Shown piece by piece: positions 1-64,000 of a DNA stretch of 64,000 bases. The notes under the pieces are model-generated. The model saw only the letters and a list, made by a program, of their open reading frames with translations, was not told the origin of the DNA and did no database searches. Position 1 is the stretch's first letter. The number at the start of each line of letters is the position of its first letter. Position numbers and translations under genes: made by a program. Source of the DNA: Pseudoxanthomonas indica (lineage in GTDB: Bacteria > Pseudomonadota > Gammaproteobacteria > Xanthomonadales > Xanthomonadaceae). The stretch spans positions 558,001 to 622,000 of the forward strand of contig NZ_FUZV01000002.1 of NCBI RefSeq assembly GCF_900167565.1, given 5' to 3'.

Positions 1-2
1 AG

Positions 3-179
3 ACCTTCGACCAGAGCCTGTTCGAGCTGTACCAGGCCGGCGAGATCTCGTACGAAGATGCGCTGCGCTATGCCGACTCGCAGAACGAGGTGCGCTTGCG
101 GATCAAGCTGTCGCAGGGTGGTGATGCACGGACCTTGGCGCAGGGGTTGGATGGGGTTGAGGTGGCGGAAGTGCGCTGA
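3..179 (+). CDS. pilU: PilU-like type IV pilus ATPase, C-terminal end only
   Basis: Open at the left edge; 58 codons remain before a TGA. The readable end has the pattern FDQSLFELYQAG, then a Y-E-D-A-L-R block and QNEVRLRIKL, which closes PilT/PilU-type twitching-motility ATPases. The acidic tail after the RLRIKL block favours PilU over PilT. In this family the protein is a cytoplasmic hexameric ATPase that powers pilus retraction at the inner-membrane base. No Walker motifs are visible because the N-terminal part lies outside the window. A strong intrinsic terminator follows, so the next gene is a separate unit. The family call is from memory of the tail only. Confidence 0.7.
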   Translation, partial: TFDQSLFELYQAGEISYEDALRYADSQNEVRLRIKLSQGGDARTLAQGLDGVEVAEVR

Positions 180-205
180 GGCGCTGACACTGCAGAATGA
201 CGACA

Positions 206-232
206 AGAGCCCGCAGAGATGCGGGCTCTTTT
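206..232 (+). terminator. Rho-independent terminator after the pilU-like gene
   Basis: Perfect stem AGAGCCCGCA / TGCGGGCTCT around a GAGA loop, followed by TTTTA. It lies about 27 bp after the stop codon. A closely similar hairpin recurs at 5446-5477. Confidence 0.9.
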
Positions 233-347
233 ATTGGAGAAGATCCTTCGTTCTAGCTTGCTATTTGCAGGTGGCAAGAAGCAGAAGAAACCGAGGTATA
301 TTTAACTTGAAGTGATGCTCGACTGTTCAATCTCAAGGAAGGATTTA

Positions 348-3300
348 ATGAAACGGAAGCTTGGGCGGAGTGCTGCAGATTGCGTCGTGGCGGATTGGGC
401 AAAGGCGCTAAATCCAGCTGGTTTCAGGTTGGTCCTAGCGGCACTGCTTGTGTTCCTTAGTGCGCCGCTGGGAGCATTCCCCACATATGCAGACCAAGGC
501 GAAGCGTTCGCAGCATGCATGGCGAAAGCACATATTCAAAAACCCTCTGGTTCATCTGTTGCGGATTGTAAATTCCAGGAGCCGGGATACCGCCTCTATT
601 GGCGCGGACCGTCCGGGTGGGGCAATACGATTGGAAACTCGGAGAACTGGCATACATACCCTTCAAACAACAAATGTTCGGCCCGAACCGGTGGTCCGAC
701 TCAAGCGATGTCCAGCGAGAGTTTGAGCTGTGATCGAGGATGTGAGTATGCCGCTGGACAAGGAGGACTTCCCGAACAAACGGGAAGAACATGCCATGCA
801 CTGCCCACGTTTCCTGACCCATTCAAGAACACATGCTGCACTGGGGATGCGGCGGTAACCGCAGGAAACCCTGTCAACTTCAATACCGGAGCAAAGATAG
901 CGACTGCCGTCGATTTCACTGCCGGGAGTGGGCGCCTTGAATTTTCGCGCATCCATTCCAGCGGGTGGCGGGTGACGCTGCTGACGGAGATGGGTAGCAC
1001 GTGGCAGCACACCTATATGCGGAAAATCGCCACGGTCGACTCCGACACTGTCAAGGTAATGCGGCATTCGGGAGAGGTGTACGTGTTCCGCAAGTACGGC
1101 GGCGCGTGGATGAGAGATCCGGATGTCCCCTACACGTTGGAGGAAATGACGTCGGGTGGCGTACTCTCAGGATGGGTGCTTCGAGCTCCGGACGATTCGG
1201 ATGAATTCTTCGATGCCGATGGCAAGCTGATTGCCGTTGACTGGGGCGACGGTGACTCCTTGGCGTTGGAGTACACGGGAGGCCAGTTGACCAAAGTGGT
1301 AGATGCCCATGGTCGAGCATTGCTGCTCGGATACACCAATGGCGTCGTCACAAGCGTGGCCACGCCGGATGGATCCACATTGGTGTACACCTACGACACC
1401 GCGATGCGCATTACCAAAGTGGAGATCAATGACGGAGTCTCCACAAGTCAGATTGCGCGCTATTCTTACACCAGCGCCTCCTATACCAAGGCATTGACTC
1501 AGCGATGGGATGAGAACAATGCCATCTATGGGACTTGGACCTACGGCAGCAATGGACGCGTGAGTCGAAGTGTTCACGGGAATCCTGCGGGAAAAATCGA
1601 TGAGCTGACCTTCACCTATGGCACCGGAACAGCGACCGTGACGGACGCTCTGGGTGCACAAACTACCATTGGATCGACCGTCATCTATGGGCGAGCCAGG
1701 TCGACGGGTGCCGACAAAATCTGTCCATCCTGCAACGGCAAGGTATTCGCTGCCCAAACGCTCGATGTCAACGGCTATGCAGACACTCAAGTCGACTTCA
1801 ATGGCGTATTGGCAGACCTCGACTTCAACCCGAGAGGACTGCTCGTAAAGCGGGTGGATTCCGCCAACGAGCCGGATTTCAAGCGAACAACTGAAACGGC
1901 GTGGCACTCAATGTTTCGCAAGCCAGTCCAGAGAGACGTTCGTGACGCCTCCGGTGGCCTGCTGACCCGACAGACATTCACCTACAACAGTCGGGGACAG
2001 TCGCTGCATTCAACGCGCTGGGATGCCAACCTAACTAATGGACGTGCCCAGACGACTGCCTACTGCGAACCTGCGGATATCGCCGCGAACCTGTGTCCGC
2101 TGGAAGGCCTAGTACGGGCAGTAGATGGCCCCCTGCCGGGCATCGTGGATCGGACCAACTTTGAATACTACCCTGCGGACGAAGCCAGCTGTGCCTCCGC
2201 TCCTTCGACCTGCCCTTATCGGAAAGGCGACCTGTGGAAGGTGACCAATCCCTTAGGGCACCTCGTTGAAACTTTGAAGTACGACGGTGCGGGTCGGGTC
2301 TTGTCGAGCAGGGACGCAAATGGTGTCGTCACCGACCGCCAATATCATGCGCGTGGCTGGCTGACCGCCGTCAAAGTGCGCGGCACCGACGATGCGGTCG
2401 AAACCGACGATGCCATCACTCGAATTGAGTACTGGCCCACCGGTCTGGTCAAGCGAGTCACGCAGCCGGATGGTGCATACACGCAGTTCACCTATGACCA
2501 GGCTCATCGGCTCACCGACGTCACCGACAACGGCGGAAACTTCATCCACTACACGCTGGACTTCAACGGAAATCGCATCAAGGAGGACACCAAGAACAGC
2601 AGCGGCGTCCTCAAACGTACGTTGAGTCGGGTCTTCAACCAACTGGGACAGTTGACCACGCTGGCAGATGCACAGGCCAATCCGACGGACTTCACCTATG
2701 ACGCAAACGGCCACAGCAACACCGTGACCGATGCGCTCAGCCGGGTCACTGATAGCGACTATGACCCACTGAACCGGCTGTCGCGGACTCTGCAAGATGT
2801 CGGGGGCATCGAGGCAGAGACCAAGCTTGCCTACGGTCCGTTGGACAACCTGACCAAGGTGACGGACCCGAAAGGACTGGACACCATCTACACCTACAAT
2901 GGTTTGGGTGATCTGACTCAGCTGAGTAGTCCAGATACGGGCGTTACGACATACACGTATGACGCCGCAGGCAACCGCGCCACGCAGACCGATGCTCGCG
3001 GCATCGCCTCCACCTATTCGTATGATGCCTTGGGCAGGATCTCGGCTATTTCCTATCCAACTTCGTCATTGAACGTGGGCTACGTCTACGACACCACACA
3101 GGCGGCGTGCATCGCTGGCGAGACTTACTCCATTGGGCGCACGACCCGGATGGATGATGCCAGTGGCAACACCCAGTACTGCTACAACCGATTAGGCCAG
3201 CTGGTCCGCAAGGTTCAGACCACCAATGGCATTCCCTTCACCGTGCGCTACGCGTGGGACAAGGCAGGTCAGCTGATTGGCATGGTCTACCCGGATGGCA

Positions 3301-4715
3301 GCGAAGTCGACTACACCCGCAACGCATTGGGCCAAATTACGGCCATGGGCATCACCCGACCGGGCCAGGCGCGAGAAGTGCTGGTTAGCCAAGTGACCTA
3401 CCTGCCTTTTGGACCAACAGCCGGCTGGACCTTTGGCAATGGACGAGTCATGACCCGTTCGTACGATCAGGATTACCGACCCACCGCCATTCTCGATTCC
3501 GCGCCAGGCGGACTGTCGCTTGGATTTGGCTATGACGTCGTAGGCAACTTGACCAAGTTGGGTACAGTCGCGGGCATTACCTCTCCGGCCATCACGTTTG
3601 GTTACGACACATTGGGCCGGCTGACGCGTTCCGAAGATGGCCCTACCGCCGTGGCAATCGACGCCTATAGCTATGACGCCACTGGCAACCGTCTTTCGCA
3701 TAGCACTGCGACCGGAACTTCCGCCTATACCTATCCGTCCGGCAATCACCACCTGACCTATGTAGGTGGCACGGCGCGCGGCTACGATGCGGTGGGCAAC
3801 ACCACCAACATTGGCAGCGGACGCGAGTTCGTCTACAGCGACGCCAATCGCCTGAGCCAGGTGAAGAACGGTGGCACGGTCGCGATGAACTACACGTACA
3901 ACGGCCGGGGAGAACAGGTACGCCGTCACCTTGGCAGCACCAACAGTTACACCATATATGACGAATCTGGCCACTGGCTGGGAGACTACGACAGCAGCGG
4001 TGTAGCGCTGCAGCAAGCGTTGTGGATGGATGAGCTACCGGTAGGACTGATCGCCAATGGTGGACAGTTGCATTACATCGAGCCGGACCACCTGGGTTCA
4101 CCAAGGGTTGTCATAGAAGTGGCGCGAAATGTGGCCGTATGGAGGTGGGATTTGAAGGGAGAAGCATTTGGCGCGACAACGGCTGAGGAGGATGTGGACG
4201 GTGATAGCGTGCCGCTTGTGTTGGATATGCGATTCCCTGGGCAGCGTTATGACCGTCATTCCGCGCTGAATCAAAACTACTTTCGAGACTACGAACCTTC
4301 AACCGCCCGATACATTCAAAGCGACCCAATTGGGCTTATCGCTGGGACTTCAACATACACATACATAGAAAGTAACCCGCTGATCAACTACGACCTGCTG
4401 GGGCTGGCCGGCGGAATGGACTCGCCGAATGCGACACTGAGATCGGCGATCGCGAGAGGCGACGTTAGGCAACTGGAAGCGATCATGGAATCCCTCGCGC
4501 CAGCGGAGCAACAATTGGCCAAAGAAGCAATTCGGAAGTTCAATTCACGTGCCGCAGACTGGATTTCAAGAGAATGCAGAGGTTCTATCAATCGTGAATT
4601 TCCGAGCCAGTTCCGCGACAAGACTCTCAAGGAAATACTTGAGCTTTCAAAATCTGGCGATTCAATGGCAAAAAAAGCATGGAAACTCCTCAATGACTCA
4701 AGATTCAGAAAATAA
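348..4715 (+). CDS. RHS/YD-repeat protein 1 with polymorphic C-terminal tip
   Basis: Large exported RHS protein of 1455 residues. The ATG at 348 is chosen because AAGGAAGG (335-342) lies just before it; a GTG at 312 is in frame but has no such site. A long n-region is followed by a hydrophobic stretch (about residues 28-46) and an A-x-A-like cleavage point near 48, so it looks Sec-exported. A Cys-rich N-terminal part leads to a DUF6531-like start (GNPVNFNTGAK, about 173) and then dozens of YD repeats (G.v..Y.YD..GN). The RHS core ends around residues 1324-1353 (SDPIGL ... YDLLGL). The final roughly 100 residues (AIARGDVRQLEAIMES..., R/K-rich) differ from RHS protein 2 and are an unassigned candidate toxin tip. 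In characterised RHS proteins the repeats form a shell around the tip. The tip DNA is AT-richer than the core. The adjacent overlapping gene is the likely immunity gene. No VgrG, PAAR or T6SS gene is in the window, so the export route is unknown. Confidence 0.9.
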   Translation: MKRKLGRSAADCVVADWAKALNPAGFRLVLAALLVFLSAPLGAFPTYADQGEAFAACMAKAHIQKPSGSSVADCKFQEPGYRLYWRGPSGWGNTIGNSENWHTYPSNNKCSARTGGPTQAMSSESLSCDRGCEYAAGQGGLPEQTGRTCHALPTFPDPFKNTCCTGDAAVTAGNPVNFNTGAKIATAVDFTAGSGRLEFSRIHSSGWRVTLLTEMGSTWQHTYMRKIATVDSDTVKVMRHSGEVYVFRKYGGAWMRDPDVPYTLEEMTSGGVLSGWVLRAPDDSDEFFDADGKLIAVDWGDGDSLALEYTGGQLTKVVDAHGRALLLGYTNGVVTSVATPDGSTLVYTYDTAMRITKVEINDGVSTSQIARYSYTSASYTKALTQRWDENNAIYGTWTYGSNGRVSRSVHGNPAGKIDELTFTYGTGTATVTDALGAQTTIGSTVIYGRARSTGADKICPSCNGKVFAAQTLDVNGYADTQVDFNGVLADLDFNPRGLLVKRVDSANEPDFKRTTETAWHSMFRKPVQRDVRDASGGLLTRQTFTYNSRGQSLHSTRWDANLTNGRAQTTAYCEPADIAANLCPLEGLVRAVDGPLPGIVDRTNFEYYPADEASCASAPSTCPYRKGDLWKVTNPLGHLVETLKYDGAGRVLSSRDANGVVTDRQYHARGWLTAVKVRGTDDAVETDDAITRIEYWPTGLVKRVTQPDGAYTQFTYDQAHRLTDVTDNGGNFIHYTLDFNGNRIKEDTKNSSGVLKRTLSRVFNQLGQLTTLADAQANPTDFTYDANGHSNTVTDALSRVTDSDYDPLNRLSRTLQDVGGIEAETKLAYGPLDNLTKVTDPKGLDTIYTYNGLGDLTQLSSPDTGVTTYTYDAAGNRATQTDARGIASTYSYDALGRISAISYPTSSLNVGYVYDTTQAACIAGETYSIGRTTRMDDASGNTQYCYNRLGQLVRKVQTTNGIPFTVRYAWDKAGQLIGMVYPDGSEVDYTRNALGQITAMGITRPGQAREVLVSQVTYLPFGPTAGWTFGNGRVMTRSYDQDYRPTAILDSAPGGLSLGFGYDVVGNLTKLGTVAGITSPAITFGYDTLGRLTRSEDGPTAVAIDAYSYDATGNRLSHSTATGTSAYTYPSGNHHLTYVGGTARGYDAVGNTTNIGSGREFVYSDANRLSQVKNGGTVAMNYTYNGRGEQVRRHLGSTNSYTIYDESGHWLGDYDSSGVALQQALWMDELPVGLIANGGQLHYIEPDHLGSPRVVIEVARNVAVWRWDLKGEAFGATTAEEDVDGDSVPLVLDMRFPGQRYDRHSALNQNYFRDYEPSTARYIQSDPIGLIAGTSTYTYIESNPLINYDLLGLAGGMDSPNATLRSAIARGDVRQLEAIMESLAPAEQQLAKEAIRKFNSRAADWISRECRGSINREFPSQFRDKTLKEILELSKSGDSMAKKAWKLLNDSRFRK

Positions 4716-5022
4716 CTTCTACATTGCTTTCATACTTAGTCGTTCAACGAGAGACAACTCGGAGCCTGGCTTGTGGGAAGAGTGCGTTGCGGTAGTAGAG
4801 GCTTCCTCAGAAGATGAGGCGACGAGAGTCGCGGCCGCTTTTGGTCGAGAACGCCAGACATCATTCACTTCCATTGACGGAACATTGATTGCATGGGAAT
4901 TCCATTCGGTGACGCAGGTTTCCATGCTCGAGATCCCTCTCAAGAATGGGTATGAAATTAGTAGTCGTCACTTGCGCAATGATGAGGCTGTCAGTTTGCT
5001 GAGGCCAATCGATGATGATTGA
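4693..5022 (+). CDS. DUF4288-like small protein, candidate immunity protein of RHS 1
   Basis: Protein of 109 residues starting at the ATG at 4693, which overlaps the 3' end of RHS 1 by 23 bases in another frame. An in-frame start at 4549 would lie deep inside the RHS gene and is not preferred. The order of features matches the DUF4288 family as I remember it: Y-I-A-F-I-L strand, LWEECVAVVEASSEDEA, T-x-I-A-W-E-F, then E-I-S-S-R near the end. It has no signal peptide or membrane segment, so it is probably cytoplasmic. The position directly after a variable RHS tip is the standard place for an immunity gene, but neutralisation is inferred from context only. Base composition is as AT-rich as the RHS tip, suggesting the two were acquired together. 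Confidence 0.75.
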   Translation: MTQDSENNFYIAFILSRSTRDNSEPGLWEECVAVVEASSEDEATRVAAAFGRERQTSFTSIDGTLIAWEFHSVTQVSMLEIPLKNGYEISSRHLRNDEAVSLLRPIDDD

Positions 5023-5186
5023 TGGGCGAGATGAGGAAAGGCAGCGCCATTTTATTGGGTATGTATGCAGGTCTGACGGATCGCGCTTGGCACCATGGAT
5101 TTTCTTTTCTGATTCGCGTGCGTGACGGCGACTTGGAATTATTCATAGTGCGTCCGATAGCGCCTCTGGTCGAACGAGAGTTGCGT

Positions 5187-5430
5187 GTATGGCTGGCACA
5201 GAGCGCTCATCCCTTCGTCCTCACCGGCGCCGGCATCAGCACCGCCTCCGGCATCCTCGACCACCGCGACACTAACGGCCAGAGGAAGCGCATGCCGCCG
5301 GTCACATATCAGGCCTTCGTCGGTGACCCGTTGACCAACGCGCGCTACTGGGCGCGCAGCGTAATCGGCTATCCGTGCATGGCGCAGTCGCTGCCCAATG
5401 CGCGCATCGCGGAAGAGCGGTAGCCACCTA
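5187..5430 (+). pseudogene. Truncated, decayed copy of the sirtuin gene 5' part
   Basis: This stretch is homologous to 11033-11297, the start of the intact sirtuin gene. Shared text includes [37 protein letters not shown] and GYP-MAQS-PNA. It has substitutions in normally invariant places (P to L and Y to H after ASGI). The reading frame then fails: after PNA about 26 bases of the intact gene are missing, and a TAG at 5421-5423 ends the frame. Homology seems to resume briefly up to about 5430. The catalytic His, the zinc-binding cysteines and the rest of the Rossmann fold are absent. An open frame runs from 5019 into this segment, but its first 55 residues resemble nothing I recognise. I regard it as a remnant of duplication or insertion at the RHS locus, not a working gene. 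Confidence 0.85.
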
Positions 5431-5445
5431 CGCATCTGGAGAAAG

Positions 5446-5477
5446 ACAAAAGCCCGCAGTGATGCGGGACTTTTGTT
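5446..5477 (+). terminator. Rho-independent terminator after the sirtuin remnant
   Basis: Hairpin AAAAGCCCGCA / TGCGGG-A-CTTTTG with a GTGA loop and one bulged A, followed by TTTG. It is nearly the same as the hairpin at 206-232, so it is either a lineage-typical terminator or part of the duplicated unit. Confidence 0.75.
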
Positions 5478-5821
5478 TGTCGCCGTCTCGACGAACAGCG
5501 GTGCCGCTTGATTAGCCGCTACTCGGCTTTGGGACGCAGGTCAAAGTTGCGCCAGCCAACTTGACCTAGCCTCAGCCAAGTCGAGAACCGCACAGCCGGC
5601 TCGCCGACGCAGGGGACACTCCAGGATGGGGGAATCGCATGCTTGAAGGATCGTGGCAAACCGCAACGAACGCCGTTCCAGGCAATTGCCTTCTCCAGGC
5701 GCGCAGCATCGCGCGCGACCCATCGCACCCGCCGTAACGTCACCAGCCACCGCGGGCCAACGCGCCTGCTGTCCGTCTACAACCCGCTCATCTGAAACAG
5801 AGACCTGCGCAAGGAGCATTT
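5478..5821. other. Intergenic region before RHS protein 2
   Basis: About 340 bases without a credible gene; the short open frames on both strands lack ribosome sites and family features. It should contain the promoter of the second RHS gene, but I see no convincing -35/-10 pair. Only the AAGGAG at about 5810-5815, just before the ATG, is clear. Confidence 0.5.
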
Positions 5822-8800
5822 ATGGGATCTCGCACGCTGGCTGCCCTTGCGGGCATGGCTTTGTTCTTGATCAGCTTCTCCAGTTGGGCGGGAGATGAGG
5901 TGTGCCTGGAAAATGGTGGGACGAAAAGCTGCGCTCGACCGAGCGAAGATTGGACGGCAGCTGTATGCGTCGAACAGATGAGCCACTTCGCGATTGACAG
6001 TGCAATGTGTCGACTGCTCGGTGGCGTGTATCAGGGTGGAAATTCGAATCCCGCTTGCATCGGCGGCGAACCATTCATCACGAAAGAGACCGCTGCCGAG
6101 CTGGCAGATGAATACTTCGCAGAAAGATACAGCTGTCCCTACACATCAAAATCAGATACGGGTTGGGGCGCCTCGCTGCCTGCCAGCTATTTCTGCTATG
6201 CCGGACCCTCTACATACAGGTACGGACAGCTCAAGGAGGAGTTTCGCAAGTTCACGTTCTCCGGCAAGGCAAGGAATTTCGACGGGACATGCTCGCTTGA
6301 TACAACTGTCTCGCTGATTACAACCAATGTCCGTGACGTCATGTGCGCGCCAGGAGCTGTTTCGTTGTACGGCGCAAACAATACGTGGCTGGATTGCTTC
6401 AACGAGCATGACAAGACGTGTCCCATCAACAACCCGGTGATGCCGGGCGATGGCATGCATGTGAAAAGCGAAGTCGACTTTCAGGCTCCGGGAAGCCCAC
6501 TTCGATTCGTTCGGACATTCGCACCGGCAAATGGATCCGTACCGCGCGTTTCGACGGCAAGCAGTCCGATGACCGTTGGAAAGTACTGGTACTTCAACTA
6601 TGGGATGAGAGTCGACAAAGTAGTGAACTCCGATTACGTCGCGGCCATAGCTACTCGGGATGATGGTTCACGAGTGTACTTTGATCCAAGCGGCAATCCG
6701 CTTCAGAGATCCGATGGGGAATTCATTCGCTACGAAGAACTGCCGGACGGAAGCATGGTTATTACGCAAGGCGCGGACACCGAGCGGTACACGTCCGACG
6801 GAAAACTAGGCCGCATCGACTACGCTTCAGGCCAGTACGTCCAGCTCACTTACGACGACCCAAACAGGAGGATCGATGCGCAGGACCAGAATGGACGGAC
6901 GCTATCGATCCATTACTGGAGGGCGAGGGTTCCGAGCCATATCGTGATGCCCGATGGCGGAACAATCACGTACGGCTATGACAGCGTCAAGCGGACACTG
7001 AACAAGGTGAAGTTTGCAGATGGCGCATCCCGTACGTTCAACACGACATTCACCGGCAATGGCCGTTTCGACGTTTATGACGAACTTGGAGTCCTCTATT
7101 CGACCCATCTTTACACACACCAGACTTTGGGAGCCCGCATAAGCAGTTCCAACCTTGCTTCCGGACTCTCGGGAGGGCAAGTCGGACGACAGATATACAC
7201 CTACACTCAAGGCAGCAACGGAGCCTCCAGCCTCGCCGTCACCGGCCCCCTCGGGCAGGCAGTGACCAGGAACTACCAAACCAAAGGCAACACCAAGAAG
7301 CTGGTTTCGCAGACCCAACTATGCGCCACTTGTGGCGGCTCGACCGCCAGCAAGACCTACGATGCCAACGGCTATGTCGACGTCGAGACGGACTTCAAGG
7401 GCAGCACCACCGACTACACGATAGACAGTGCCGGTCGGGAGCTTTCCCGCATTGAAGCGGCCAACGACACCACCGGCCAGAAGCGAACCATCGAAACAGA
7501 CTGGCACGCCACGCTGAAGTTGCCCCTGGAGCGGCGTACCCGGGACGCAACGGGCCTGCTCAAGGCTCGTACGGTATGGACCTATAACGCGCGGGGCCAG
7601 GTGCTGACACTGTCGGCAGTGGATACCCTCACCGGTGCGCAGCGCACGCAGTCCTACGCCTACTGTGAGGCATCCGATGTGTTGGCCAACACGTGCCCGC
7701 TGGTTGGCTTGCTGCTGTCAGCGGATGGTCCGCTTGCAGGGACGGTCGACAGGTCAACGTATCACTACTACGCGGCCGACGATGCTTCGTGCGCGACTAC
7801 GCCGACCACCTGCCCTCACCGCAAGGGCGACCTGTGGAAGGTCACCAACGCACTCGGCCAGACCATGGAGACCCTGCGGTATGACGGCGCCGGTCGGACG
7901 CTTTCAGTCAAAGACCCCAACGGCGTGGTGACGGATCAGGAGTACCACGCGAGAGGTTGGCGGACAGCAACCAAGGTTCGCGGCGCCGATGACAACGTCG
8001 AGACCGATGACGTCATATCACGGGTGGAGTACTGGCCGACGGGTCTGGTCAAGCGGGTTACCCAGCCCGATGGTTCCTATACCCAGTTCACCTACGACCA
8101 GGCGCACCGGCTGACGGACGTGACGGATGCTGCGGGAAACTACATCCACTACGTGCAGGACTTTGCAGGCAACCGCATATCCGAGCAGACCAAGGACAGT
8201 GGTGGAAACCTGAAACGCAGTTTGAGCCGAGTGTTCAATCAGCGCAGCCAACTGCTCACCCAGGCAGACGCACAAGCCAATCCCACCGACTTCACCTACG
8301 ATGCCAACGGCAACACGAAGACCATCACCGACGCGCTGGATCGAGTCACGGATCAGAGCTACGACCCACTGAACCGGTTAGCGCGCACGTTGCAGGACAT
8401 GGGCGGAATCGCGGCGGAAACGCGCTTCGCCTATGACGCGCTGGACAACCTGGTCAAGGTCACCGACCCCAAGGGTTTGGATACAACCTACTCATACAAC
8501 AGCTTGGGTGATCTGACTCAACTAAGTAGTCCAGATACTGGCGTCACGACATACACCTACGATGCAGCTGGTAACCGGTCCACACAAACCGATGCGCGAA
8601 ACGTCACCTCCGTATACGCTTACGACGGGCTGGGGCGAATTACCGGAGTCAGCTACCCGACCACATCGCTCAATGTTGGCTATGTCCATGATCTGACGCA
8701 GGGTGTGTGCGCGACGGGCGAGACTTATTCCGTAGGCCGCTTGACCCGCATGAATGACGCCAGTGGCAATACACAGTATTGCTACAACCGGTTTGGCTAC

Positions 8801-10492
8801 CTTGCCAGAAAGGTACAGACCACCAACGGCATCGCATTCACCGTTCGCTATCTTTGGAACGCGGCCGGCCAGATGCTTGGCATGGTGTATCCAGATGGAA
8901 GCGAGGTTGATTACAGCCGCAATGCCTTAGGGCAGTTAGTTGGGATTGGCATAACTCGGCCAGGTCAGGCGCGCGAGGTCCTGCTTAATCAGGTGACGTA
9001 CCTACCGTTCGGTCCAACTTCGGGATGGATCTACGGCGATGGGCGGGTCATGACGCGTTCGTATGACCAGAACTACCGGCCCACTGCCATCTTGGATGCT
9101 TCACCCGGCGGTCTGTCGCTTGGGTTTGGTTACGACGCAGTCGGCAACTTGACCAAGCTCGGTACGGCTATGGGCATTTCAACTCCAGATATGGTGTATG
9201 GCTACGACGCTCTAGATCGGCTGACTCGGACAGCAGATGGTCCGACTAATGTAGCCATTGACTCTTACAGTTACGATAAAACCGGCAATCGACTGTCTCA
9301 TGCGACAGCTGCTGGAACAGCACTTTACGCGTACTCGCCAACCAGTCACCGTTTGGAATCGGTGGAAGGAGTTACGAGAACTTTCGATTCAGCAGGAAAC
9401 ACTTTGGCGATTGGAAGTCGGACCTTCGTGTACAGCGCTGCGAATAGGATGAGCGAAGTTCGGAACGAAGGGAATGTAGTGATGAGCTACGCCTACAACG
9501 GGCGGGGCGAGCAAGTGCTTCGGCAGTCGGGAGGTGAAAACTTCATTACCATCTACGATGAGCTGGGGCATTGGTTGGGCGATTACAGTCAACTCGGAAC
9601 GCCAGTGCAGCAAGTAGTCTGGAATGATAATTTTCCAATCGGTTTGCTTGCCAACGGAGGGAGGTTGCACTACGTCGAACCTGACCACCTTGGAACCCCT
9701 AGGGTAGTAATCGAGTCGGCGCGTGATATCGCTGTCTGGACGTGGGACATTCACGGCGAGGTGTTTGGTGAGTCATCGCCGAAAGAAGACCAAGATGGAG
9801 ATCTTCTCCCATTAGTTTTTAACCTGCGATTCCCTGGGCAGCGATATGACGCCGCAGCGGGGCTAAACTCCAACTACTTTCGGAATTATGAGCCTGGCAG
9901 TGGGCGCTACATGGAGAGTGATTCAATGGGGATGGCTGCCGGCGTAAATACCTACAGTTACGCTTCGTCCACCCCCTTTGTATTGGTGGATCCTTACGGC
10001 ATGAGTGGCACCTGTCCTGCATCACCTTCGTACAAACCTAGCTTTTGGAATGACGGTGGGCACATACAGGGTACAAACAACTGCTACAGCTATGCTGCGG
10101 ATAGACCTGAAAACCCGGCTAGCCAATTGCCACGACCTTTTCCCTACCTTCCTCAACCAGGAGAGTGGAGTGGACGACCATTCGAGAGCCTAACTTGCCG
10201 TTCAATAATTCGAGCAGCGGTTAGCGACGGCATGACGAAGCCAGACTCCAAGGGCAATTGTCCATCGTGCACACACAAGGTGTACCTTGTCGTTGCTCCT
10301 GAAGTTGACTACCACTGGTACAGACAAGATGGAGACGGGACATGGTCACACAAGCCTGGCCTAATGCCGGTGAGCAACCTTGACGCCTCGGGAAAAGTAA
10401 TCACCAATCCTGCTGCTGCGAACAGCAATTACGCCCCGAATGGCCCCAACTATTCCAAAAAGTGTGGTGTGCTATGCGCTTTGAATCGGTGA
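5822..10492 (+). CDS. RHS/YD-repeat protein 2 with candidate cysteine-hydrolase-like tip
   Basis: 1556 residues. The ATG is preceded by AAGGAG at ideal spacing. Residues 1-23 form a clear Sec signal peptide (cleavage near SSWA/GD). A Cys-rich N-terminal part is followed by a DUF6531-like block (NNPVMPGDG ... PLRFVRTF) and long YD repeats. The central part, from LWKVTN through about GFGYD, is close to RHS 1 in protein and in stretches of DNA. The RHS core ends at D-P-Y-G-M, about residue 1390. The last roughly 165 residues are unrelated to the tip of RHS 1. They carry NNCYSYA (Cys1421), C...C, VDYHWYR (His1498) and GTWSHKPG, then a Cys-rich end. A conserved Cys and His in such motifs suggest a cysteine hydrolase of papain or NlpC/amidase style. 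That is inference from residue pattern, not a recognised domain. A small overlapping exported gene follows, as expected for immunity to an extracytoplasmic target. Confidence 0.9.
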   Translation: MGSRTLAALAGMALFLISFSSWAGDEVCLENGGTKSCARPSEDWTAAVCVEQMSHFAIDSAMCRLLGGVYQGGNSNPACIGGEPFITKETAAELADEYFAERYSCPYTSKSDTGWGASLPASYFCYAGPSTYRYGQLKEEFRKFTFSGKARNFDGTCSLDTTVSLITTNVRDVMCAPGAVSLYGANNTWLDCFNEHDKTCPINNPVMPGDGMHVKSEVDFQAPGSPLRFVRTFAPANGSVPRVSTASSPMTVGKYWYFNYGMRVDKVVNSDYVAAIATRDDGSRVYFDPSGNPLQRSDGEFIRYEELPDGSMVITQGADTERYTSDGKLGRIDYASGQYVQLTYDDPNRRIDAQDQNGRTLSIHYWRARVPSHIVMPDGGTITYGYDSVKRTLNKVKFADGASRTFNTTFTGNGRFDVYDELGVLYSTHLYTHQTLGARISSSNLASGLSGGQVGRQIYTYTQGSNGASSLAVTGPLGQAVTRNYQTKGNTKKLVSQTQLCATCGGSTASKTYDANGYVDVETDFKGSTTDYTIDSAGRELSRIEAANDTTGQKRTIETDWHATLKLPLERRTRDATGLLKARTVWTYNARGQVLTLSAVDTLTGAQRTQSYAYCEASDVLANTCPLVGLLLSADGPLAGTVDRSTYHYYAADDASCATTPTTCPHRKGDLWKVTNALGQTMETLRYDGAGRTLSVKDPNGVVTDQEYHARGWRTATKVRGADDNVETDDVISRVEYWPTGLVKRVTQPDGSYTQFTYDQAHRLTDVTDAAGNYIHYVQDFAGNRISEQTKDSGGNLKRSLSRVFNQRSQLLTQADAQANPTDFTYDANGNTKTITDALDRVTDQSYDPLNRLARTLQDMGGIAAETRFAYDALDNLVKVTDPKGLDTTYSYNSLGDLTQLSSPDTGVTTYTYDAAGNRSTQTDARNVTSVYAYDGLGRITGVSYPTTSLNVGYVHDLTQGVCATGETYSVGRLTRMNDASGNTQYCYNRFGYLARKVQTTNGIAFTVRYLWNAAGQMLGMVYPDGSEVDYSRNALGQLVGIGITRPGQAREVLLNQVTYLPFGPTSGWIYGDGRVMTRSYDQNYRPTAILDASPGGLSLGFGYDAVGNLTKLGTAMGISTPDMVYGYDALDRLTRTADGPTNVAIDSYSYDKTGNRLSHATAAGTALYAYSPTSHRLESVEGVTRTFDSAGNTLAIGSRTFVYSAANRMSEVRNEGNVVMSYAYNGRGEQVLRQSGGENFITIYDELGHWLGDYSQLGTPVQQVVWNDNFPIGLLANGGRLHYVEPDHLGTPRVVIESARDIAVWTWDIHGEVFGESSPKEDQDGDLLPLVFNLRFPGQRYDAAAGLNSNYFRNYEPGSGRYMESDSMGMAAGVNTYSYASSTPFVLVDPYGMSGTCPASPSYKPSFWNDGGHIQGTNNCYSYAADRPENPASQLPRPFPYLPQPGEWSGRPFESLTCRSIIRAAVSDGMTKPDSKGNCPSCTHKVYLVVAPEVDYHWYRQDGDGTWSHKPGLMPVSNLDASGKVITNPAAANSNYAPNGPNYSKKCGVLCALNR

Positions 10493-10866
10493 TTTTCGCC
10501 CTGGCGATGGGTGCCTCTATGAATGCATGCGCTGGACAAGGAGCTATCAACTCAAATCTTACTCAGTCAGACATTGATAGCCTGGAGACGCCTACTTTCA
10601 CAAAGCAAGAACTTTCGTCGGGAAGTGACGAATTCCTTGTTGTCACAAGAAACTACGGGTCTGGCTTAGAGCTTCGAGATGCATATGTTTACCGACGTGG
10701 GGCAGGCGGGCAGTGGGACATGATTGCTTTCCGGAGGACGAACTCATCGCGCGTAGAAGGTAGTCTTTCGGCCAATCGATTGACGCTCACGGCGAAATCG
10801 GGAAAGGTCGTCCTGGAAGTTCCAATCGAACCTTCCGGATTCAAGTTTGATCCAATGGAACGGTAG
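10474..10866 (+). CDS. Small exported protein or lipoprotein, candidate immunity protein of RHS 2
   Basis: 130 residues from the ATG at 10474, overlapping the RHS 2 stop by 19 bases. The N-terminus is a short positively charged start, a hydrophobic segment and S-M-N-A-C-A-G. Cys19 could be a lipobox Cys, though the -3 residue is unusual, so a plain signal peptide is also possible. The remainder is hydrophilic: an acidic linker, then an alternating pattern resembling a small beta-sheet domain (EFLVVTRN, LRDAYVYRR, LTLTAKSGKVVLEVP). No family is recognised. Position and export signal fit an immunity protein that protects the periplasm from the RHS 2 tip. This is inferred from context only. Confidence 0.65.
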   Translation: MRFESVIFALAMGASMNACAGQGAINSNLTQSDIDSLETPTFTKQELSSGSDEFLVVTRNYGSGLELRDAYVYRRGAGGQWDMIAFRRTNSSRVEGSLSANRLTLTAKSGKVVLEVPIEPSGFKFDPMER

Positions 10867-10979
10867 TTGGGTTTGAATCATTTCGTCGCCCTTGTGTTGT
10901 TTGTTCTGTTGAGCGTCGATATGCCGGATTGGGAGATTGGGCAGTGTGTTCAAAAGCAGCATCTCCAGTCCCAGAAACA

Positions 10980-11819
10980 ATGGGATGTTGCAAGCTCATC
11001 GATGCACAGGACTCGCATTCCGTGGCATTGCTTCGGGCCTGGCTGACTTCACAAGCTCATCCCTTCATCCTCACCGGCGCCGGCATCAGCACCGCCTCCG
11101 GCATCCCCGACTACCGCGACACTGACGGCCAGTGGAAGCGTACGCCGCCAGTCACGTATCAGGCCTTTGTCGGTGACCCACTGACCAACGCCCGCTACTG
11201 GGCGCGCAGTTTCATCGGCTATCCGCGGATGGCGCAGTCGCAGCCCAATGCCGCGCACCATGCGCTCGCGCGCTGGCAGCGGGAGGGCAGGTTATCCACC
11301 TTGCTGACGCAGAACGTGGATGGCTTGCACGAGCGTGCCGGCAGTCGCGATGTCATCGACTTGCATGGGCGTATTGATCAGGTGACCTGTCTGCACTGCC
11401 AAACCCTGTCTGCCCGAAGCGAGTTGCAGGTCCGCCTGCACGAAGCCAATCCGGAGTGGCATGACCTTGAGGCGGCCACGGCGCCGGATGGTGATGCGGA
11501 TTTGGAAGGGCAGGACTTCAGTCGCTTCCAGGTGCCGGTGTGCTTGGACTGCGGCGGGATGCTGAAGCCTGATGTGGTGTTCTTTGGGGAGAACGTGCCG
11601 CGGGCGCGTTATGAAGCGGCGCGGGAGGCTTTGCTGGCTTCGGACGCGCTGTTGGTGGTTGGGTCTTCGCTGATGGTGTATTCCGGGTATCGGTTTGCGC
11701 GGATGGCGCATGAGGCGGGGTTGCCGATTGCGATACTTAATCGGGGGCGGACGCGTGCAGACGAATTGGCAAGCCTGAAAGTGGTAGCTGATTGTGTGGA
11801 GGTTTTGGCGGGGATCTGA
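10980..11819 (+). CDS. Sirtuin, NAD-dependent protein deacylase (Sir2 family)
   Basis: Removes acyl groups from protein lysines using NAD+. Motifs in order: [15 protein letters not shown] (NAD loop), [14 protein letters not shown] with the catalytic His, CLHC and CLDC (four zinc ligands), KPDVVFFGE, and [11 protein letters not shown]. The intervening insertion between the Cys pairs ([13 protein letters not shown]) is somewhat long, as in the larger bacterial sirtuins. The start is uncertain: a TTG at 10929 and the ATG at 10980 are in frame, and a GTG at 11022 has AGGA eight to ten bases ahead and may be the real one. Codons before about 11030 do not resemble other sirtuins, consistent with a rearranged 5' end. 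A broken copy of this 5' part lies at 5187-5430. It sits downstream of the second RHS cassette with no sign of a shared function. Confidence 0.9.
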
Positions 11820-11840
11820 TGGAACTGGGCTTCGTCTGCC

Positions 11841-11880
11841 CCCATCCCAACCTTCCCCCGCAAGCGGGAGAAGGGGCAGA
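11841..11880. repeat. Dispersed palindrome of the xanthomonad CCC-CGC-AAGC-GGG type
   Basis: CCTTCCCCCGC and GCGGGAGAAGG form an imperfect hairpin with an AA centre, between the convergent sirtuin and tag genes. Similar 'CCCATCC...CTTCCCGCAAGCGGGAGAAGG' text is common between genes in related genomes. A shorter related stretch appears at about 61953-61976. It may act as a bidirectional terminator. Confidence 0.6.
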
Positions 11881-11911
11881 TTGCGGACTTCTTTGCGTTT
11901 CGCGCGAGGTA

Positions 11912-12469
11912 TCAGCGCTTCGCCTTGCCCTTGGCTTTCTCCATCCACGGCGGCGACTTCTTCGCCGCCTTCGCATACGCCGGACAACTCTCGCGGTGCG
12001 CGCCGGGCAGATAGCCCAGGCTCATCAGGAACTCGCCGGTGATCTCGCCGCCGGTAAACCGGAACGTCTGCTTGAACAGCTTCACCCAGCCGGCCTTGTC
12101 GCGCGGATGGTTCGCCTGCAGCCATTCGTGGAATCCACCATGGCTCTTGCGCAGCCCCTGGATCACCTGCGCATTGTGGATGGCGGCATCCACTTTCAGC
12201 CGGTTGCGGATGATCCCCTCGTCGGCCAGCAGCCGTGCGCGGTCGTTGTCGCCGTAGGCGGCCACCTGGTCCACGTCGAAGCCGCTGTAGGCGCGGCGGA
12301 AGTCCTCGCGCTTGCGCAGCACGGTCTCCCAGCTCAGGCCGGCCTGGTTGATTTCCAGCAGCAGGCGCTCGAACAGCACGGCTTCCTCGCGCTGCGGGAA
12401 ACCGTATTCGCGGTCATGGTAGGGCCCATGCAAAGGGTGACCGGGGGCAAAGTCGCAATATCCACTCAT
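11912..12469 (-). CDS. tag: DNA-3-methyladenine glycosylase I
   Basis: Base-excision repair enzyme that removes 3-methyladenine from alkylated DNA. The 185-residue length fits the family. Features: N-terminal CDF (Cys ligand), Y-H-D-x-[23 protein letters not shown] (the helix bearing the catalytic region), [12 protein letters not shown], and C-terminal Y-L-P-G-A-H with CPAY, which supply His and Cys for the structural zinc. The C-terminus is an unusual lysine-rich tail (EKAKGKAKR). Start ATG at 12469; the gene is convergent with the sirtuin gene and divergent from algH, only 36 bases away. Confidence 0.93.
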
Positions 12470-12505
12470 GTAATCAGGTTAACGCGAGCGGGCTATGATG
12501 TGGCC

Positions 12506-13069
12506 ATGTCCCCCGACTCGTTCCTCGCCAACCAGCTGCTGATTGCCGCACCGGCACTGGATGACCCCAACTTCTCCCGCGCCGTGACCCTGGTCTGCCA
12601 GCACGACGGTGAGGGCGCGATGGGCGTGGTCATCAACCGCCGCTCCGAATACACGCTGGGCGAGGTGCTGGAGCAGATGCAGCTGAAGACCGGCGACGCC
12701 GGCCTGCGCGAACAGATCGTGCTCAGCGGCGGGCCAGTGCATCCGGAACGCGGCTTCGTGCTGCATGACGACGCGCGCGAGTGGGAATCCACCCTGCGCG
12801 TGGCCGACGGCCTGTACCTGACCACCTCGCGCGACATCCTGGAAGCCATGGCCGCCGGCATCGGTCCCGAACACGCCATCGTCACCCTGGGCTGTGCAGG
12901 CTGGGGCGCGGGACAGCTGGAATACGAACTGGGTGAGAACACCTGGCTGACCGCGCCGTCCGATGCGACGGTGCTGTTTGAATTGCCGCTGGAGCAACGT
13001 TGGCAGGCGGCGGCAGGGTTGATTGGGGTCGATATGACGCGCTTGACGGACTACAGCGGACACGCATGA
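12506..13069 (+). CDS. algH: AlgH/YqgE family (UPF0301) protein
   Basis: 187 residues beginning [16 protein letters not shown], the usual opening of this family, then [24 protein letters not shown] and [15 protein letters not shown]. The family is known from AlgH of Pseudomonas (alginate regulation) but its molecular role is not settled. A long open frame extends upstream to 11792, but those codons have no family similarity, so the ATG at 12506 is used. It is followed by ruvX after 67 bases and then pyrB. The algH-ruvX-pyrB order is widely conserved in gammaproteobacteria. Confidence 0.92.
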
Positions 13070-13136
13070 AACGCGGATTCCCCCGTTCCGGCGCCAGGGC
13101 GGTTGCCTGGTTCCGGCCGCGTTTCGGGAGCAGAGC

Positions 13137-13589
13137 ATGAAACTGGATGGCACGGTACTGGGCTTCGATGTCGGCGCGCGGCGCATTGGCGTGGCGGTAG
13201 GCAGCGCCTTCGGCAGTGGCGCGCGGGCCTTGGCGGTGGTGGATGTGCATGCGCACGGGCCGGACTGGCCGGCCATCGACAAGCTGCATGCGGAATGGAA
13301 ACCGGACGGCCTGGTGGTCGGGGATCCCATGACCCTGGATGGCGGTGATCAACCCATCCGCAAACGCGCGCAGGCCTTCGCCCGCGAGCTGCATGCGCGC
13401 TACCAGCTGCCGGTGGTGCTGATTGACGAGCGCGCCAGTTCCATCGAGGCCGCCCAGCGCTTTGCCCTGGACCGTGCCGAAGGGCGCAAGCGCAAGCGCG
13501 ATGCGGTCGCGCTGGACGCGGTAGCCGCGGCGGTCATCATCGAGCGCTGGCTGGCCGCGCCGCAGGACGCCACCCAGGTCACCCTCTAG
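13137..13589 (+). CDS. ruvX: Putative pre-16S rRNA nuclease / Holliday junction resolvase-like protein
   Basis: YqgF/RuvX family with an RNase H-like fold. 150 residues. The first acidic residue is in LGFDVGARRIGVAVG, the central K-P-D-G-L-V-V-G-D-P is followed by a second motif DERASSIEA, and the last acidic residue is in D-A-V-A-A-A. GGGAG lies shortly before the ATG at 13137. The family matures the 5' end of 16S rRNA in E. coli; a Holliday junction role has also been proposed. It sits between algH and pyrB as in related genomes. Confidence 0.92.
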   Translation: MKLDGTVLGFDVGARRIGVAVGSAFGSGARALAVVDVHAHGPDWPAIDKLHAEWKPDGLVVGDPMTLDGGDQPIRKRAQAFARELHARYQLPVVLIDERASSIEAAQRFALDRAEGRKRKRDAVALDAVAAAVIIERWLAAPQDATQVTL

Positions 13590-13675
13590 GAGGGGCTTGC
13601 GCCCCGACCCTCGGCAAACTGTCCGAAAGCGGGCTCAGGATTTATCCTGTGCAGGCCCAACCCGCCTGTGACGCC

Positions 13676-14623
13676 ATGACCCTGCAAATCGATTCCGACG
13701 GACGCCTGCGCCATCTGCTGACTCTCGAGGGCCTGCCCCGCGAAACGATTTGCCGCTTGCTGGACCGGGCCGGGCATATCCGCGATGCCGCGCTGGGGCG
13801 CACCACCCAGCGGCGCAGCTCGCTGGTGGGCACCACCGTGTGCACGCTGTTCTTCGAACCCTCCACCCGCACCCGCAGCTCCTTCCAGATTGCGGCGCAG
13901 CGCCTCGGCGCAGACGTGCTGAACTTCGATGCCTCCACCTCGTCCACCCGCAAGGGCGAGACCGCGCGCGACACACTCAAGAACCTGGAAGCCATGGGCG
14001 TGCGCGGCTTCGTGGTGCGGCATGCCGAAGACGGGGCGGTGGAAGCGCTGGCCGCGGCGGCAGGCGAGGGCACCACTCTGGTCAACGCCGGCGACGGCCG
14101 CAGCGCCCATCCCACCCAAGGCCTGCTGGATGCGCTGACCCTGCGCCAGGCCAAGGGTCCGGACTTCTCCAGGTTGAAGGTGTTGATCGTCGGCGACGTC
14201 AAGCACTCGCGGGTGGCGCGTTCGGATCTGCATGCACTACGCACGCTGGGCACCGGCGAAATCCGCGTCTGCGGGCCGGCCTCGCTGTTGCCGGATGCGG
14301 ACACGCTGGCCGGCTGCGAAGTGGGCCAGGATTTCGACGCCATGCTCGAAGGCGTGGACGCGGTGATGATGTTGCGCCTGCAACGCGAGCGGATGGAAGA
14401 AGGCTTGATCGCCTCCATCGACGAATACCACAACGACTACGGCCTGACCGCGCAGCGCCTGACCCGCGCCGCGAAGGAAGCGGTGGTGCTGCATCCGGGC
14501 CCGATCAACCGCGGCGTGGAAATCACCGACGAAGTGGCCGACGGCCCGCAGTCACTGGTGCTGCGCCAGGTCAGCAACGGCGTGGCCATCCGCATGGCCG
14601 TGCTGGAAATGCTGCTGGGCTGA
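13676..14623 (+). CDS. pyrB: Aspartate carbamoyltransferase, catalytic subunit
   Basis: Second step of de novo pyrimidine synthesis: carbamoyl phosphate plus aspartate to carbamoyl-aspartate, in the cytoplasm. 315 residues. Key motifs: FFEPSTRTR (carbamoyl phosphate site), SSTRKGE, HPTQGLLDALT, IVGDVKHSRVARS and H-P-G-P-I-N-R-G (aspartate side). The ATG at 13676 (MTLQIDSDG) is preferred over a GTG at 13649. There is no pyrI or pyrC next to it in the window. It is convergent with the GGDEF gene four bases beyond its stop. Confidence 0.95.
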   Translation: MTLQIDSDGRLRHLLTLEGLPRETICRLLDRAGHIRDAALGRTTQRRSSLVGTTVCTLFFEPSTRTRSSFQIAAQRLGADVLNFDASTSSTRKGETARDTLKNLEAMGVRGFVVRHAEDGAVEALAAAAGEGTTLVNAGDGRSAHPTQGLLDALTLRQAKGPDFSRLKVLIVGDVKHSRVARSDLHALRTLGTGEIRVCGPASLLPDADTLAGCEVGQDFDAMLEGVDAVMMLRLQRERMEEGLIASIDEYHNDYGLTAQRLTRAAKEAVVLHPGPINRGVEITDEVADGPQSLVLRQVSNGVAIRMAVLEMLLG

Positions 14624-14627
14624 GGCC

Positions 14628-16211
14628 TTACTCGGCCAGCATCACCCGGCGTTTGCCGGCTTCCTTGGCCTGGTACATCGCGCGGTCCGCACGTTCCAGC
14701 AGCGTGTCCAGCGGTTCGCCCGGCAACCAGCGGGCGATGCCGGCGCTGAAGCTCACCGACACGCGCGCGTCGTCGTACATGAAGGGGCGCTGTGCCAGCC
14801 GCTGCTGCAGGCGCTCCACCGTGTGCATGGCTTCGTCCAATGGCACTTCCGGCAGCAGCAATACAAATTCTTCGCCGCCAAAGCGCGCGATGGCATCGCT
14901 GCCATGTAATCCACCCTTGATGACCGCCACCACATGGCATAACGCGGCGTCGCCACCGAGGTGGCCGTGGCGGGCGTTGATGGTGCGGAAATCGTCCAGG
15001 TCCAGCAGCGCCACGCACAGCGGCAGTTGGCCGCGATGGGCGCGGCCGGATTCGCGCTTGAACAGTTCGTCGAAGCCGCGCCGGTTCAGTGCTTCGGTGA
15101 GTTGATCCACGCGCACCAGGTTGGAGACCGTGCGCAGTTCGTCTTCCAGGCTCGCCACCCGCTGTTCGGCGGCATGCGCTTCTTCGCGCGCGGTCAGCAG
15201 GTCGTCGCGCGCCCGCAGGGTCTGCGCCTGCAGGCGGGCGGTGTCATCGAGGATGTCTTCCAGCCGCTTGCCCAGATCGGCAATGGTGCGGCTCTCGCGG
15301 ATCGCCTGTGAGTGGTAGCTGATGCGGTCGTGCAGTTCGCCGGTGCTGCTGGCCATGCCGTCCAGGCGATCGACGAAGGTCACCATCATCTCGCGCATCG
15401 CGGTCTTGGATTCGTGGATGCCCTGCTTGAGCAGGCCCTGCTTGTAGATCACTTCGCGCAGACCAGTGCGGGTCTGCTCCAGCGCATCGCGATCCAGTGG
15501 GCCGGCCAGCAGGTTGCGGGCGGCGGCAATCTGATCCTGCAGCCAGCTGCCGTCTTCCAGCAGCTCACCGACATTTTCCAGCAGCAGATCGAACAGGCTG
15601 CGCAGCAGCACCTGTGCGTCGTTGACCTCGTGCGCGCGCAGGCTCACTGCGTGGCAGAGATCCTTGAGCTGGGTATCGAGCGGCTCCAGGGTCTGGCCGC
15701 TTTGCCACAGGCGCAGATGATCGGCGATGCGGTGCGACTTCAGCGCCAGCGCGTGGTCTTCGTGCAGCAGCACTTCCAGCCCGGAGACCAGCGCGTGATG
15801 CAACAGGTCGCGCAGGCGCTCGGCTTCGCTCAGGCTGCGGCCGCCGTTGAGCAGCGGTTCGTCCTGGATGGTGCGGATGTACTTGTCGATCAGATGGCGC
15901 AGGGCGCGGCCGTAGTCCTGCCAGTCGGCGCTGCGCTGGGCAGACTGCAGGCGCTGGCCCATGCCGCGCAGTTCGCCGGTCAGGCCGGCCACGCCATCGG
16001 CAAACGCGCCGAGCAGGGCAGGCGGATCTTCGGCGCGGGCAAACAAGGCCTGCAGCTCGGCGGCGCTGATGCTGGCGCCCTGGGCGGCGGCGGCCACGGT
16101 GGTGGCCATGGCGGTGCCGGTGGCAGCGGTGGGCGCGCCGGACTTCGGACGCGACCACAGGCGGCGGAAACCGCTGCCTGGACGGGCGGATGCGTCGGAA
16201 GTGTCGGCCAT
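14628..16211 (-). CDS. GGDEF-domain protein, probable diguanylate cyclase
   Basis: 527 residues. The start ATG at 16211 has AAGGAA a few bases upstream; an in-frame start seven codons earlier lacks one. Residues 1-50 are low-complexity, Ala/Thr/Gly-rich. About 50-330 are helical and lack membrane segments or a recognised sensor domain. A coiled coil (about 300-350, rich in E/A/R) leads into the GGDEF domain. Its signature is intact as GGEEF (FGGEEFVLLLPE), with the upstream LDLDDF metal site. The inhibitory I-site RxxD is replaced by HGSD, so product inhibition at that site may be lost. The predicted product is cyclic di-GMP and the location is cytoplasmic. The input signal is unknown. Confidence 0.85.
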   Translation of the reverse strand: MADTSDASARPGSGFRRLWSRPKSGAPTAATGTAMATTVAAAAQGASISAAELQALFARAEDPPALLGAFADGVAGLTGELRGMGQRLQSAQRSADWQDYGRALRHLIDKYIRTIQDEPLLNGGRSLSEAERLRDLLHHALVSGLEVLLHEDHALALKSHRIADHLRLWQSGQTLEPLDTQLKDLCHAVSLRAHEVNDAQVLLRSLFDLLLENVGELLEDGSWLQDQIAAARNLLAGPLDRDALEQTRTGLREVIYKQGLLKQGIHESKTAMREMMVTFVDRLDGMASSTGELHDRISYHSQAIRESRTIADLGKRLEDILDDTARLQAQTLRARDDLLTAREEAHAAEQRVASLEDELRTVSNLVRVDQLTEALNRRGFDELFKRESGRAHRGQLPLCVALLDLDDFRTINARHGHLGGDAALCHVVAVIKGGLHGSDAIARFGGEEFVLLLPEVPLDEAMHTVERLQQRLAQRPFMYDDARVSVSFSAGIARWLPGEPLDTLLERADRAMYQAKEAGKRRVMLAE

Positions 16212-16298
16212 GGAGTTCCTTTGCCGCGGCAAAAAAAGTGGGGAGGCGGCTGGGTTATCGGCCGCGGATGGCCGCGGTTGAGGCCGCTCGTCGCCTGC

Positions 16299-16577
16299 TC
16301 AGTCGGAACTCTGACCGAGGTGGCTGCGGGCCTCGTCCAGCAGGGCCAGTTGCTGCCGGGCCTCCGGATGGCCGGCAGCAGCGGCGCTCTGCACCTGCTC
16401 CAGAGTGGGGTGGCTGACGATCAGCACCAGGCTGCCGCAGCTGGGGCAGCTGTAGTCGGTGACCTCGGCGTGCAGTTCCATGGCCATGGCGCGGCTGTCG
16501 CCCTGCCAGCCACAGGCGCAAGCGAGCACGCGCTCGCGCCAGTTCTCGGTGAAGTAGTCGTGCAGCAGTTCGGCCAT
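16299..16577 (-). CDS. Small CxC / CxxC protein, likely zinc-ribbon type
   Basis: 92 residues from the ATG at 16577 (MAELLHDYFTENWRE). It has two Cys pairs, ACACGWQG and YSCPSCGS, 27 to 28 residues apart, with several His/Glu between them, as in small zinc-ribbon proteins. No signal peptide or membrane segment. The start lies eight bases after the esterase stop, so it is probably co-transcribed with it. I do not recognise a named family. The C-terminal part is helical with an ARQQLALLDEARS stretch. Confidence 0.7.
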   Translation of the reverse strand: MAELLHDYFTENWRERVLACACGWQGDSRAMAMELHAEVTDYSCPSCGSLVLIVSHPTLEQVQSAAAAGHPEARQQLALLDEARSHLGQSSD

Positions 16578-16585
16578 GGTCGGGT

Positions 16586-17422
16586 TCAGAGGTGTTGTTG
16601 GAACAGCCAGGTCCACAGTTCGGGCGTGGCGTAGGCCGGGTCCCAGGAAAAGTGGTTGACGTCCGGGAATTCGGTGTAGTGCACGTCGGGTGCGTGCGCG
16701 GCTTGCAGGGCGGCGTACATGCGCCGCGACTGCGCCGGCGGCACGGCATCATCCAGTGCGCCGTGGAAAATCCAGGTCGGGATGTCCTTGAGCTTCGCGG
16801 CCGCGGCGGCAAATGGATCCGCCGCGCCGGCCACGCTGTGCGCTTGCATGGTGGGTCGCTGATCGGTCCAGTCCACGGTCAGTCCGCCGCAGACCGGCAC
16901 CAGCGCGGCAAAGCGGGTGGGTTGTTGCAGCGCCAGTTCCCAGGCGCCATAGCCACCCATCGACAGGCCGGTGAGATAGGTGCGCTTGGGGTCACCGTTG
17001 AACTCCTTGCTGGCGGCATCCAGCGCGGCCAGCGCGACCGGGCCGGACTCGCCGGTCCACTCGGTGTTTTCCGGCGCCTGCGGAATCACCACGATCGCCG
17101 GGAAGTCATCCAGATGCTGGCGCAGATACTTGGGCAGACCCACGGTCGCCTGCACTTCGTTGTCGCGGCCGCGCTCGCCCGAGCCATGCAGGAACAGGAT
17201 GATCGGCGTGGGCTGCTGATCCTGTCCGGCTTTGCGCGCCGGCACGAACACCTGGTAGCCGTACGACTGGCCCGCCACCACCACCGTGCGCTTGACGAAC
17301 TCGCCCTGCGAACTTGCGTTCGCCACCGGCGCCGGCGTCGGCGACGTGCTGCAACCACTGGCCGTCATCAAGGCGGCGGCGGGCAGGGCCAGGCAAAGCA
17401 GGCGACGCAGGGCATTGGGCAT
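16586..17422 (-). CDS. Lipoprotein alpha/beta-hydrolase (esterase/phospholipase-like)
   Basis: 278 residues. The signal sequence ends in the lipobox A-S-G-C (Cys24 by count), so it is probably anchored in the membrane facing the periplasm. The hydrolase fold is clear: FLHGSGERG (oxyanion region), GLSMGGYGAWELA with the nucleophilic Ser, HGALDDAVPP with the acid residue, and NHFSWD with the catalytic His. The arrangement resembles the PHB-depolymerase/feruloyl-esterase-like group that hydrolyses carboxyl esters. The true substrate cannot be told. It is in line with the small zinc-ribbon gene and lies 43 bases after the cold-shock/DUF1294 gene. Confidence 0.88.
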   Translation of the reverse strand: MPNALRRLLCLALPAAALMTASGCSTSPTPAPVANASSQGEFVKRTVVVAGQSYGYQVFVPARKAGQDQQPTPIILFLHGSGERGRDNEVQATVGLPKYLRQHLDDFPAIVVIPQAPENTEWTGESGPVALAALDAASKEFNGDPKRTYLTGLSMGGYGAWELALQQPTRFAALVPVCGGLTVDWTDQRPTMQAHSVAGAADPFAAAAAKLKDIPTWIFHGALDDAVPPAQSRRMYAALQAAHAPDVHYTEFPDVNHFSWDPAYATPELWTWLFQQHL

Positions 17423-17465
17423 GGCGGCGTTCCAGCGTGGACGTGGACGCGCAGGGTAGCGCGAC

Positions 17466-18086
17466 TCAGCCGCGCCGGAACACCCACCACGTCACGACCG
17501 CCGCATGCAGCAGCGTCATCACCCAGAAGGTGACCCGATAGGGCATCTTGCGCGACTTGTGGCGCAGGAACTGTTGCGCTGCGATGGCGCCGGGCCAACC
17601 GCCGAGCAACTCCAGCACATGCAGCACCGATTCCTGCGTGCGCCAGCGCCCGGTCCGGGCCGCCTCCTTGTCGAGCGCATAGGCCACCCAGGTCACGGCC
17701 GACAACAAGGCAGGGACCGCGACGAATTCCAGCGGCAGCCGCCCCCGGTCGATGGACCATGCGAGCAATGCCGCGTAGCCCGCCACCAGCAGCCACTGCA
17801 ACGGGGCGGGAACGGAGAACCGTGACGTGCGCGCGGCGCGGGGATGCTTGAGGACGGTCGCGCGCAAAGCAGGTGCCACCGCGCGACGCACCTCGATGGC
17901 CTGCCAGCGGCCATCCTGCGCACGATGCGGTCGATACTTCACCCACTCGCCGACTTCAGGGCGCCGCCCGTCCTGCCGGTAAGCGCGCACGTGGAAAAAA
18001 ACACGCTCATCCGACTCCCGCGGTTGGATGAAGCCGAAGCCGCGATCATCCCGCCATTCGGCGACCTTGCCGAGTTGTTCGTCCAT
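17466..18086 (-). CDS. Cold-shock domain fused to DUF1294 membrane domain
   Basis: 206 residues. Residues 1-70 form a cold-shock-like OB fold (GKVAEWRDDRGFGFIQP, then VFFHVRAY), with the aromatic RNA-binding residues present. After a basic linker come three or four hydrophobic segments (about 90-205), including the DUF1294 signature DK-AAR-GRWR-E--LH-LELLGGWPGA--AQQ-LRHK. The family is common in proteobacteria and its function is unknown; a membrane-tethered nucleic-acid-binding protein is the natural reading. It lies 13 bases after the mgtE stop and may be in one transcript with it. Confidence 0.88.
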   Translation of the reverse strand: MDEQLGKVAEWRDDRGFGFIQPRESDERVFFHVRAYRQDGRRPEVGEWVKYRPHRAQDGRWQAIEVRRAVAPALRATVLKHPRAARTSRFSVPAPLQWLLVAGYAALLAWSIDRGRLPLEFVAVPALLSAVTWVAYALDKEAARTGRWRTQESVLHVLELLGGWPGAIAAQQFLRHKSRKMPYRVTFWVMTLLHAAVVTWWVFRRG

Positions 18087-18099
18087 GCGCTGCTCTCGT

Positions 18100-19461
18100 T
18101 CAGTGCAACAGGATGATCGTCGCCAATCCCAGGAAACTCAGGAAGCCCATCACGTCGGTGACGGTGGTGAGGATTACGCCGCCGGCCAGTGCCGGATCAA
18201 AGCCCAGCCGCTTGAGGGTGAGCGGCACCAGCACGCCGGCGGTGGCGGCGGTGAGCAGGTTGATGGTCAGCGCGCTGCCGATCACCAGCGACAAACCGAC
18301 CTGGCGGAACCACAGAAACACGATCACGCCCAGACCCAGGCCCAGCACCAGGCCGTTGATTAGCGCGACCGACAATTCCTTCTTCAACAGGGTCATGGCG
18401 TTGGACGCGCCAATCTGGCCCAGCGCCAGACCACGCACCATCAGCGCCAGCACCTGGGTGCCGGCGTTGCCGCCCATGCCGGCGACGATCGGCATCAGCG
18501 CGGCCAGCGCCACCAGCTTGGCGATGCTGCCTTCGAACTGGCCGACCACGCTGGCGGCCAGGAAGGCCGTGCACAGGTTGATGCCCAGCCAGATCAAACG
18601 GCGACGGAACGCGCGCCGCACCGGCGAGAACAGATCCTCGTCCTCGTCCAGGCCGGCCGCGCTCATGGCCTGGTGTTCGGCCTGGTCGCGGATGATGTCG
18701 ACCACGTCATCGATGGTGATGCGGCCGAGCAGGATGTTGTTGTCATCCACCACCGGCGCCGACACCCAGTCGTGATCCGAGAAGCCGCGCGCCACGTCCA
18801 CGGCGCTGTCGCCGACATCGATGGCCGGTTGCTCGTCGTCAATCAGGCGGTTGATCGGCGTGCTGTCTTCGTGGGTGACCAGCGAAGCCAGCGAAACCCG
18901 ACCGAGGTATTGGTGGCGGCGGCTGACCACGAACAGGTGATCGGTGTGGTCCGGCAGTTCGCCGCGCAGGCGCAGGTAGCGCAGCACCACGTCGACGTTG
19001 ACGTCGGCACGCACGGTGACCACGTCGGGATTCATCAAGCGGCCGGCGGTGTCCTCCGGATAGGACAGCACCTGCTCCAGTCGTTCGCGGTTCTCGCGGT
19101 CCATCGACTTGAGCACTTCATCGATGACCGTGTCTGGCAGGTCTTCGACCAGGTCGGCCAAATCGTCGATGTCCAGATCTTCGACCGCGGCGATGATTTC
19201 GTCCGGGTCCATCTCCGCCAGCAGGCTCTCGCGGACTTCGTCGCCGACGTGCACCAGCACTTCACCGTCGTCCTCGGCATCGACCAGGCCCCAGACCACC
19301 TCGCGCTTGCCTGGCGGCAACGACTCCAGCAGGTTGCCGATCTCGGCAGGCGCCAAGGTGTTGACCAGGCGACGCACAGGGCCAAGCCGCCCGCTATCCA
19401 GGGCATCGGAAAGCAGGCGCAGTTGGCGCGCGGTTTTGTCGTGGCGGACGGCTTCGGCCAT
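18100..19461 (-). CDS. mgtE: Magnesium transporter MgtE
   Basis: Inner-membrane Mg2+ channel, 453 residues. Order: N-terminal MgtE domain (about 1-130, with D-P-D-E-I and acidic helices), a CBS pair (about 135-260; PVVDDNNILLGRITIDDVVDI), a linker helix, then five membrane helices from about 285. The helices include PIVAGMGGNAGTQ and N-x-L-T pore-region motifs and end in GFLSFLGLATIILL. The CBS and N domains sense cytosolic Mg2+ in the family. It is transcribed away from ptsI, separated from it by about 200 bases of palindrome-bearing DNA. No riboswitch is visible upstream. Confidence 0.95.
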   Translation of the reverse strand: MAEAVRHDKTARQLRLLSDALDSGRLGPVRRLVNTLAPAEIGNLLESLPPGKREVVWGLVDAEDDGEVLVHVGDEVRESLLAEMDPDEIIAAVEDLDIDDLADLVEDLPDTVIDEVLKSMDRENRERLEQVLSYPEDTAGRLMNPDVVTVRADVNVDVVLRYLRLRGELPDHTDHLFVVSRRHQYLGRVSLASLVTHEDSTPINRLIDDEQPAIDVGDSAVDVARGFSDHDWVSAPVVDDNNILLGRITIDDVVDIIRDQAEHQAMSAAGLDEDEDLFSPVRRAFRRRLIWLGINLCTAFLAASVVGQFEGSIAKLVALAALMPIVAGMGGNAGTQVLALMVRGLALGQIGASNAMTLLKKELSVALINGLVLGLGLGVIVFLWFRQVGLSLVIGSALTINLLTAATAGVLVPLTLKRLGFDPALAGGVILTTVTDVMGFLSFLGLATIILLH

Positions 19462-19564
19462 TCGGTGCTCCGAAACGGGGCCGATCCGCAGGACGGATGC
19501 GACCGTGGCATCAGATGTTCATGGCCAACATTATCGCGTGTCTATGCTGCGCATAGCCACCCCA

Positions 19565-19650
19565 AAGTTTGCTGCGCAAACTTCGGGCCCCGCTACGTGC
19601 TGCCACACCCCTTCGCGCCTGGACGGCGCTCGCCCCCTGACTCAGGGGGC
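19565..19650. repeat. Two perfect palindromes between ptsI and mgtE
   Basis: First, AAGTTTGC-TGC-GCAAACTT (19565-19583). Second, GCCCCCTGA-C-TCAGGGGGC (19632-19650), with perfect nine-base arms. Both lie downstream of ptsI and upstream of mgtE. Neither is followed by a T-run on the minus strand, so they are not classical intrinsic terminators. They could be protein-binding palindromes or RNA 3' end structures. Confidence 0.6.
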
Positions 19651-19669
19651 TGGAAAAGCAGGTGCGCGA

Positions 19670-21385
19670 CTACTTGTTTTTTTCGAGCCAGCGTTCGATG
19701 CCGGCGCGGTCGCGGGCTTGCAGGAGTTTGCTGCCTTGCGCCTGCAAGGCACTCCAGTCGCTGCCGCGGATGGCTTTGCGCAGTTCGAGCAGGGTGGCGG
19801 GGTGCAGGCTGAACTCGCGCAGGCCCAGGGCCAGCAGGAGCTTGGCCAGACGCGGGTCGCCGGCGGCTTCACCGCACATCGCCACCGGCTTGCCGGCGTC
19901 GGCGCCGATGGTGATCACGTGGCGCAGCAAGCGCAACACGCCCGGATGCAGCGGTGAGTAGAGCTCGCCCAGTGCCTCGTGGTTGCGGTCGGCAGCCAGC
20001 AGGTACTGGACCAGATCGTTGGTGCCGATGGAGACGAAGTCCACTGCGTCGATGAAGCCGGCCATGGCAATGGCCGCGGCGGGCACTTCGATCATCGCGC
20101 CCAGCGCCACCTGATCGGCTATTTCATGGCCCTCCGCGCGCAAACGCGTGGCGACTTTCTTGATCCGGCGCTTGACCTGCAGCACTTCCTCGCGGCTGCT
20201 GATCATGGGCACCAGGATGCGCACCTTGCCGTAAGCCGAAGCGCGCAGAATGGCGCGCAGCTGGGTGTCGAACACGCCGGTATTGGCCAGCGACAGGCGC
20301 ACGCCGCGCAGGCCGAGCGCGGGATTGTCCTCATCATCCATCACCAGGCCGGTGCGATCGGCCTTGTCCGCGCCCAAATCCAGGGTGCGGATGGTGACCG
20401 GCCGGCCACTCATGCCCAGCACCACGTCGCGATAGGTGCGGAACTGTTCGTCTTCGTCCGGCAACTCGTTGCGCTGCAGGAACAGGAACTCGGTGCGGTA
20501 CAGGCCCAGGCCTGCCGCGCCCAGTGCGTGCGCGCGGGCGACATCGTCCAGCGATTCGGCATTGGCGAACAGCGAAATGTCCACGCCGTCGCGGGTGCGG
20601 CTGGGCTTGGAGCGCAGCTTGCCCAGCTCGCGCTCTTCGCGCGCCAGCTCGCGCAGCCGGGCGCGGTACTCGCGCAGGTCGGCGGCATTGGGCTCGACGA
20701 CGATCTCGCCGCTGCCGCCGTCCACGATGACCGCATCGCCGTCGTTGATCCGCTGCAGCGCCTGCGCCGCGCCGACCACCAGCGGCAGGTGCAGGCTGCG
20801 CGCCAGGATCGCGCTGTGCGAGAGGGCACTGCCGGACAGGGTGATGATGCCGACCACGCCCTGCGATTGCAGTTGCGCCAGTTCGGAAGGGGCGATGTTG
20901 TCGCAGACCAAAATGTCGCCGGCCACGCCCTCGGCATCCACGGCGCGCTTCTGCAGGTGCGCATGGATACGCCCAATCACATGGTCCAGATCATCCATGC
21001 GGCTCTTGAGGTAGGCGTCGTCCATCTGGTCGAACACCGCCGCCAGCTTGTCGCGTTGCAGGCGCAGGGCATAGTCGGCGCCGTAGCGGCCGACGCGGAT
21101 CAGCTCATCCAGGCCTTGCAGCAGTTCGGGGTCGTCCAGCAGCAGGGCATGCAGATCGAGGAATTCGCCCACTTCTTTGGCCAGCGCGCCATGCAGGCGC
21201 GCGCGCAGGCGCTGCATTTCTTCGCGGGTGGCGTCCACGGCCTGATGCAGGCGGCGCAGTTCCGGCTCGACCTCGCGCGCGCCGATGCGTTGCTCGGCGA
21301 CTTCCAGCGCATGCGGCAGGCGGACCCGGGCGCGTCCCAGCGCGCTGCCGCGCGATGCGCCATGGCCCGCCAGCGCGTTGCGCAT
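19670..21385 (-). CDS. ptsI: PTS enzyme I (phosphoenolpyruvate-protein phosphotransferase)
   Basis: 571 residues; moves phosphate from PEP to HPr. The N-terminal HPr-binding and phospho-His domain carries GSALSHSAILAR with active-site His190. The C-terminal PEP-binding barrel shows LYRTEFLFL, SIGTNDLVQY and MCGEAAGD (catalytic Cys). It lacks a GAF domain, so it is EI rather than EI-Ntr. Its start shares one base with the ptsH stop. It is the last gene of the EIIA-ptsH-ptsI operon. No permease is nearby, so a regulatory PTS is likely. Confidence 0.96.
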   Translation of the reverse strand: MRNALAGHGASRGSALGRARVRLPHALEVAEQRIGAREVEPELRRLHQAVDATREEMQRLRARLHGALAKEVGEFLDLHALLLDDPELLQGLDELIRVGRYGADYALRLQRDKLAAVFDQMDDAYLKSRMDDLDHVIGRIHAHLQKRAVDAEGVAGDILVCDNIAPSELAQLQSQGVVGIITLSGSALSHSAILARSLHLPLVVGAAQALQRINDGDAVIVDGGSGEIVVEPNAADLREYRARLRELAREERELGKLRSKPSRTRDGVDISLFANAESLDDVARAHALGAAGLGLYRTEFLFLQRNELPDEDEQFRTYRDVVLGMSGRPVTIRTLDLGADKADRTGLVMDDEDNPALGLRGVRLSLANTGVFDTQLRAILRASAYGKVRILVPMISSREEVLQVKRRIKKVATRLRAEGHEIADQVALGAMIEVPAAAIAMAGFIDAVDFVSIGTNDLVQYLLAADRNHEALGELYSPLHPGVLRLLRHVITIGADAGKPVAMCGEAAGDPRLAKLLLALGLREFSLHPATLLELRKAIRGSDWSALQAQGSKLLQARDRAGIERWLEKNK

Positions 21386-21654
21386 CAGGCGTCCTCGTCG
21401 AATCGTCGCTCAAACAGATCGGCGACAGCCTCGAGCGCGGCGGCTTCGTCTTCGCCATCGGCGCGGACGATGACGGGGGTGCCCTGGCCGGCGGCCAGCA
21501 GCATCACCCCCATGATGCTCTTGGCATTCACCTCGCGACCCTTGGCGGCCAGCGTCACATTGCACCGGTAACCGGCAAGCGCCTGGACCAGTTTGGCGGT
21601 GGCCCGGGCATGCAGGCCCAGGCGGTTGGAAACGGTGAGTTCGCGTTCAAGCAT
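21385..21654 (-). CDS. ptsH: PTS phosphocarrier HPr
   Basis: 89 residues from the ATG at 21654. Both regulated residues are present: His15 in GLHARA (phosphorylated by EI) and Ser46 in AKSIMG (the site for HPr kinase). That matches the hprK gene found 1.4 kb upstream. It overlaps the EIIA gene by eight bases and touches ptsI by one. Further in-frame starts upstream lie inside the EIIA gene and are not used. Confidence 0.95.
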   Translation of the reverse strand: MLERELTVSNRLGLHARATAKLVQALAGYRCNVTLAAKGREVNAKSIMGVMLLAAGQGTPVIVRADGEDEAAALEAVADLFERRFDEDA

Positions 21655-22039
21655 CGTCGTGAAGTACTCCATTGCGTGCACCGGCGGCGGCGGTTGCCGG
21701 TAGTTCGTCCAGTCCCTGTTCCGAATAGTTCATCACCCGCAACAGCATCGGCAGGCTCAAGCCGGAAACCCGGCGCACCGGGGTACCCAGGCGCGCCAGT
21801 CGCGCGGCGAGATTGCTCGGGCTGGCGCCGTAGAGATCGGTCAGCACCAGCACGCCTTGCCCGCCATCGACCCGTCGCAGCGCGGCCGAAGCCTGCGGCA
21901 ACAAGGTGTCCAGTTCGGCATCGAAAGGCACTTCGAACGCTTCCGCCTTCAGCGGCAGCTGTCGCAACAGGGTGGTGGCGACCGCCAGGAACGACGCGCC
22001 AATGCCGGGGTGGGTGATCAGGAGAATGCCACAAGCCAT
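21647..22039 (-). CDS. PTS EIIA component, mannose family
   Basis: 130 residues, small single-domain EIIA-Man. The active His10 lies in ITHPGIG at the end of the first strand, and a VLTDLYGASP motif follows near residue 67. In permease systems this unit phosphorylates EIIB-Man, but no EIIB/C/D gene is nearby. In related bacteria it is the output of an incomplete PTS used for signalling. First gene of a compact operon with ptsH and ptsI; 116 bases separate it from rapZ. Confidence 0.92.
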   Translation of the reverse strand: MACGILLITHPGIGASFLAVATTLLRQLPLKAEAFEVPFDAELDTLLPQASAALRRVDGGQGVLVLTDLYGASPSNLAARLARLGTPVRRVSGLSLPMLLRVMNYSEQGLDELPATAAAGARNGVLHDDA

Positions 22040-22155
22040 GTTCGAACGTTAGCAGACCGTAATGACGGCCCGAAAGCAGGATCGATGGGACAACGTGTTC
22101 GTCCGGTGGGCAAACCGGCCGGACGGTGACGGCCGGCGCAGAAATCGGTGACCGG

Positions 22156-23070
22156 TCAGTCCAGCTCGCGGTGGAAGGTGGCCACTTCTTCCCAGCCCTG
22201 GTTGCGGGAATGCTGGGCCAGGGTCTCAGCCAGGTACACGGAGCGGTGCTTGCCGCCGGTGCAGCCAAAGGCAATGGTGACGTAGCTGCGGGTCTCGCCG
22301 CGCAGGCGCGGCAGCCAGGTGTCCAGGAACTGGCTGACCTGGCCGACGTACTCGTTGACCTCGGCCTGCTGGCGCAGGTACTCGCGTACTTTCGGATCGC
22401 GGCCGGAGTAGGGACGCAGTTCCGGATTCCAGTGCGGATTGGGCAGCACGCGCGCATCGAAGACGAAATCGGCGTCGGCCGGCACGCCGCGCTTGTAGGC
22501 GAAGGATTCGAACAGCAGCGACAACGCCGCGCCGCGGTTGAGCGCGAACTCGGCGATGATGCGCCGGCGCAGCTGGTGGACATTGAGCTGGGTGGTGTCG
22601 ATGACCACGTCGGCGGCTTCGCGCAGCGGCGCGACGATTTCGCGCTCGCGGCGGATGCTCTCCTGCAGCGACAGGCCGGTATTGCCCAGCGGATGCCGGC
22701 GACGCGTATCCGAATAGCGCCGCAGCAACACATCGTCGTGGGCGTCGAAGAAGATCAGCGTGCCTTCCAGCCCCAGCTGGGCCAGCGCCGCGCGCCATTG
22801 CGCCAGCTTGGCCAGGTCGTTGTTGCGGCTGCGCACGTCGATGCCCACCGCGATCTTCTGCGGCAGGGTGTCGTCGCGCATCAGGCTGCGCACGAACGGC
22901 GGCAGCAGTTCCACCGGCAGGTTGTCGACGCAGTAGTAGTCCAGGTCTTCAAAGGTCTTCAGCGCCACCGACTTGCCCGAGCCGGAGAGGCCGCTGACGA
23001 TCACCACGGTGGGCGGCGACGCGCGCACGGCCAGCGGAATTTCCTCCTCCACTCCTGGCGGCTGGCTCAT
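22156..23070 (-). CDS. rapZ: RNase adapter protein RapZ
   Basis: 304 residues. Walker A is GLSGSGKS (27-34). Further family features are [31 protein letters not shown], the [10 protein letters not shown] block and [12 protein letters not shown] near the C-terminus. In E. coli RapZ binds GlcN6P and directs RNase E to the sRNA GlmZ, so controlling glmS and amino-sugar supply; here this is by family. Starts within the last four bases of hprK (ATGA overlap), so the two are co-translated. Confidence 0.95.
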
Positions 23071-24017
23071 GGCGTGCTGCGTTCCAGCAGGTTGCTGTGG
23101 CGGGCGATGAACATGGCGGCCGGGTCGATGCCCTTGGTGCGCAGGATATGCAGGCGGGTGGCGGCCTCGGTCAGCACGGCCAGGTTGCGGCCGGGCATCA
23201 CCGGCAGGGTGATCAGCGGCACGTCCAGGTCCAGCACGTGGCGGCTGCCAGAGTCACCGGTCAGGCGCTCATAGCCATGCGGATTGGGCTCGGTCATGGG
23301 CCGGGTCAGGTGCACGATCAGGCGCAGGTACTTGTTCTTCTTGACCGCGGTGTCGCCAAACATCTCGCGCACGTTGAGCACGCCCAGGCCGCGTACTTCG
23401 AGCAGGTCCTGCAGCAGTTCCGGGCAGGTGCCGTCGAGCACGTCGGGGGCAATCTGGGTGAACTCCGGCGCGTCATCGGCGACCAGGCGATGGCCGCGGC
23501 TGAGCAGCTCCAGCGCCAGCTCGCTCTTGCCCGAACCCGCCTCGCCGGTGATCAGCACGCCGATAGAGTAGATCTCCATGAACACGCCATGCAGCGTCAC
23601 CCGCGGCGCCAGCGTGCGGGCCAGGTGGTAAGACAGGTGGTTGAGCAGTTCGTGGCCGCGCTTGGGCGAAATCCACAGCGGGGTGTCGCTTTCATTCGCG
23701 GCTTCGCGCAGATCCTCCGGGCAGGACTGGTTCTTGCTGATGACCAGGGCCAGCGGGCGGAAGTGGATGATCTTCTCGATGATTTCCCAGCGCTGGCGCG
23801 AATCCAGCGAGTCCAGCCAGGCCAGTTCCTCGCTGCCCAGGATTTGCACCTTGTTCGGGTAAACCGCATTGAGGTAGCCCGCAAGCGAGGGGCGACGGGC
23901 GATGGTGTCGCCGGCCTCCAGCACACGGTTCTCGCCTTTCTGCCCGGCGACCCAGCGCAGGGCCAGCCGTTCTTTCTGCTGCTCGAAGAGTTCGCGGGCG
24001 GTGATACTGGTATTCAT
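23067..24017 (-). CDS. hprK: HPr kinase/phosphorylase
   Basis: 316 residues from the ATG at 24017; an adjacent ATG at 24020 is also possible. Walker A is [15 protein letters not shown] (158-165) and the His143 region LHGVFMEIY precedes it. Signature [15 protein letters not shown] follows. It phosphorylates Ser46 of HPr with ATP and removes it with phosphate. Longer in-frame reading to 24101 has no coding features and runs through the terminator at 24086-24116. No ptsN gene lies between this and hpf. Confidence 0.95.
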
Positions 24018-24085
24018 CATGCCCACGAGTGTAATGCGGGTGGGCGACAACCGCGACCGGGCGGGCCATGGGCCGGGCCGGGCAT

Positions 24086-24116
24086 GAAAAAGGCGGGGCA
24101 TGGCCCCGCCTTTTTT
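24086..24116 (-). terminator. Intrinsic terminator between hpf and hprK
   Basis: GGCGGGGC-ATG-GCCCCGCC with A-run on one side and T-run on the other, so it can work in both directions. It stops the hpf transcript before hprK and implies that hprK-rapZ has its own promoter in the remaining roughly 70 bases. Confidence 0.85.
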
Positions 24117-24155
24117 CCTCGCTGGCGGCGGCGCCCTGGCGCGGCCGCGGGTGGC

Positions 24156-24479
24156 TCAGGTGAATGCTTCGCTGCGAACGCTCACGCGTTGCACGTCGGT
24201 GCGCTTTTCCTTGTGCTTGACCAGCAGGCGATCGAGCTTGTCAGCCAGCATGTCGATGGCGGCGTACATGGTCTGCGCGCCGGCATCGGCGTGCAGCGGC
24301 TTGCGGCCAGCAACAGAGAGAGTCGCTTCGGCGACGTAGTCGGGTTTGCGGGTACAGAGTTGGGTACGGACCTCGAAGGGTTGGTCGAAATGGCGCTCCA
24401 GCCGCTTCAACTTGGTTTCGACGTACTCACGCAGGGCGGGAGTGACTTCGATTTCATGGCCGTAGGTCTCGATACGCAT
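24156..24479 (-). CDS. hpf: Ribosome hibernation promoting factor
   Basis: 107 residues. ATG at 24479 has a perfect AAGGAGG nearby. The short length fits the short HPF/YfiA type that binds the 30S subunit in stationary phase. It opens MRIETYGHEIEVTPALREYV and includes KLKRLERHFD, then conserved basic residues and KPLHADAGAQTMYAAIDMLADKL-RLL-KHKEK. Located directly after rpoN, as in most gammaproteobacteria. Confidence 0.94.
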   Translation of the reverse strand: MRIETYGHEIEVTPALREYVETKLKRLERHFDQPFEVRTQLCTRKPDYVAEATLSVAGRKPLHADAGAQTMYAAIDMLADKLDRLLVKHKEKRTDVQRVSVRSEAFT

Positions 24480-24652
24480 CGCTTGCCTCCTTATGTCGTG
24501 GAAATGCAGCGTGAAGGCGCTGCATGGAACGTGTTGCCAGTGTCTGGCAACGGAATCAGCTCTGGGGTTCCGGCGGTCTCCGCGGCACGACGATTTGTCG
24601 TGATCCAAACATGGACCCGATTGGCGCAGGGATCAAGCGCGACGGTGCGTAT

Positions 24653-26098
24653 TCAGTCCAGGCGGACGCGTTCGTGCGACGAAAGAATGTGCAGCGCTTC
24701 ACGGTACTTGGCGACCGTGCGCCGCGCCACGGGAACGCCCGAGGCCTTGAGCAAATCGGCCAGCTTGGCGTCGGACAAGGGTTTGCGTGGATTTTCCTGA
24801 TCCACCAGGCGTTTGATCATGGCCTGGATGGCCGTGCTGGACGCTTCACCACCACCGTCAGTATCGATGCCGGAGGCGAAAAAGGCCCGCAACGGCAGAG
24901 TTCCACGCGGTGTTCGCACGTATTTACGGGCGATGGCGCGTGAAACCGTGGATTCGTGCAGACCCACCTCGGCCGCCACCTCGCGCAGGGTGAGGGGGCG
25001 CAGGGCCTGTTCACCGAATTCCAGGAAGGCCGATTGCTGCCGAATCAGGCAACGCGTGACCTTGAGCAGGGTTTCGCCGCGGGCTTCCAGGCTCTTGAGC
25101 AGCCAGCGCGCTTCCTGCAGATGGCCCTTCAGATAGCCAGCATCGCTCTCGCCGCATTGCCGGATCATCTGCTCGTAGCCGCGATGGATATTGATGCGCG
25201 GCAAGGTGTTGCCGGCCAGCGCCGCGCGCCAGACACCGCGTTGGCGCCAGACCACGCAATCCGGCACCACGTAGGTGTCGCCGCTCAGTTCGCCGATCTG
25301 CGCACCGGGTTTGGGATCCAGCGTGCGCAACAGTTGCACCGCGGTTTCCACCTCGGCCAGGGGGCGTTTCAGCTCCGCCGCCACGCCGGCCACACCACTG
25401 CGCGGCAACCGGTCCAGCGGACCATCGGCAATGCGGATGGCCAACGCCTTGCCAGGGGTGTCGTCGCTGAGCACCGACAGTTGCAGATGCAAGCACTCGC
25501 CCAGCGTGCGCGCGCCGATGCCCACCGGGTCAAAGCGCTGCAACTGGTGCAGCACCACCAGGATTTCGTCTTCGTCGGCCTCGACGTCCGGGCGCAGGGT
25601 TTCGGCAATGCCGGCCAGCGTCTCGCGGAGGTAGCCGTCTTCCTCCAGGGCATCGATCAGGGCCGTGCCTATCCGACGGTCACGCGCGGACAGATGCGAC
25701 AAATGCAATTGCCACAGCAGGTGATCGCGCAGGGTGTCGGCTTCGGCCATGCGCTCGGCGGCGCTGCCGGTGTCGTCGTCATCGTCAAAGGAGCCGCCGC
25801 CGCCGGTGCTGGTCCAGGGGCCCTCGTCGGGAGACCAGTCATCATCGGCGCCATCACGTTCGCGTTCGCGCTCGCCATCGGCGCTTTCGCCGGGCGGAGC
25901 GTCATCCGCACCCTCACTGGCGCCGGGGCCATCGCCGGGGCCGTCTTCGGCCCAGTCCAGCAGGGGATTGGATTCGACCGCCTGGGTGATCTCCACTTCC
26001 AGTTCGGCGGTGGACATCTGCAAGAGACGGATGGCCTGACGCAACTGCGGCGTCATGACCAACTGCTGTCCCAGCGATGTCTGGAGGCGTGTCTTCAT
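24653..26098 (-). CDS. rpoN: RNA polymerase sigma-54 factor
   Basis: 481 residues from the ATG at 26098. The N-terminal region I is the usual Gln-rich MKTRLQTSLGQQLVMTPQLRQAIRLLQ. An acidic, low-complexity region II runs from about 55 to 120 (D/E/G-rich). The core-binding domain, a helix-turn-helix (LREVAAEVGLHESTVSRA) and the RpoN box ARRTVAKYRE follow. The protein directs transcription from -24/-12 promoters with enhancer-binding proteins. The order lptB-rpoN-hpf is conserved. Confidence 0.96.
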   Translation of the reverse strand: MKTRLQTSLGQQLVMTPQLRQAIRLLQMSTAELEVEITQAVESNPLLDWAEDGPGDGPGASEGADDAPPGESADGERERERDGADDDWSPDEGPWTSTGGGGSFDDDDDTGSAAERMAEADTLRDHLLWQLHLSHLSARDRRIGTALIDALEEDGYLRETLAGIAETLRPDVEADEDEILVVLHQLQRFDPVGIGARTLGECLHLQLSVLSDDTPGKALAIRIADGPLDRLPRSGVAGVAAELKRPLAEVETAVQLLRTLDPKPGAQIGELSGDTYVVPDCVVWRQRGVWRAALAGNTLPRINIHRGYEQMIRQCGESDAGYLKGHLQEARWLLKSLEARGETLLKVTRCLIRQQSAFLEFGEQALRPLTLREVAAEVGLHESTVSRAIARKYVRTPRGTLPLRAFFASGIDTDGGGEASSTAIQAMIKRLVDQENPRKPLSDAKLADLLKASGVPVARRTVAKYREALHILSSHERVRLD

Positions 26099-26152
26099 CC
26101 GTTGTCCGGGCAATGCTGCGGGAGCTGGCCAGGCCCGGACCGGGTGCCGTCC

Positions 26153-26872
26153 TTACAGACGGAAGGTTTCCCCCAGGTACACGCGGCGCACATCGGGATT
26201 GGCCAGCAACGCGTCCGGTGCCCCCTGCGCCAGTACGCTGCCTTCGTTGAGGATATACGCCCGGTCGCAGATTCCCAAGGTCTCGCGCACATTGTGATCG
26301 GTGATCAGCACGCCGATGCCGCGATCCTTGAGGTGTTTGACGATGCGCTGGATTTCGCCGACCGAGATGGGGTCGACGCCGGCAAAGGGTTCGTCCAGCA
26401 GCATCAGCCGCGGCCGCGCCGCCAGCGCGCGGGCGATCTCGCAGCGCCGGCGCTCGCCGCCGGACAGGCTGGCGCCCAGTTGTTCGGCGACGTGGCTGAT
26501 CTGCAGCTCATCGAGCAGGGAGGCCAGCTCGCGCTCGATGCCTTGGCTGTCCAGGTCTTCCCGCAGTTCCAGCACCAGGCGGATGTTGTCGGCCACGGTC
26601 AGTTTGCGGAACACCGACGGTTCCTGCGGCAGGTAGCCCACGCCCAGCTTGGCGCGCTTGTACATCGGCTCGGCGGTGATATCCATGCCGTCCAGTTCGA
26701 TCTTGCCGGCATCGGCGGACACCAGGCCGACGATCATGTAGAAGCAGGTGGTCTTGCCGGCGCCATTGGGTCCGAGCAGACCGACCACTTCGCCGGCCTC
26801 CAGGGTCAGGCCGAAATCACTGACGACCTTGCGCTGGCGATAGCTCTTGCGGAGTCCTTGGGCAATCAGCAT
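26153..26872 (-). CDS. lptB: LPS export ABC transporter ATP-binding protein LptB
   Basis: 239 residues with Walker [11 protein letters not shown]-loop YLPQEPSVF, signature [15 protein letters not shown], Walker [14 protein letters not shown] and H-loop ITDHNV. It powers LptFG to pull lipopolysaccharide from the inner membrane. Its ATG overlaps the lptA stop by one base. LptF and LptG are not in the window. Confidence 0.96.
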
Positions 26873-27399
26873 TACTTCTTGCCTTGTGGCTGCGGCTGGG
26901 CCGGCGCGGCGTTCTTGGCCTTGATGACCGTGGTGACGCGGCTGCCGTCGCCGCCACTCTCGATGTTGCCGCTCTTGGTGTCGTAGACCATCTTCTGGCC
27001 GCGGTTGGAACCGCGTGCGGAGGTCACCGTGTAATTGCCGGTGAAGGTGATGATCTCGGTCTTCATGTCGTACTCGACGCGATCGGCGCTGGCGTCCATC
27101 CAGCTGCCATCGTCCATCTGCTGCTTCATCTTGACCTGCTTGCCGGTGAAGATGGCGCGCGTGATCTCGCCGCCGTCGACATAGATGTCAGCGGCCGAGG
27201 AGGTGATCTGCAAGGTGCCCTGGGTGACGTTGACGCCCCCTGACAACACTGTCTTGCCATCGCCCTGGAACGAGCCGGACTGCTTGCCCGCGTCGATGGA
27301 CATGTCCTGGTTGCGATCGGAGGAGCGTGCCCATGCGCCGCCGGCAATCGCCACAAGCAACACGGAACACAGCAGGGCCTTAGCGGGTTTGCGGGGCAT
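26872..27399 (-). CDS. lptA: Periplasmic LPS transport protein LptA
   Basis: 175 residues with an N-terminal signal peptide (cleavage near AWA/RS). OstA/LptA family: repeated beta-strand pattern from about 35, with [20 protein letters not shown] and FTGN motifs. It forms the periplasmic bridge linking LptBFGC to LptDE. C-terminal tail is Pro/Gln/Lys-rich. Starts 20 bases inside the end of lptC. Confidence 0.93.
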
Positions 27400-27940
27400 A
27401 GACGCTCTTTACCTGGGATTGGAATTCGTAGGCCTTGGTCTTCAGATCGGTCTGGAAGCCCACGCCTTTGAGTATAGAACCCGGTTGGGTGATGGTGACA
27501 GCAAGGTCGGTGCGCGCCAGATTGCGCGAGGGAAACACATCCAGGCGTTCCGTGCGGAACGTGGTGGCGGCGGTGGCCTGCGAGGGGCTGGTGCCGGTCA
27601 CCTCGCCGAGCAGGCGCAGTTCGCTGTGATCCGGACTCATCCAGCCCGTCTTCGAACGCATCTGCCAATAGTGGCCTTCGCGATCCGGCAGCAGAAACAA
27701 CGGGGTGGTGATGTGGAAACTCTCGTCGGCAGGAATGCGATGCATCTCCGGCGCGCGCAGGGTCACCGATTCCTTGCCCTGCTTGTCGAGCGCGACGACT
27801 TCGAAATCGTGCATCACGTAATCGGAGCGATCCGCCCCCACCGTTTCGGCCTTGGGCCGCGAACGGTTCTGCCAGGCGGCCCAGCCGCTGATGATGGCCG
27901 CAATCAGCAACGCCACGCCCAGACCCAGACGCCAGTTCAT
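27380..27940 (-). CDS. lptC: LPS export protein LptC
   Basis: 186 residues with one N-terminal membrane anchor (about 7-23) and a beta-jellyroll domain (about 40-180; V-L-D-K-Q-G-K-E, F-L-L-P-D-R-E). Inner-membrane bitopic protein linking LptBFG to LptA. Its start overlaps the kdsC stop by four bases (ATGA). Confidence 0.92.
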   Translation of the reverse strand: MNWRLGLGVALLIAAIISGWAAWQNRSRPKAETVGADRSDYVMHDFEVVALDKQGKESVTLRAPEMHRIPADESFHITTPLFLLPDREGHYWQMRSKTGWMSPDHSELRLLGEVTGTSPSQATAATTFRTERLDVFPSRNLARTDLAVTITQPGSILKGVGFQTDLKTKAYEFQSQVKSVYAPQTR

Positions 27941-28482
27941 CGCGACGGCTCCAGCAGGGCGCTGTCATGGCCCTGCACGCCCAGCAGCAGATCGCAGACT
28001 TCGCGGGCCGCACCGGCGCCGGCGCGCGCCTGGGTGCGCCAGTGGGCGTGACGCGCGGTCCATGCGTGTGCGTCGGCCGGCGCGACCGCCAGGCCGACGG
28101 CGCGGAACGGCGGCAGGTCGGGCAGGTCATCGCCCATGAAAGACACTTCCTCGCGCTGCAGGCCGAGTTCGGCGCACAAGGCATCGACCTGGGCCAGCTT
28201 GTCCTTGACGCCGGTGTGGATGCGCACGCCCAGTTCGCGCGCGCGCCGCTCCGCCGCCGGGCTGTGGCGGGCGGTGATCAGCGCCACTTCCAGCCCCGCC
28301 TGGCGCAACAGCACCAGGCCCTGGCCGTCGTGGATGTGGAAGGCCTTGGATTCATGCCCCTGATCGTCGTAGATCAGGCGGCCGTCGGTCAGGGTGCCAT
28401 CCACGTCGAAGCACGCCAGGCGCACGCGCAGGGCGCGGGCGCGCAGGTCATTGTCGACGTTGGTCAGGTGCGAAAGGGGCAT
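27937..28482 (-). CDS. kdsC: KDO-8-phosphate phosphatase (HAD family)
   Basis: 181 residues. HAD motif I is CFDVDGTLTDG, followed by VALITARHS and VSFMGDDLPDL (motifs II and IV). Dephosphorylates Kdo-8-P for LPS core synthesis. An ATG at 28482 is preferred; a TTG two codons earlier is also possible. The C-terminus (VCDLLLGVQGHDSALL) is typical. It is about nine bases after the kdsD stop, in the same operon. Confidence 0.94.
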   Translation of the reverse strand: MPLSHLTNVDNDLRARALRVRLACFDVDGTLTDGRLIYDDQGHESKAFHIHDGQGLVLLRQAGLEVALITARHSPAAERRARELGVRIHTGVKDKLAQVDALCAELGLQREEVSFMGDDLPDLPPFRAVGLAVAPADAHAWTARHAHWRTQARAGAGAAREVCDLLLGVQGHDSALLEPSR

Positions 28483-28491
28483 AGGCAAGGG

Positions 28492-29496
28492 TTAGACCAC
28501 GCGGGCGCGCAACAAGTCATGAATATTGAGGGCGCCGACCGGGCGCTGTTCGCCGTCGACCACGATGAGACCGCTGATCTTGTGGGTTTCCATCATCCGC
28601 GCCGCTTCCACCGCCAACTGGTCGGCGCCGATGGTCTTGGGTTGGCGGGTCATCACCTCGCCGATGCTGGCTTGGCGGATGTCCAGCGCCGGGTTGTCCA
28701 GCGTCCGGCGAAGATCGCCGTCGGTGAACAGTCCCACCAGGCGGCCTTGTGCATCGACCACGGCGGTCATGCCCAGCCGCTTGCGGCTCATCTCCACCAG
28801 CGCCTGACTCAGCGAGGCGTCCTGCGACACGCGCGGAACATCGTCGCCGCCATGCATGACATCGGTGATGTGCAGCAACAGGCGCCGGCCCAGGCTGCCA
28901 GCCGGGTGCGAGCGGGCGAAGTCATCGGCGGTGAAGCCGCGCGCCTCCAGCAGGGCCACGGCCAGCGCATCGCCCATCGCCAGGGTGGCGGTCGTGCTGC
29001 TGGTCGGCGCCAGGTCGAGCGGGCAGGCCTCGGCAGGCACCGAGATGTCCAGATGGATGTCGGCCTCACGCGCCAGGGTGGATCCGGGGCGGCCGGTCAT
29101 GGAGATGAGCGGATTGCCCTGGCGCTTGAGCACCGGCAGCAGCATCAGCACTTCGTCCGATTCGCCGGAATAGGACATGGCCAGCACCACGTCGGCGTCG
29201 GTAATCATGCCCAGATCGCCGTGGCCCGCTTCGCCCGGATGGACATAGAAAGCCGGGGTGCCGGTGGAAGCCAGGGTCGCGGCGATCTTGCGCGCGACGT
29301 GTCCGGACTTGCCCATGCCGGTGGCCACCACCCGGCCCTGGCAGGCCAGAATCGTGCGGCAGGCGGCGGAGAAACTGCCATCGATGCGCTGGGCCAGGGC
29401 GGTCAGCGCCTGTGCCTCGATCTCGATGACACGACGCCCACTGGCGGCCAGCGCGGTGTCCTGTACGAGCGGCGGAGCGGAGAGCGACTGGGGCAT
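28492..29496 (-). CDS. kdsD: D-arabinose 5-phosphate isomerase
   Basis: 334 residues; isomerises ribulose-5-P to arabinose-5-P, the first step of Kdo synthesis. SIS domain about 30-190 (TGMGKSGHVARKIAATLASTG, SYSGESDE, PTSSTTATLAMGDALAVALLE) and two CBS domains at the C-terminus. First gene of the kdsD-kdsC-lptC-lptA-lptB set on this strand. The ATG at 29496 faces ibaG, 49 bases apart. Confidence 0.95.
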   Translation of the reverse strand: MPQSLSAPPLVQDTALAASGRRVIEIEAQALTALAQRIDGSFSAACRTILACQGRVVATGMGKSGHVARKIAATLASTGTPAFYVHPGEAGHGDLGMITDADVVLAMSYSGESDEVLMLLPVLKRQGNPLISMTGRPGSTLAREADIHLDISVPAEACPLDLAPTSSTTATLAMGDALAVALLEARGFTADDFARSHPAGSLGRRLLLHITDVMHGGDDVPRVSQDASLSQALVEMSRKRLGMTAVVDAQGRLVGLFTDGDLRRTLDNPALDIRQASIGEVMTRQPKTIGADQLAVEAARMMETHKISGLIVVDGEQRPVGALNIHDLLRARVV

Positions 29497-29545
29497 GGGT
29501 GGGCCGGGCGGTAGAATAGGCGGCCATTTTAGGAGGAAACGCCCG

Positions 29546-29776
29546 TTGGACGCAGAAACCATCCGCCAGCTGATTCAGCAGGGCCTGCCCGACGCGCGGG
29601 TCGAGGTTCAAGGTGACGACGGCGTGCACTTCGAAGCCACCGTGGTTTCGCCGGCCTTTGCCGGCAAGATGCCGCTGGCCCGGCATCGCATGGTCTACGC
29701 CACGCTGGGGGATTTGATGGGGGGCGCGATTCACGCGCTGGCCCTGAAGACGGTAACGCCGGACGAGCTGCGCTGA
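29546..29776 (+). CDS. ibaG: BolA/IbaG family protein
   Basis: 76 residues with a TTG start placed by a strong AGGAGG at 29531-29536. BolA-like fold: conserved V-E-V-Q-G-D-D, HFEATVVSPAFAGK and RHRMVYATLGDLM. The family binds monothiol glutaredoxins and Fe-S clusters. A BolA-like gene before murA is a conserved arrangement, as in E. coli, though here a GFA gene is inserted between them. Confidence 0.92.
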   Translation: MDAETIRQLIQQGLPDARVEVQGDDGVHFEATVVSPAFAGKMPLARHRMVYATLGDLMGGAIHALALKTVTPDELR

Positions 29777-29803
29777 TCCCTGCACGTCGCGATCAGGCGA
29801 TAA

Positions 29804-31567
<1,764 letters not shown>

Positions 31568-31577
31568 GGACGCATCG

Positions 31578-31907
31578 ATGCCCGCTTTCCTGAGCAAGCG
31601 CACTGCTTTCACCCCCCGCCGCAAGGCCCTGCTGGTGTTCATCGCCCTGTTGCTGGCGGTGGTGGCCTGGCTGCATTTCACCGGCGCTGCCGGCACCAGC
31701 GGCATCCCCAGCAAGGACATGGACTGGAACGGCGACGGCACGGCCACCGAGGAGGAGATCTTCCAGGCGTTCTATGCCGTGGTGGTGGAGAAGAAAGTGG
31801 AAGGGCCGCGCGAGTGCCGCTCCTACTCCTGGCGCAGCGACGGCAAGCCGATACGCGTGGACTGCCGCACGACCATGTCGGCGCCGGCGGAAGCCAGCAA
31901 GGAATGA
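31578..31907 (+). CDS. Small membrane-anchored protein with an EF-hand-like loop
   Basis: 109 residues from the ATG at 31578, with TAAGGA upstream. One membrane segment (about 18-36) follows a basic N-terminus. A Ca-binding-type loop D-M-D-W-N-G-D-G-T-A-T-E-E-E-I follows, with Asp/Asn at ligand positions 1, 3, 5 and an acidic at 12. The remaining part has a Cys pair (CRSYSW ... CRTT) that could form a periplasmic disulfide. No named family recognised. It is followed by a strong terminator and probably read with murA. Confidence 0.75.
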   Translation: MPAFLSKRTAFTPRRKALLVFIALLLAVVAWLHFTGAAGTSGIPSKDMDWNGDGTATEEEIFQAFYAVVVEKKVEGPRECRSYSWRSDGKPIRVDCRTTMSAPAEASKE

Positions 31908-31937
31908 AAAAAAGGCCCGGCATGACCGGGCCTTTTT
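31907..31937. terminator. Bidirectional intrinsic terminator
   Basis: AAGGCCCGG / CCGGGCCTT with a CATGA loop, A-run before and T-run after. It serves murA on one strand and the DUF3108 operon on the other. Confidence 0.9.
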
Positions 31938-31956
31938 CATCCAGTGGCGGCCTGGC

Positions 31957-32652
31957 TCAACGCCAGGACTTGATGGTCAGGTCGATCGAGTCCTGGCCAT
32001 TTTCTCGCTGCAGGATGCGCGCAGGCACCGGCATGTTGGGCACGATCCACACGATCATCTGCTTGTCGCCATCGGTGCGCGAGACCTTGGTGGCCTCCTG
32101 CGACTTGCCGGCCACGGTGATATTTTCCTTGCCCATCACCTGATAGACCATCGCCTTGGCGCGGCCGTTTTCCACCATGCGGTAGCGCAGCGGCTTGCCG
32201 GCCGCGACGTCGCGCACGATCGCCAGGTTGACGAGCAGCGCATCCATGTCACCGGCCTGCAACTTCAACGGACCGGCGCGCTCGGGCTTGATGTCGCCGG
32301 ACCACGTGGCCTGCGACTTGCTCCAGTCGTAGACCGTGTCCACCGACTTCTTCTTGACCAGTACCCGCGAACTGTCACTGCTGGACAGCGGACGCAGGCG
32401 ACCATTTTGTTCGTCGAACACGGTCTTCTGGCTCAGGTCGACCAGTTGATTGCGCACGGTCAGGCTGTACTGCCAGCGATTGTCGCTCTGCGGCGCGATC
32501 ACCATCTGTCCTTCGCCCTGCATGCCGAGGGCGCTGGCCTGGTACTGCGCGGTGAAGGCGTCGATGGCCATGGCCGGCAGGCTGGCCAGGGCGAACATGC
32601 CCGCCGCCAGGGTGGCAGTGAGGCGATGCGGCTTGCGGTCGTGCAGGTTCAT
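31957..32652 (-). CDS. DUF3108 exported protein, second copy
   Basis: 231 residues with a Sec signal peptide (cleavage near AMA/ID). DUF3108 pattern: Y-x-A-S-A-L-G-M-x-G-E-G, VYDWSKSQATW and R-E-N-G-Q-D-S-I-D-L near the end. The family is periplasmic and of unknown function. A GTG at 32658 overlaps the previous stop; ATG at 32652 also fits the AAGGAG site, so the exact start is uncertain. It is a tandem paralogue of the preceding gene. Confidence 0.85.
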   Translation of the reverse strand: MNLHDRKPHRLTATLAAGMFALASLPAMAIDAFTAQYQASALGMQGEGQMVIAPQSDNRWQYSLTVRNQLVDLSQKTVFDEQNGRLRPLSSSDSSRVLVKKKSVDTVYDWSKSQATWSGDIKPERAGPLKLQAGDMDALLVNLAIVRDVAAGKPLRYRMVENGRAKAMVYQVMGKENITVAGKSQEATKVSRTDGDKQMIVWIVPNMPVPARILQRENGQDSIDLTIKSWR

Positions 32653-32654
32653 GG

Positions 32655-33389
32655 TCACGGTACTCCTTGGTATTCAATCAAGCGCAGATCCAGTTTGTCC
32701 TGGCCGTCTTCGCGTTGCAGGATGCGTATCGGCGTGGGCACGCCGCGCGCCACCCAGAAAATCATCTCGTCATTGCCGCCATTGGTGCGGCTGACCCGCA
32801 TGGCGTCGTAACTGAGGTCATCGACCGCCACGATTTCGGTCTCCGCGGCCACCGAATACTCGTAATTGCGGACCTTGCCGAAGTCGACCACGCGGTAATG
32901 CAGCTGCTTTCCGGGTTCGGCATCGCGGATGACCGCCAGGTTGAGCAGCAGGGAACTCATGTCGCCCGCCTCCAGCGCAATCGGCGCGCGGCGGTTTTTC
33001 TTCAGATCGCCGTTCCATTGCGCCGACAACGCACGCCAATCGTAGAGACCCACCACCTTCTTGCCTGTGAACAGGGCGCTCTGGGTGGTGGCCTGGCTGA
33101 GTGGGCGGAACTGATCCCCCGGGGTGTCGAACAGGGTGCTCTGCTGGATATGGATGCCGGAAAGGCGTGCCAGTCCGTGTGTGCCGCGTACGCCCAGGTC
33201 CACCTGCCAGCGGTCCTGGTCGGCCAGCTGGGTCACCTTCATGGTGGCGCTGCCGGCCAGCTTGCCTTCGCGATAGGCATCGTAGCTGGCCACGAACGGC
33301 TCCAGCGTGGCGGCGCCGGCGACGGAAGACGCCAGCAGCAGCAAGGCAGCCAGGCGGGGCAGGGCGAAACGGGCGGAAATCGAAACCAT
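32655..33389 (-). CDS. DUF3108 exported protein, first copy
   Basis: 244 residues with a signal peptide (cleavage near AGA/AT). Same family marks as the next gene: A-S-Y-D-A-Y-R-E-G-K-L-A-G-S, GLYDWR, EAGDMSSLLLNLAVIRD, TPIRILQREDGQDKLDLRLIEY. The pair appears to have arisen by tandem duplication. It lies 18 bases after the purN stop and so is probably read from the purM promoter. Confidence 0.87.
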   Translation of the reverse strand: MVSISARFALPRLAALLLLASSVAGAATLEPFVASYDAYREGKLAGSATMKVTQLADQDRWQVDLGVRGTHGLARLSGIHIQQSTLFDTPGDQFRPLSQATTQSALFTGKKVVGLYDWRALSAQWNGDLKKNRRAPIALEAGDMSSLLLNLAVIRDAEPGKQLHYRVVDFGKVRNYEYSVAAETEIVAVDDLSYDAMRVSRTNGGNDEMIFWVARGVPTPIRILQREDGQDKLDLRLIEYQGVP

Positions 33390-33407
33390 GGGGACGGAGA
33401 ACGGAGC

Positions 33408-34070
33408 TCAGGGCGTGGGGGTCAGTTGTCCGGCGGAATCTAGTGTCAGGGCTTTTAATACGGGCTGACCATCGCAGTAGACCACGTCATCGCGTTCAGC
33501 CAGCCGGCCGGCCGTGGCCAAGGCCACCACCGCCACCAGCAACGCGTGCTCACGCGGAATCAGTCGGGCCGCCAGGGTGTCGGGGGTGTCGCCCGCCAGC
33601 ACCGGGATATGCACCTGCGCGACCACCGCGCCCGCATCCAGCTCGGGCACCACGAAATGCACGCTGGCCCCATGATCGCTGTCGCCCGCGGCCAACGCGC
33701 GCGCATGCGTCTTCAGCCCACGGTACTTGGGTAGCAGTGAAGGGTGGATGTTCAGCAGACGGCCACGGAAGCGCTCGATGAAGGCCTCACCCAGGATGCG
33801 CATGTAACCGGCGCAGATCACCCAGTCCGGATGGCAGGCCTGCACGGCATCGGCGAGGCGGGCGTCGAACTCCGCGCGATCCGGAAAGGCGCGCGCGTCC
33901 TCGCTCCAACGCATCGGCGCCCCCACCCGTTGCAGGGCGGCGGCATCCGGACGATCGGAAAACACGCCGACGACTTCCGCAGCCAACGCTCCGCTGGCCA
34001 TGGCATCCAGCAGGGCCTGCAAGTTGCTGCCACGACCGGACACCAGCACCGCCAACCTAGGCTGGTTCAT
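33408..34070 (-). CDS. purN: Phosphoribosylglycinamide formyltransferase
   Basis: 220 residues from the ATG at 34070. Transfers a formyl group from 10-formyl-THF to GAR in purine synthesis. Motifs: VSGRGSNLQALLDA, VICAGYMRIL, LLNIHPSLLPKYRGLKTHARAL (catalytic N-H-D set) and GASVHFV-ELDAGAV. Starts in the last four bases of the DUF2238 gene. Confidence 0.95.
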   Translation of the reverse strand: MNQPRLAVLVSGRGSNLQALLDAMASGALAAEVVGVFSDRPDAAALQRVGAPMRWSEDARAFPDRAEFDARLADAVQACHPDWVICAGYMRILGEAFIERFRGRLLNIHPSLLPKYRGLKTHARALAAGDSDHGASVHFVVPELDAGAVVAQVHIPVLAGDTPDTLAARLIPREHALLVAVVALATAGRLAERDDVVYCDGQPVLKALTLDSAGQLTPTP

Positions 34071-34690
34071 GCGCGCACCCGGCGGGTCGTGGTGGTGCGA
34101 TGCAGCCAGGGCCAGGTGAGGGCCGCGCCGACGGTGGCCAGCAGCATGTCGGCATGCGCGTCCCACATGTCGCCCTGCTGGCCGTTGTAGGACTCGGCAG
34201 CTTCCGGCGAAAGACCCAGGGCGATCGCCCATTCCAGCCATTCGTACATCAGGCTGCTGCACATGATCAGCATCAGCATGAGGGCGAAGGCCTGTCGTGC
34301 ATTCACTGGCCAGCGCAGGCGCAACCAGGCGAACACCGCCGGGGCGAAACACAGGCCGTAGAGAAAGTGGATCAAGCGATCAAAATGATTGCGCTGCCAA
34401 CCAAACGCGGCGCCCGGCGACCAACCGAACACGGCTTGCGACCACTGCTCGTACGGCACGTTGGAATACAGCCAGCGCGCGCCCACGCAGTGCAGGGCGA
34501 TGAAGCCACAGATCAAGGCAAAGTCGACACGTGAAATCGGCCAGCGTCGGTCATGCACAAGCAGCCAGATCAGACCGACGACGGTCAGGCTGCTGTGCAA
34601 GGCCTGTTCGAAGGGCCAGCGCGGCGCAATCCAACTGAGCGCAAACACCAGCAGTGTCAGCGCCAAGGCCACCCGCTTGCCCGCCTGCAT
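34067..34690 (-). CDS. DUF2238 multi-pass membrane protein
   Basis: 207 residues with about six hydrophobic helices. DUF2238 (YjdF-like) marks are HFDRLIHFLYGL and the acidic G-Q-Q-G-D-M-W-D-A-H-A-D-M motif near the C-terminus. Function unknown. Placed between purM (five bases) and purN (four-base overlap) in a tight operon. Confidence 0.85.
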   Translation of the reverse strand: MQAGKRVALALTLLVFALSWIAPRWPFEQALHSSLTVVGLIWLLVHDRRWPISRVDFALICGFIALHCVGARWLYSNVPYEQWSQAVFGWSPGAAFGWQRNHFDRLIHFLYGLCFAPAVFAWLRLRWPVNARQAFALMLMLIMCSSLMYEWLEWAIALGLSPEAAESYNGQQGDMWDAHADMLLATVGAALTWPWLHRTTTTRRVRA

Positions 34691-34695
34691 GGCGA

Positions 34696-35745
34696 TCAGG
34701 CAATCGCCACGCGTTCCGCGCCACTGGCGGCGAGCACTTCACCAATGCGCCAGTGGGGCAGGGACAAGCGCTGCAGGTCGGTTTCCACCGCCGCCGCGTC
34801 TTCCGGCGCCACGACCAGCACGAAGCCGATGCCGCAGTTGAAGGTGCGCCACATTTCTTCCTTCGCCACCGCGCCTTCGCGCTGCAGCCAATCGAACACC
34901 GGCGGCAACGTCCAGGCGCTGGCCTCGATGCGCAGGCCCAAGCCCTCGGGAATGACCCGGATGATGTTCTCGGTCAGGCCGCCGCCGGTGATGTGCGCCA
35001 TCGCGTGCAGGTCGTGGGCCGTGAGCAGTTCCAGGATCGGCTTGACGTACAGGCGGGTCGGCGCCATCAGCGCGTCCACCAGCTTGACCCCGTCCAGGTC
35101 GAGGTCGGCCGGGCGACCTGCGCGGTCATAGATGCGCCGCACCAGCGAGTAGCCATTGGAATGCGGACCGCTGGAGGCGATGCCAATCAGCAGGTCACCC
35201 TTGCGCACCTTGGCGCCGTCAAGCAGCTTGGATTTCTCCACGGCCGCGACGCAGAAGCCGGCCAGATCGTATTCGCCTGGCGGATACATGTCGGGCATCT
35301 CGGCGGTCTCGCCGCCAATCAGCGCGCAGCCGGACAATTCGCAGCCCTTGGCGATGCCGCCCACCACGGCTGCCGCAGTGTCGATGTCGAGCTTGCCGGT
35401 GGCGAAGTAGTCCAGGAAGAACAGCGGCTCGGCGCCCTGCACCAGCACGTCGTTCACACACATGCCGACCAGATCGATGCCGATGGTGTCGTGGCGGTTC
35501 AACTGCTGGGCCAGCTTGAGCTTGGTGCCCACGCCGTCGGTGCCGGACACCAGCACCGGCTCCTTGTACTTGCCGGAGAGGTCGAACAGGGCGCCAAAGC
35601 CGCCCAGCCCGCCCATGACTTCGGGACGGAAGCTGCGCTTGACCAGCGGCTTGATGCGTTCAACCAGCTCGTTGCCCGCGTCGATGTCGACGCCGGCGTC
35701 GCGATAGGTCAACGGGGTGGAGGCGGGGGGCGTGGGCTGGGTCAC
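34696..35745 (-). CDS. purM: Phosphoribosylformylglycinamidine cyclo-ligase
   Basis: 349 residues with a GTG start ([22 protein letters not shown]). AIR synthetase motifs: [60 protein letters not shown] and [13 protein letters not shown]-dependent ring closure of FGAM to AIR in purine synthesis. Leads an operon with DUF2238, purN and two DUF3108 genes. Divergent from the DUF2066 gene. Confidence 0.96.
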
Positions 35746-35906
35746 GGGCGTCCAATCGCAAGGGCAAGACCGGTGATTTTAAAGGAAACGGCGGCCTGTT
35801 CGGTTCTTTCCGATGCACCGCGTTGGCGTTTCTGAATGGCCCGCGATGGCGCTCGCACGCCATTCGGGCAACAATTCCCGGCAACCGCGAAGTTTAGGGA
35901 TGCTCG

Positions 35907-36989
35907 ATGCGCTGGAAGAGGGCTTGGGTCACCATCATGGCCGCTGTGCTGGCCATTCCGTTTATCGCCAGCCCCGTGCTGGCGCAGAGCGGATTGCGCA
36001 CCGAAGGCGATGTGGCCTCCGCGCACGGCACCTACGAGGCCGAAGTGCCGGTCAATGGCCAGGGCGAAACCGAGCGCAATGGCGCCTTCGCGCGCGCGCT
36101 GAGCGTGGTGCTGGGCAAGATGTCCGGCGACCGCAGCGTGACCAGCCGCCCCGGCGTGGGCCAGGAACTGCGCAACGCCCGGAATTTCGTCGACAGCTAC
36201 GACTACCGGCAAGACCAGGGCACGTCGCCCAGCGGCGCACCCACCTTCCGCACCACCCTGGTCGTACGCTTCGATTCCGATGGCGTGGATGGGCTGGCGG
36301 CCGCACTGGGCCTGCCGGTCTGGCCGCAACCCCGGCCGAAGCCGGTGGTCTGGATCGCCATCAACGACGGCAGCGGCCCGCGCCTGGTCGGCCTGCAGCA
36401 AGCCAACGCCGTGCGACCGCTGCTCAACCGGGCGGTCGAGCGTGGCTACAGCCTGGGCCTGCCCGGCGGCAGTGCTTCCGAACAGGCGCTGGTCGGCGCC
36501 ATCTGGCGCGGCGACACCGCCGCAGTGGCCCGGGCGTCCGCGCGCTACAGCCCGCCCATGCAATTGGTGGGCAAGCTCTACCGCACCGCCAACGGCTGGA
36601 CCGCCGACTGGAATTTTGTCGACAGCGGCCGCGTACTCGCGACCTGGTCCAGCAGCGACACCGATGCGCGGCGCGCCATGGCGGCCGGCGCCGACGGTGC
36701 GGCCGATGCGCTGGTCAAGCGCTATGCCAAACGCGGCGCGGCTGGCCCCGCCGGTGTTTACCGGGTGGTGTTCAATGGCGTGCGCACCTCCGAAGACTAC
36801 CTGCGCCTGATGGGGCAACTGCAGAAAATGTCGGTCGTGCGCCGCATTGCCCCGGTACGCGCCACTGGCGACACCCTGGAGCTTGATCTGGAACTGATTT
36901 CCGGCCTGTCCGGTTTCCGCCGCATGCTGGGAGATGACAGCGTGTTGATGGGCGGCGAAGGTGAGCCGCCGGTTTACCAGCTCAAGTAG
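35907..36989 (+). CDS. DUF2066 exported protein
   Basis: 360 residues with a signal peptide (cleavage near VLA/QS). DUF2066 occurs here as a repeated domain: A-L-S-V-V-L-G-K-M-S-G ... and later Y-R-V-V-F-N-G-V-R-T-S-E-D-Y-L-R-L. Periplasmic, function unknown. This gene regularly precedes a PerM-like permease and hda in xanthomonads, as here. Confidence 0.85.
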   Translation: MRWKRAWVTIMAAVLAIPFIASPVLAQSGLRTEGDVASAHGTYEAEVPVNGQGETERNGAFARALSVVLGKMSGDRSVTSRPGVGQELRNARNFVDSYDYRQDQGTSPSGAPTFRTTLVVRFDSDGVDGLAAALGLPVWPQPRPKPVVWIAINDGSGPRLVGLQQANAVRPLLNRAVERGYSLGLPGGSASEQALVGAIWRGDTAAVARASARYSPPMQLVGKLYRTANGWTADWNFVDSGRVLATWSSSDTDARRAMAAGADGAADALVKRYAKRGAAGPAGVYRVVFNGVRTSEDYLRLMGQLQKMSVVRRIAPVRATGDTLELDLELISGLSGFRRMLGDDSVLMGGEGEPPVYQLK

Positions 36990-37021
36990 TGTTCGATACA
37001 TCCCGAAGGACAAGGACAGGC

Positions 37022-38185
37022 ATGGATCTTTCTCCCACCCCGGTCGGCACACTGGCGCGTCGCTGGCAGTGGCTGCTGATCGCGGTCATCGTCGGCTGGC
37101 TGATCTATCTGCTGGCGCCGGTGCTGACGCCCTTCGTCTGCGCCGCCCTGCTGGGTTGGCTGGGAGATCCCTGGGTGGATCGCCTGGAACGCACCGGGCG
37201 CTCCCGCACCACCTCGGTGGTGCTGGTGTTCACGCTGATGATCCTGCTGCTGGTGCTGGCCCTGATCATCCTGCTGCCGATGCTGGAAGAGCAGGTGGTG
37301 GAACTGGCCGCGTCCTTGCCGTCATATCGCGATTGGTTCGTGCAGACGGCGCTGCCCTGGGTCGAACGGCACACCGGCCTGGAACTGGTGGCCTGGCTGG
37401 ATCCGGATCGCATCACCGAGTGGCTGCGCGGCCATTGGCAGCAGGCAGGGGGGGTAGCCGCAACCTTCTTCGGTTACCTGTCGCGATCCGGCTTTGCCAT
37501 GATGGCCTGGATCGCCAACCTGGTGCTGCTGCCGATCCTCACCTTCTACTTCCTGCGTGACTGGGACGTGTTGGTGGAACGCGTCGCCGCGCTGGTGCCG
37601 CGCGATCACATCGGCACGGTCAACCGTCTGGCCAGGGAATCCAACGATGTCCTGGGCGCATTCCTGCGCGGGCAATTCCTGGTGATGCTGGCGCTGGGCG
37701 CGATCTACGCCATTGGCCTGTCGGTGGTGGGGCTCAAGCTGGGCTTGCTGATCGGCATCATCGCCGGCCTGATCAGTTTCGTGCCCTACCTGGGTACGGC
37801 CACCGGCATCGTGCTGGGGGTGATTGCCGCGCTGGTGCAATCCGGCGGCGACTGGACGCTGGTGGCCCTGGTGCTGGTGGTGTTCGTGATTGGCCAGATG
37901 CTGGAAGGCTATGTGCTGACGCCGCGCATCGTGGGCGATCGCATCGGGTTGCATCCGGTGGCGGTGATTTTCGCGATCATGGCCGGTGGCCAGTTGTTCG
38001 GCTTCCTCGGCATGTTGCTGGCCTTGCCGGTGGCGGCCGTGGCCAACGTGCTGCTGCGCTACGCGCACGAACGCTATCGGCAGAGCACCCTGTACGCCGG
38101 CGACCATCCGACGATCCTGCTCGATTCCTATATCGACAAGGGCGCCTTGAACGACTCGCCCGGCGAGCGCCCGGAAGACAAGTGA
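37022..38185 (+). CDS. AI-2E-family (PerM-like) transporter
   Basis: 387 residues. ATG at 37022 has AAGGACAGG ahead. Eight or so membrane helices with a large soluble insert (about 60-130). Family marks: L-L-P-I-L-T-F-Y-F-L-R-D-W-D and IGIIAGLISFVPYLGTATGI, EGYVLTPRIVGDRIGLHPV. Homologues export autoinducer-2 or act as Na+/H+ exchangers, so the substrate is not fixed. Hydrophilic acidic tail. The stop overlaps the hda GTG start. Confidence 0.9.
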   Translation: MDLSPTPVGTLARRWQWLLIAVIVGWLIYLLAPVLTPFVCAALLGWLGDPWVDRLERTGRSRTTSVVLVFTLMILLLVLALIILLPMLEEQVVELAASLPSYRDWFVQTALPWVERHTGLELVAWLDPDRITEWLRGHWQQAGGVAATFFGYLSRSGFAMMAWIANLVLLPILTFYFLRDWDVLVERVAALVPRDHIGTVNRLARESNDVLGAFLRGQFLVMLALGAIYAIGLSVVGLKLGLLIGIIAGLISFVPYLGTATGIVLGVIAALVQSGGDWTLVALVLVVFVIGQMLEGYVLTPRIVGDRIGLHPVAVIFAIMAGGQLFGFLGMLLALPVAAVANVLLRYAHERYRQSTLYAGDHPTILLDSYIDKGALNDSPGERPEDK

Positions 38186-38907
38186 GCCACGCCGCGCCGC
38201 CTGCCGGCGGGCTGACGCCGCAGTTGCCTTTGGCGCTGCGCTATTCGCCCGACCAGCGTTTCGACAGCTACATCGGCGCGCCTGCAGGCGCGCTGGAGCA
38301 GTTGCGCGCGTTGGCGTTGGGCCAGCAATCCGACTGGTTGTACCTGGCTGGTGGCGCACGCACTGGCAAGACCCATCTGGCCCTGGCGCTGTGCGCCGAG
38401 GCGGACCAGGCAGGTCGACGCGCCACCTACCTGCCGCTGGCGGCGGCGGCAGGCCGCATGCATGACGCACTGACGGCCTTGCACGGTCAGGACGTGGTCG
38501 CTTTGGATGGCCTGGACGTCATCGCCGGCCAGCGCGAGGACGAAGTGGCGCTGTTTGATTTCCACAATCGCGCGCGTGCGGCCGGGACCACCGTGTTGTA
38601 CACGGCACGCGAGGTGCCCGCCGAACTAGGCCTGGGCTTGCCGGACCTGCGTTCGCGCCTGTCGCAATGCGCGCAGTTGCTGTTGTCGCCGCTGGATGAC
38701 GCCGGCCGGCGCGATGTATTACGCGAGCGCGCGCAACGACGTGGCCTGGTGCTGGAGGAAGCTGCCATTGAATGGCTGTTGACCCGCACCGATCGCGATC
38801 TCGGAAGCCTGGTGACGCTGCTGGATCAACTGGATCGTGCGTCACTGGCTGCGCAACGGCGCATCACCGTGCCATTCCTGCGCAGCGTGCTGGAAACGCG
38901 CGGTTGA
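38182..38907 (+). CDS. hda: DnaA regulatory inactivator Hda
   Basis: 241 residues with a GTG start in a four-base GTGA overlap. QLPLAL near the N-terminus is the beta-clamp-binding motif needed for RIDA. The single AAA+ domain has a degenerate Walker A GGARTGKT and a sensor-2-like arginine region. It converts DnaA-ATP to DnaA-ADP at the replicated clamp. The following region carries DnaA-box-like sequences. Confidence 0.94.
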   Translation: MSHAAPPAGGLTPQLPLALRYSPDQRFDSYIGAPAGALEQLRALALGQQSDWLYLAGGARTGKTHLALALCAEADQAGRRATYLPLAAAAGRMHDALTALHGQDVVALDGLDVIAGQREDEVALFDFHNRARAAGTTVLYTAREVPAELGLGLPDLRSRLSQCAQLLLSPLDDAGRRDVLRERAQRRGLVLEEAAIEWLLTRTDRDLGSLVTLLDQLDRASLAAQRRITVPFLRSVLETRG

Positions 38908-39006
38908 GCCGTTGAGGTTTTGGCGCCGCACCGATGGGCGCGCCGCTGCCTGGTCAAATTTTCGCCACACTCCTTGACAGCCCCGCTGCGCCAACGCGCG
39001 CGGCAC

Positions 39007-39052
39007 TTATCCACATGCTTGTCACGATTCCATCCACATGACCTGTGGAGAA
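39007..39052. promoter_or_regulatory. Cluster of DnaA-box-like sites downstream of hda
   Basis: TTATCCACA at 39007-39015 matches the consensus DnaA box exactly. TGTGGAGAA at 39044-39052 is the reverse complement of TTCTCCACA (one mismatch). CCATCCACA around 39030-39038 has two mismatches. They lie between hda and murU (convergent 3' ends). Real binding is inferred; hits of this length can occur by chance. Confidence 0.5.
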
Positions 39053-39053
39053 A

Positions 39054-40819
<1,766 letters not shown>

Positions 40820-40898
40820 GAATGGGTAGGCAGTGTGGCGGGCTGCCACAGGGTACCCGCCACGCGTCCCGGGTGCGAGCCTGAAGCGGCTCGAAACG

Positions 40899-41858
40899 CT
40901 ACTTCGAGAGGTAGAGCGAAATGTCGTCAGGCTCGACTTGTTGGACGGCAGGGATGCAGAAGGTGTTCGCGCCAAAGTCCAGCAGGACTTCATCGAACTT
41001 GCTCAGGAAACGCCGGCCCAGGCTGGAGCTGGACTGCACCTCAGTCAGCACCAGGCCGTCGAGGCGGGTGGGGCCAAGCATGATGTTCTGGATCTGGCTG
41101 ACCTGGAGCGACGATTGCGATTTTCCCGCCAGATCGGTCTGGCTGTTGTTCATGCCGCCGGCGCGAATGGCGCCGAAGTAAGCGAGCGCTTCCCGGTCGT
41201 TGGGATGCAGGCCGCCGCTCGCCCCGAGATCGCCGGTATCGAGGGCGAATAGCGCGCGTTCGTCACCGACCTTGAGTGCAACGCCCGGAATGGCGTCCAC
41301 ATCGTAGAGGGGTTCGCAGTGCAAACGCGCGCGCACGGCAGCGACCGTGCTGGAAGCATGCTCATAGCCCAGCAACTTGCGGGAGCGATTGTCCCAATGC
41401 CAACTGAGCTTTGCCAGGTAGGGAACGCCCAGCAGACCATCGACCGCGTATTTTTCCGCGGCCTGATTCATGTCCAGCGCAAAAACGTTCTCGTCCGGCT
41501 CGAAGCGCCATTGACCCACGGACATGGATCCGGCCTTGAAGTGATGCAAGGCCAAATCGCCATAGATCCCCTTGGCTTGCGCCAGCATCGAGTCGTCCAT
41601 GGGGACCGCGACGAGATCCCGCCGGGCTACGGGCAGGTGGAAAATCAAGTTGCCTGCGCCAGTATCGACAATCATGCGATAGCGGTGGCTGGACATCATC
41701 ACCGTGGCGATCACGGGTGCGCCAGGGTCCGCAGGAATGTCGATGACGGTAACCGGCTCCTCAATCGCAGATGCTGCCAAGGCGGAGGAGCCGAGCGACA
41801 GTGCTGAGATTGCCAGCAGCGCGGAAACAGAGAGCTTAGTGTGCTGTGAACGAGTCAT
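40899..41858 (-). CDS. Exported retropepsin-like protein, copy B
   Basis: 319 residues from ATG at 41858, with a signal peptide (about 8-30). A strand I-V-D-T-G-A-G carries the D-T-G of aspartic proteases, and a second A-L-D-T-G-D-L-G-A-S lies about 150 residues later. This suggests a two-half retropepsin-like fold. The conserved G-L-L-G-V-P-Y-L-A is the hydrophobic-hydrophobic-Gly signature near the flap. Paralogous to the next gene upstream. Periplasmic, substrate unknown. Confidence 0.75.
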   Translation of the reverse strand: MTRSQHTKLSVSALLAISALSLGSSALAASAIEEPVTVIDIPADPGAPVIATVMMSSHRYRMIVDTGAGNLIFHLPVARRDLVAVPMDDSMLAQAKGIYGDLALHHFKAGSMSVGQWRFEPDENVFALDMNQAAEKYAVDGLLGVPYLAKLSWHWDNRSRKLLGYEHASSTVAAVRARLHCEPLYDVDAIPGVALKVGDERALFALDTGDLGASGGLHPNDREALAYFGAIRAGGMNNSQTDLAGKSQSSLQVSQIQNIMLGPTRLDGLVLTEVQSSSSLGRRFLSKFDEVLLDFGANTFCIPAVQQVEPDDISLYLSK

Positions 41859-41968
41859 TTGATTGCAACCGAATGGCCACGAGATTGTGGCGCCAAGGTA
41901 AAGAGCAACACTGAAGTCAGGACTGGCCGCGTCGAACTGCTTTGTGGAGATGGACCAGGACCGTGGCC

Positions 41969-42928
41969 TCACTCCGCCAGGTAGCCGGACAAATCGTCGG
42001 GGGCCACCTCTGCCACCGACGGGAAGCAGATCTGGTTGCCGCCAAAATCCATCAGCACTTCGTTGAACTTCTCCAGCAAACCGCGGCCAAGGCGCGAGGT
42101 GGATTCGGTTTCGCCGAGGACCAGGCCGTCCAGGCGCGTCGGACCGAGCGAGACGTTCCGCAACTGAGCGAAATGGGTGGGTGATTGCGCCGGCCCTGCC
42201 GCGATTGCCGGTGGATTCCTGGTGCCAGTGGCGCGGATGGCGTCATGAGCAGACAGGGCCCTGCGAATCGTGGGATGGATGTTGCCACTGGCAATCACCT
42301 GGCTGGTGTCGATGGCGAACAGCGCCTGTTCTTTGCCAACCGTGAGCGCAATACCGGGAACCCCATCCACCTGCAGCAGCTGTTCGCAATGCAGATGCGA
42401 CCGGAGGTCGGCGATTACCTTGGACTTATAGGGGTATCCGCGCAGCTGCCTGGAGCGGTTGTCCCAATGCCAGCTCAATTGCGCCAGGTAAGGGACACCC
42501 AACAGACCGTCAATGCCATATTCGTTCGCCATCGGGCCCAGATCCACGGCGTAAGCCGCGTGCTTCGGCCGTACGGTCCAGCCATCCACCGTGAACTTCT
42601 TGACCCTGAAGCTGCGAACACCAGGGTCCGCTTGCAGCTCCTTGGGAATCGCAGAGGAGGTGGTGTCCATGGGCACGGGCGCCAGATCGCGCTCGGCGAT
42701 GGGAAGGTGGAAGAACAGGTTGCCCGCAGCGGTGTCCACCACCATGCGGTAATCATGACGGCCCACCGTCATCTTGGCGATTACGGGGATGGTGGGATCT
42801 GCCGGCAAGTCGATGACGGCCAATGGCTTCTCGTCAGCGCTTCCTGCATGTGCGGAAAAGGTGAGCGATAGCGCGATTGCCGAAACAACGGCGCATGCGA
42901 GAGACTTGCCTTGCTCTGAACGATTCAT
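41969..42928 (-). CDS. Exported retropepsin-like protein, copy A
   Basis: 319 residues with a signal peptide (cleavage near AHA/GS). Paralogue of the downstream gene over its whole length (for example GLLGVPYLAQLSWHWDNRS). Here the first motif reads V-D-T-A-A-G and the second A-I-D-T-S-Q-V, so D-T-G is changed to D-T-A and D-T-S. Activity may be altered or lost. Divergent from the CadC-like regulator, which may control it. Confidence 0.75.
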   Translation of the reverse strand: MNRSEQGKSLACAVVSAIALSLTFSAHAGSADEKPLAVIDLPADPTIPVIAKMTVGRHDYRMVVDTAAGNLFFHLPIAERDLAPVPMDTTSSAIPKELQADPGVRSFRVKKFTVDGWTVRPKHAAYAVDLGPMANEYGIDGLLGVPYLAQLSWHWDNRSRQLRGYPYKSKVIADLRSHLHCEQLLQVDGVPGIALTVGKEQALFAIDTSQVIASGNIHPTIRRALSAHDAIRATGTRNPPAIAAGPAQSPTHFAQLRNVSLGPTRLDGLVLGETESTSRLGRGLLEKFNEVLMDFGGNQICFPSVAEVAPDDLSGYLAE

Positions 42929-43133
42929 TTGGATGGCTTCCCGAAACTGGCGTCTTTGTGACTCGGAAAGTCTGATAAATCGTCACATTCCGTTGCATAG
43001 GAATCATCCGAAAATCTCTTGAGCGGGGTTGCCTCCGGTCCCATACTCATAAGTAAAGGCCCGTCCGCAACTGCGCTAGAACTGGCGTATCGCGGCCCAC
43101 GGAGCTCGACCCACACCGCCGCAGGAATGTCAT

Positions 43134-44780
43134 GTGACCAGCGATAGTGAGATGCGGCAATGCAGGTTGGATGACATTGATATCGACGTGCAGCGCCAGC
43201 GGGTCGAGCGCGACGGCAGAGACCTGGAAGTGACGGGACTGTCCTTCCAGCTCCTGCGCTATCTGCTGGCCCAAGGTAATCGCGTCGTCGGCTTCGACGA
43301 ACTCATCGAGCACGTCTGGGCGCCGGCCGTCGTCAATGAGGAAACGGTCACCCAGCGCATCAAGTTGCTGCGCCAGGCCTTGGGCGATGACAGTCGCCGG
43401 CCGCGCTACATCCGCTCGGTGCGTGGGCAAGGCTACCAACTGTGCGCCGTGCCGCAATGGCATCCACCGTCGCAGGCGACGCGGGACGCATCGGCGGACG
43501 TCGAGCACGCGGGTTCGAAGCCGGGCGCAGCTGCAAACCAACGGCAAGGATCGCGTGCTCCTGTCGCGCTGGCGATGGTCCTGCTGCTGACCGCGGTCGT
43601 GGGGCTCCTCGCGTACTGGTGGGCCGGCGAGTCTTCCACGCAATCGGCTGATGCCAAGCGTCCTGCGCCCGAAGGGAATCCACTGCTGGAACGCGCGGCG
43701 TACTACGCCGGCATCGGACAGCGTGACGACAACGAACGCGCCATCGCGCTCTATCAGCAAGTCTTGAAGGACTCGCCGCACGATGCGCAGGCGCTGTTGG
43801 GGTTAAGCCGCGCCTACAGTGCCCGCGTGTGCCTGTTCAACTTCCCGCCTGAGTGGGCAGTACAGGCCGAGGAACTGGCCAGTACCGTCATCCGCGTCCA
43901 GCCCGACAACGGCCCCGCGCATGCCGCACGCGGGTATGCCTACGACTGCCGTGGCGGCATCGACCAGGCGCTGCAAGGCTACGAACGCGCGCTGCAACTG
44001 GATCCCGCCGACGACAAGAGCCGCGCCTCGGCCGGCTATCTCTACGAGCGCAAGGGCCGCCTGGCCGATGCCCTGAATGCCAACACCGGCCTCCACGGTG
44101 ATCCGGCGCGCGTCAGGTTCCTGCAGCTGCAACTGGCGAGCAACCTGGACTTGCTGGGCTATCCCCAAGCGGCCGATGCGCGCTATCGACGCAGCTTCGA
44201 GCTGTATCCGGACAACGTGTTCTCCAACATCGCCTGGCCGCGCTTCCTGTTCCGGCAGGGGCGTCTGAGCGAGGCGCAAGCGGCGCTGGATGAAGCCATG
44301 CAACGCGGCACCGCGCATGTGGAGCTGTTCCTGTTGCAAGCCGAGTTGGCCTTGTCACGCGGCGATCGCCAGGCCGCGCAGGCCGCGTGCCGTGATGCAG
44401 TGCAATTGCGTCCGCAGGCCAGTCTTCCCGGCACCTTGCTGGGCCTGGCGGATGATTCGCTAGGCCCCATCCAAGCGCGCTCCAGGGCCGATGCCTTGGC
44501 AGTTGATCTGGCTGCCGGCGCAGGCTATCCCTCGGACTGGCTGGAAGTGGCCTTGCTGCACCAGGCCGCTAGCGAACCCGCGCAAGCCCTGGCCGATGTG
44601 CAACGGGCCATTGCCGGCGGCTACCGCGACGCCGCCTATCTGCAGGTGTCGCCCTGGTTTGCCGAACTGCGTCGGGATCCCGGCTATGCCGCGGTCATCG
44701 ACGCCTTGCAACGCGCGCTCGTGGCCGAGCGCGCGCGCGTAGCGCCGGCCACTATTGCGAAGCTGACGGCAACGCCTTGA
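43134..44780 (+). CDS. CadC-like winged-helix regulator with membrane segment and TPR domain
   Basis: 548 residues with a GTG start preceded by AGGA; an ATG six codons on is also possible. An OmpR/PhoB-type DNA-binding domain (about 10-105: L-D-D-I-D-I-D-V-Q, VTQRIKLLRQALGDD, I-R-S-V-R-G-Q-G-Y) is followed by one membrane helix (about 142-163) and a periplasmic TPR region (about 185-540; repeated A-x-G-x-x-Y pattern). The layout is that of ToxR/CadC one-component regulators. Likely ligand input is periplasmic. Its target may be the divergent protease-like pair, inferred from position. Confidence 0.85.
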   Translation: MTSDSEMRQCRLDDIDIDVQRQRVERDGRDLEVTGLSFQLLRYLLAQGNRVVGFDELIEHVWAPAVVNEETVTQRIKLLRQALGDDSRRPRYIRSVRGQGYQLCAVPQWHPPSQATRDASADVEHAGSKPGAAANQRQGSRAPVALAMVLLLTAVVGLLAYWWAGESSTQSADAKRPAPEGNPLLERAAYYAGIGQRDDNERAIALYQQVLKDSPHDAQALLGLSRAYSARVCLFNFPPEWAVQAEELASTVIRVQPDNGPAHAARGYAYDCRGGIDQALQGYERALQLDPADDKSRASAGYLYERKGRLADALNANTGLHGDPARVRFLQLQLASNLDLLGYPQAADARYRRSFELYPDNVFSNIAWPRFLFRQGRLSEAQAALDEAMQRGTAHVELFLLQAELALSRGDRQAAQAACRDAVQLRPQASLPGTLLGLADDSLGPIQARSRADALAVDLAAGAGYPSDWLEVALLHQAASEPAQALADVQRAIAGGYRDAAYLQVSPWFAELRRDPGYAAVIDALQRALVAERARVAPATIAKLTATP

Positions 44781-45927
44781 GCAGGTAGTCGGCAAACATC
44801 TGTTGCGACTGCGGATGGACATTGCGCTGGTTGTACGAGGAGCGCGTGATCACCGCCACCAGCCGCTGTTCCGGCACGATGAAGACATAGTTGCCGCCAT
44901 TGCCCGACATCGCCCAGGCTGAAGTGGTGGTGCCGCCTTCGCCCGGCTTGCCTGTGCTCATCCGGAAGTTCCAGAACTGGTAGCCGTAGTTGGCATCCTC
45001 GCGCGCCTGCGCGTGCACGGTGAGCGCCTGATCAATCCAGCTCCTGGTGATGATCTGCTTGCCATTCCAACGTCCTCCATCGGCGACCAGTTGTCCCAGC
45101 TTCGCCAGATCACGGCTGCGATAGCGGGTGCCGCCGCCGCCCATGCCCACGCCTTCGGACGAGGTATTCCATTGCACCTGGGTGATGCCGAGCGGGCGCT
45201 CCAGCACTTCGGCGGAGAACGCGGCCAGCGGCTTGCCTGCAACTTTCTCCACCAGCGCGCCCAGCAGGAAGCTGCCGGCGGTGCAGTAGGAAAAAGCGCG
45301 GCCATGCGGGCTCTGTTCCGGCCGGGTCATCCAGGGGGCGAAGCCGCGCATGGGTAGATCCAAGGCGAAGCGGGTCCAGTCTTCACTGAGGTACATGCGT
45401 TCTTCGTTGCCGCTGGAAAACTGGTTTTCGTCATCGCATTCCCAGGCCGAGCTCATGGTCAGCAGATCCTCCACGGTCATGGCGGACTTGCGGGCGCTGG
45501 GGTTCTGCCACGGTGCGCGGTCGGCAAAGTAGTCGTAGACCTTGGCCTGGGCCGAAGGCAACAGGTGGCGATCAATCGCCGCCCCGACCAGCAGGCTGGT
45601 CACGCTCTTGGTGGCCGAGCGGGTGTCGTTGAGCCGGTCCGGTGCGCCTTCGCCGAAGTAGCGCTCGTAGGCGAGCTTGCCGTCCTTGGCCACCACGATG
45701 CTGGTGACGCCCGGAAACTCGTTGGCGGCGATCGCCTTTTCCAGATCCACCAGGCGGGTCAGGTTCCAGTGCAGCTGACGCGCGTCGGCCACGGCCCAGC
45801 CATCATGGCCTGCGGTGGGCGTGGAGTAGGGGATGACCTGGCCGGCATCCGCGGCCGGGGCATCGGCCGCGGATGCCGAGACCGGCAAGACCAGCAGGCA
45901 CAGCAGGGTGGCAACAACAGGGCGCAT
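44752..45927 (-). CDS. Serine beta-lactamase-like hydrolase (class C family)
   Basis: 391 residues from ATG at 45927, with GGAGCTCC ahead. Signal peptide (cleavage near ASA/AD). Ser and Lys of S-A-T-K are within TRSATKSVTS; the Tyr motif is Y-C-T (FSYCTAGSFLLG). Typical of the EstB/beta-lactamase-like esterases rather than a dedicated beta-lactamase. Its 3' end overlaps the end of the regulator gene by 29 bases (convergent). Confidence 0.88.
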   Translation of the reverse strand: MRPVVATLLCLLVLPVSASAADAPAADAGQVIPYSTPTAGHDGWAVADARQLHWNLTRLVDLEKAIAANEFPGVTSIVVAKDGKLAYERYFGEGAPDRLNDTRSATKSVTSLLVGAAIDRHLLPSAQAKVYDYFADRAPWQNPSARKSAMTVEDLLTMSSAWECDDENQFSSGNEERMYLSEDWTRFALDLPMRGFAPWMTRPEQSPHGRAFSYCTAGSFLLGALVEKVAGKPLAAFSAEVLERPLGITQVQWNTSSEGVGMGGGGTRYRSRDLAKLGQLVADGGRWNGKQIITRSWIDQALTVHAQAREDANYGYQFWNFRMSTGKPGEGGTTTSAWAMSGNGGNYVFIVPEQRLVAVITRSSYNQRNVHPQSQQMFADYLLKALPSASQ

Positions 45928-46034
45928 GGTGGAGCTCCGTAATAAGGGAGTGCCATTGCTGCCGATGGCCGGATGAAGTGCCGGAAAGGCGAGTGAAGAA
46001 TTCTGAAGGTCCCGCCCAGTGGGCGTCTTCCCAA

Positions 46035-46064
46035 AAAAAAGCCCCGCCGAAGCGGGGCTTTTCG
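46035..46064 (-). terminator. Intrinsic terminator after glsB-like gene
   Basis: AAAAGCCCCGC-CGA-AGCGGGGCTTTT with a run of A before and T after on either strand. It ends the transcript of the 46080-46355 gene before the hydrolase gene. Confidence 0.9.
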
Positions 46065-46079
46065 ATTGCACGAGTCAGA

Positions 46080-46355
46080 TCAGGCGACCGCTCTCTTCTT
46101 CCGGACCAGGCCATAGAGGAAGAGCAGGACGATGGCGCCGACGACCGAAGCGATGAATCCAGCCGGCTCACCCGGCCCATACCAGCCCACCGCACCGCCG
46201 ATATACCAGGCCAGCAATGCGCCGGCCACGCCCAGCACGATGGTCCAGAACCAGCTGAGCTTGTCATCGCCGGGCTTGAGCGCCCGGGCGAGCAGGCCCG
46301 CGATGAAGCCAATCAGCAAGGTCCACAGAATGCCGCCACCAAAGATCTCTTCCAT
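46080..46355 (-). CDS. GlsB/YeaQ/YmgE-family membrane protein
   Basis: 91 residues with three hydrophobic helices and conserved small residues (IGFIAGLLAR-L, G-W-Y-G-P-G-E-P, FIASVVGAIVLL). Family is transglycosylase-associated and stress-linked. GGAG precedes the ATG. C-terminus is basic (RKKRAVA). Confidence 0.9.
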   Translation of the reverse strand: MEEIFGGGILWTLLIGFIAGLLARALKPGDDKLSWFWTIVLGVAGALLAWYIGGAVGWYGPGEPAGFIASVVGAIVLLFLYGLVRKKRAVA

Positions 46356-46398
46356 CTGACCACTCCGGTTGGGATTGCGGGGGATGTGTCAGCCTAAC

Positions 46399-47889
46399 TC
46401 AACAACAGCCGTGATCGCCGTGCTGGTCGCCGCCGGCCACGGCGCCCACGCCCTGGGTTTCCCCGCGGACACTGGCGGCATGGTGTTCGGCAATGACCCG
46501 CGCCACGCAGGCCGTGACCTTCTTGCCCATCGGGATATGCAGGAACTCGTTGGGGCCATGCGCATTGGAATGCGGGCCCAGCACGCCGGTGATCATAAAT
46601 TGCGCGCCGGGAAACTTCTCGCCCAGCATGCCCATGAAGGGGATGGTCCCGCCTTCGCCCATGTACATGGCCGGGGCGCCGAAGAATTCCTGGCTGGAGG
46701 CGTTGATGGCGTTTTCCAGCCACGGTGACATCGCCGGCGCGTTCCAGCCGGTGCTGGCCTTTTCCAGATCCAGGCTGACCTGGGCGCCATTGGGCGGGTC
46801 CTTGACCAGCAGTTCCTTCAGCAGTTCACCGGCGCGCTTGCCATCCAGGGTCGGCGGCAGGCGCAGCGACAACTTGACCGAGGTGAAAGGGCGCAACACG
46901 TTGCCGGCCGAGGAAAGCGGCGGCATGCCGTCCATGCCAGTCACCGACAGGGCCGGGCGCCAGGTGCGGTTGAGCACCAGCTCGGCCAGGTCTTCGGCCA
47001 TCGGGGTCATGCCGGGCAGGAACGGGAACTTGTCGAACACCGCGGTATCCAGCACCCGCGCCGCTTCCTTGGCCTGCGCCTGGCGCTCGGCGGGAATCTG
47101 CGCATGCAGGCCTTCGGGCAGGATGCGGCCGGTGTTCTCGTCTTCCAGCCGCGACAGCAGCTGGCGCAGCAGGCGGAAGCTGGACGGCACCACACCCGAG
47201 GCATCACCCGAATGCACGCCTTCGTCGAGCACCTTGACGGTGAAATTGCCGCCGGCCAGGCCGCGCAGCGAAGTGGTGCACCACAGCTGGTCGTAGTTGC
47301 CGCAACCGGAATCCAGGCACACCACCAGCGAAGGCTTGCCGATCCGCTCGGCCAGATGGTCCACGTAGGCGGGCAGGTCGTAGCTGCCGGATTCCTCGCA
47401 AGCCTCGATCAGGATCACGCAGCGCGCATGCGGCACGCCTTGTGCCTGCAGGGCCTGCACGGCGGCCAGCGAACCAAAGATGGCATAGCCATCATCCGCG
47501 CCGCCGCGGCCATACAGCTTGTCGCCCTTCAGCACCGGCTTCCACGGGCCCAGATCGGGATCCCAGCCGGTCATTTCCGGTTGCTTGTCCAGGTGGCCGT
47601 ATAAAAGCACCGTGTCGGCGCCCGTCTCCGGGCCGGTGGCCGGGATTTCCAGGAAGATCAGCGGGGTGCGGCCTTCCAGTCGGATCACTTCCACCTGCAG
47701 GCCGGGAATGGCCTGCGCCCGGGCCCAGTTTTCCATGAGCTGCACCGCCGCCTCCATGTAGCCGTTGGCGACCCAATCGCGGTCGAACATCGGCGATTTG
47801 TTGGGAATGCGGATGTACTCGACCAGCTGCGGGACGATGTCTTCGTCCCATTTGTCACTCACGTAGCGGTCGACCTTGGCGGTATCCAT
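46399..47889 (-). CDS. M20-family metallopeptidase (dipeptidase)
   Basis: 496 residues from ATG at 47889. Zinc-site motifs in order: LLYGHLDKQP, YGRGGADDG, EACEESGS and L-D-S-G-C-G, then H-S-N-A-H-G-P-N-E at the C-terminus. Close to CNDP-like dipeptidases. No signal peptide, so probably cytoplasmic. The last residues are His/Cys-rich (GDQHGDHGCC), unusual and possibly metal-binding. Confidence 0.92.
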   Translation of the reverse strand: MDTAKVDRYVSDKWDEDIVPQLVEYIRIPNKSPMFDRDWVANGYMEAAVQLMENWARAQAIPGLQVEVIRLEGRTPLIFLEIPATGPETGADTVLLYGHLDKQPEMTGWDPDLGPWKPVLKGDKLYGRGGADDGYAIFGSLAAVQALQAQGVPHARCVILIEACEESGSYDLPAYVDHLAERIGKPSLVVCLDSGCGNYDQLWCTTSLRGLAGGNFTVKVLDEGVHSGDASGVVPSSFRLLRQLLSRLEDENTGRILPEGLHAQIPAERQAQAKEAARVLDTAVFDKFPFLPGMTPMAEDLAELVLNRTWRPALSVTGMDGMPPLSSAGNVLRPFTSVKLSLRLPPTLDGKRAGELLKELLVKDPPNGAQVSLDLEKASTGWNAPAMSPWLENAINASSQEFFGAPAMYMGEGGTIPFMGMLGEKFPGAQFMITGVLGPHSNAHGPNEFLHIPMGKKVTACVARVIAEHHAASVRGETQGVGAVAGGDQHGDHGCC

Positions 47890-47938
47890 GGAAACTCCAG
47901 TCATGCGTATGCGAGCGCCCATTCTACGCCCCCGGGCC

Positions 47939-47958
47939 TTGTAGGATTTTTCCTACAC
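47939..47958. promoter_or_regulatory. Palindrome upstream of the M20 gene
   Basis: GTAGGA-TTTT-TCCTAC, a perfect six-base inverted repeat flanked by TT and AC. It lies about 50 bases before the M20 start codon on the minus strand. Possible operator or short hairpin; regulator unknown. Confidence 0.45.
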
Positions 47959-48133
47959 GACGATGCGGAGTTTCCCGGCATTTTTTTCAGCTCTCCGGCG
48001 ATACCTTTGCTGCCAGTGGCGGACGAAACTGTCCGTGCCAGCCAGGGGACCACCCCGGCCGGCAGGGAGGAGGAGGCGGCTAGCGGACCGTTTCCGGCAG
48101 GGAATCGTCCATTAGCCACAAGGAGAGTCACCC

Positions 48134-48466
48134 ATGAAATCGCTGGTCACTGTTTTCAAGTCGGTCGTGTTGTCGTTGCTTCTGGTCGCAAGCGCCCTGG
48201 CAGCTGACAAGGTCAACATCAACACGGCGGATGCGGCAACCCTGGAGTCGGTGCTGGTAGGAATCGGTCAGTCAAAGGCGGAAGCCATTGTCGAATACCG
48301 GAAAACCCACGGTCCCTTCAAGAGCGCCGAGGAGTTGGCGATGGTCAAGGGCATTGGCCTGAAAACCGTCGAGAAGAATCGCGATCGCATCGAGTTGCGA
48401 GCCACGGCGGCGGCCCCCGCCCGGCCCACGCAGGCGAGGCAGCAGTCGCCGGTCACCCGGCGCTAG
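48134..48466 (+). CDS. ComEA-like helix-hairpin-helix DNA-binding protein
   Basis: 110 residues with a signal peptide (cleavage near ALA/AD). HhH pair: VNINTADAATLESVLVGIGQSKA and G-P-F-K-S-A-E-E-L-A-M-V-K-G-I-G-L-K-T. Homologues capture transforming DNA in the periplasm. AAGGAG lies shortly before the ATG. C-terminal tail is Pro/Arg/Gln-rich. Confidence 0.88.
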   Translation: MKSLVTVFKSVVLSLLLVASALAADKVNINTADAATLESVLVGIGQSKAEAIVEYRKTHGPFKSAEELAMVKGIGLKTVEKNRDRIELRATAAAPARPTQARQQSPVTRR

Positions 48467-48523
48467 TCGCGGCAGCAGAACCCAAGGCCGGCTCACGCAG
48501 GATGCCAGAGCACTGGTTGGAGG

Positions 48524-48699
48524 GGCAGGACGCCAAGGGGGGCAAGGCAGGGAGGCCGACAAGGAAGTACCTATGGCAGCACCTCCGCACACGCGTGCAT
48601 GACGCACAAGAACAGGAGCAGGCAGGACGCCTGCGTACGGCACGGAGCCGACAAGGAAGTAACCATCGCCCAGTCGCACAGGAGTGCGTCTGGGCGATG
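48524..48699. repeat. Imperfect tandem repeat with strong hairpin
   Basis: GGCAGGACGCC occurs at 48524-48534 and 48621-48631, and GCCGACAAGGAAGTA at 48555-48569 and 48647-48661. This gives two units about 92-97 bases apart. The second unit runs into a 16-base-arm hairpin, CATCGCCCAG... / ...CTGGGCGATG at 48664-48699, with one mismatch and an AGGA loop. No convincing gene lies in 48467-48740. Possible small RNA or comEA 3' end; not a clean intrinsic terminator since no T-run follows. Confidence 0.55.
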
Positions 48700-48740
48700 T
48701 TGCTTTGGGCGATAGAATCGCCGCCTAACCCTGGCCATCC

Positions 48741-49337
48741 GTGAGCGCCGTGTCCGCCTACCTCATTCCCGCCAACGAATATCGCCGCGTCCGCTGGAAA
48801 AACGGGCTGGGATGGACGCGCGAGATCTTGCGCGAACCCGAACAGGATGACTGGCATTGGCGGCTGTCGATCGCCGAGATCGAACAGGACGCGGATTTTT
48901 CCACCTTTCCGGGCATCGAACGCGAACTGGTGCTGCTGCGCGGCAATGGATTGCGGCTGTGCTTTGACGACAGCACCGTCACTCTCGATCCGCCCCATGG
49001 CCGCTACCGTTTTGCCGGCGAGCAGCGGGTGCGCGGTGAGCTGGTCGATGGGCTGACCCACGATTTCAACCTGATGTGGCGGCGCGACACGATCACGGCC
49101 GAACTGCTGCACCGGCCGCTGGTGGGCTCGATGCTGTTCTTTGTCGACGCGCAGACGCAGTGGGCGATTCATCTGCTGGCCGGGCAGGCCCGGTTCGATT
49201 CGAGTGAAGATCTGCCGCCGTTGTTCGCCGGCGATACCGCCGTGCTTCCGGCGCAGCCCCAGCGTGGTCGCTACGCACTGCAAGGGGGCGGCGAACTGCT
49301 CGCCATCCGCATCCAGTCCCGCGACGCAGCTCAGTAG
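48741..49337 (+). CDS. HutD/Ves family protein
   Basis: 198 residues with a GTG start (a second GTG three codons on is possible). Cupin-like fold marks: W-K-N-G-L-G-W-T-R-E-I, WRLSIAEIEQDADFSTFPGIER. Homologues: HutD of histidine catabolism and the E. coli Ves. No hut genes are near, so the name does not imply histidine use. Convergent with the flavoreductase gene, with a seven-base 3' overlap. Confidence 0.87.
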   Translation: MSAVSAYLIPANEYRRVRWKNGLGWTREILREPEQDDWHWRLSIAEIEQDADFSTFPGIERELVLLRGNGLRLCFDDSTVTLDPPHGRYRFAGEQRVRGELVDGLTHDFNLMWRRDTITAELLHRPLVGSMLFFVDAQTQWAIHLLAGQARFDSSEDLPPLFAGDTAVLPAQPQRGRYALQGGGELLAIRIQSRDAAQ

Positions 49338-50956
49338 ACGTCGCGCCGATAGCGTCCGGCCATCCGCAAGGCATCCAGCGCGGCGGCGCCCAACACCTCC
49401 TGCAGTGCCGCATCCACCCCGGGCGCCATGCCTTCCAGACTCCCGCAGACATAAATCGCCGCGCCGTCTTCGACCCACGCGCGCAGCTCGCCGGCCGCGG
49501 CACGCAAGGCATCCTGCACGTAATAGCGTTGTACTTGATCGCGGGAGAACGCCAGGTCTACCCGGGTCAGCACGCCGGCCTCTTGCCAGGCCTGGATCCC
49601 CTGTTCGAACAGGAAGTCGTGCGCGCGCTGCCGCTCGCCGAACAGCAGCCAGTTGCGCGCCTGTCCACGCAGCGCGCGCGCCTTCAGATGCGCACGCAGA
49701 CCGGCGATGCCGGTGCCATTGCCAATCAGGATCAGGGGCAGGTCCTGATCGGGCAGATGGAATTGGGTGTTGCTGCGGATGCGCAGCGCAATTTCCGAAT
49801 CCACCGGCGCATGCAGGCACAGCCAGCCGCTGCCCAGGCCCGGCCGTCCATCGGCGCGATGCATCTTGCGCACCACCAGGTCCAGCAGGCCGTCCTGCGC
49901 AATCGAGGCGATGGAATATTCGCGGTGTGGCAGCGGCGTCAGCTCGTCCACGCTGTCCACTGGCGCGCGGCCGCACAGGGTATCCAACGCCGGCAGATGC
50001 GCCTGCGCCAGTACCGAGGCCAGGGTGTGCGTCGTCGACTGCCATTCCACCTGCTGATCGCCGTCCCAGCCCAGCGTCGCCAACCAGGCCAACACGTCGG
50101 CGTCGGGATGGCGCGGCCCGATTTCGGCGATGTCGCCGCTTTGCCAGCTGACGTTGGCATCGGCAGGTGGGCGCAAGCGCAGGTGAAACGCCGCACCGCC
50201 GACACTGCCGGGATTCAGCAGGTGCCGTTCGACCAGCGTCCAGCGCTGGTATCGCGGCAGATCCCAATCCGGCAGCTCGGTAGCGCCCACCAGCTGACCG
50301 AGATGATGTTGCCAATGGCGCAACGCACTCTCGTCGGCGTTGTCCACTTCCACGCGATCAAACAACGCGCGCGCACCCTGCTGGCGCAGCCACTCGTCCA
50401 GTTGCCGACCAAAGTGGCAGAAGTGCTGGTATTCGCGATCACCCAGTGCCAGCACGGCGTACTGCAAGCGGGACAGATCCGGCGATTGCGCCATCACGTC
50501 ACGGACAAAGCGCAGCGCCATGTCCGGCGGATCGCCTTCGCCGGTGGTGCTGACGACAAACAGCACGCGGCCTTGCTGCAAGTCCTGCAGGCGCAGGCTT
50601 TCGATCGGCTGCACGCTCACCGGAAAGCCAGCGGCGCGCAAGCTGTCGGCGCTGCGCGTCGCCAGCAGATCGGCAAAGCCGGTCTGGCTTGCGTGCACGA
50701 TGCGCACGCCATTTTCGTTGGCCAGGGCGGCGGTGGCGCCAGGCGCATGCCGGCGCAGCATCCAGGCAAAGAAGCCCACATAGGCGAACAGTGAAGCGCC
50801 TGCCGTCAGCCAGGCCTCCTGGCGCGGCATGGCCAACCACCACGGGCTGCTCTGCCACGTCGCCATCGTCGCGCCCAGCAGCAACAACGCCAGCAGCACC
50901 GCGGCGTTGCCCAGCCAGGAACGCCAGGGCGAGCGTGAATCCGCGCCTGTGCTCAC
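49331..50956 (-). CDS. Membrane-anchored flavodoxin/FAD reductase (CysJ-like)
   Basis: 541 residues. The GTG at 50956 is chosen because it forms a GTGA four-base overlap with the apbE stop. Two N-terminal membrane segments (about 15-32 and 50-67), flavodoxin-like FMN domain (about 85-220; S-Q-T-G, STTGEGDPPD), FAD-binding (R-E-Y-S-I-A-S-I) and NADPH-binding part (LILIGNGTGIAGLRAHL). Electron donor of the iron operon, probably reducing a periplasmic or membrane target via FMN. Confidence 0.88.
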   Translation of the reverse strand: MSTGADSRSPWRSWLGNAAVLLALLLLGATMATWQSSPWWLAMPRQEAWLTAGASLFAYVGFFAWMLRRHAPGATAALANENGVRIVHASQTGFADLLATRSADSLRAAGFPVSVQPIESLRLQDLQQGRVLFVVSTTGEGDPPDMALRFVRDVMAQSPDLSRLQYAVLALGDREYQHFCHFGRQLDEWLRQQGARALFDRVEVDNADESALRHWQHHLGQLVGATELPDWDLPRYQRWTLVERHLLNPGSVGGAAFHLRLRPPADANVSWQSGDIAEIGPRHPDADVLAWLATLGWDGDQQVEWQSTTHTLASVLAQAHLPALDTLCGRAPVDSVDELTPLPHREYSIASIAQDGLLDLVVRKMHRADGRPGLGSGWLCLHAPVDSEIALRIRSNTQFHLPDQDLPLILIGNGTGIAGLRAHLKARALRGQARNWLLFGERQRAHDFLFEQGIQAWQEAGVLTRVDLAFSRDQVQRYYVQDALRAAAGELRAWVEDGAAIYVCGSLEGMAPGVDAALQEVLGAAALDALRMAGRYRRDVY

Positions 50957-51936
50957 GTCGACCACATCGCCGACAGGGCGCTGCTGCTGCGTTCCTGTAG
51001 GCCCTGTGGCGTGCGATCCACGAAGCGCACCGCGAGCGACAGGCGTTCGGCCAGGATCAGGCCCTGTTCCGCACCCAGCACGGTCATCGCCGTGGCCCAG
51101 GCATCGGCTTCCATCGCGCTCGCCGCCAGCACCGTGACGCCGGCGCTGCTCTGCGCCACCGGCCGCGCGGAGCGCGGATCCAGCGTGTGCGAGATCCGTT
51201 CGCCCTGATGCTCGTACGCATGCCAGCGATCACCGGAAGTGGCCACGGCCTTGCCGTCCAGTTCGACCACGCGCGGCTCCAGCTGCGCGGCCTGTTCCTC
51301 TTCCGGCGTGGACTCCATCAACACGCGCCAGGGCGTGCCATCTGGTTTGCGGCCATAGCCGAACAACTCGCCGCCCACTTCGATCAGCGCCGCACCGATG
51401 CCGTCACGGCGCAAGGCTTCGGCAACCGCATCGACGGCGTAGCCCTTGGCGATCGCGGACAGATCCAGAATCAATCCGCCGGTCTGCAGGACCCGCGAAC
51501 CGGGCACGTCCAACTGCACCCGGTCCCAGCCCGCGTTGGCGGCCAGACGACGTTGCTGCAGATCATCGGTGTTGCCGCGCGGCTGCGCCTGCGCACCGAA
51601 ACCCCACAGGCCCACCAGACCGCCGATGGTCGGATCAAACGCACCGCCGCTGGCTTCGGCAATCCCCAGCGCGGTGCGCAGCACCTGCAGGAACTCGCCG
51701 GGAATGGCTTGCCAGTGTCCGGCCTCGGCGCGATTGAAGCGGCTGATGTCGCTGTCGGGTTCCCACGTGCTCATCTGCGCCACGACGCGATCCAGCACCG
51801 CTTGCACGCGGTGATGCAGCGCATGCAGATCGCGGTCGCGACCCGCGACCACCTGCACCGACCAGGTAGTGCCCATGGTGTCGCCACCGAGGGCATGGAC
51901 GGTGTGGGCAGGAGGGAGCATTACGGTCTGGGGCAT
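50953..51936 (-). CDS. apbE: FAD:protein FMN transferase ApbE
   Basis: 327 residues. Covalently attaches FMN to Thr/Ser of target proteins. Motifs: G-T-T-W-S-V, SGGAFDPTIGGLV, LDLSAIAKGYAVDAV and SHTLDPRSARPV; A-T-S-G-D lies near the Mg2+ site. No clear signal peptide, although the family is often exported. Neighbouring DUF2271 and the flavoreductase suggest a flavinylated electron path. Confidence 0.92.
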   Translation of the reverse strand: MPQTVMLPPAHTVHALGGDTMGTTWSVQVVAGRDRDLHALHHRVQAVLDRVVAQMSTWEPDSDISRFNRAEAGHWQAIPGEFLQVLRTALGIAEASGGAFDPTIGGLVGLWGFGAQAQPRGNTDDLQQRRLAANAGWDRVQLDVPGSRVLQTGGLILDLSAIAKGYAVDAVAEALRRDGIGAALIEVGGELFGYGRKPDGTPWRVLMESTPEEEQAAQLEPRVVELDGKAVATSGDRWHAYEHQGERISHTLDPRSARPVAQSSAGVTVLAASAMEADAWATAMTVLGAEQGLILAERLSLAVRFVDRTPQGLQERSSSALSAMWST

Positions 51937-51983
51937 CGGCAGAGTGAAAGAGGACGCCGCCCGCGGACGGCGTCCGTTGCTGC

Positions 51984-52790
51984 TTACTGCGGCAGGACTT
52001 CCAGTGTGGCCACATAGCTCAAGCGGCGTTGCTTGGCCTGCGGCAAGGAGGTCTTGTCATCGGTGCTGGTGGTTTCCAGCCAGTACATGCCGGCTTCCGG
52101 CCAGGTGACGCTGAACTCGCCGTTGGCGTCGGTGGTCACCTTGATTTCGTCCTGCGCATTACGATAGCGTGTGCCGCCGCGGGTGATCTCGAATTCCAGG
52201 CCCGCGGCCGGCTTGCCGTCCTTGAGCATCTTGAACTTGGCGGCTTCGCCGGCGAACAGATCATTGGGATGGGTGACTGGCACCAGTTCCAGCCCTTCGC
52301 CGCTGGTCTTGAACGCGGTGGTGTTGGGCGAGCCATTGGTCACGAAGGTTTCCACGCGTCCGAGCGATTGCGACACCTGCAGATTCTTGGCGTCCTTGGG
52401 CACTTCGGTGGCAAACGTGGCCGGCGTTCCACGCCAGCGCTTGGGCTTGCCGTCCACGTCCCAGCTGCCGGACAGGCCGCTGTTGACCACGGCGATCCGG
52501 TACGTGCCCTGCTGCAGCAGTTCGACATCGAACACCGTGCGGAACTTGCCGGTGGCCAGGTTCTGCGGGTCCACCTTGTTGCCGTCCGGCGCGGTGATCA
52601 CCAGCCCTTCGGTGCGCAGCGGCACGTGGTTGAAATAGAACAGGTCGTTGGAGACCGCCGCATCCACGGTGATCCACGGCTTCTCGCCGGCAATCACCGT
52701 CTGCGAGGGTTGCAGCCACGCCTTGTGCGCGAACGCGGAGAACGGCAGTGCGGTGGCCAAGGCCAGGGCGAGGGTGAGGGAACGCTTCAT
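51984..52790 (-). CDS. DUF4198 exported protein
   Basis: 268 residues with a signal peptide (cleavage near AFA/HK). DUF4198 (NikM-like) pattern: H-K-A-W-L-Q-P-S near the mature N-terminus and beta-sandwich repeats, with [19 protein letters not shown]. Mature N-terminal His-Lys could bind metal. Part of the iron operon; 47 bases before the apbE start. Confidence 0.88.
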
Positions 52791-52827
52791 CGTGTGCTCC
52801 AGAACAGGGTAGGGGAGTAACGCGGAA

Positions 52828-53361
52828 TCAGGGTTTGACGTTGACGTTCACGGCGCCCAGTTCGCTGCTGCCCTTGGCCGAGGCGGTCTGCGCGCTCGTG
52901 GCGGGCCAGGTGAAAGGCACCTTGACCAGTTCGCGGCCACCCACTTCACGCGCGGCTTCCACCACCAGGGTGTACTCGCCGGGCGGCAGCTGTGCCAACT
53001 GTGGTTGCTTGTCGGTGAACTTGAGCGCGTGCTGGCCAGCCGGACGGGTGGGGCTGGTCACGCCATCCACCGGCACCTTCAAGGTGCGGCCGGACTTGCG
53101 CCACCACTGGCGCAGATCGGGCAGCCACTTGGTGCCATGGCCTTCGCTCGTGCTTTTCTGCTGGTACCAGACCGACAGGTTGGCGGCGACTTTCTGATCC
53201 GCACCTTCCAGCCAGATGGCGACATACGGCCGGTGATATTCGGCCACGTTCAACTTCGGCACTTCCACGTTGACCGTCAACTCGGCAGCCATCGCCGGCA
53301 CGGTCAACAATCCGCTCAGGGCGAAGGTCAGGCTCAGGGACACGGTTGTCTTTTTCATCAT
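52828..53361 (-). CDS. DUF2271 exported protein, candidate flavinylation substrate
   Basis: 177 residues with a signal peptide (cleavage near AMA/AE). DUF2271 marks: [30 protein letters not shown]. In many homologues the next residues form D-x-x-T-G-A-T, the ApbE site; here residues 99-105 read D-G-V-T-S-P-T, so the G-A is missing. The final Thr105 remains. Two ATGs (53361 and 53358) are adjacent. Confidence 0.85.
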
Positions 53362-53377
53362 CGTGCTCGTTGGGAAA

Positions 53378-54019
53378 TCAGTGGATGAAGATCAGCGCCA
53401 GCAGCAAGGGCACGATCAGGCCCAAGCCGACCATCGGCCAGGTCATGCGTCGTTGCCGCGCATGCAGCTGCAGCAGGAACAGGCCGGTGATGCAGAACAC
53501 CAGGCAGGCCACGGCGAAGATATCGAGGAACCAGCTCCAGGCCGCGCCCGCATTGCGGCCCTTGTGCAGATCATTGAAATAGGAAACCCAGCCGCGGTCG
53601 GTGCTTTCGTACTCGACCGCGCCGCTGCCGCGATCGATGCTGATCCAGGCATCTGCGCCGGGGCGTGGCATGGAGACGTAGATCTCTTCCTCCGACCACT
53701 CGGCAGGTCGGCGACCGATGGATACATCCAATTGCCCGCTCAACCAGTCGGCCGTTGCGGCGGGCAACGGGGCATCGCCTTCTGCGCGATCACCCAGGCT
53801 CGGCAGCAGTGGCGCGGGCAATTGCAGATGACGGGTGACGACCTCCGGCCTGGCTTCAATCTTCGCCGCGTGATTGAGGGTGATGCCGGTGGCCGCAAAC
53901 AGGATCATGCCGATCAGGCAGATTGCCGAACTGATCCAATGCCATTGATGCAGCGTACGCAGCCAATAGCCACGGCGCTGTTGCTGGCTGGAGACCGAAG
54001 GGGCGGGGGCTGGAGTCAA
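53378..54019 (-). CDS. PepSY-associated inner-membrane protein
   Basis: 213 residues with three membrane segments (about 25-47, 155-182 and 193-211). TTG start at 54019 is the only workable one before the first helix, [10 protein letters not shown]. PepSY_TM family members work with siderophore uptake as ferric-reductase-like subunits. Conserved His residues (HQWHW, N-H-A-A) may bind haem, by inference. Confidence 0.83.
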
Positions 54020-54069
54020 GGCGGCGACGGACCGGGAGAAGGAAAGGGATTAGGCCATGACCGGGCCGG

Positions 54070-54759
54070 TCACGTCTCGGCCCAGCGGCGCATCAGGTTG
54101 TGGTAGACGCCGGTCAGCTGGACGACCGCGTCGGCATCGGCGCCGGTGCGCCGCAGCGTTTCAATCGACGTATCCATTTCGAACAGCAGGCGACGCTGCG
54201 CGTCTTCGCGGATCATGCTCTGCACCCAGAAGAACGAGGCCACGCGTGCGCCCCGGATAACCGGACGCACCTGGTGCAGGCTGGACGAGGGGTAGACGAT
54301 CATGTCGCCGGCCGGCAGCTTGACCTCGTGCTCGCCGTAGGTGTCGCTGATGATCAGCTCACCGCCTTCGTATTCGTCGGGTTCGCACAGGAACAGGGTG
54401 CAGGAGACGTCCGAACGCAGATGCTGGCGCACGCCTTCGGGCGTGCTGGTGATCATCACCGAACCGTCGATATGAAAGCCGTAGGTGCCGCCGCCCTGAT
54501 AGCGGTTGAAGCGCGGCGGCAGGATGCGCAGCGGCAACGCCGCGGCGAAAAACAGGGGATTGCGTTCCAGCGCGGCCAGGATCTGCTGGCCCAGCGCCAG
54601 CTTGAGCGGCGAGGCGTCCGGCAGCTGCTCGTTGCGTTTGACCTGCGCGCCCTGCTTGCCGACGGTTTCGCGGCCATCGGCCCAGTCGGCGGCATCCAGT
54701 TCGCGGCGGATGCTCGCCACCTGCGCGGGATCAAGGACGGCGGGAATATGCAGCAGCAT
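54070..54759 (-). CDS. PKHD-type Fe(II)/2-oxoglutarate hydroxylase (PiuC-like)
   Basis: 229 residues from ATG at 54759 with AGGAG upstream. Iron ligands: Y-G-F-H-I-D-G (H and D) and S-S-S-L-H-Q-V (His), with the R-x-x-S-F-F-W-V-Q-S 2-oxoglutarate region. PiuC is encoded beside TonB-dependent receptors of the PiuA/Fiu group in many genomes, as here. Biochemical substrate unknown. Confidence 0.92.
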
Positions 54760-54816
54760 GTGGAACTCCTGGAAGAGCAAAGGGCGGGGAAGCTGGCTTC
54801 CCCGCCCGATTGTTGC

Positions 54817-57138
54817 TTAGAAACGCAGGTTCAGGCTCAACAGCACCGAGCGCGGTGCGCCGGGGGTGTAGCGATAGCCGCTTTTGTTGATGGCGGCCAC
54901 GTACTCCTTGTCGAACAGGTTGTAGCCGTTGAGGCGCAGATCCACGTTCTTGTTGAAGGCGTAGCTGACCACGGCATCCCAGACGGTGTACGACTTGACG
55001 AAGGTGGGGGTGCCCACCGCGCCGTCCGTACCGCGCTTCATTTCGCCGCTATAGCGCACGCCGCCGCCGAAGGTCAGGCCGAACGGAAGCTCGTAGGTGG
55101 TCCAGGCAGTGAAGGCGCTGTCGGGGGTGTAGCCGAGATCCGTGGTGCGGTCCTGTGCCACGGCCGGTCCCTTGGTCACCTTGGCGTCCATGGTGGTGTA
55201 GCCGGCCGAGATCGACCACGCATCGGTGATCTTGCCTACCGCGGAAATCTCCACGCCCTTGACGCGCTTGTCGCCGGCTTGCGAGGTCACGCCATTTTCG
55301 GTGATGACCTCGTTGGACACGTCGGTCTGGTACAGCGCTACCGCCAGCAACAGGGCGTCGTCGAGCAGGCTGAACTTGCTGCCCACTTCCACCGTCTCGG
55401 TCTTCTGCGGGTCGTAGATGGGATTGTTGGCGCTGGTCGCCGTGAGCGCCAGTTCCAGCGATGAACCGCCCGGCGGCTGCTGCGAGATCGCGTAGTTGGC
55501 ATAGAAGCTGGTGACATCGCCCAGCTTGTAGACCGCGCCCAGCTTCCAGTTGAACAGCGTGTCGGAATCCTTCAGTCGCTGATCCGTGATCGTCCCCACG
55601 GGAGCGCCCCGGCACGGTTGCGAGTTGTTCGCCGTGCACGGCAGATGCGAGAAGTAGTCGATCTTGTAGTGGTCAAAGCGAACGCCGCCAGTGAGCAGGA
55701 AGGACTCGCTCAAGTGCACCGTATCGAACGCATAGACCGAACTGGTGGTGGCTTCAGCGTGCGTGTAAGCACCAGTGCGAAACCAGTTCAGGCCGGTGGC
55801 GGTGGCCGGATCCGGGTTGTAGAGATTGGCGCGCGTCCACGCGCCCGAAGTGCCGTAGCGCCAGCCCTTCAACTCTTCCTTTGCGATCTCGACGCCGGTG
55901 CTGAGGTTGTGCTCGACACTACCGGTTTTGAAGTCCGCACGCAGGTTCAGCTGATCGGTGAGGATGGTGTATTCCTGGTCCTTGAACGTCGGCAGGCTGC
56001 GCGAGACGGTATACGTGGACAGGTCGGCCGGGTTGGTGAACTGGATCGTGGGCACCGCCGTGGGCGAGGTCTGGCCGGTGATCATGAAAGCGGTGAGCAG
56101 GTAGTCCTGCTCGTTCTTGCCCCAGCGCGCCACGTTGGTCAGCTTGAGCTGGTCGGAGAAGTCGTGCTCGAAGCGGAACGTCGCCATTTGCGCGGTGACG
56201 TCGTCGTGGTCGAACTTCGTGCCGTAGAAATTCTCGGGATTGACCGGATTGCCGGCCAGGTATTCAAGCGTGGGCTGCGGGCTCCAACCCGGCAGGCCAA
56301 TGGTCGGCACGCCGCCATCCGGCACGTTGTCCTGTTCCACGTACATCAGGTTGAGGTAATAGCGAGTCTCGGTACCCAGGCCGAACGCCAGCGACGGCGC
56401 GATGCCCCAACGCTTGTTATTGACCTCATCGCGACCAATGACGTCGCTGTCCTGGGTCATCACGTTCAGGCGCAGCGCGCTGGTGGTGCCCAGAGTTTGG
56501 TTCCAGTCGGCGGTGACGCGGCGCTGGTTGTCGGTGCCGGCGGAAATCGTCGCGCTGGTGGCGTTGCGGGCGAATGCCTGCTTGCTCACCAGGTTGATGG
56601 CGCCGGTGGGCGCGCTGCGGCCGTTGTCGGTGCCCGCGGGGCCCTTCTCGACTTCGATCTGCTCGATGTTGAAGACATCACGCGAGACCGAACCCAGATC
56701 GCGCACGCCATCGACAAAGATGCTGCTGGAGCTGTCGAAGCCACGCATGTAGAGGGTGTCGCCGGTGGCGGTGTTGCCGTTTTCGCCAACAAAGAAGGTG
56801 CCCACGCCCGGGCTGTTGCGCAGGGCTTCGGTCAGGTTGGTGGCGCCCTGCTGGTTGAACAGGTCGCTGGTGATGATCTGGATGGTCTGCGGCGTGTCTT
56901 GCAGCGACTGGGTGAACTTCGGCGAGGCCACCTTGTCGGCCTTGTAGCCGTCCACGCGCACGCCTTCGACCTGCAGGCCGGGCAGAGTGGTTGCCGTGGA
57001 CGAACCGGCTTGCGCGTCCGTGGACTGGGCGGCGGCAGGAACGGCGAATGTCAAACCGGTGAGCAGGGTGGCGGTGACCAGGCCCTGGGTGGAACGCGGA
57101 TTCGGGGCAGCGTGCTTGCGCGACTTGATAGGGGTCAT
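54817..57138 (-). CDS. TonB-dependent siderophore receptor (Fiu/PiuA-like)
   Basis: 773 residues from ATG at 57138. Signal peptide (cleavage near AAA/QS), a plug with TonB-box-like LPGLQVEGVRV and T-P-Q-T-I-Q-I-I, then an outer-membrane beta barrel ending in F (SLNLRF). Plug signature S-P-G-V-G-T-F and RGFDSS are standard for TonB receptors of catecholate/monomeric siderophores. First gene of the iron operon. Confidence 0.92.
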   Translation of the reverse strand: MTPIKSRKHAAPNPRSTQGLVTATLLTGLTFAVPAAAQSTDAQAGSSTATTLPGLQVEGVRVDGYKADKVASPKFTQSLQDTPQTIQIITSDLFNQQGATNLTEALRNSPGVGTFFVGENGNTATGDTLYMRGFDSSSSIFVDGVRDLGSVSRDVFNIEQIEVEKGPAGTDNGRSAPTGAINLVSKQAFARNATSATISAGTDNQRRVTADWNQTLGTTSALRLNVMTQDSDVIGRDEVNNKRWGIAPSLAFGLGTETRYYLNLMYVEQDNVPDGGVPTIGLPGWSPQPTLEYLAGNPVNPENFYGTKFDHDDVTAQMATFRFEHDFSDQLKLTNVARWGKNEQDYLLTAFMITGQTSPTAVPTIQFTNPADLSTYTVSRSLPTFKDQEYTILTDQLNLRADFKTGSVEHNLSTGVEIAKEELKGWRYGTSGAWTRANLYNPDPATATGLNWFRTGAYTHAEATTSSVYAFDTVHLSESFLLTGGVRFDHYKIDYFSHLPCTANNSQPCRGAPVGTITDQRLKDSDTLFNWKLGAVYKLGDVTSFYANYAISQQPPGGSSLELALTATSANNPIYDPQKTETVEVGSKFSLLDDALLLAVALYQTDVSNEVITENGVTSQAGDKRVKGVEISAVGKITDAWSISAGYTTMDAKVTKGPAVAQDRTTDLGYTPDSAFTAWTTYELPFGLTFGGGVRYSGEMKRGTDGAVGTPTFVKSYTVWDAVVSYAFNKNVDLRLNGYNLFDKEYVAAINKSGYRYTPGAPRSVLLSLNLRF

Positions 57139-57432
57139 GGAGGGATGAACACAGTTGGATGAAGGCACTCCCACTGCGGCGGCGAAGGGAGACGATGGTC
57201 GAGCTGAAAGAAAGTCGATGCTTCGAAGCGAAGGGCGCGGCGTTCGACCGGCCTAGGGCGGTGAACGGCCTGGCGGCGCACCGGGCGCCAGCAGGCCCGG
57301 GCAGCTCGTCCACACGCGGCGCGCTTCCCTGCTGGCCGGCATCCGGGCAGAGGGCGTCACTACGCGCGCAAACAGCGGGGGCAACCGGGACATGCCAGGG
57401 ATCCGAGCAAGAGTGTGAACTGGTGAATTCAT

Positions 57433-57449
57433 AATTCTAAATGAGAATT
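57433..57449 (-). promoter_or_regulatory. Fur-box-like operator
   Basis: AATTCT-AAATG-AGAATT is a perfect six-base inverted repeat in an AT-rich island; the flanking TTGTTC extends the match to the AATGAGAATT-type Fur sites of xanthomonads. It is about 295 bases before the receptor ATG, so the leader is long. The DNA between 57139 and 57432 has no credible gene. Fur control is inferred from the pattern. Confidence 0.7.
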
Positions 57450-57689
57450 GTTCGCTTCTGCAAGCAATACAGTCGCTTGGCCACGGTCGAGCCGAACGAC
57501 TGTGCATTCGTTTGGTCACATTGCTGGGGGGCCCGGAAGCGGACCTGGCGGCGTGGGCTGGCGCACGAGCGGCGAGCTTCGGACACGCTAACGCCTGCGC
57601 CGGCCCGCATGTTCCGCTCGGGTACGCAGTGTGGCTCGTGTCACTTGTCGCGATGACTTATCGCAAGACGGCGGCAGGCGCCGCCGGTT
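57450..57689. other. Intergenic region between Rieske gene and iron operon
   Basis: About 240 bases with no credible gene. A GGCGGC-AGGC-GCCGCC hairpin at about 57670-57685 directly follows the Rieske stop and may close the suf-side transcript, although no T-run follows. Confidence 0.45.
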
Positions 57690-58022
57690 TCAGCCGCGGT
57701 CGTCGCGGGTCCAGACGCCGCCGTGTTCGTGCTTGACCGGAAACTTGGGCACGGCCGAATACGCCGGCGCGCACAGCGCACGTCCGTCGCGGATATCGAA
57801 TCGCGCGCCGTGCAGCACGCATTCGATGCTGGCCTCTTCGGCGTCGAAACTGCCCGAAGACAATTCGAAGTCTTCGTGGCTGCAACGATCTTCGAGCGCG
57901 TAGAAATCGCCATCGTAGTTGAGCACCAGGATGGGCGTGCCGGTCACTTCGTCAAAGACGGTGCGCATCTCGCCCGGCAGCATCTCGCCCAGGGCACAGA
58001 CAAACGTCCAGGCCTCGCTCAC
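57690..58022 (-). CDS. Rieske [2Fe-2S] protein
   Basis: 110 residues with a GTG start overlapping the acetyltransferase stop by four bases. Rieske ligands C-S-H-E and C-V-L-H-G (C-x-H and C-x2-H, 16-20 residues apart). Small, no membrane segment, like ferredoxin components of dioxygenases. Being at the end of the suf operon suggests a role in or a client of Fe-S assembly. Confidence 0.9.
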   Translation of the reverse strand: MSEAWTFVCALGEMLPGEMRTVFDEVTGTPILVLNYDGDFYALEDRCSHEDFELSSGSFDAEEASIECVLHGARFDIRDGRALCAPAYSAVPKFPVKHEHGGVWTRDDRG

Positions 58023-58543
58023 AGTGCCTTCTCCAGCACTTCAAAACGCAGGTCGTCACGTTTGGGGATTCCGTAGCGGGCATCCCCGTAAGGGAAGGGC
58101 TTCTTGATGCCGGTGCGCTGATAGCCACGCCGCTCATAGAAGGCGATCAATTCATCACGGACATCGATGACGGTCATGCGCATCGCCGGCAGTTGCCATT
58201 CGTCGCGGGCGATGCGTTCGGCTTCGTTGATGACCAGCTTCCCCAAGCCGCCGCCCTGTTGATCCGGCTTGACCGAGAACATGCCGAAGTAGCCGGCGCC
58301 GTCTTCCACCGCCACGTGGGCGCAGGCCAGCACCGCGCCATCGCGTTCGGCCAGCAGGATGCGGCTGCGTTCGCGCGCGATGTCGCGATTCAGGCCTTCG
58401 GCATCGATGCGTTGGCCGTCCAGCAGGTCGGCTTCGGTGGTCCAGCCTTGCTTGCTCACTTCGCCGCGATAGGCGGAGGTCACCAGCTCAATCAGGGTGG
58501 GGATGTCGCTCGCGGTCGCGGCGCGGAAGGTCAATGAGTCCAT
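58019..58543 (-). CDS. GNAT-family N-acetyltransferase
   Basis: 174 residues. GNAT motif A is V-K-P-D-Q-Q-G-G-G-L-G-K-L-V-I (acetyl-CoA site), with a C-terminal F-Y-E-R-R-G-Y-Q-R-T-G. Substrate unknown. Coupled to the Rieske gene by overlap and separated from sufS by a 15-base tandem repeat. Confidence 0.88.
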   Translation of the reverse strand: MDSLTFRAATASDIPTLIELVTSAYRGEVSKQGWTTEADLLDGQRIDAEGLNRDIARERSRILLAERDGAVLACAHVAVEDGAGYFGMFSVKPDQQGGGLGKLVINEAERIARDEWQLPAMRMTVIDVRDELIAFYERRGYQRTGIKKPFPYGDARYGIPKRDDLRFEVLEKAL

Positions 58544-58595
58544 GCGTGGATCCTAAGCAAGATTCGCCGCGCGCGGTACCGGGTCGCGCACCACC

Positions 58596-58655
58596 GGAAC
58601 AGGCGTCAGCGGGACAGGCTTCAGCGGGACAGGCTTCAGTGGGGCAGGCCTCACG
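58596..58655. repeat. Four tandem 15-base repeats
   Basis: Units at 58596, 58611, 58626 and 58641, consensus GGGACAGGCTTCAGC; units 2 and 3 differ only in the last base, and the outer units are diverged. The last unit reaches the sufS stop codon. Repeat tract within the 107-base gap between sufS and the acetyltransferase. Confidence 0.85.
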
Positions 58656-59904
58656 CCAGCAGGCGCCGCGCCTTGTCCAGGGCCACCACGAACTGCTCGA
58701 TTTCCTGATGGGTGTTGTAGAAGGCCAGCGAGGCACGGCAGGTGGCCGTCACCCCGAAGTACTGCAGCAGCGGATGCGCACAATGCTGGCCCGAGCGCAC
58801 CGCCACGCCTTCCAGATCCAGCAAGGTCGCCAGATCGTGCGAATGTGCGCCTTCGATCAGGAAGGAAAGCACGGCCGCCTTCTCCGGCGCCGTGCCGAAC
58901 AGGCGCAGGCCGGGAATCCGCGACAGTTCTTCGGTGGCGTGTGCCAGCAACTCGGTTTCGCGTTGCTCGATGGCGGCCATGCCGACGCCTTGCAGATAAT
59001 CCACCGCCGCGCCCAAACCGACGAAGCCGGCGATGTTGGGCGTGCCGGCTTCAAATTTGTGCGGCGCATCGTTGAAGACGGTGCCTTCGAAGCTCACTTC
59101 CTTGATCATTTCGCCGCCGCCGATGAAGGGCGGCATCGCCTGCAGGTGCTCGCGGCGCGCCCACAGCGCGCCGGTGCCGGTCGGACCACACATCTTGTGG
59201 CCGGTGATGGCGTAGAAGTCGCAGCCGATGGCGGTCACGTCGACCGGGCGATGCGGGGCGGCCTGGGAACCGTCCACGACGGTGATGACCCCGCGCTTGC
59301 GCGCTTCCCGACAAATCTCGCGCACCGGATTGACCGTGCCGAGCACGTTGGATACATGAGCGATTGCCAGCAGCTTGACCTCGCCGGTCATTGCCGCATA
59401 CAGCGCAGGCAGATCGAGGCTGCCATCGGGCAGGATCTCTGCCACCCGCACGCTGGCGCCGGTGCGTTGGGCCACCAATTGCCACGGCACGATGTTGGCG
59501 TGGTGCTCCATGCGCGAGACCAGGATGACATCGCCGGCCTTAAGTTGCGGCAGGGCCCAGGAGTACGCCACCAGATTGAGGGCGAAGGTGGTGCCGCTGC
59601 ACAGCACCAGATCATCGGCGCGCACATTGAGGAAGTTCGCCAGCTTGCGCCGCGAAGCCTCGTACGCATCCGTGGCTTCGGTGCCCAGCGTATGCACGGC
59701 GCGACTGACGTTGGCGTTGTGATGGCGGTAGAACGCATCCGTCGCCTCGATGACGCTGGCCGGCTTCTGACCGGTGTTGGCGCTGTCGAAATAGATCAGC
59801 GGCTTGCCATGCACCTGCCGCTGGAGCAGCGGGAAGTCGCCGCGAATGGCGGCCCAGTCGGCGTCGGACCCCTGCAATGGCTGCGGCGGCAGGCTGAGGG
59901 TCAT
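58651..59904 (-). CDS. sufS: Cysteine desulfurase SufS
   Basis: 417 residues. PLP-binding Lys lies in T-G-H-K-M-C-G-P, and the catalytic Cys in RSGQHCAHP. Group II desulfurase, mobilising sulfur to SufE/SufU, neither of which is in this operon. Four-base overlap with sufD (ATGA). Confidence 0.95.
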   Translation of the reverse strand: MTLSLPPQPLQGSDADWAAIRGDFPLLQRQVHGKPLIYFDSANTGQKPASVIEATDAFYRHHNANVSRAVHTLGTEATDAYEASRRKLANFLNVRADDLVLCSGTTFALNLVAYSWALPQLKAGDVILVSRMEHHANIVPWQLVAQRTGASVRVAEILPDGSLDLPALYAAMTGEVKLLAIAHVSNVLGTVNPVREICREARKRGVITVVDGSQAAPHRPVDVTAIGCDFYAITGHKMCGPTGTGALWARREHLQAMPPFIGGGEMIKEVSFEGTVFNDAPHKFEAGTPNIAGFVGLGAAVDYLQGVGMAAIEQRETELLAHATEELSRIPGLRLFGTAPEKAAVLSFLIEGAHSHDLATLLDLEGVAVRSGQHCAHPLLQYFGVTATCRASLAFYNTHQEIEQFVVALDKARRLLA

Positions 59905-61163
59905 GGCGTTGCCAGGCGAGCCAGGGCGGCGTCGATACGCGCGGTCAGGGCTTCGCGGATCTCCGCGCTGCCGATCACGGCCAGCGGCTCGCGGAAGAAG
60001 GCGGCGGTGAGCAGCAGCTGCGCTTCGGCTTCCGACAGTCCGCGTGAGCGCAGATAGAACAGGGCGTTGGCATCCAGCTTGCCGACGGTGGCGCCATGCG
60101 CCGCCTTCACTTCGTCGGCGTGGATTTCCAGCACCGGTTGGGTGTCGATCTCGGCGTGTTCGGACAACAGCAGGTTCTTGTTGGACAACGCGGCATCGGT
60201 GCCGTCAGCGCCTTCGCGAATCAGGATCCCGCCATGGAATACCGCGCGTCCACGACCGGCGCCGAGGCCGCGCCAACCCAGCTCGCAGGCGGTGTCGCGG
60301 CCGATATGGTCGATGCCCAGCCGGGTGTCGAGATGGCGGCGTCCATCGGCCAGCAGCACGCCGTTGGCCAGCAGGCGCGAGCCGTCGCCCTCGAGGCGGA
60401 CATTGAGCTCATGCCGCGACAAGGCCGCGCCCAGTTCGAGATCCATGCGGCGGTATTCGGCATCGCGGGCCAGCACGGCTTCGGTACGCAGCAGGCTGCT
60501 GCCGCGATCGCCGTCGCGCTGCACGCGCGCATGGCGCAGTTGCGCATCGCGGGCCAGGTGGACGTGGGTCAGGCTGTTGGCCAGGTGGGCGTGATCGTCC
60601 ACCGCAAAATGATGTTCCAGCACGGTCAGCGAAGCGCCGGCGCGCAGTTCAATCAAGTGACGCAGGTGCCAGGCGCGATCCGCGCCGTCGGCCGCGCCGA
60701 TGAAGACCAGATGCAGGGGATGGGTGACTACCACCCCTTCATCCAGTCGCAGCAGCACGCCTTCGCTGGCCAGCGCGGCGTTGAGGCGGGCGAAGACTTC
60801 CTCGCTGCGCTCGAAGCGGCGACCGAGGAAGCGCACCGATTCCGGACCCTGTGCCAAGGCCTCCGACAGCAACTGCAGGCTCACGCCTTCGGGCAGATCG
60901 GTGGTCAGCGACAAGGCCACCGAATAGCGGCCATTGACGAACACCGCGCGCGGACCGGGGATATCGGCCAGCAGCAGCGGGTCGACCGCCGGGGCCTCCT
61001 GCACCGGCTGGAAGCTGCGACGCTCCAACTGCCGCAGCGAGGTGTACTTCCACGCTTCATTGCGCGGGCCGGGCAGCCCGGCACGCAGCGCTTCGTCGAG
61101 TTCGGCGCGACGACTGGCGTCGCCGGTGAATCCCTGCGCCAGGGAATCGAACAACGCGCTCAT
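59901..61163 (-). CDS. sufD: Fe-S cluster assembly protein SufD
   Basis: 420 residues. SufBD-type beta-helix with the family's LENVRLEGDGSRLLANGV-like block, HADEVKAAHGATVGKLD and Y-L-R-S-R-G-L-S-E. Forms the SufBC2D scaffold. Overlaps sufC by four bases. Confidence 0.95.
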   Translation of the reverse strand: MSALFDSLAQGFTGDASRRAELDEALRAGLPGPRNEAWKYTSLRQLERRSFQPVQEAPAVDPLLLADIPGPRAVFVNGRYSVALSLTTDLPEGVSLQLLSEALAQGPESVRFLGRRFERSEEVFARLNAALASEGVLLRLDEGVVVTHPLHLVFIGAADGADRAWHLRHLIELRAGASLTVLEHHFAVDDHAHLANSLTHVHLARDAQLRHARVQRDGDRGSSLLRTEAVLARDAEYRRMDLELGAALSRHELNVRLEGDGSRLLANGVLLADGRRHLDTRLGIDHIGRDTACELGWRGLGAGRGRAVFHGGILIREGADGTDAALSNKNLLLSEHAEIDTQPVLEIHADEVKAAHGATVGKLDANALFYLRSRGLSEAEAQLLLTAAFFREPLAVIGSAEIREALTARIDAALARLATP

Positions 61164-61927
61164 CCGGCGGCCTGCGCCGGCGCGACGCGATCCTTCAGCC
61201 AGGCATAGCCGTGCTGCTCCAGCTCCAGCGCCAGTTCCGGCCCGCCGGATTCGACGATGCGGCCATCGGCCAGTACATGCACCACGTCCGGCTTGATGTA
61301 ATCGAGCAGGCGCTGGTAGTGGGTGATGACCAGGAACGCGCGATCCGGCGAACGCAGCGCGTTGACGCCGTCGGCGACGTGCTTGAGCGCGTCGATGTCC
61401 AGGCCGCTGTCGGTTTCATCGAGGATCGCCAGCTTGGGTTCGAGCACGGCCAGCTGGAAGATTTCGTTGCGCTTCTTCTCGCCGCCGGAGAATCCTTCGT
61501 TGACGCCACGGTGCAGCAGTTCGTCCTTCAGATGCAGCACGGCCAGCTTTTCGCGCACCAGCTTGAGGAACTGCATCGAGTCCAGTTCGGACTCGCCACG
61601 CGCCTTGCGCTGTGCGTTGAGCGCGGCACGCAGGAAGTAGGTGTTGTTGACGCCGGGAATCTCGACCGGGTACTGGAAGGCCAGGAACACGCCGGCGGCG
61701 GCGCGTTCTTCCGGCGCCAGTTCCAGCAGGGCCTGGTCGTCGAAGCTGACGCTGCCCTGGGTGACTTCGTAACCTTCGCGCCCGGCCAGGATGTTGCCCA
61801 GGGTGGACTTGCCGGCGCCGTTGGGACCCATGATGGCGTGCACCTGGCCCGGCTTCACTTCCAGCGAAAGGCCCTTGAGGATTTCCTTGCCGGCGACGCT
61901 GGCGTGGAGGTTTTCGATCTTCAGCAT
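61160..61927 (-). CDS. sufC: Fe-S cluster assembly ATPase SufC
   Basis: 255 residues from ATG at 61927. ABC ATPase: Walker A GPNGAGKST, signature FSGGEKKRNEI, Walker B AILDETDSGLDID and H-loop ITHYQ. Upstream in-frame codons to 62041 lie over sufB and are not coding. A 58-base gap separates it from sufB. Confidence 0.96.
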   Translation of the reverse strand: MLKIENLHASVAGKEILKGLSLEVKPGQVHAIMGPNGAGKSTLGNILAGREGYEVTQGSVSFDDQALLELAPEERAAAGVFLAFQYPVEIPGVNNTYFLRAALNAQRKARGESELDSMQFLKLVREKLAVLHLKDELLHRGVNEGFSGGEKKRNEIFQLAVLEPKLAILDETDSGLDIDALKHVADGVNALRSPDRAFLVITHYQRLLDYIKPDVVHVLADGRIVESGGPELALELEQHGYAWLKDRVAPAQAAG

Positions 61928-61985
61928 GTTCAGTTCCACTTGGTTCTTGGTAGCCCCTCTCCCATCGGCAGAAGGGAATATCGAA

Positions 61986-63425
<1,440 letters not shown>

Positions 63426-63442
63426 CAGGGCTGCCTACGGAT

Positions 63443-63907
63443 TCAACTGTTGGCGACGCGCAGGGCGATGGGGCGCCGCGGCGAGTCGTCGGAAGGGGAG
63501 GAGGTGGGCGGATGCAGCATCTGCGCCAGGGTGACGCCGCGCAGGGCGTCGCCGACCACGTCATTGATCAGGCGCCAGTTGGCGCGCGCGCTGCATTGAT
63601 GGGCGATGCCGCAGTGGCTGTCAGCCGAACTGCACTCGGTCATCGCCAGCGGACCTTCCATGGCCTCGACAATCTCGATGAGGCTGATATCGGCAGCAGC
63701 CCGGCTCAGGCGATAGCCGCCGTGGACGCCGCGCAGGCCCTCCACCAGACCGGCCTGGGCCAGCGGCTTGAGGACCTTGCTGACCGTGGGCGATTCCAGG
63801 CCGGAGTGGTCGGCCAGGTCGGTCGCACTCAAGACCTCGCCCGGGCGGGCGGCGAGCACGGTGAGGACTACGGTGGCGTAGTCAGTGAGTTTGGTGACAC
63901 GGAGCAT
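63443..63907 (-). CDS. Rrf2-family Fe-S-sensing regulator of suf
   Basis: 154 residues. Winged-helix start MLRVTKLTDYATVVLTVLA and the recognition helix S-P-T-V-S-K-V-L-K. Cluster ligands C-S-S-A-D-S-H-C and C-S-A-R; spacing C-x6-C-x6-C is close to the Rrf2/IscR pattern. Expected to bind a [2Fe-2S] cluster and control this operon. Leads sufBCDS. Confidence 0.93.
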   Translation of the reverse strand: MLRVTKLTDYATVVLTVLAARPGEVLSATDLADHSGLESPTVSKVLKPLAQAGLVEGLRGVHGGYRLSRAAADISLIEIVEAMEGPLAMTECSSADSHCGIAHQCSARANWRLINDVVGDALRGVTLAQMLHPPTSSPSDDSPRRPIALRVANS

Positions 63908-63923
63908 GGCGGGGGAAGGCTCG

Positions 63924-63948
63924 AAAGCGTACCGAAATTGTACGCTTT
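63924..63948 (-). promoter_or_regulatory. Candidate Rrf2 operator overlapping the suf promoter
   Basis: AAAGCGTAC-CGAAATT-GTACGCTTT: perfect nine-base arms around a seven-base spacer, 17 bases upstream of the rrf2 ATG. On the coding strand TACAAT inside it could be the -10 element. Autoregulation by the Rrf2 protein is inferred from its position; no other binding site in the window has this symmetry. Confidence 0.75.
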
Positions 63949-64000
63949 GTGGCCTTCCCGTGCCAGTCGAGCCTGAATCAGGGCCCGGGAGCCGACGCCA

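Follow-up and report, generated by a model that had tools for sequence, protein, structure and literature searches.

RHS proteins that combine an export signal with a variable C-terminal toxin have been described before. Table 1 of Zhang et al. 2012 (PMC3482391) lists the combination of a signal peptide with RHS in its 'T2SS/Sec-dependent system' category, and the toxins of this type, as portrayed in that part of the paper, share with the locus analysed here the signal peptide, the RHS repeats, a variable C-terminal toxin and a downstream immunity gene. They differ in that the C-terminal ends found here (termed tips below) do not reach the cut-off of any Pfam or NCBIfam family, and tip 2 does not reach that of any PHROGs family either. 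Since Sec-exported RHS toxins are already in the literature, the locus joins a kind of system that is known in general, and both of its tip types seem to be undescribed. The T6SS Rhs effectors have the RHS shell and the core end in common with the two proteins studied here, RHS1 and RHS2, their nearest solved representatives by sequence being Tse15 (8uy4) and Tse5 (8cp6). In contrast to these effectors, RHS1 and RHS2 showed no PAAR/VgrG domain and carry an export signal instead, and the genome has no VipB match. For the T6SS Rhs proteins of Serratia, the accessible text of PMC10539506 describes exchange of tips and immunity genes via recombination in the conserved core, and the T6SS of Xanthomonadales is reviewed in PMC6653060.

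Two further groups are related by way of export. The Teneurin-like proteins, as presented in the sections available from PMC13018210, likewise combine an exported YD-shell, a C-terminal toxin and a downstream immunity gene with no known delivery machine, and the shells studied here resemble Teneurin-like structures (PDB 9pt5, 9ifo) with an E value of 9.5e-19. However, the Gram-negative members are predicted SPII in those sections, whereas no lipobox was noticed here, and NHL was unmatched in a Pfam scan and in a genome search, although no positive control signalled in the latter. MafB of Neisseria, in the excerpts of PMC4287609, belongs to signal-peptide-dependent polymorphic toxins of Gram-negative bacteria for which the outer-membrane step is not identified, but differs by its DUF1020 N domain and by having no RHS shell. 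Literature searches covering titles and the beginnings of abstracts gave no report of such a system in Pseudoxanthomonas.

The DNA under study, hereafter the window, is a 64 kb stretch of a Pseudoxanthomonas genome (3.96 Mb in 3 contigs, 100% complete). It contains two RHS genes in tandem, each followed by an overlapping partner gene, between pilU and sir2. On re-reading, the RHS lengths and the partner overlaps of 23 and 19 bases given in a preliminary description of the same DNA proved exact. The features are as follows.

1..176, + strand: 3' end of pilU, which borders the insertion site on the left; by tblastn 100% identical to pilU of genome G001 along 58 aa (window 3-176), with the remainder of pilU and pilT in locus L039.
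208..225, + strand: terminator hairpin behind pilU, first copy; the pattern (<=2 mismatches) has just one other occurrence in the 64 kb window, at 5451-5468.
348..4715, + strand: RHS1, 1455 aa, with export signal, Cys-rich N domain, DUF6531, RHS/YD shell, Rhs_assc_core and tip 1.
4407..4712, + strand: tip 1, about residues 1354-1455 of RHS1, a small helical domain with conservation mainly in the last 55 residues.
4693..5022, + strand: partner 1, presumed immunity protein, DUF4288 (PF14119, E=4.3e-13), 23-nt overlap with the RHS1 stop (4693-4715), without export signal.
5205..5401, + strand: truncated sir2 head (scar), 90% identity to 11055-11251.
5451..5468, + strand: pilU terminator, second copy, behind the sir2 fragment, found by pattern and local alignment.
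5822..10492, + strand: RHS2, 1556 aa, with export signal, Cys-rich N domain, weak DUF6531, RHS/YD shell, Rhs_assc_core and tip 2.
10004..10489, + strand: tip 2, about residues 1395-1556 of RHS2, a conserved domain in which Cys C1421 (motif NNCY) and His H1498 (motif DYHWYR) are invariant.
10474..10866, + strand: partner 2, presumed exported immunity protein, 19-nt overlap with the RHS2 stop (10474-10492).
10929..11819, + strand: intact sir2 (NAD-dependent deacetylase), right flank; NF003738, 421 bits.

The G+C content of the cassettes is 51-62%, as against 63-68% just downstream. PADLOC gave zero matches for all four proteins (RHS1, RHS2 and both partners). We consider it likely that this is a tandem polymorphic toxin locus with periplasmic shells, two target compartments, exit through the T2SS and fused alleles; toxicity, immunity and route are what we infer from the sequence. 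Each RHS protein would be exported by Sec and, once in the periplasm, fold into a disulfide-stapled shell enclosing its C-terminal tip, while the overlapping downstream gene would protect kin.

Both RHS proteins matched RHS_repeat in Pfam (4.9e-49 for RHS1 and 2e-52 for RHS2) as well as DUF6531, the latter in RHS2 with only 23.3 bits against a cut-off of 24.1, and the NCBIfam match Rhs_assc_core ends at residue 1353 of RHS1 and residue 1394 of RHS2. Compared in blocks of 60 columns, the two proteins show 20-43% identity in their N-terminal parts, which extend to about residue 575 of RHS1, and their shells, from there to about residue 1354, are 52-83% identical in protein and 54-77% in DNA. The tips, of about 102 and about 162 residues, are unrelated, and the picture of a related central region with unrelated ends drawn in the preliminary description is thus confirmed. 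The label 'D-P-x-G-like' given there to the junction is a loose one for the first half of the motif pair preceding the tip of RHS2, which reads SDSMG...VDPYG.

The N termini of both window proteins, and of 34 of 39 full-length RHS proteins in the genus, appeared Sec-like according to a crude home-made rule, which was used rather than SignalP. The five exceptions are L094, L097, L117, L125 and L139. In L139, a signal-like stretch sits behind a start that was called too early. Scans with Pfam and NCBIfam revealed no PAAR, VgrG or similar N-terminal T6SS domain in RHS1 or RHS2, which agrees with the previous claim of Sec signals instead of such domains; it should be underlined, however, that the RHS1 start at 348 is tentative, as the database protein P0041 (1335 aa) starts 120 residues later, behind the signal. 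The ribosome site ahead of the ATG at 348 is good, its bases reading AAGGAAGGA. The N domains contain 8 and 11 cysteines. In the shell, three pairs of cysteines near each other in sequence (573/583, 615/622 and 921/945 of RHS1) are invariant in all ten subfamily members, whereas the pair 459/462 is kept in just three of the ten. The invariant pairs, presumably forming disulfides, would suit oxidative folding in the periplasm.

To look at possible delivery routes, we searched for three secretion machines, each represented by one component: VipB for T6SS, VirB4 for T4SS and GspD for T2SS. The sheath gene VipB had no match in the window's own genome and was found in 2 of the 38 genus genomes, the E. 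coli control being positive; the earlier remark that no T6SS gene is present here therefore extends to the whole genome as far as this gene is concerned. The ATPase VirB4 was likewise without a match in the own genome, 27 of the 38 genus genomes being positive. Rhs_assc_core occurs in 28 of the 38, and seven of these 28 have neither VipB nor VirB4. GspD matched in every one of the 38 genomes, above cut-off in 36 of them, the own genome included. As the T2SS is present in every genus genome, its presence is uninformative on the route. We nevertheless tentatively prefer the T2SS, the only suitable machine found among the three, as the step by which the shells may cross the outer membrane.

The same toxin-immunity system might instead leave the cell by outer-membrane vesicles, by lysis, or by surface display of the kind proposed for Teneurin-like proteins, a possibility that we take seriously though it falls somewhat short of probable. 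The signal peptides look type I and carry no lipobox in our reading, which together with the universal occurrence of the T2SS leaves room for such an exit; moreover, the delivery of exported RHS/YD shells without T6SS is called unresolved for the Teneurin-like relatives by the authors in the cited sections of PMC13018210, and MafB secretion depends on the signal peptide with an outer-membrane route described in the excerpts of PMC4287609 as not yet identified. On the other hand, Pfam recognised no membrane or surface anchor domain in RHS1 or RHS2. Against this background, a genome with a T2SS but with no T6SS sheath or VirB4 match is an informative setting for the delivery question.

Turning to the tips, the AlphaFold2 model of tip 1 was confident (pLDDT 91.4, pTM 0.77) and all helical. 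A protein search gave six relatives, counting the window's own, in whose alignment the conserved portion is about the last 55 residues. A profile search, in which scores were given to the 8000 best candidates only, yielded 322 short proteins, and among the best 120 of these 322, 55 display an RHS junction motif as judged by pattern. Tip 1 matched no family (Pfam, NCBIfam) or PDB entry above cut-off, DUF1843 being sub-threshold in three of six rows (best E 0.0055). Phages and viral contigs contained no matches to tip 1, nor plasmids to partner 1, and marginal order-level matches to tip 1 in genomes G012 and G028 (E ~8e-4) were left out.

Partner 1 has no export signal by the home-made rule. The gene following a tip-1-type end was signal-less in all five loci read, as judged by a hydrophobic-stretch rule for the window, L249, L250 and L251 and by eye for L153. 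The latter locus, from a genome (G387) of another family of the same order, has a 76-aa tip-1-like frame, and the gene overlapping its stop belongs to DUF4288 (E 9.1e-7) and shares 30% identity with partner 1; this is an independent case of the tip 1-DUF4288 pair seen in the window. In L249 and L250, whose carriers we read as phage-head-like, and in L251, a truncated RHS of Caballeronia, the next small gene comes from another family, so DUF4288 accompanies tip-1-type ends in two of the five loci and a different small family in three. DUF4288 often occurs without RHS: it is carried by 17 of 299 order genomes, and none of nine other DUF4288 loci read showed an RHS end upstream (in one of them, L266, the DUF4288 frame was not cleanly read). 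Our literature searches found no paper on DUF4288. Since partner 1 is without a signal, tip 1 is likely to act in the cytosol of the target.

For tip 2, 35 relatives including itself were found at E <= 0.001, among them RHS proteins as well as proteins carrying Big_2 or RicinB-type domains; the carriers are from about 170 to more than 1000 aa long and come from Bacillota, Alphaproteobacteria and others. Genome contigs contained 96 stretches encoding such domains (the best 80 of the 96 were kept), and the domain was also present in one phage record, one plasmid record and six viral contigs. Some tip-2-type domains are fused or adjacent to an FSGRPNP-type domain. Among the residues that never vary in the alignment are C26 and H103, corresponding to C1421 and H1498 of RHS2. 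No family in Pfam, PHROGs, NCBIfam or PDB was above cut-off; DUF7689 was sub-threshold in 4 of 21 rows (best E 0.0038) and Imm53 in 10 of 21 (best E 0.074). Compared with the papain-like Tox-PL1, for which the relevant passage of PMC3482391 describes an NC-H-DxQ pattern, tip 2 resembles by eye only the NC and the H. Tip 2 points to a family that is nameless in the libraries searched, one that is widespread and has exported partners in most cases.

Partner 2 was signal-like by the home-made rule and negative by a stricter one. In P. wuyuanensis (G036), a tip 80% identical to tip 2 is followed by a gene 54% identical to partner 2, and this relative passes the stricter export rule. Across phyla, 88 loci were scanned, giving 51 tip-2-type genes with a close next gene on the same strand. 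The next gene looked exported in 38 of these 51 pairs as against 60 of 249 control neighbouring pairs (Fisher p 1.6e-11), counts that come from a crude rule, are not independent (L187/L190 and L218/L229 are near-identical) and include doubtful next genes in L187, L190, L204, L214 and L225. Among the 13 failing pairs, the enzyme was also signal-less in eight (L173, L186, L206, L208, L227, L231, L237 and L242), indicating that the compartments of the tip-2 enzyme and the next gene tend to match, and in the other five (the window, L175, L177, L180 and one of L243) an exported enzyme is followed by a gene that does not count as exported under the rule. Because partner 2 looks exported and 38 of 51 such genes precede an exported gene, we predict the cell envelope as the target of tip 2. 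Most likely this tip is an enzyme of the Cys/His type that works on the cell wall or within the periplasm.

It could be argued that, instead of being interbacterial toxins, the tips are adhesive ends or enzymes for digestion or self-processing. The tip-2 family does have many non-RHS members of varied size and phylum, and among the 35 relatives we noticed none that its source labels a toxin; among 398 order genomes, nine contain tip-2-type domains, two of them on RHS and seven in frames of 307-504 aa. Tip 2 does, however, form the very C-terminal end of RHS2 after Rhs_assc_core, other tips occupy the same site in relatives, and the overlapping partner 2 was found in only two of 299 order genomes, namely the two in which tip 2 sits on an RHS protein. 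Taken together, we regard a role other than that of a toxin as improbable.

The toxin-immunity reading was further examined at the chromosomal site. The sir2 gene was found in 35 of the 38 genus genomes, and its surroundings were examined in 20. In nine genomes, the own included, either the pilU-sir2 interval or the conserved genes downstream of it are present, with RHS located there in three and none in six; in the remaining 12 sir2 loci, pilU was not found near sir2. Where RHS is missing, the order is pilU, a 193-aa gene and sir2 in G001 and G015, and pilU directly adjoins sir2 in G004, G009, G029 and G014 (in G014 the contig ends in pilU). RHS genes upstream of sir2 occur in the own genome, G022 and G036, which between them contain four different tips; in both G022 and G036 the contig ends within the RHS gene, the pilU side being outside the contig. 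The tip of G022 is overlapped directly downstream by an unrelated small gene, and the site tip of G036 contains an HEQSH motif and has a lipoprotein-like gene behind it, all four proteins being without a match to a toxin or immunity family in Pfam. In G022, a gene that by eye looks like a quinone oxidoreductase precedes sir2.

Tip diversity was also high in the genus as a whole. The set comprised 47 filtered RHS ORFs from 60 genus regions and the G022 and G036 loci, a part of the Rhs_assc_core matches, plus the two of the window. Of these 49, 37 could be parsed (one of them, the 1449-aa L117, was mis-parsed) and 12 could not; the 37 tips fell into 33 groups, 30 of which are singletons. The preliminary description had suggested a survey of relatives for tip swapping and had named tips conserved in all relatives, with no partner gene, as an observation that would speak against a polymorphic toxin/immunity layout. 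What the relatives show is different tips with different partners at the same site (G022 and G036). Since tips differ at one site and group diversely, tip 2 on RHS co-occurs with partner 2, and the tip 1 relatives on other carriers are each followed by a small gene (in one case again DUF4288), the proposed layout is supported, and the interval between pilU and sir2 would be a tip-swapping site.

The region between the two cassettes provides clues to the origin of the tandem. The 197-nt sir2 head located there is 90.4% identical to the own sir2 and 79.8% to the sir2 of G001 and G015. The two terminator places aligned locally with a score of 43, which was reached by none of 500 shuffles (best 28 or 30), and the hairpin has two exact copies in the window versus 0.05 expected, a count that disfavours a generic genus terminator as the source of the second hairpin. 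With the looser pattern GCCCGCANNNATGCGGG, 5 of 251 loci matched, three of which (L039, L041 and L152) are the same region as the window. The 11-nt pilU coding tail was not significant by itself (128 of 500 shuffles equalled its score with the G001 pilU), and the spacers ahead of the sir2 fragment and ahead of sir2 showed no likeness (488 of 500 shuffles were as good). The resulting order is pilU, terminator, RHS1, partner 1, sir2 head, terminator copy, RHS2, partner 2 and sir2. As this is the product expected from joining two alleles of one site, it suggests that the tandem arose by joining two alleles, each of the form pilU-RHS-immunity-sir2. RHS1 and RHS2 probably separated before the fusion took place, because the sir2 piece is 90% identical to sir2 and the RHS shells are less alike.

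The same orientation, shell family and tandem arrangement of RHS1 and RHS2 would also fit a recent tandem duplication with a later change of tip. Such a duplication is very improbable given that the shell DNA is just 54-77% identical, that the N-terminal parts have strongly diverged, and that the sir2 fragment, at 90% identity to sir2, looks younger than the RHS split.

One may go further and picture a Pseudoxanthomonas weapon without an injection machine, in which disulfide-stapled, Sec-exported RHS shells released by the T2SS are loaded for two compartments at once, with a helical tip for the cytosol and a Cys/His tip that acts outside it, and are encoded by stackable pilU-sir2 alleles, tip 2 being the RHS version of an enzyme family that is undescribed and extends from Bacillota to Pseudomonadota and is usually followed by an exported partner gene. 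In this full form the picture is speculative and rather unlikely; if true, stacking whole pilU-sir2 alleles in tandem would widen the payload. RHS arrays do recur, since a separate short contig of G036 contains the tip-2 cassette, a lipoprotein-like gene behind it and, after that, a further RHS gene whose start is signal-like.

Across positions 1-14000 of the window, base composition sets the two RHS cassettes apart: G+C content was 51-62% over the cassettes as against 63-68% in the 3 kb after position 11000, and it reached its minimum at the tips and partner genes. Three more RHS genes are present in the same genome (C2:1048413, C2:1404392 and C1:1689146), one of which contains a short frame of 426 aa.

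Relatives of tip 1 were also found on other carriers. Phage-head-like proteins and a truncated Caballeronia RHS protein end in such relatives (loci L249, L250 and L251), and these share a small partner family that is unlike DUF4288, the family of partner 1. In L153, from a genome of another family of the same order, a 76-aa frame has a tip-1-like end with no RHS shell in frame, and is overlapped by a DUF4288 gene; judged by sequence, the two would constitute an orphan tip-immunity pair.

With regard to tip 2, domains of its type are encoded on six IMG/VR contigs (L252-L257). At 12 further loci, a domain with an F/YSGxPNP-like motif lies downstream of the tip-2-type gene or at its N terminus:

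F/YSGxPNP-like domain with tip-2-type gene, with signal: L169, L172, L178, L179, L183
F/YSGxPNP-like domain with tip-2-type gene, no signal seen: L186, L202, L206, L208, L222, L227, L237

A Pfam scan of two partners, those in L162 and L206, assigned neither to a Pfam family.

In P. wuyuanensis, the RHS tip upstream of sir2 (L045) carries an HEQSH motif and is followed by a lipoprotein-like gene; this is perhaps another envelope-acting tip with an exported partner. On the separate tip-2 contig of this species (L165), partner 2 is separated from the RHS gene that follows by a lipoprotein-like gene (1534-2049), which looks Sel1-like by eye and is perhaps a spare immunity gene.
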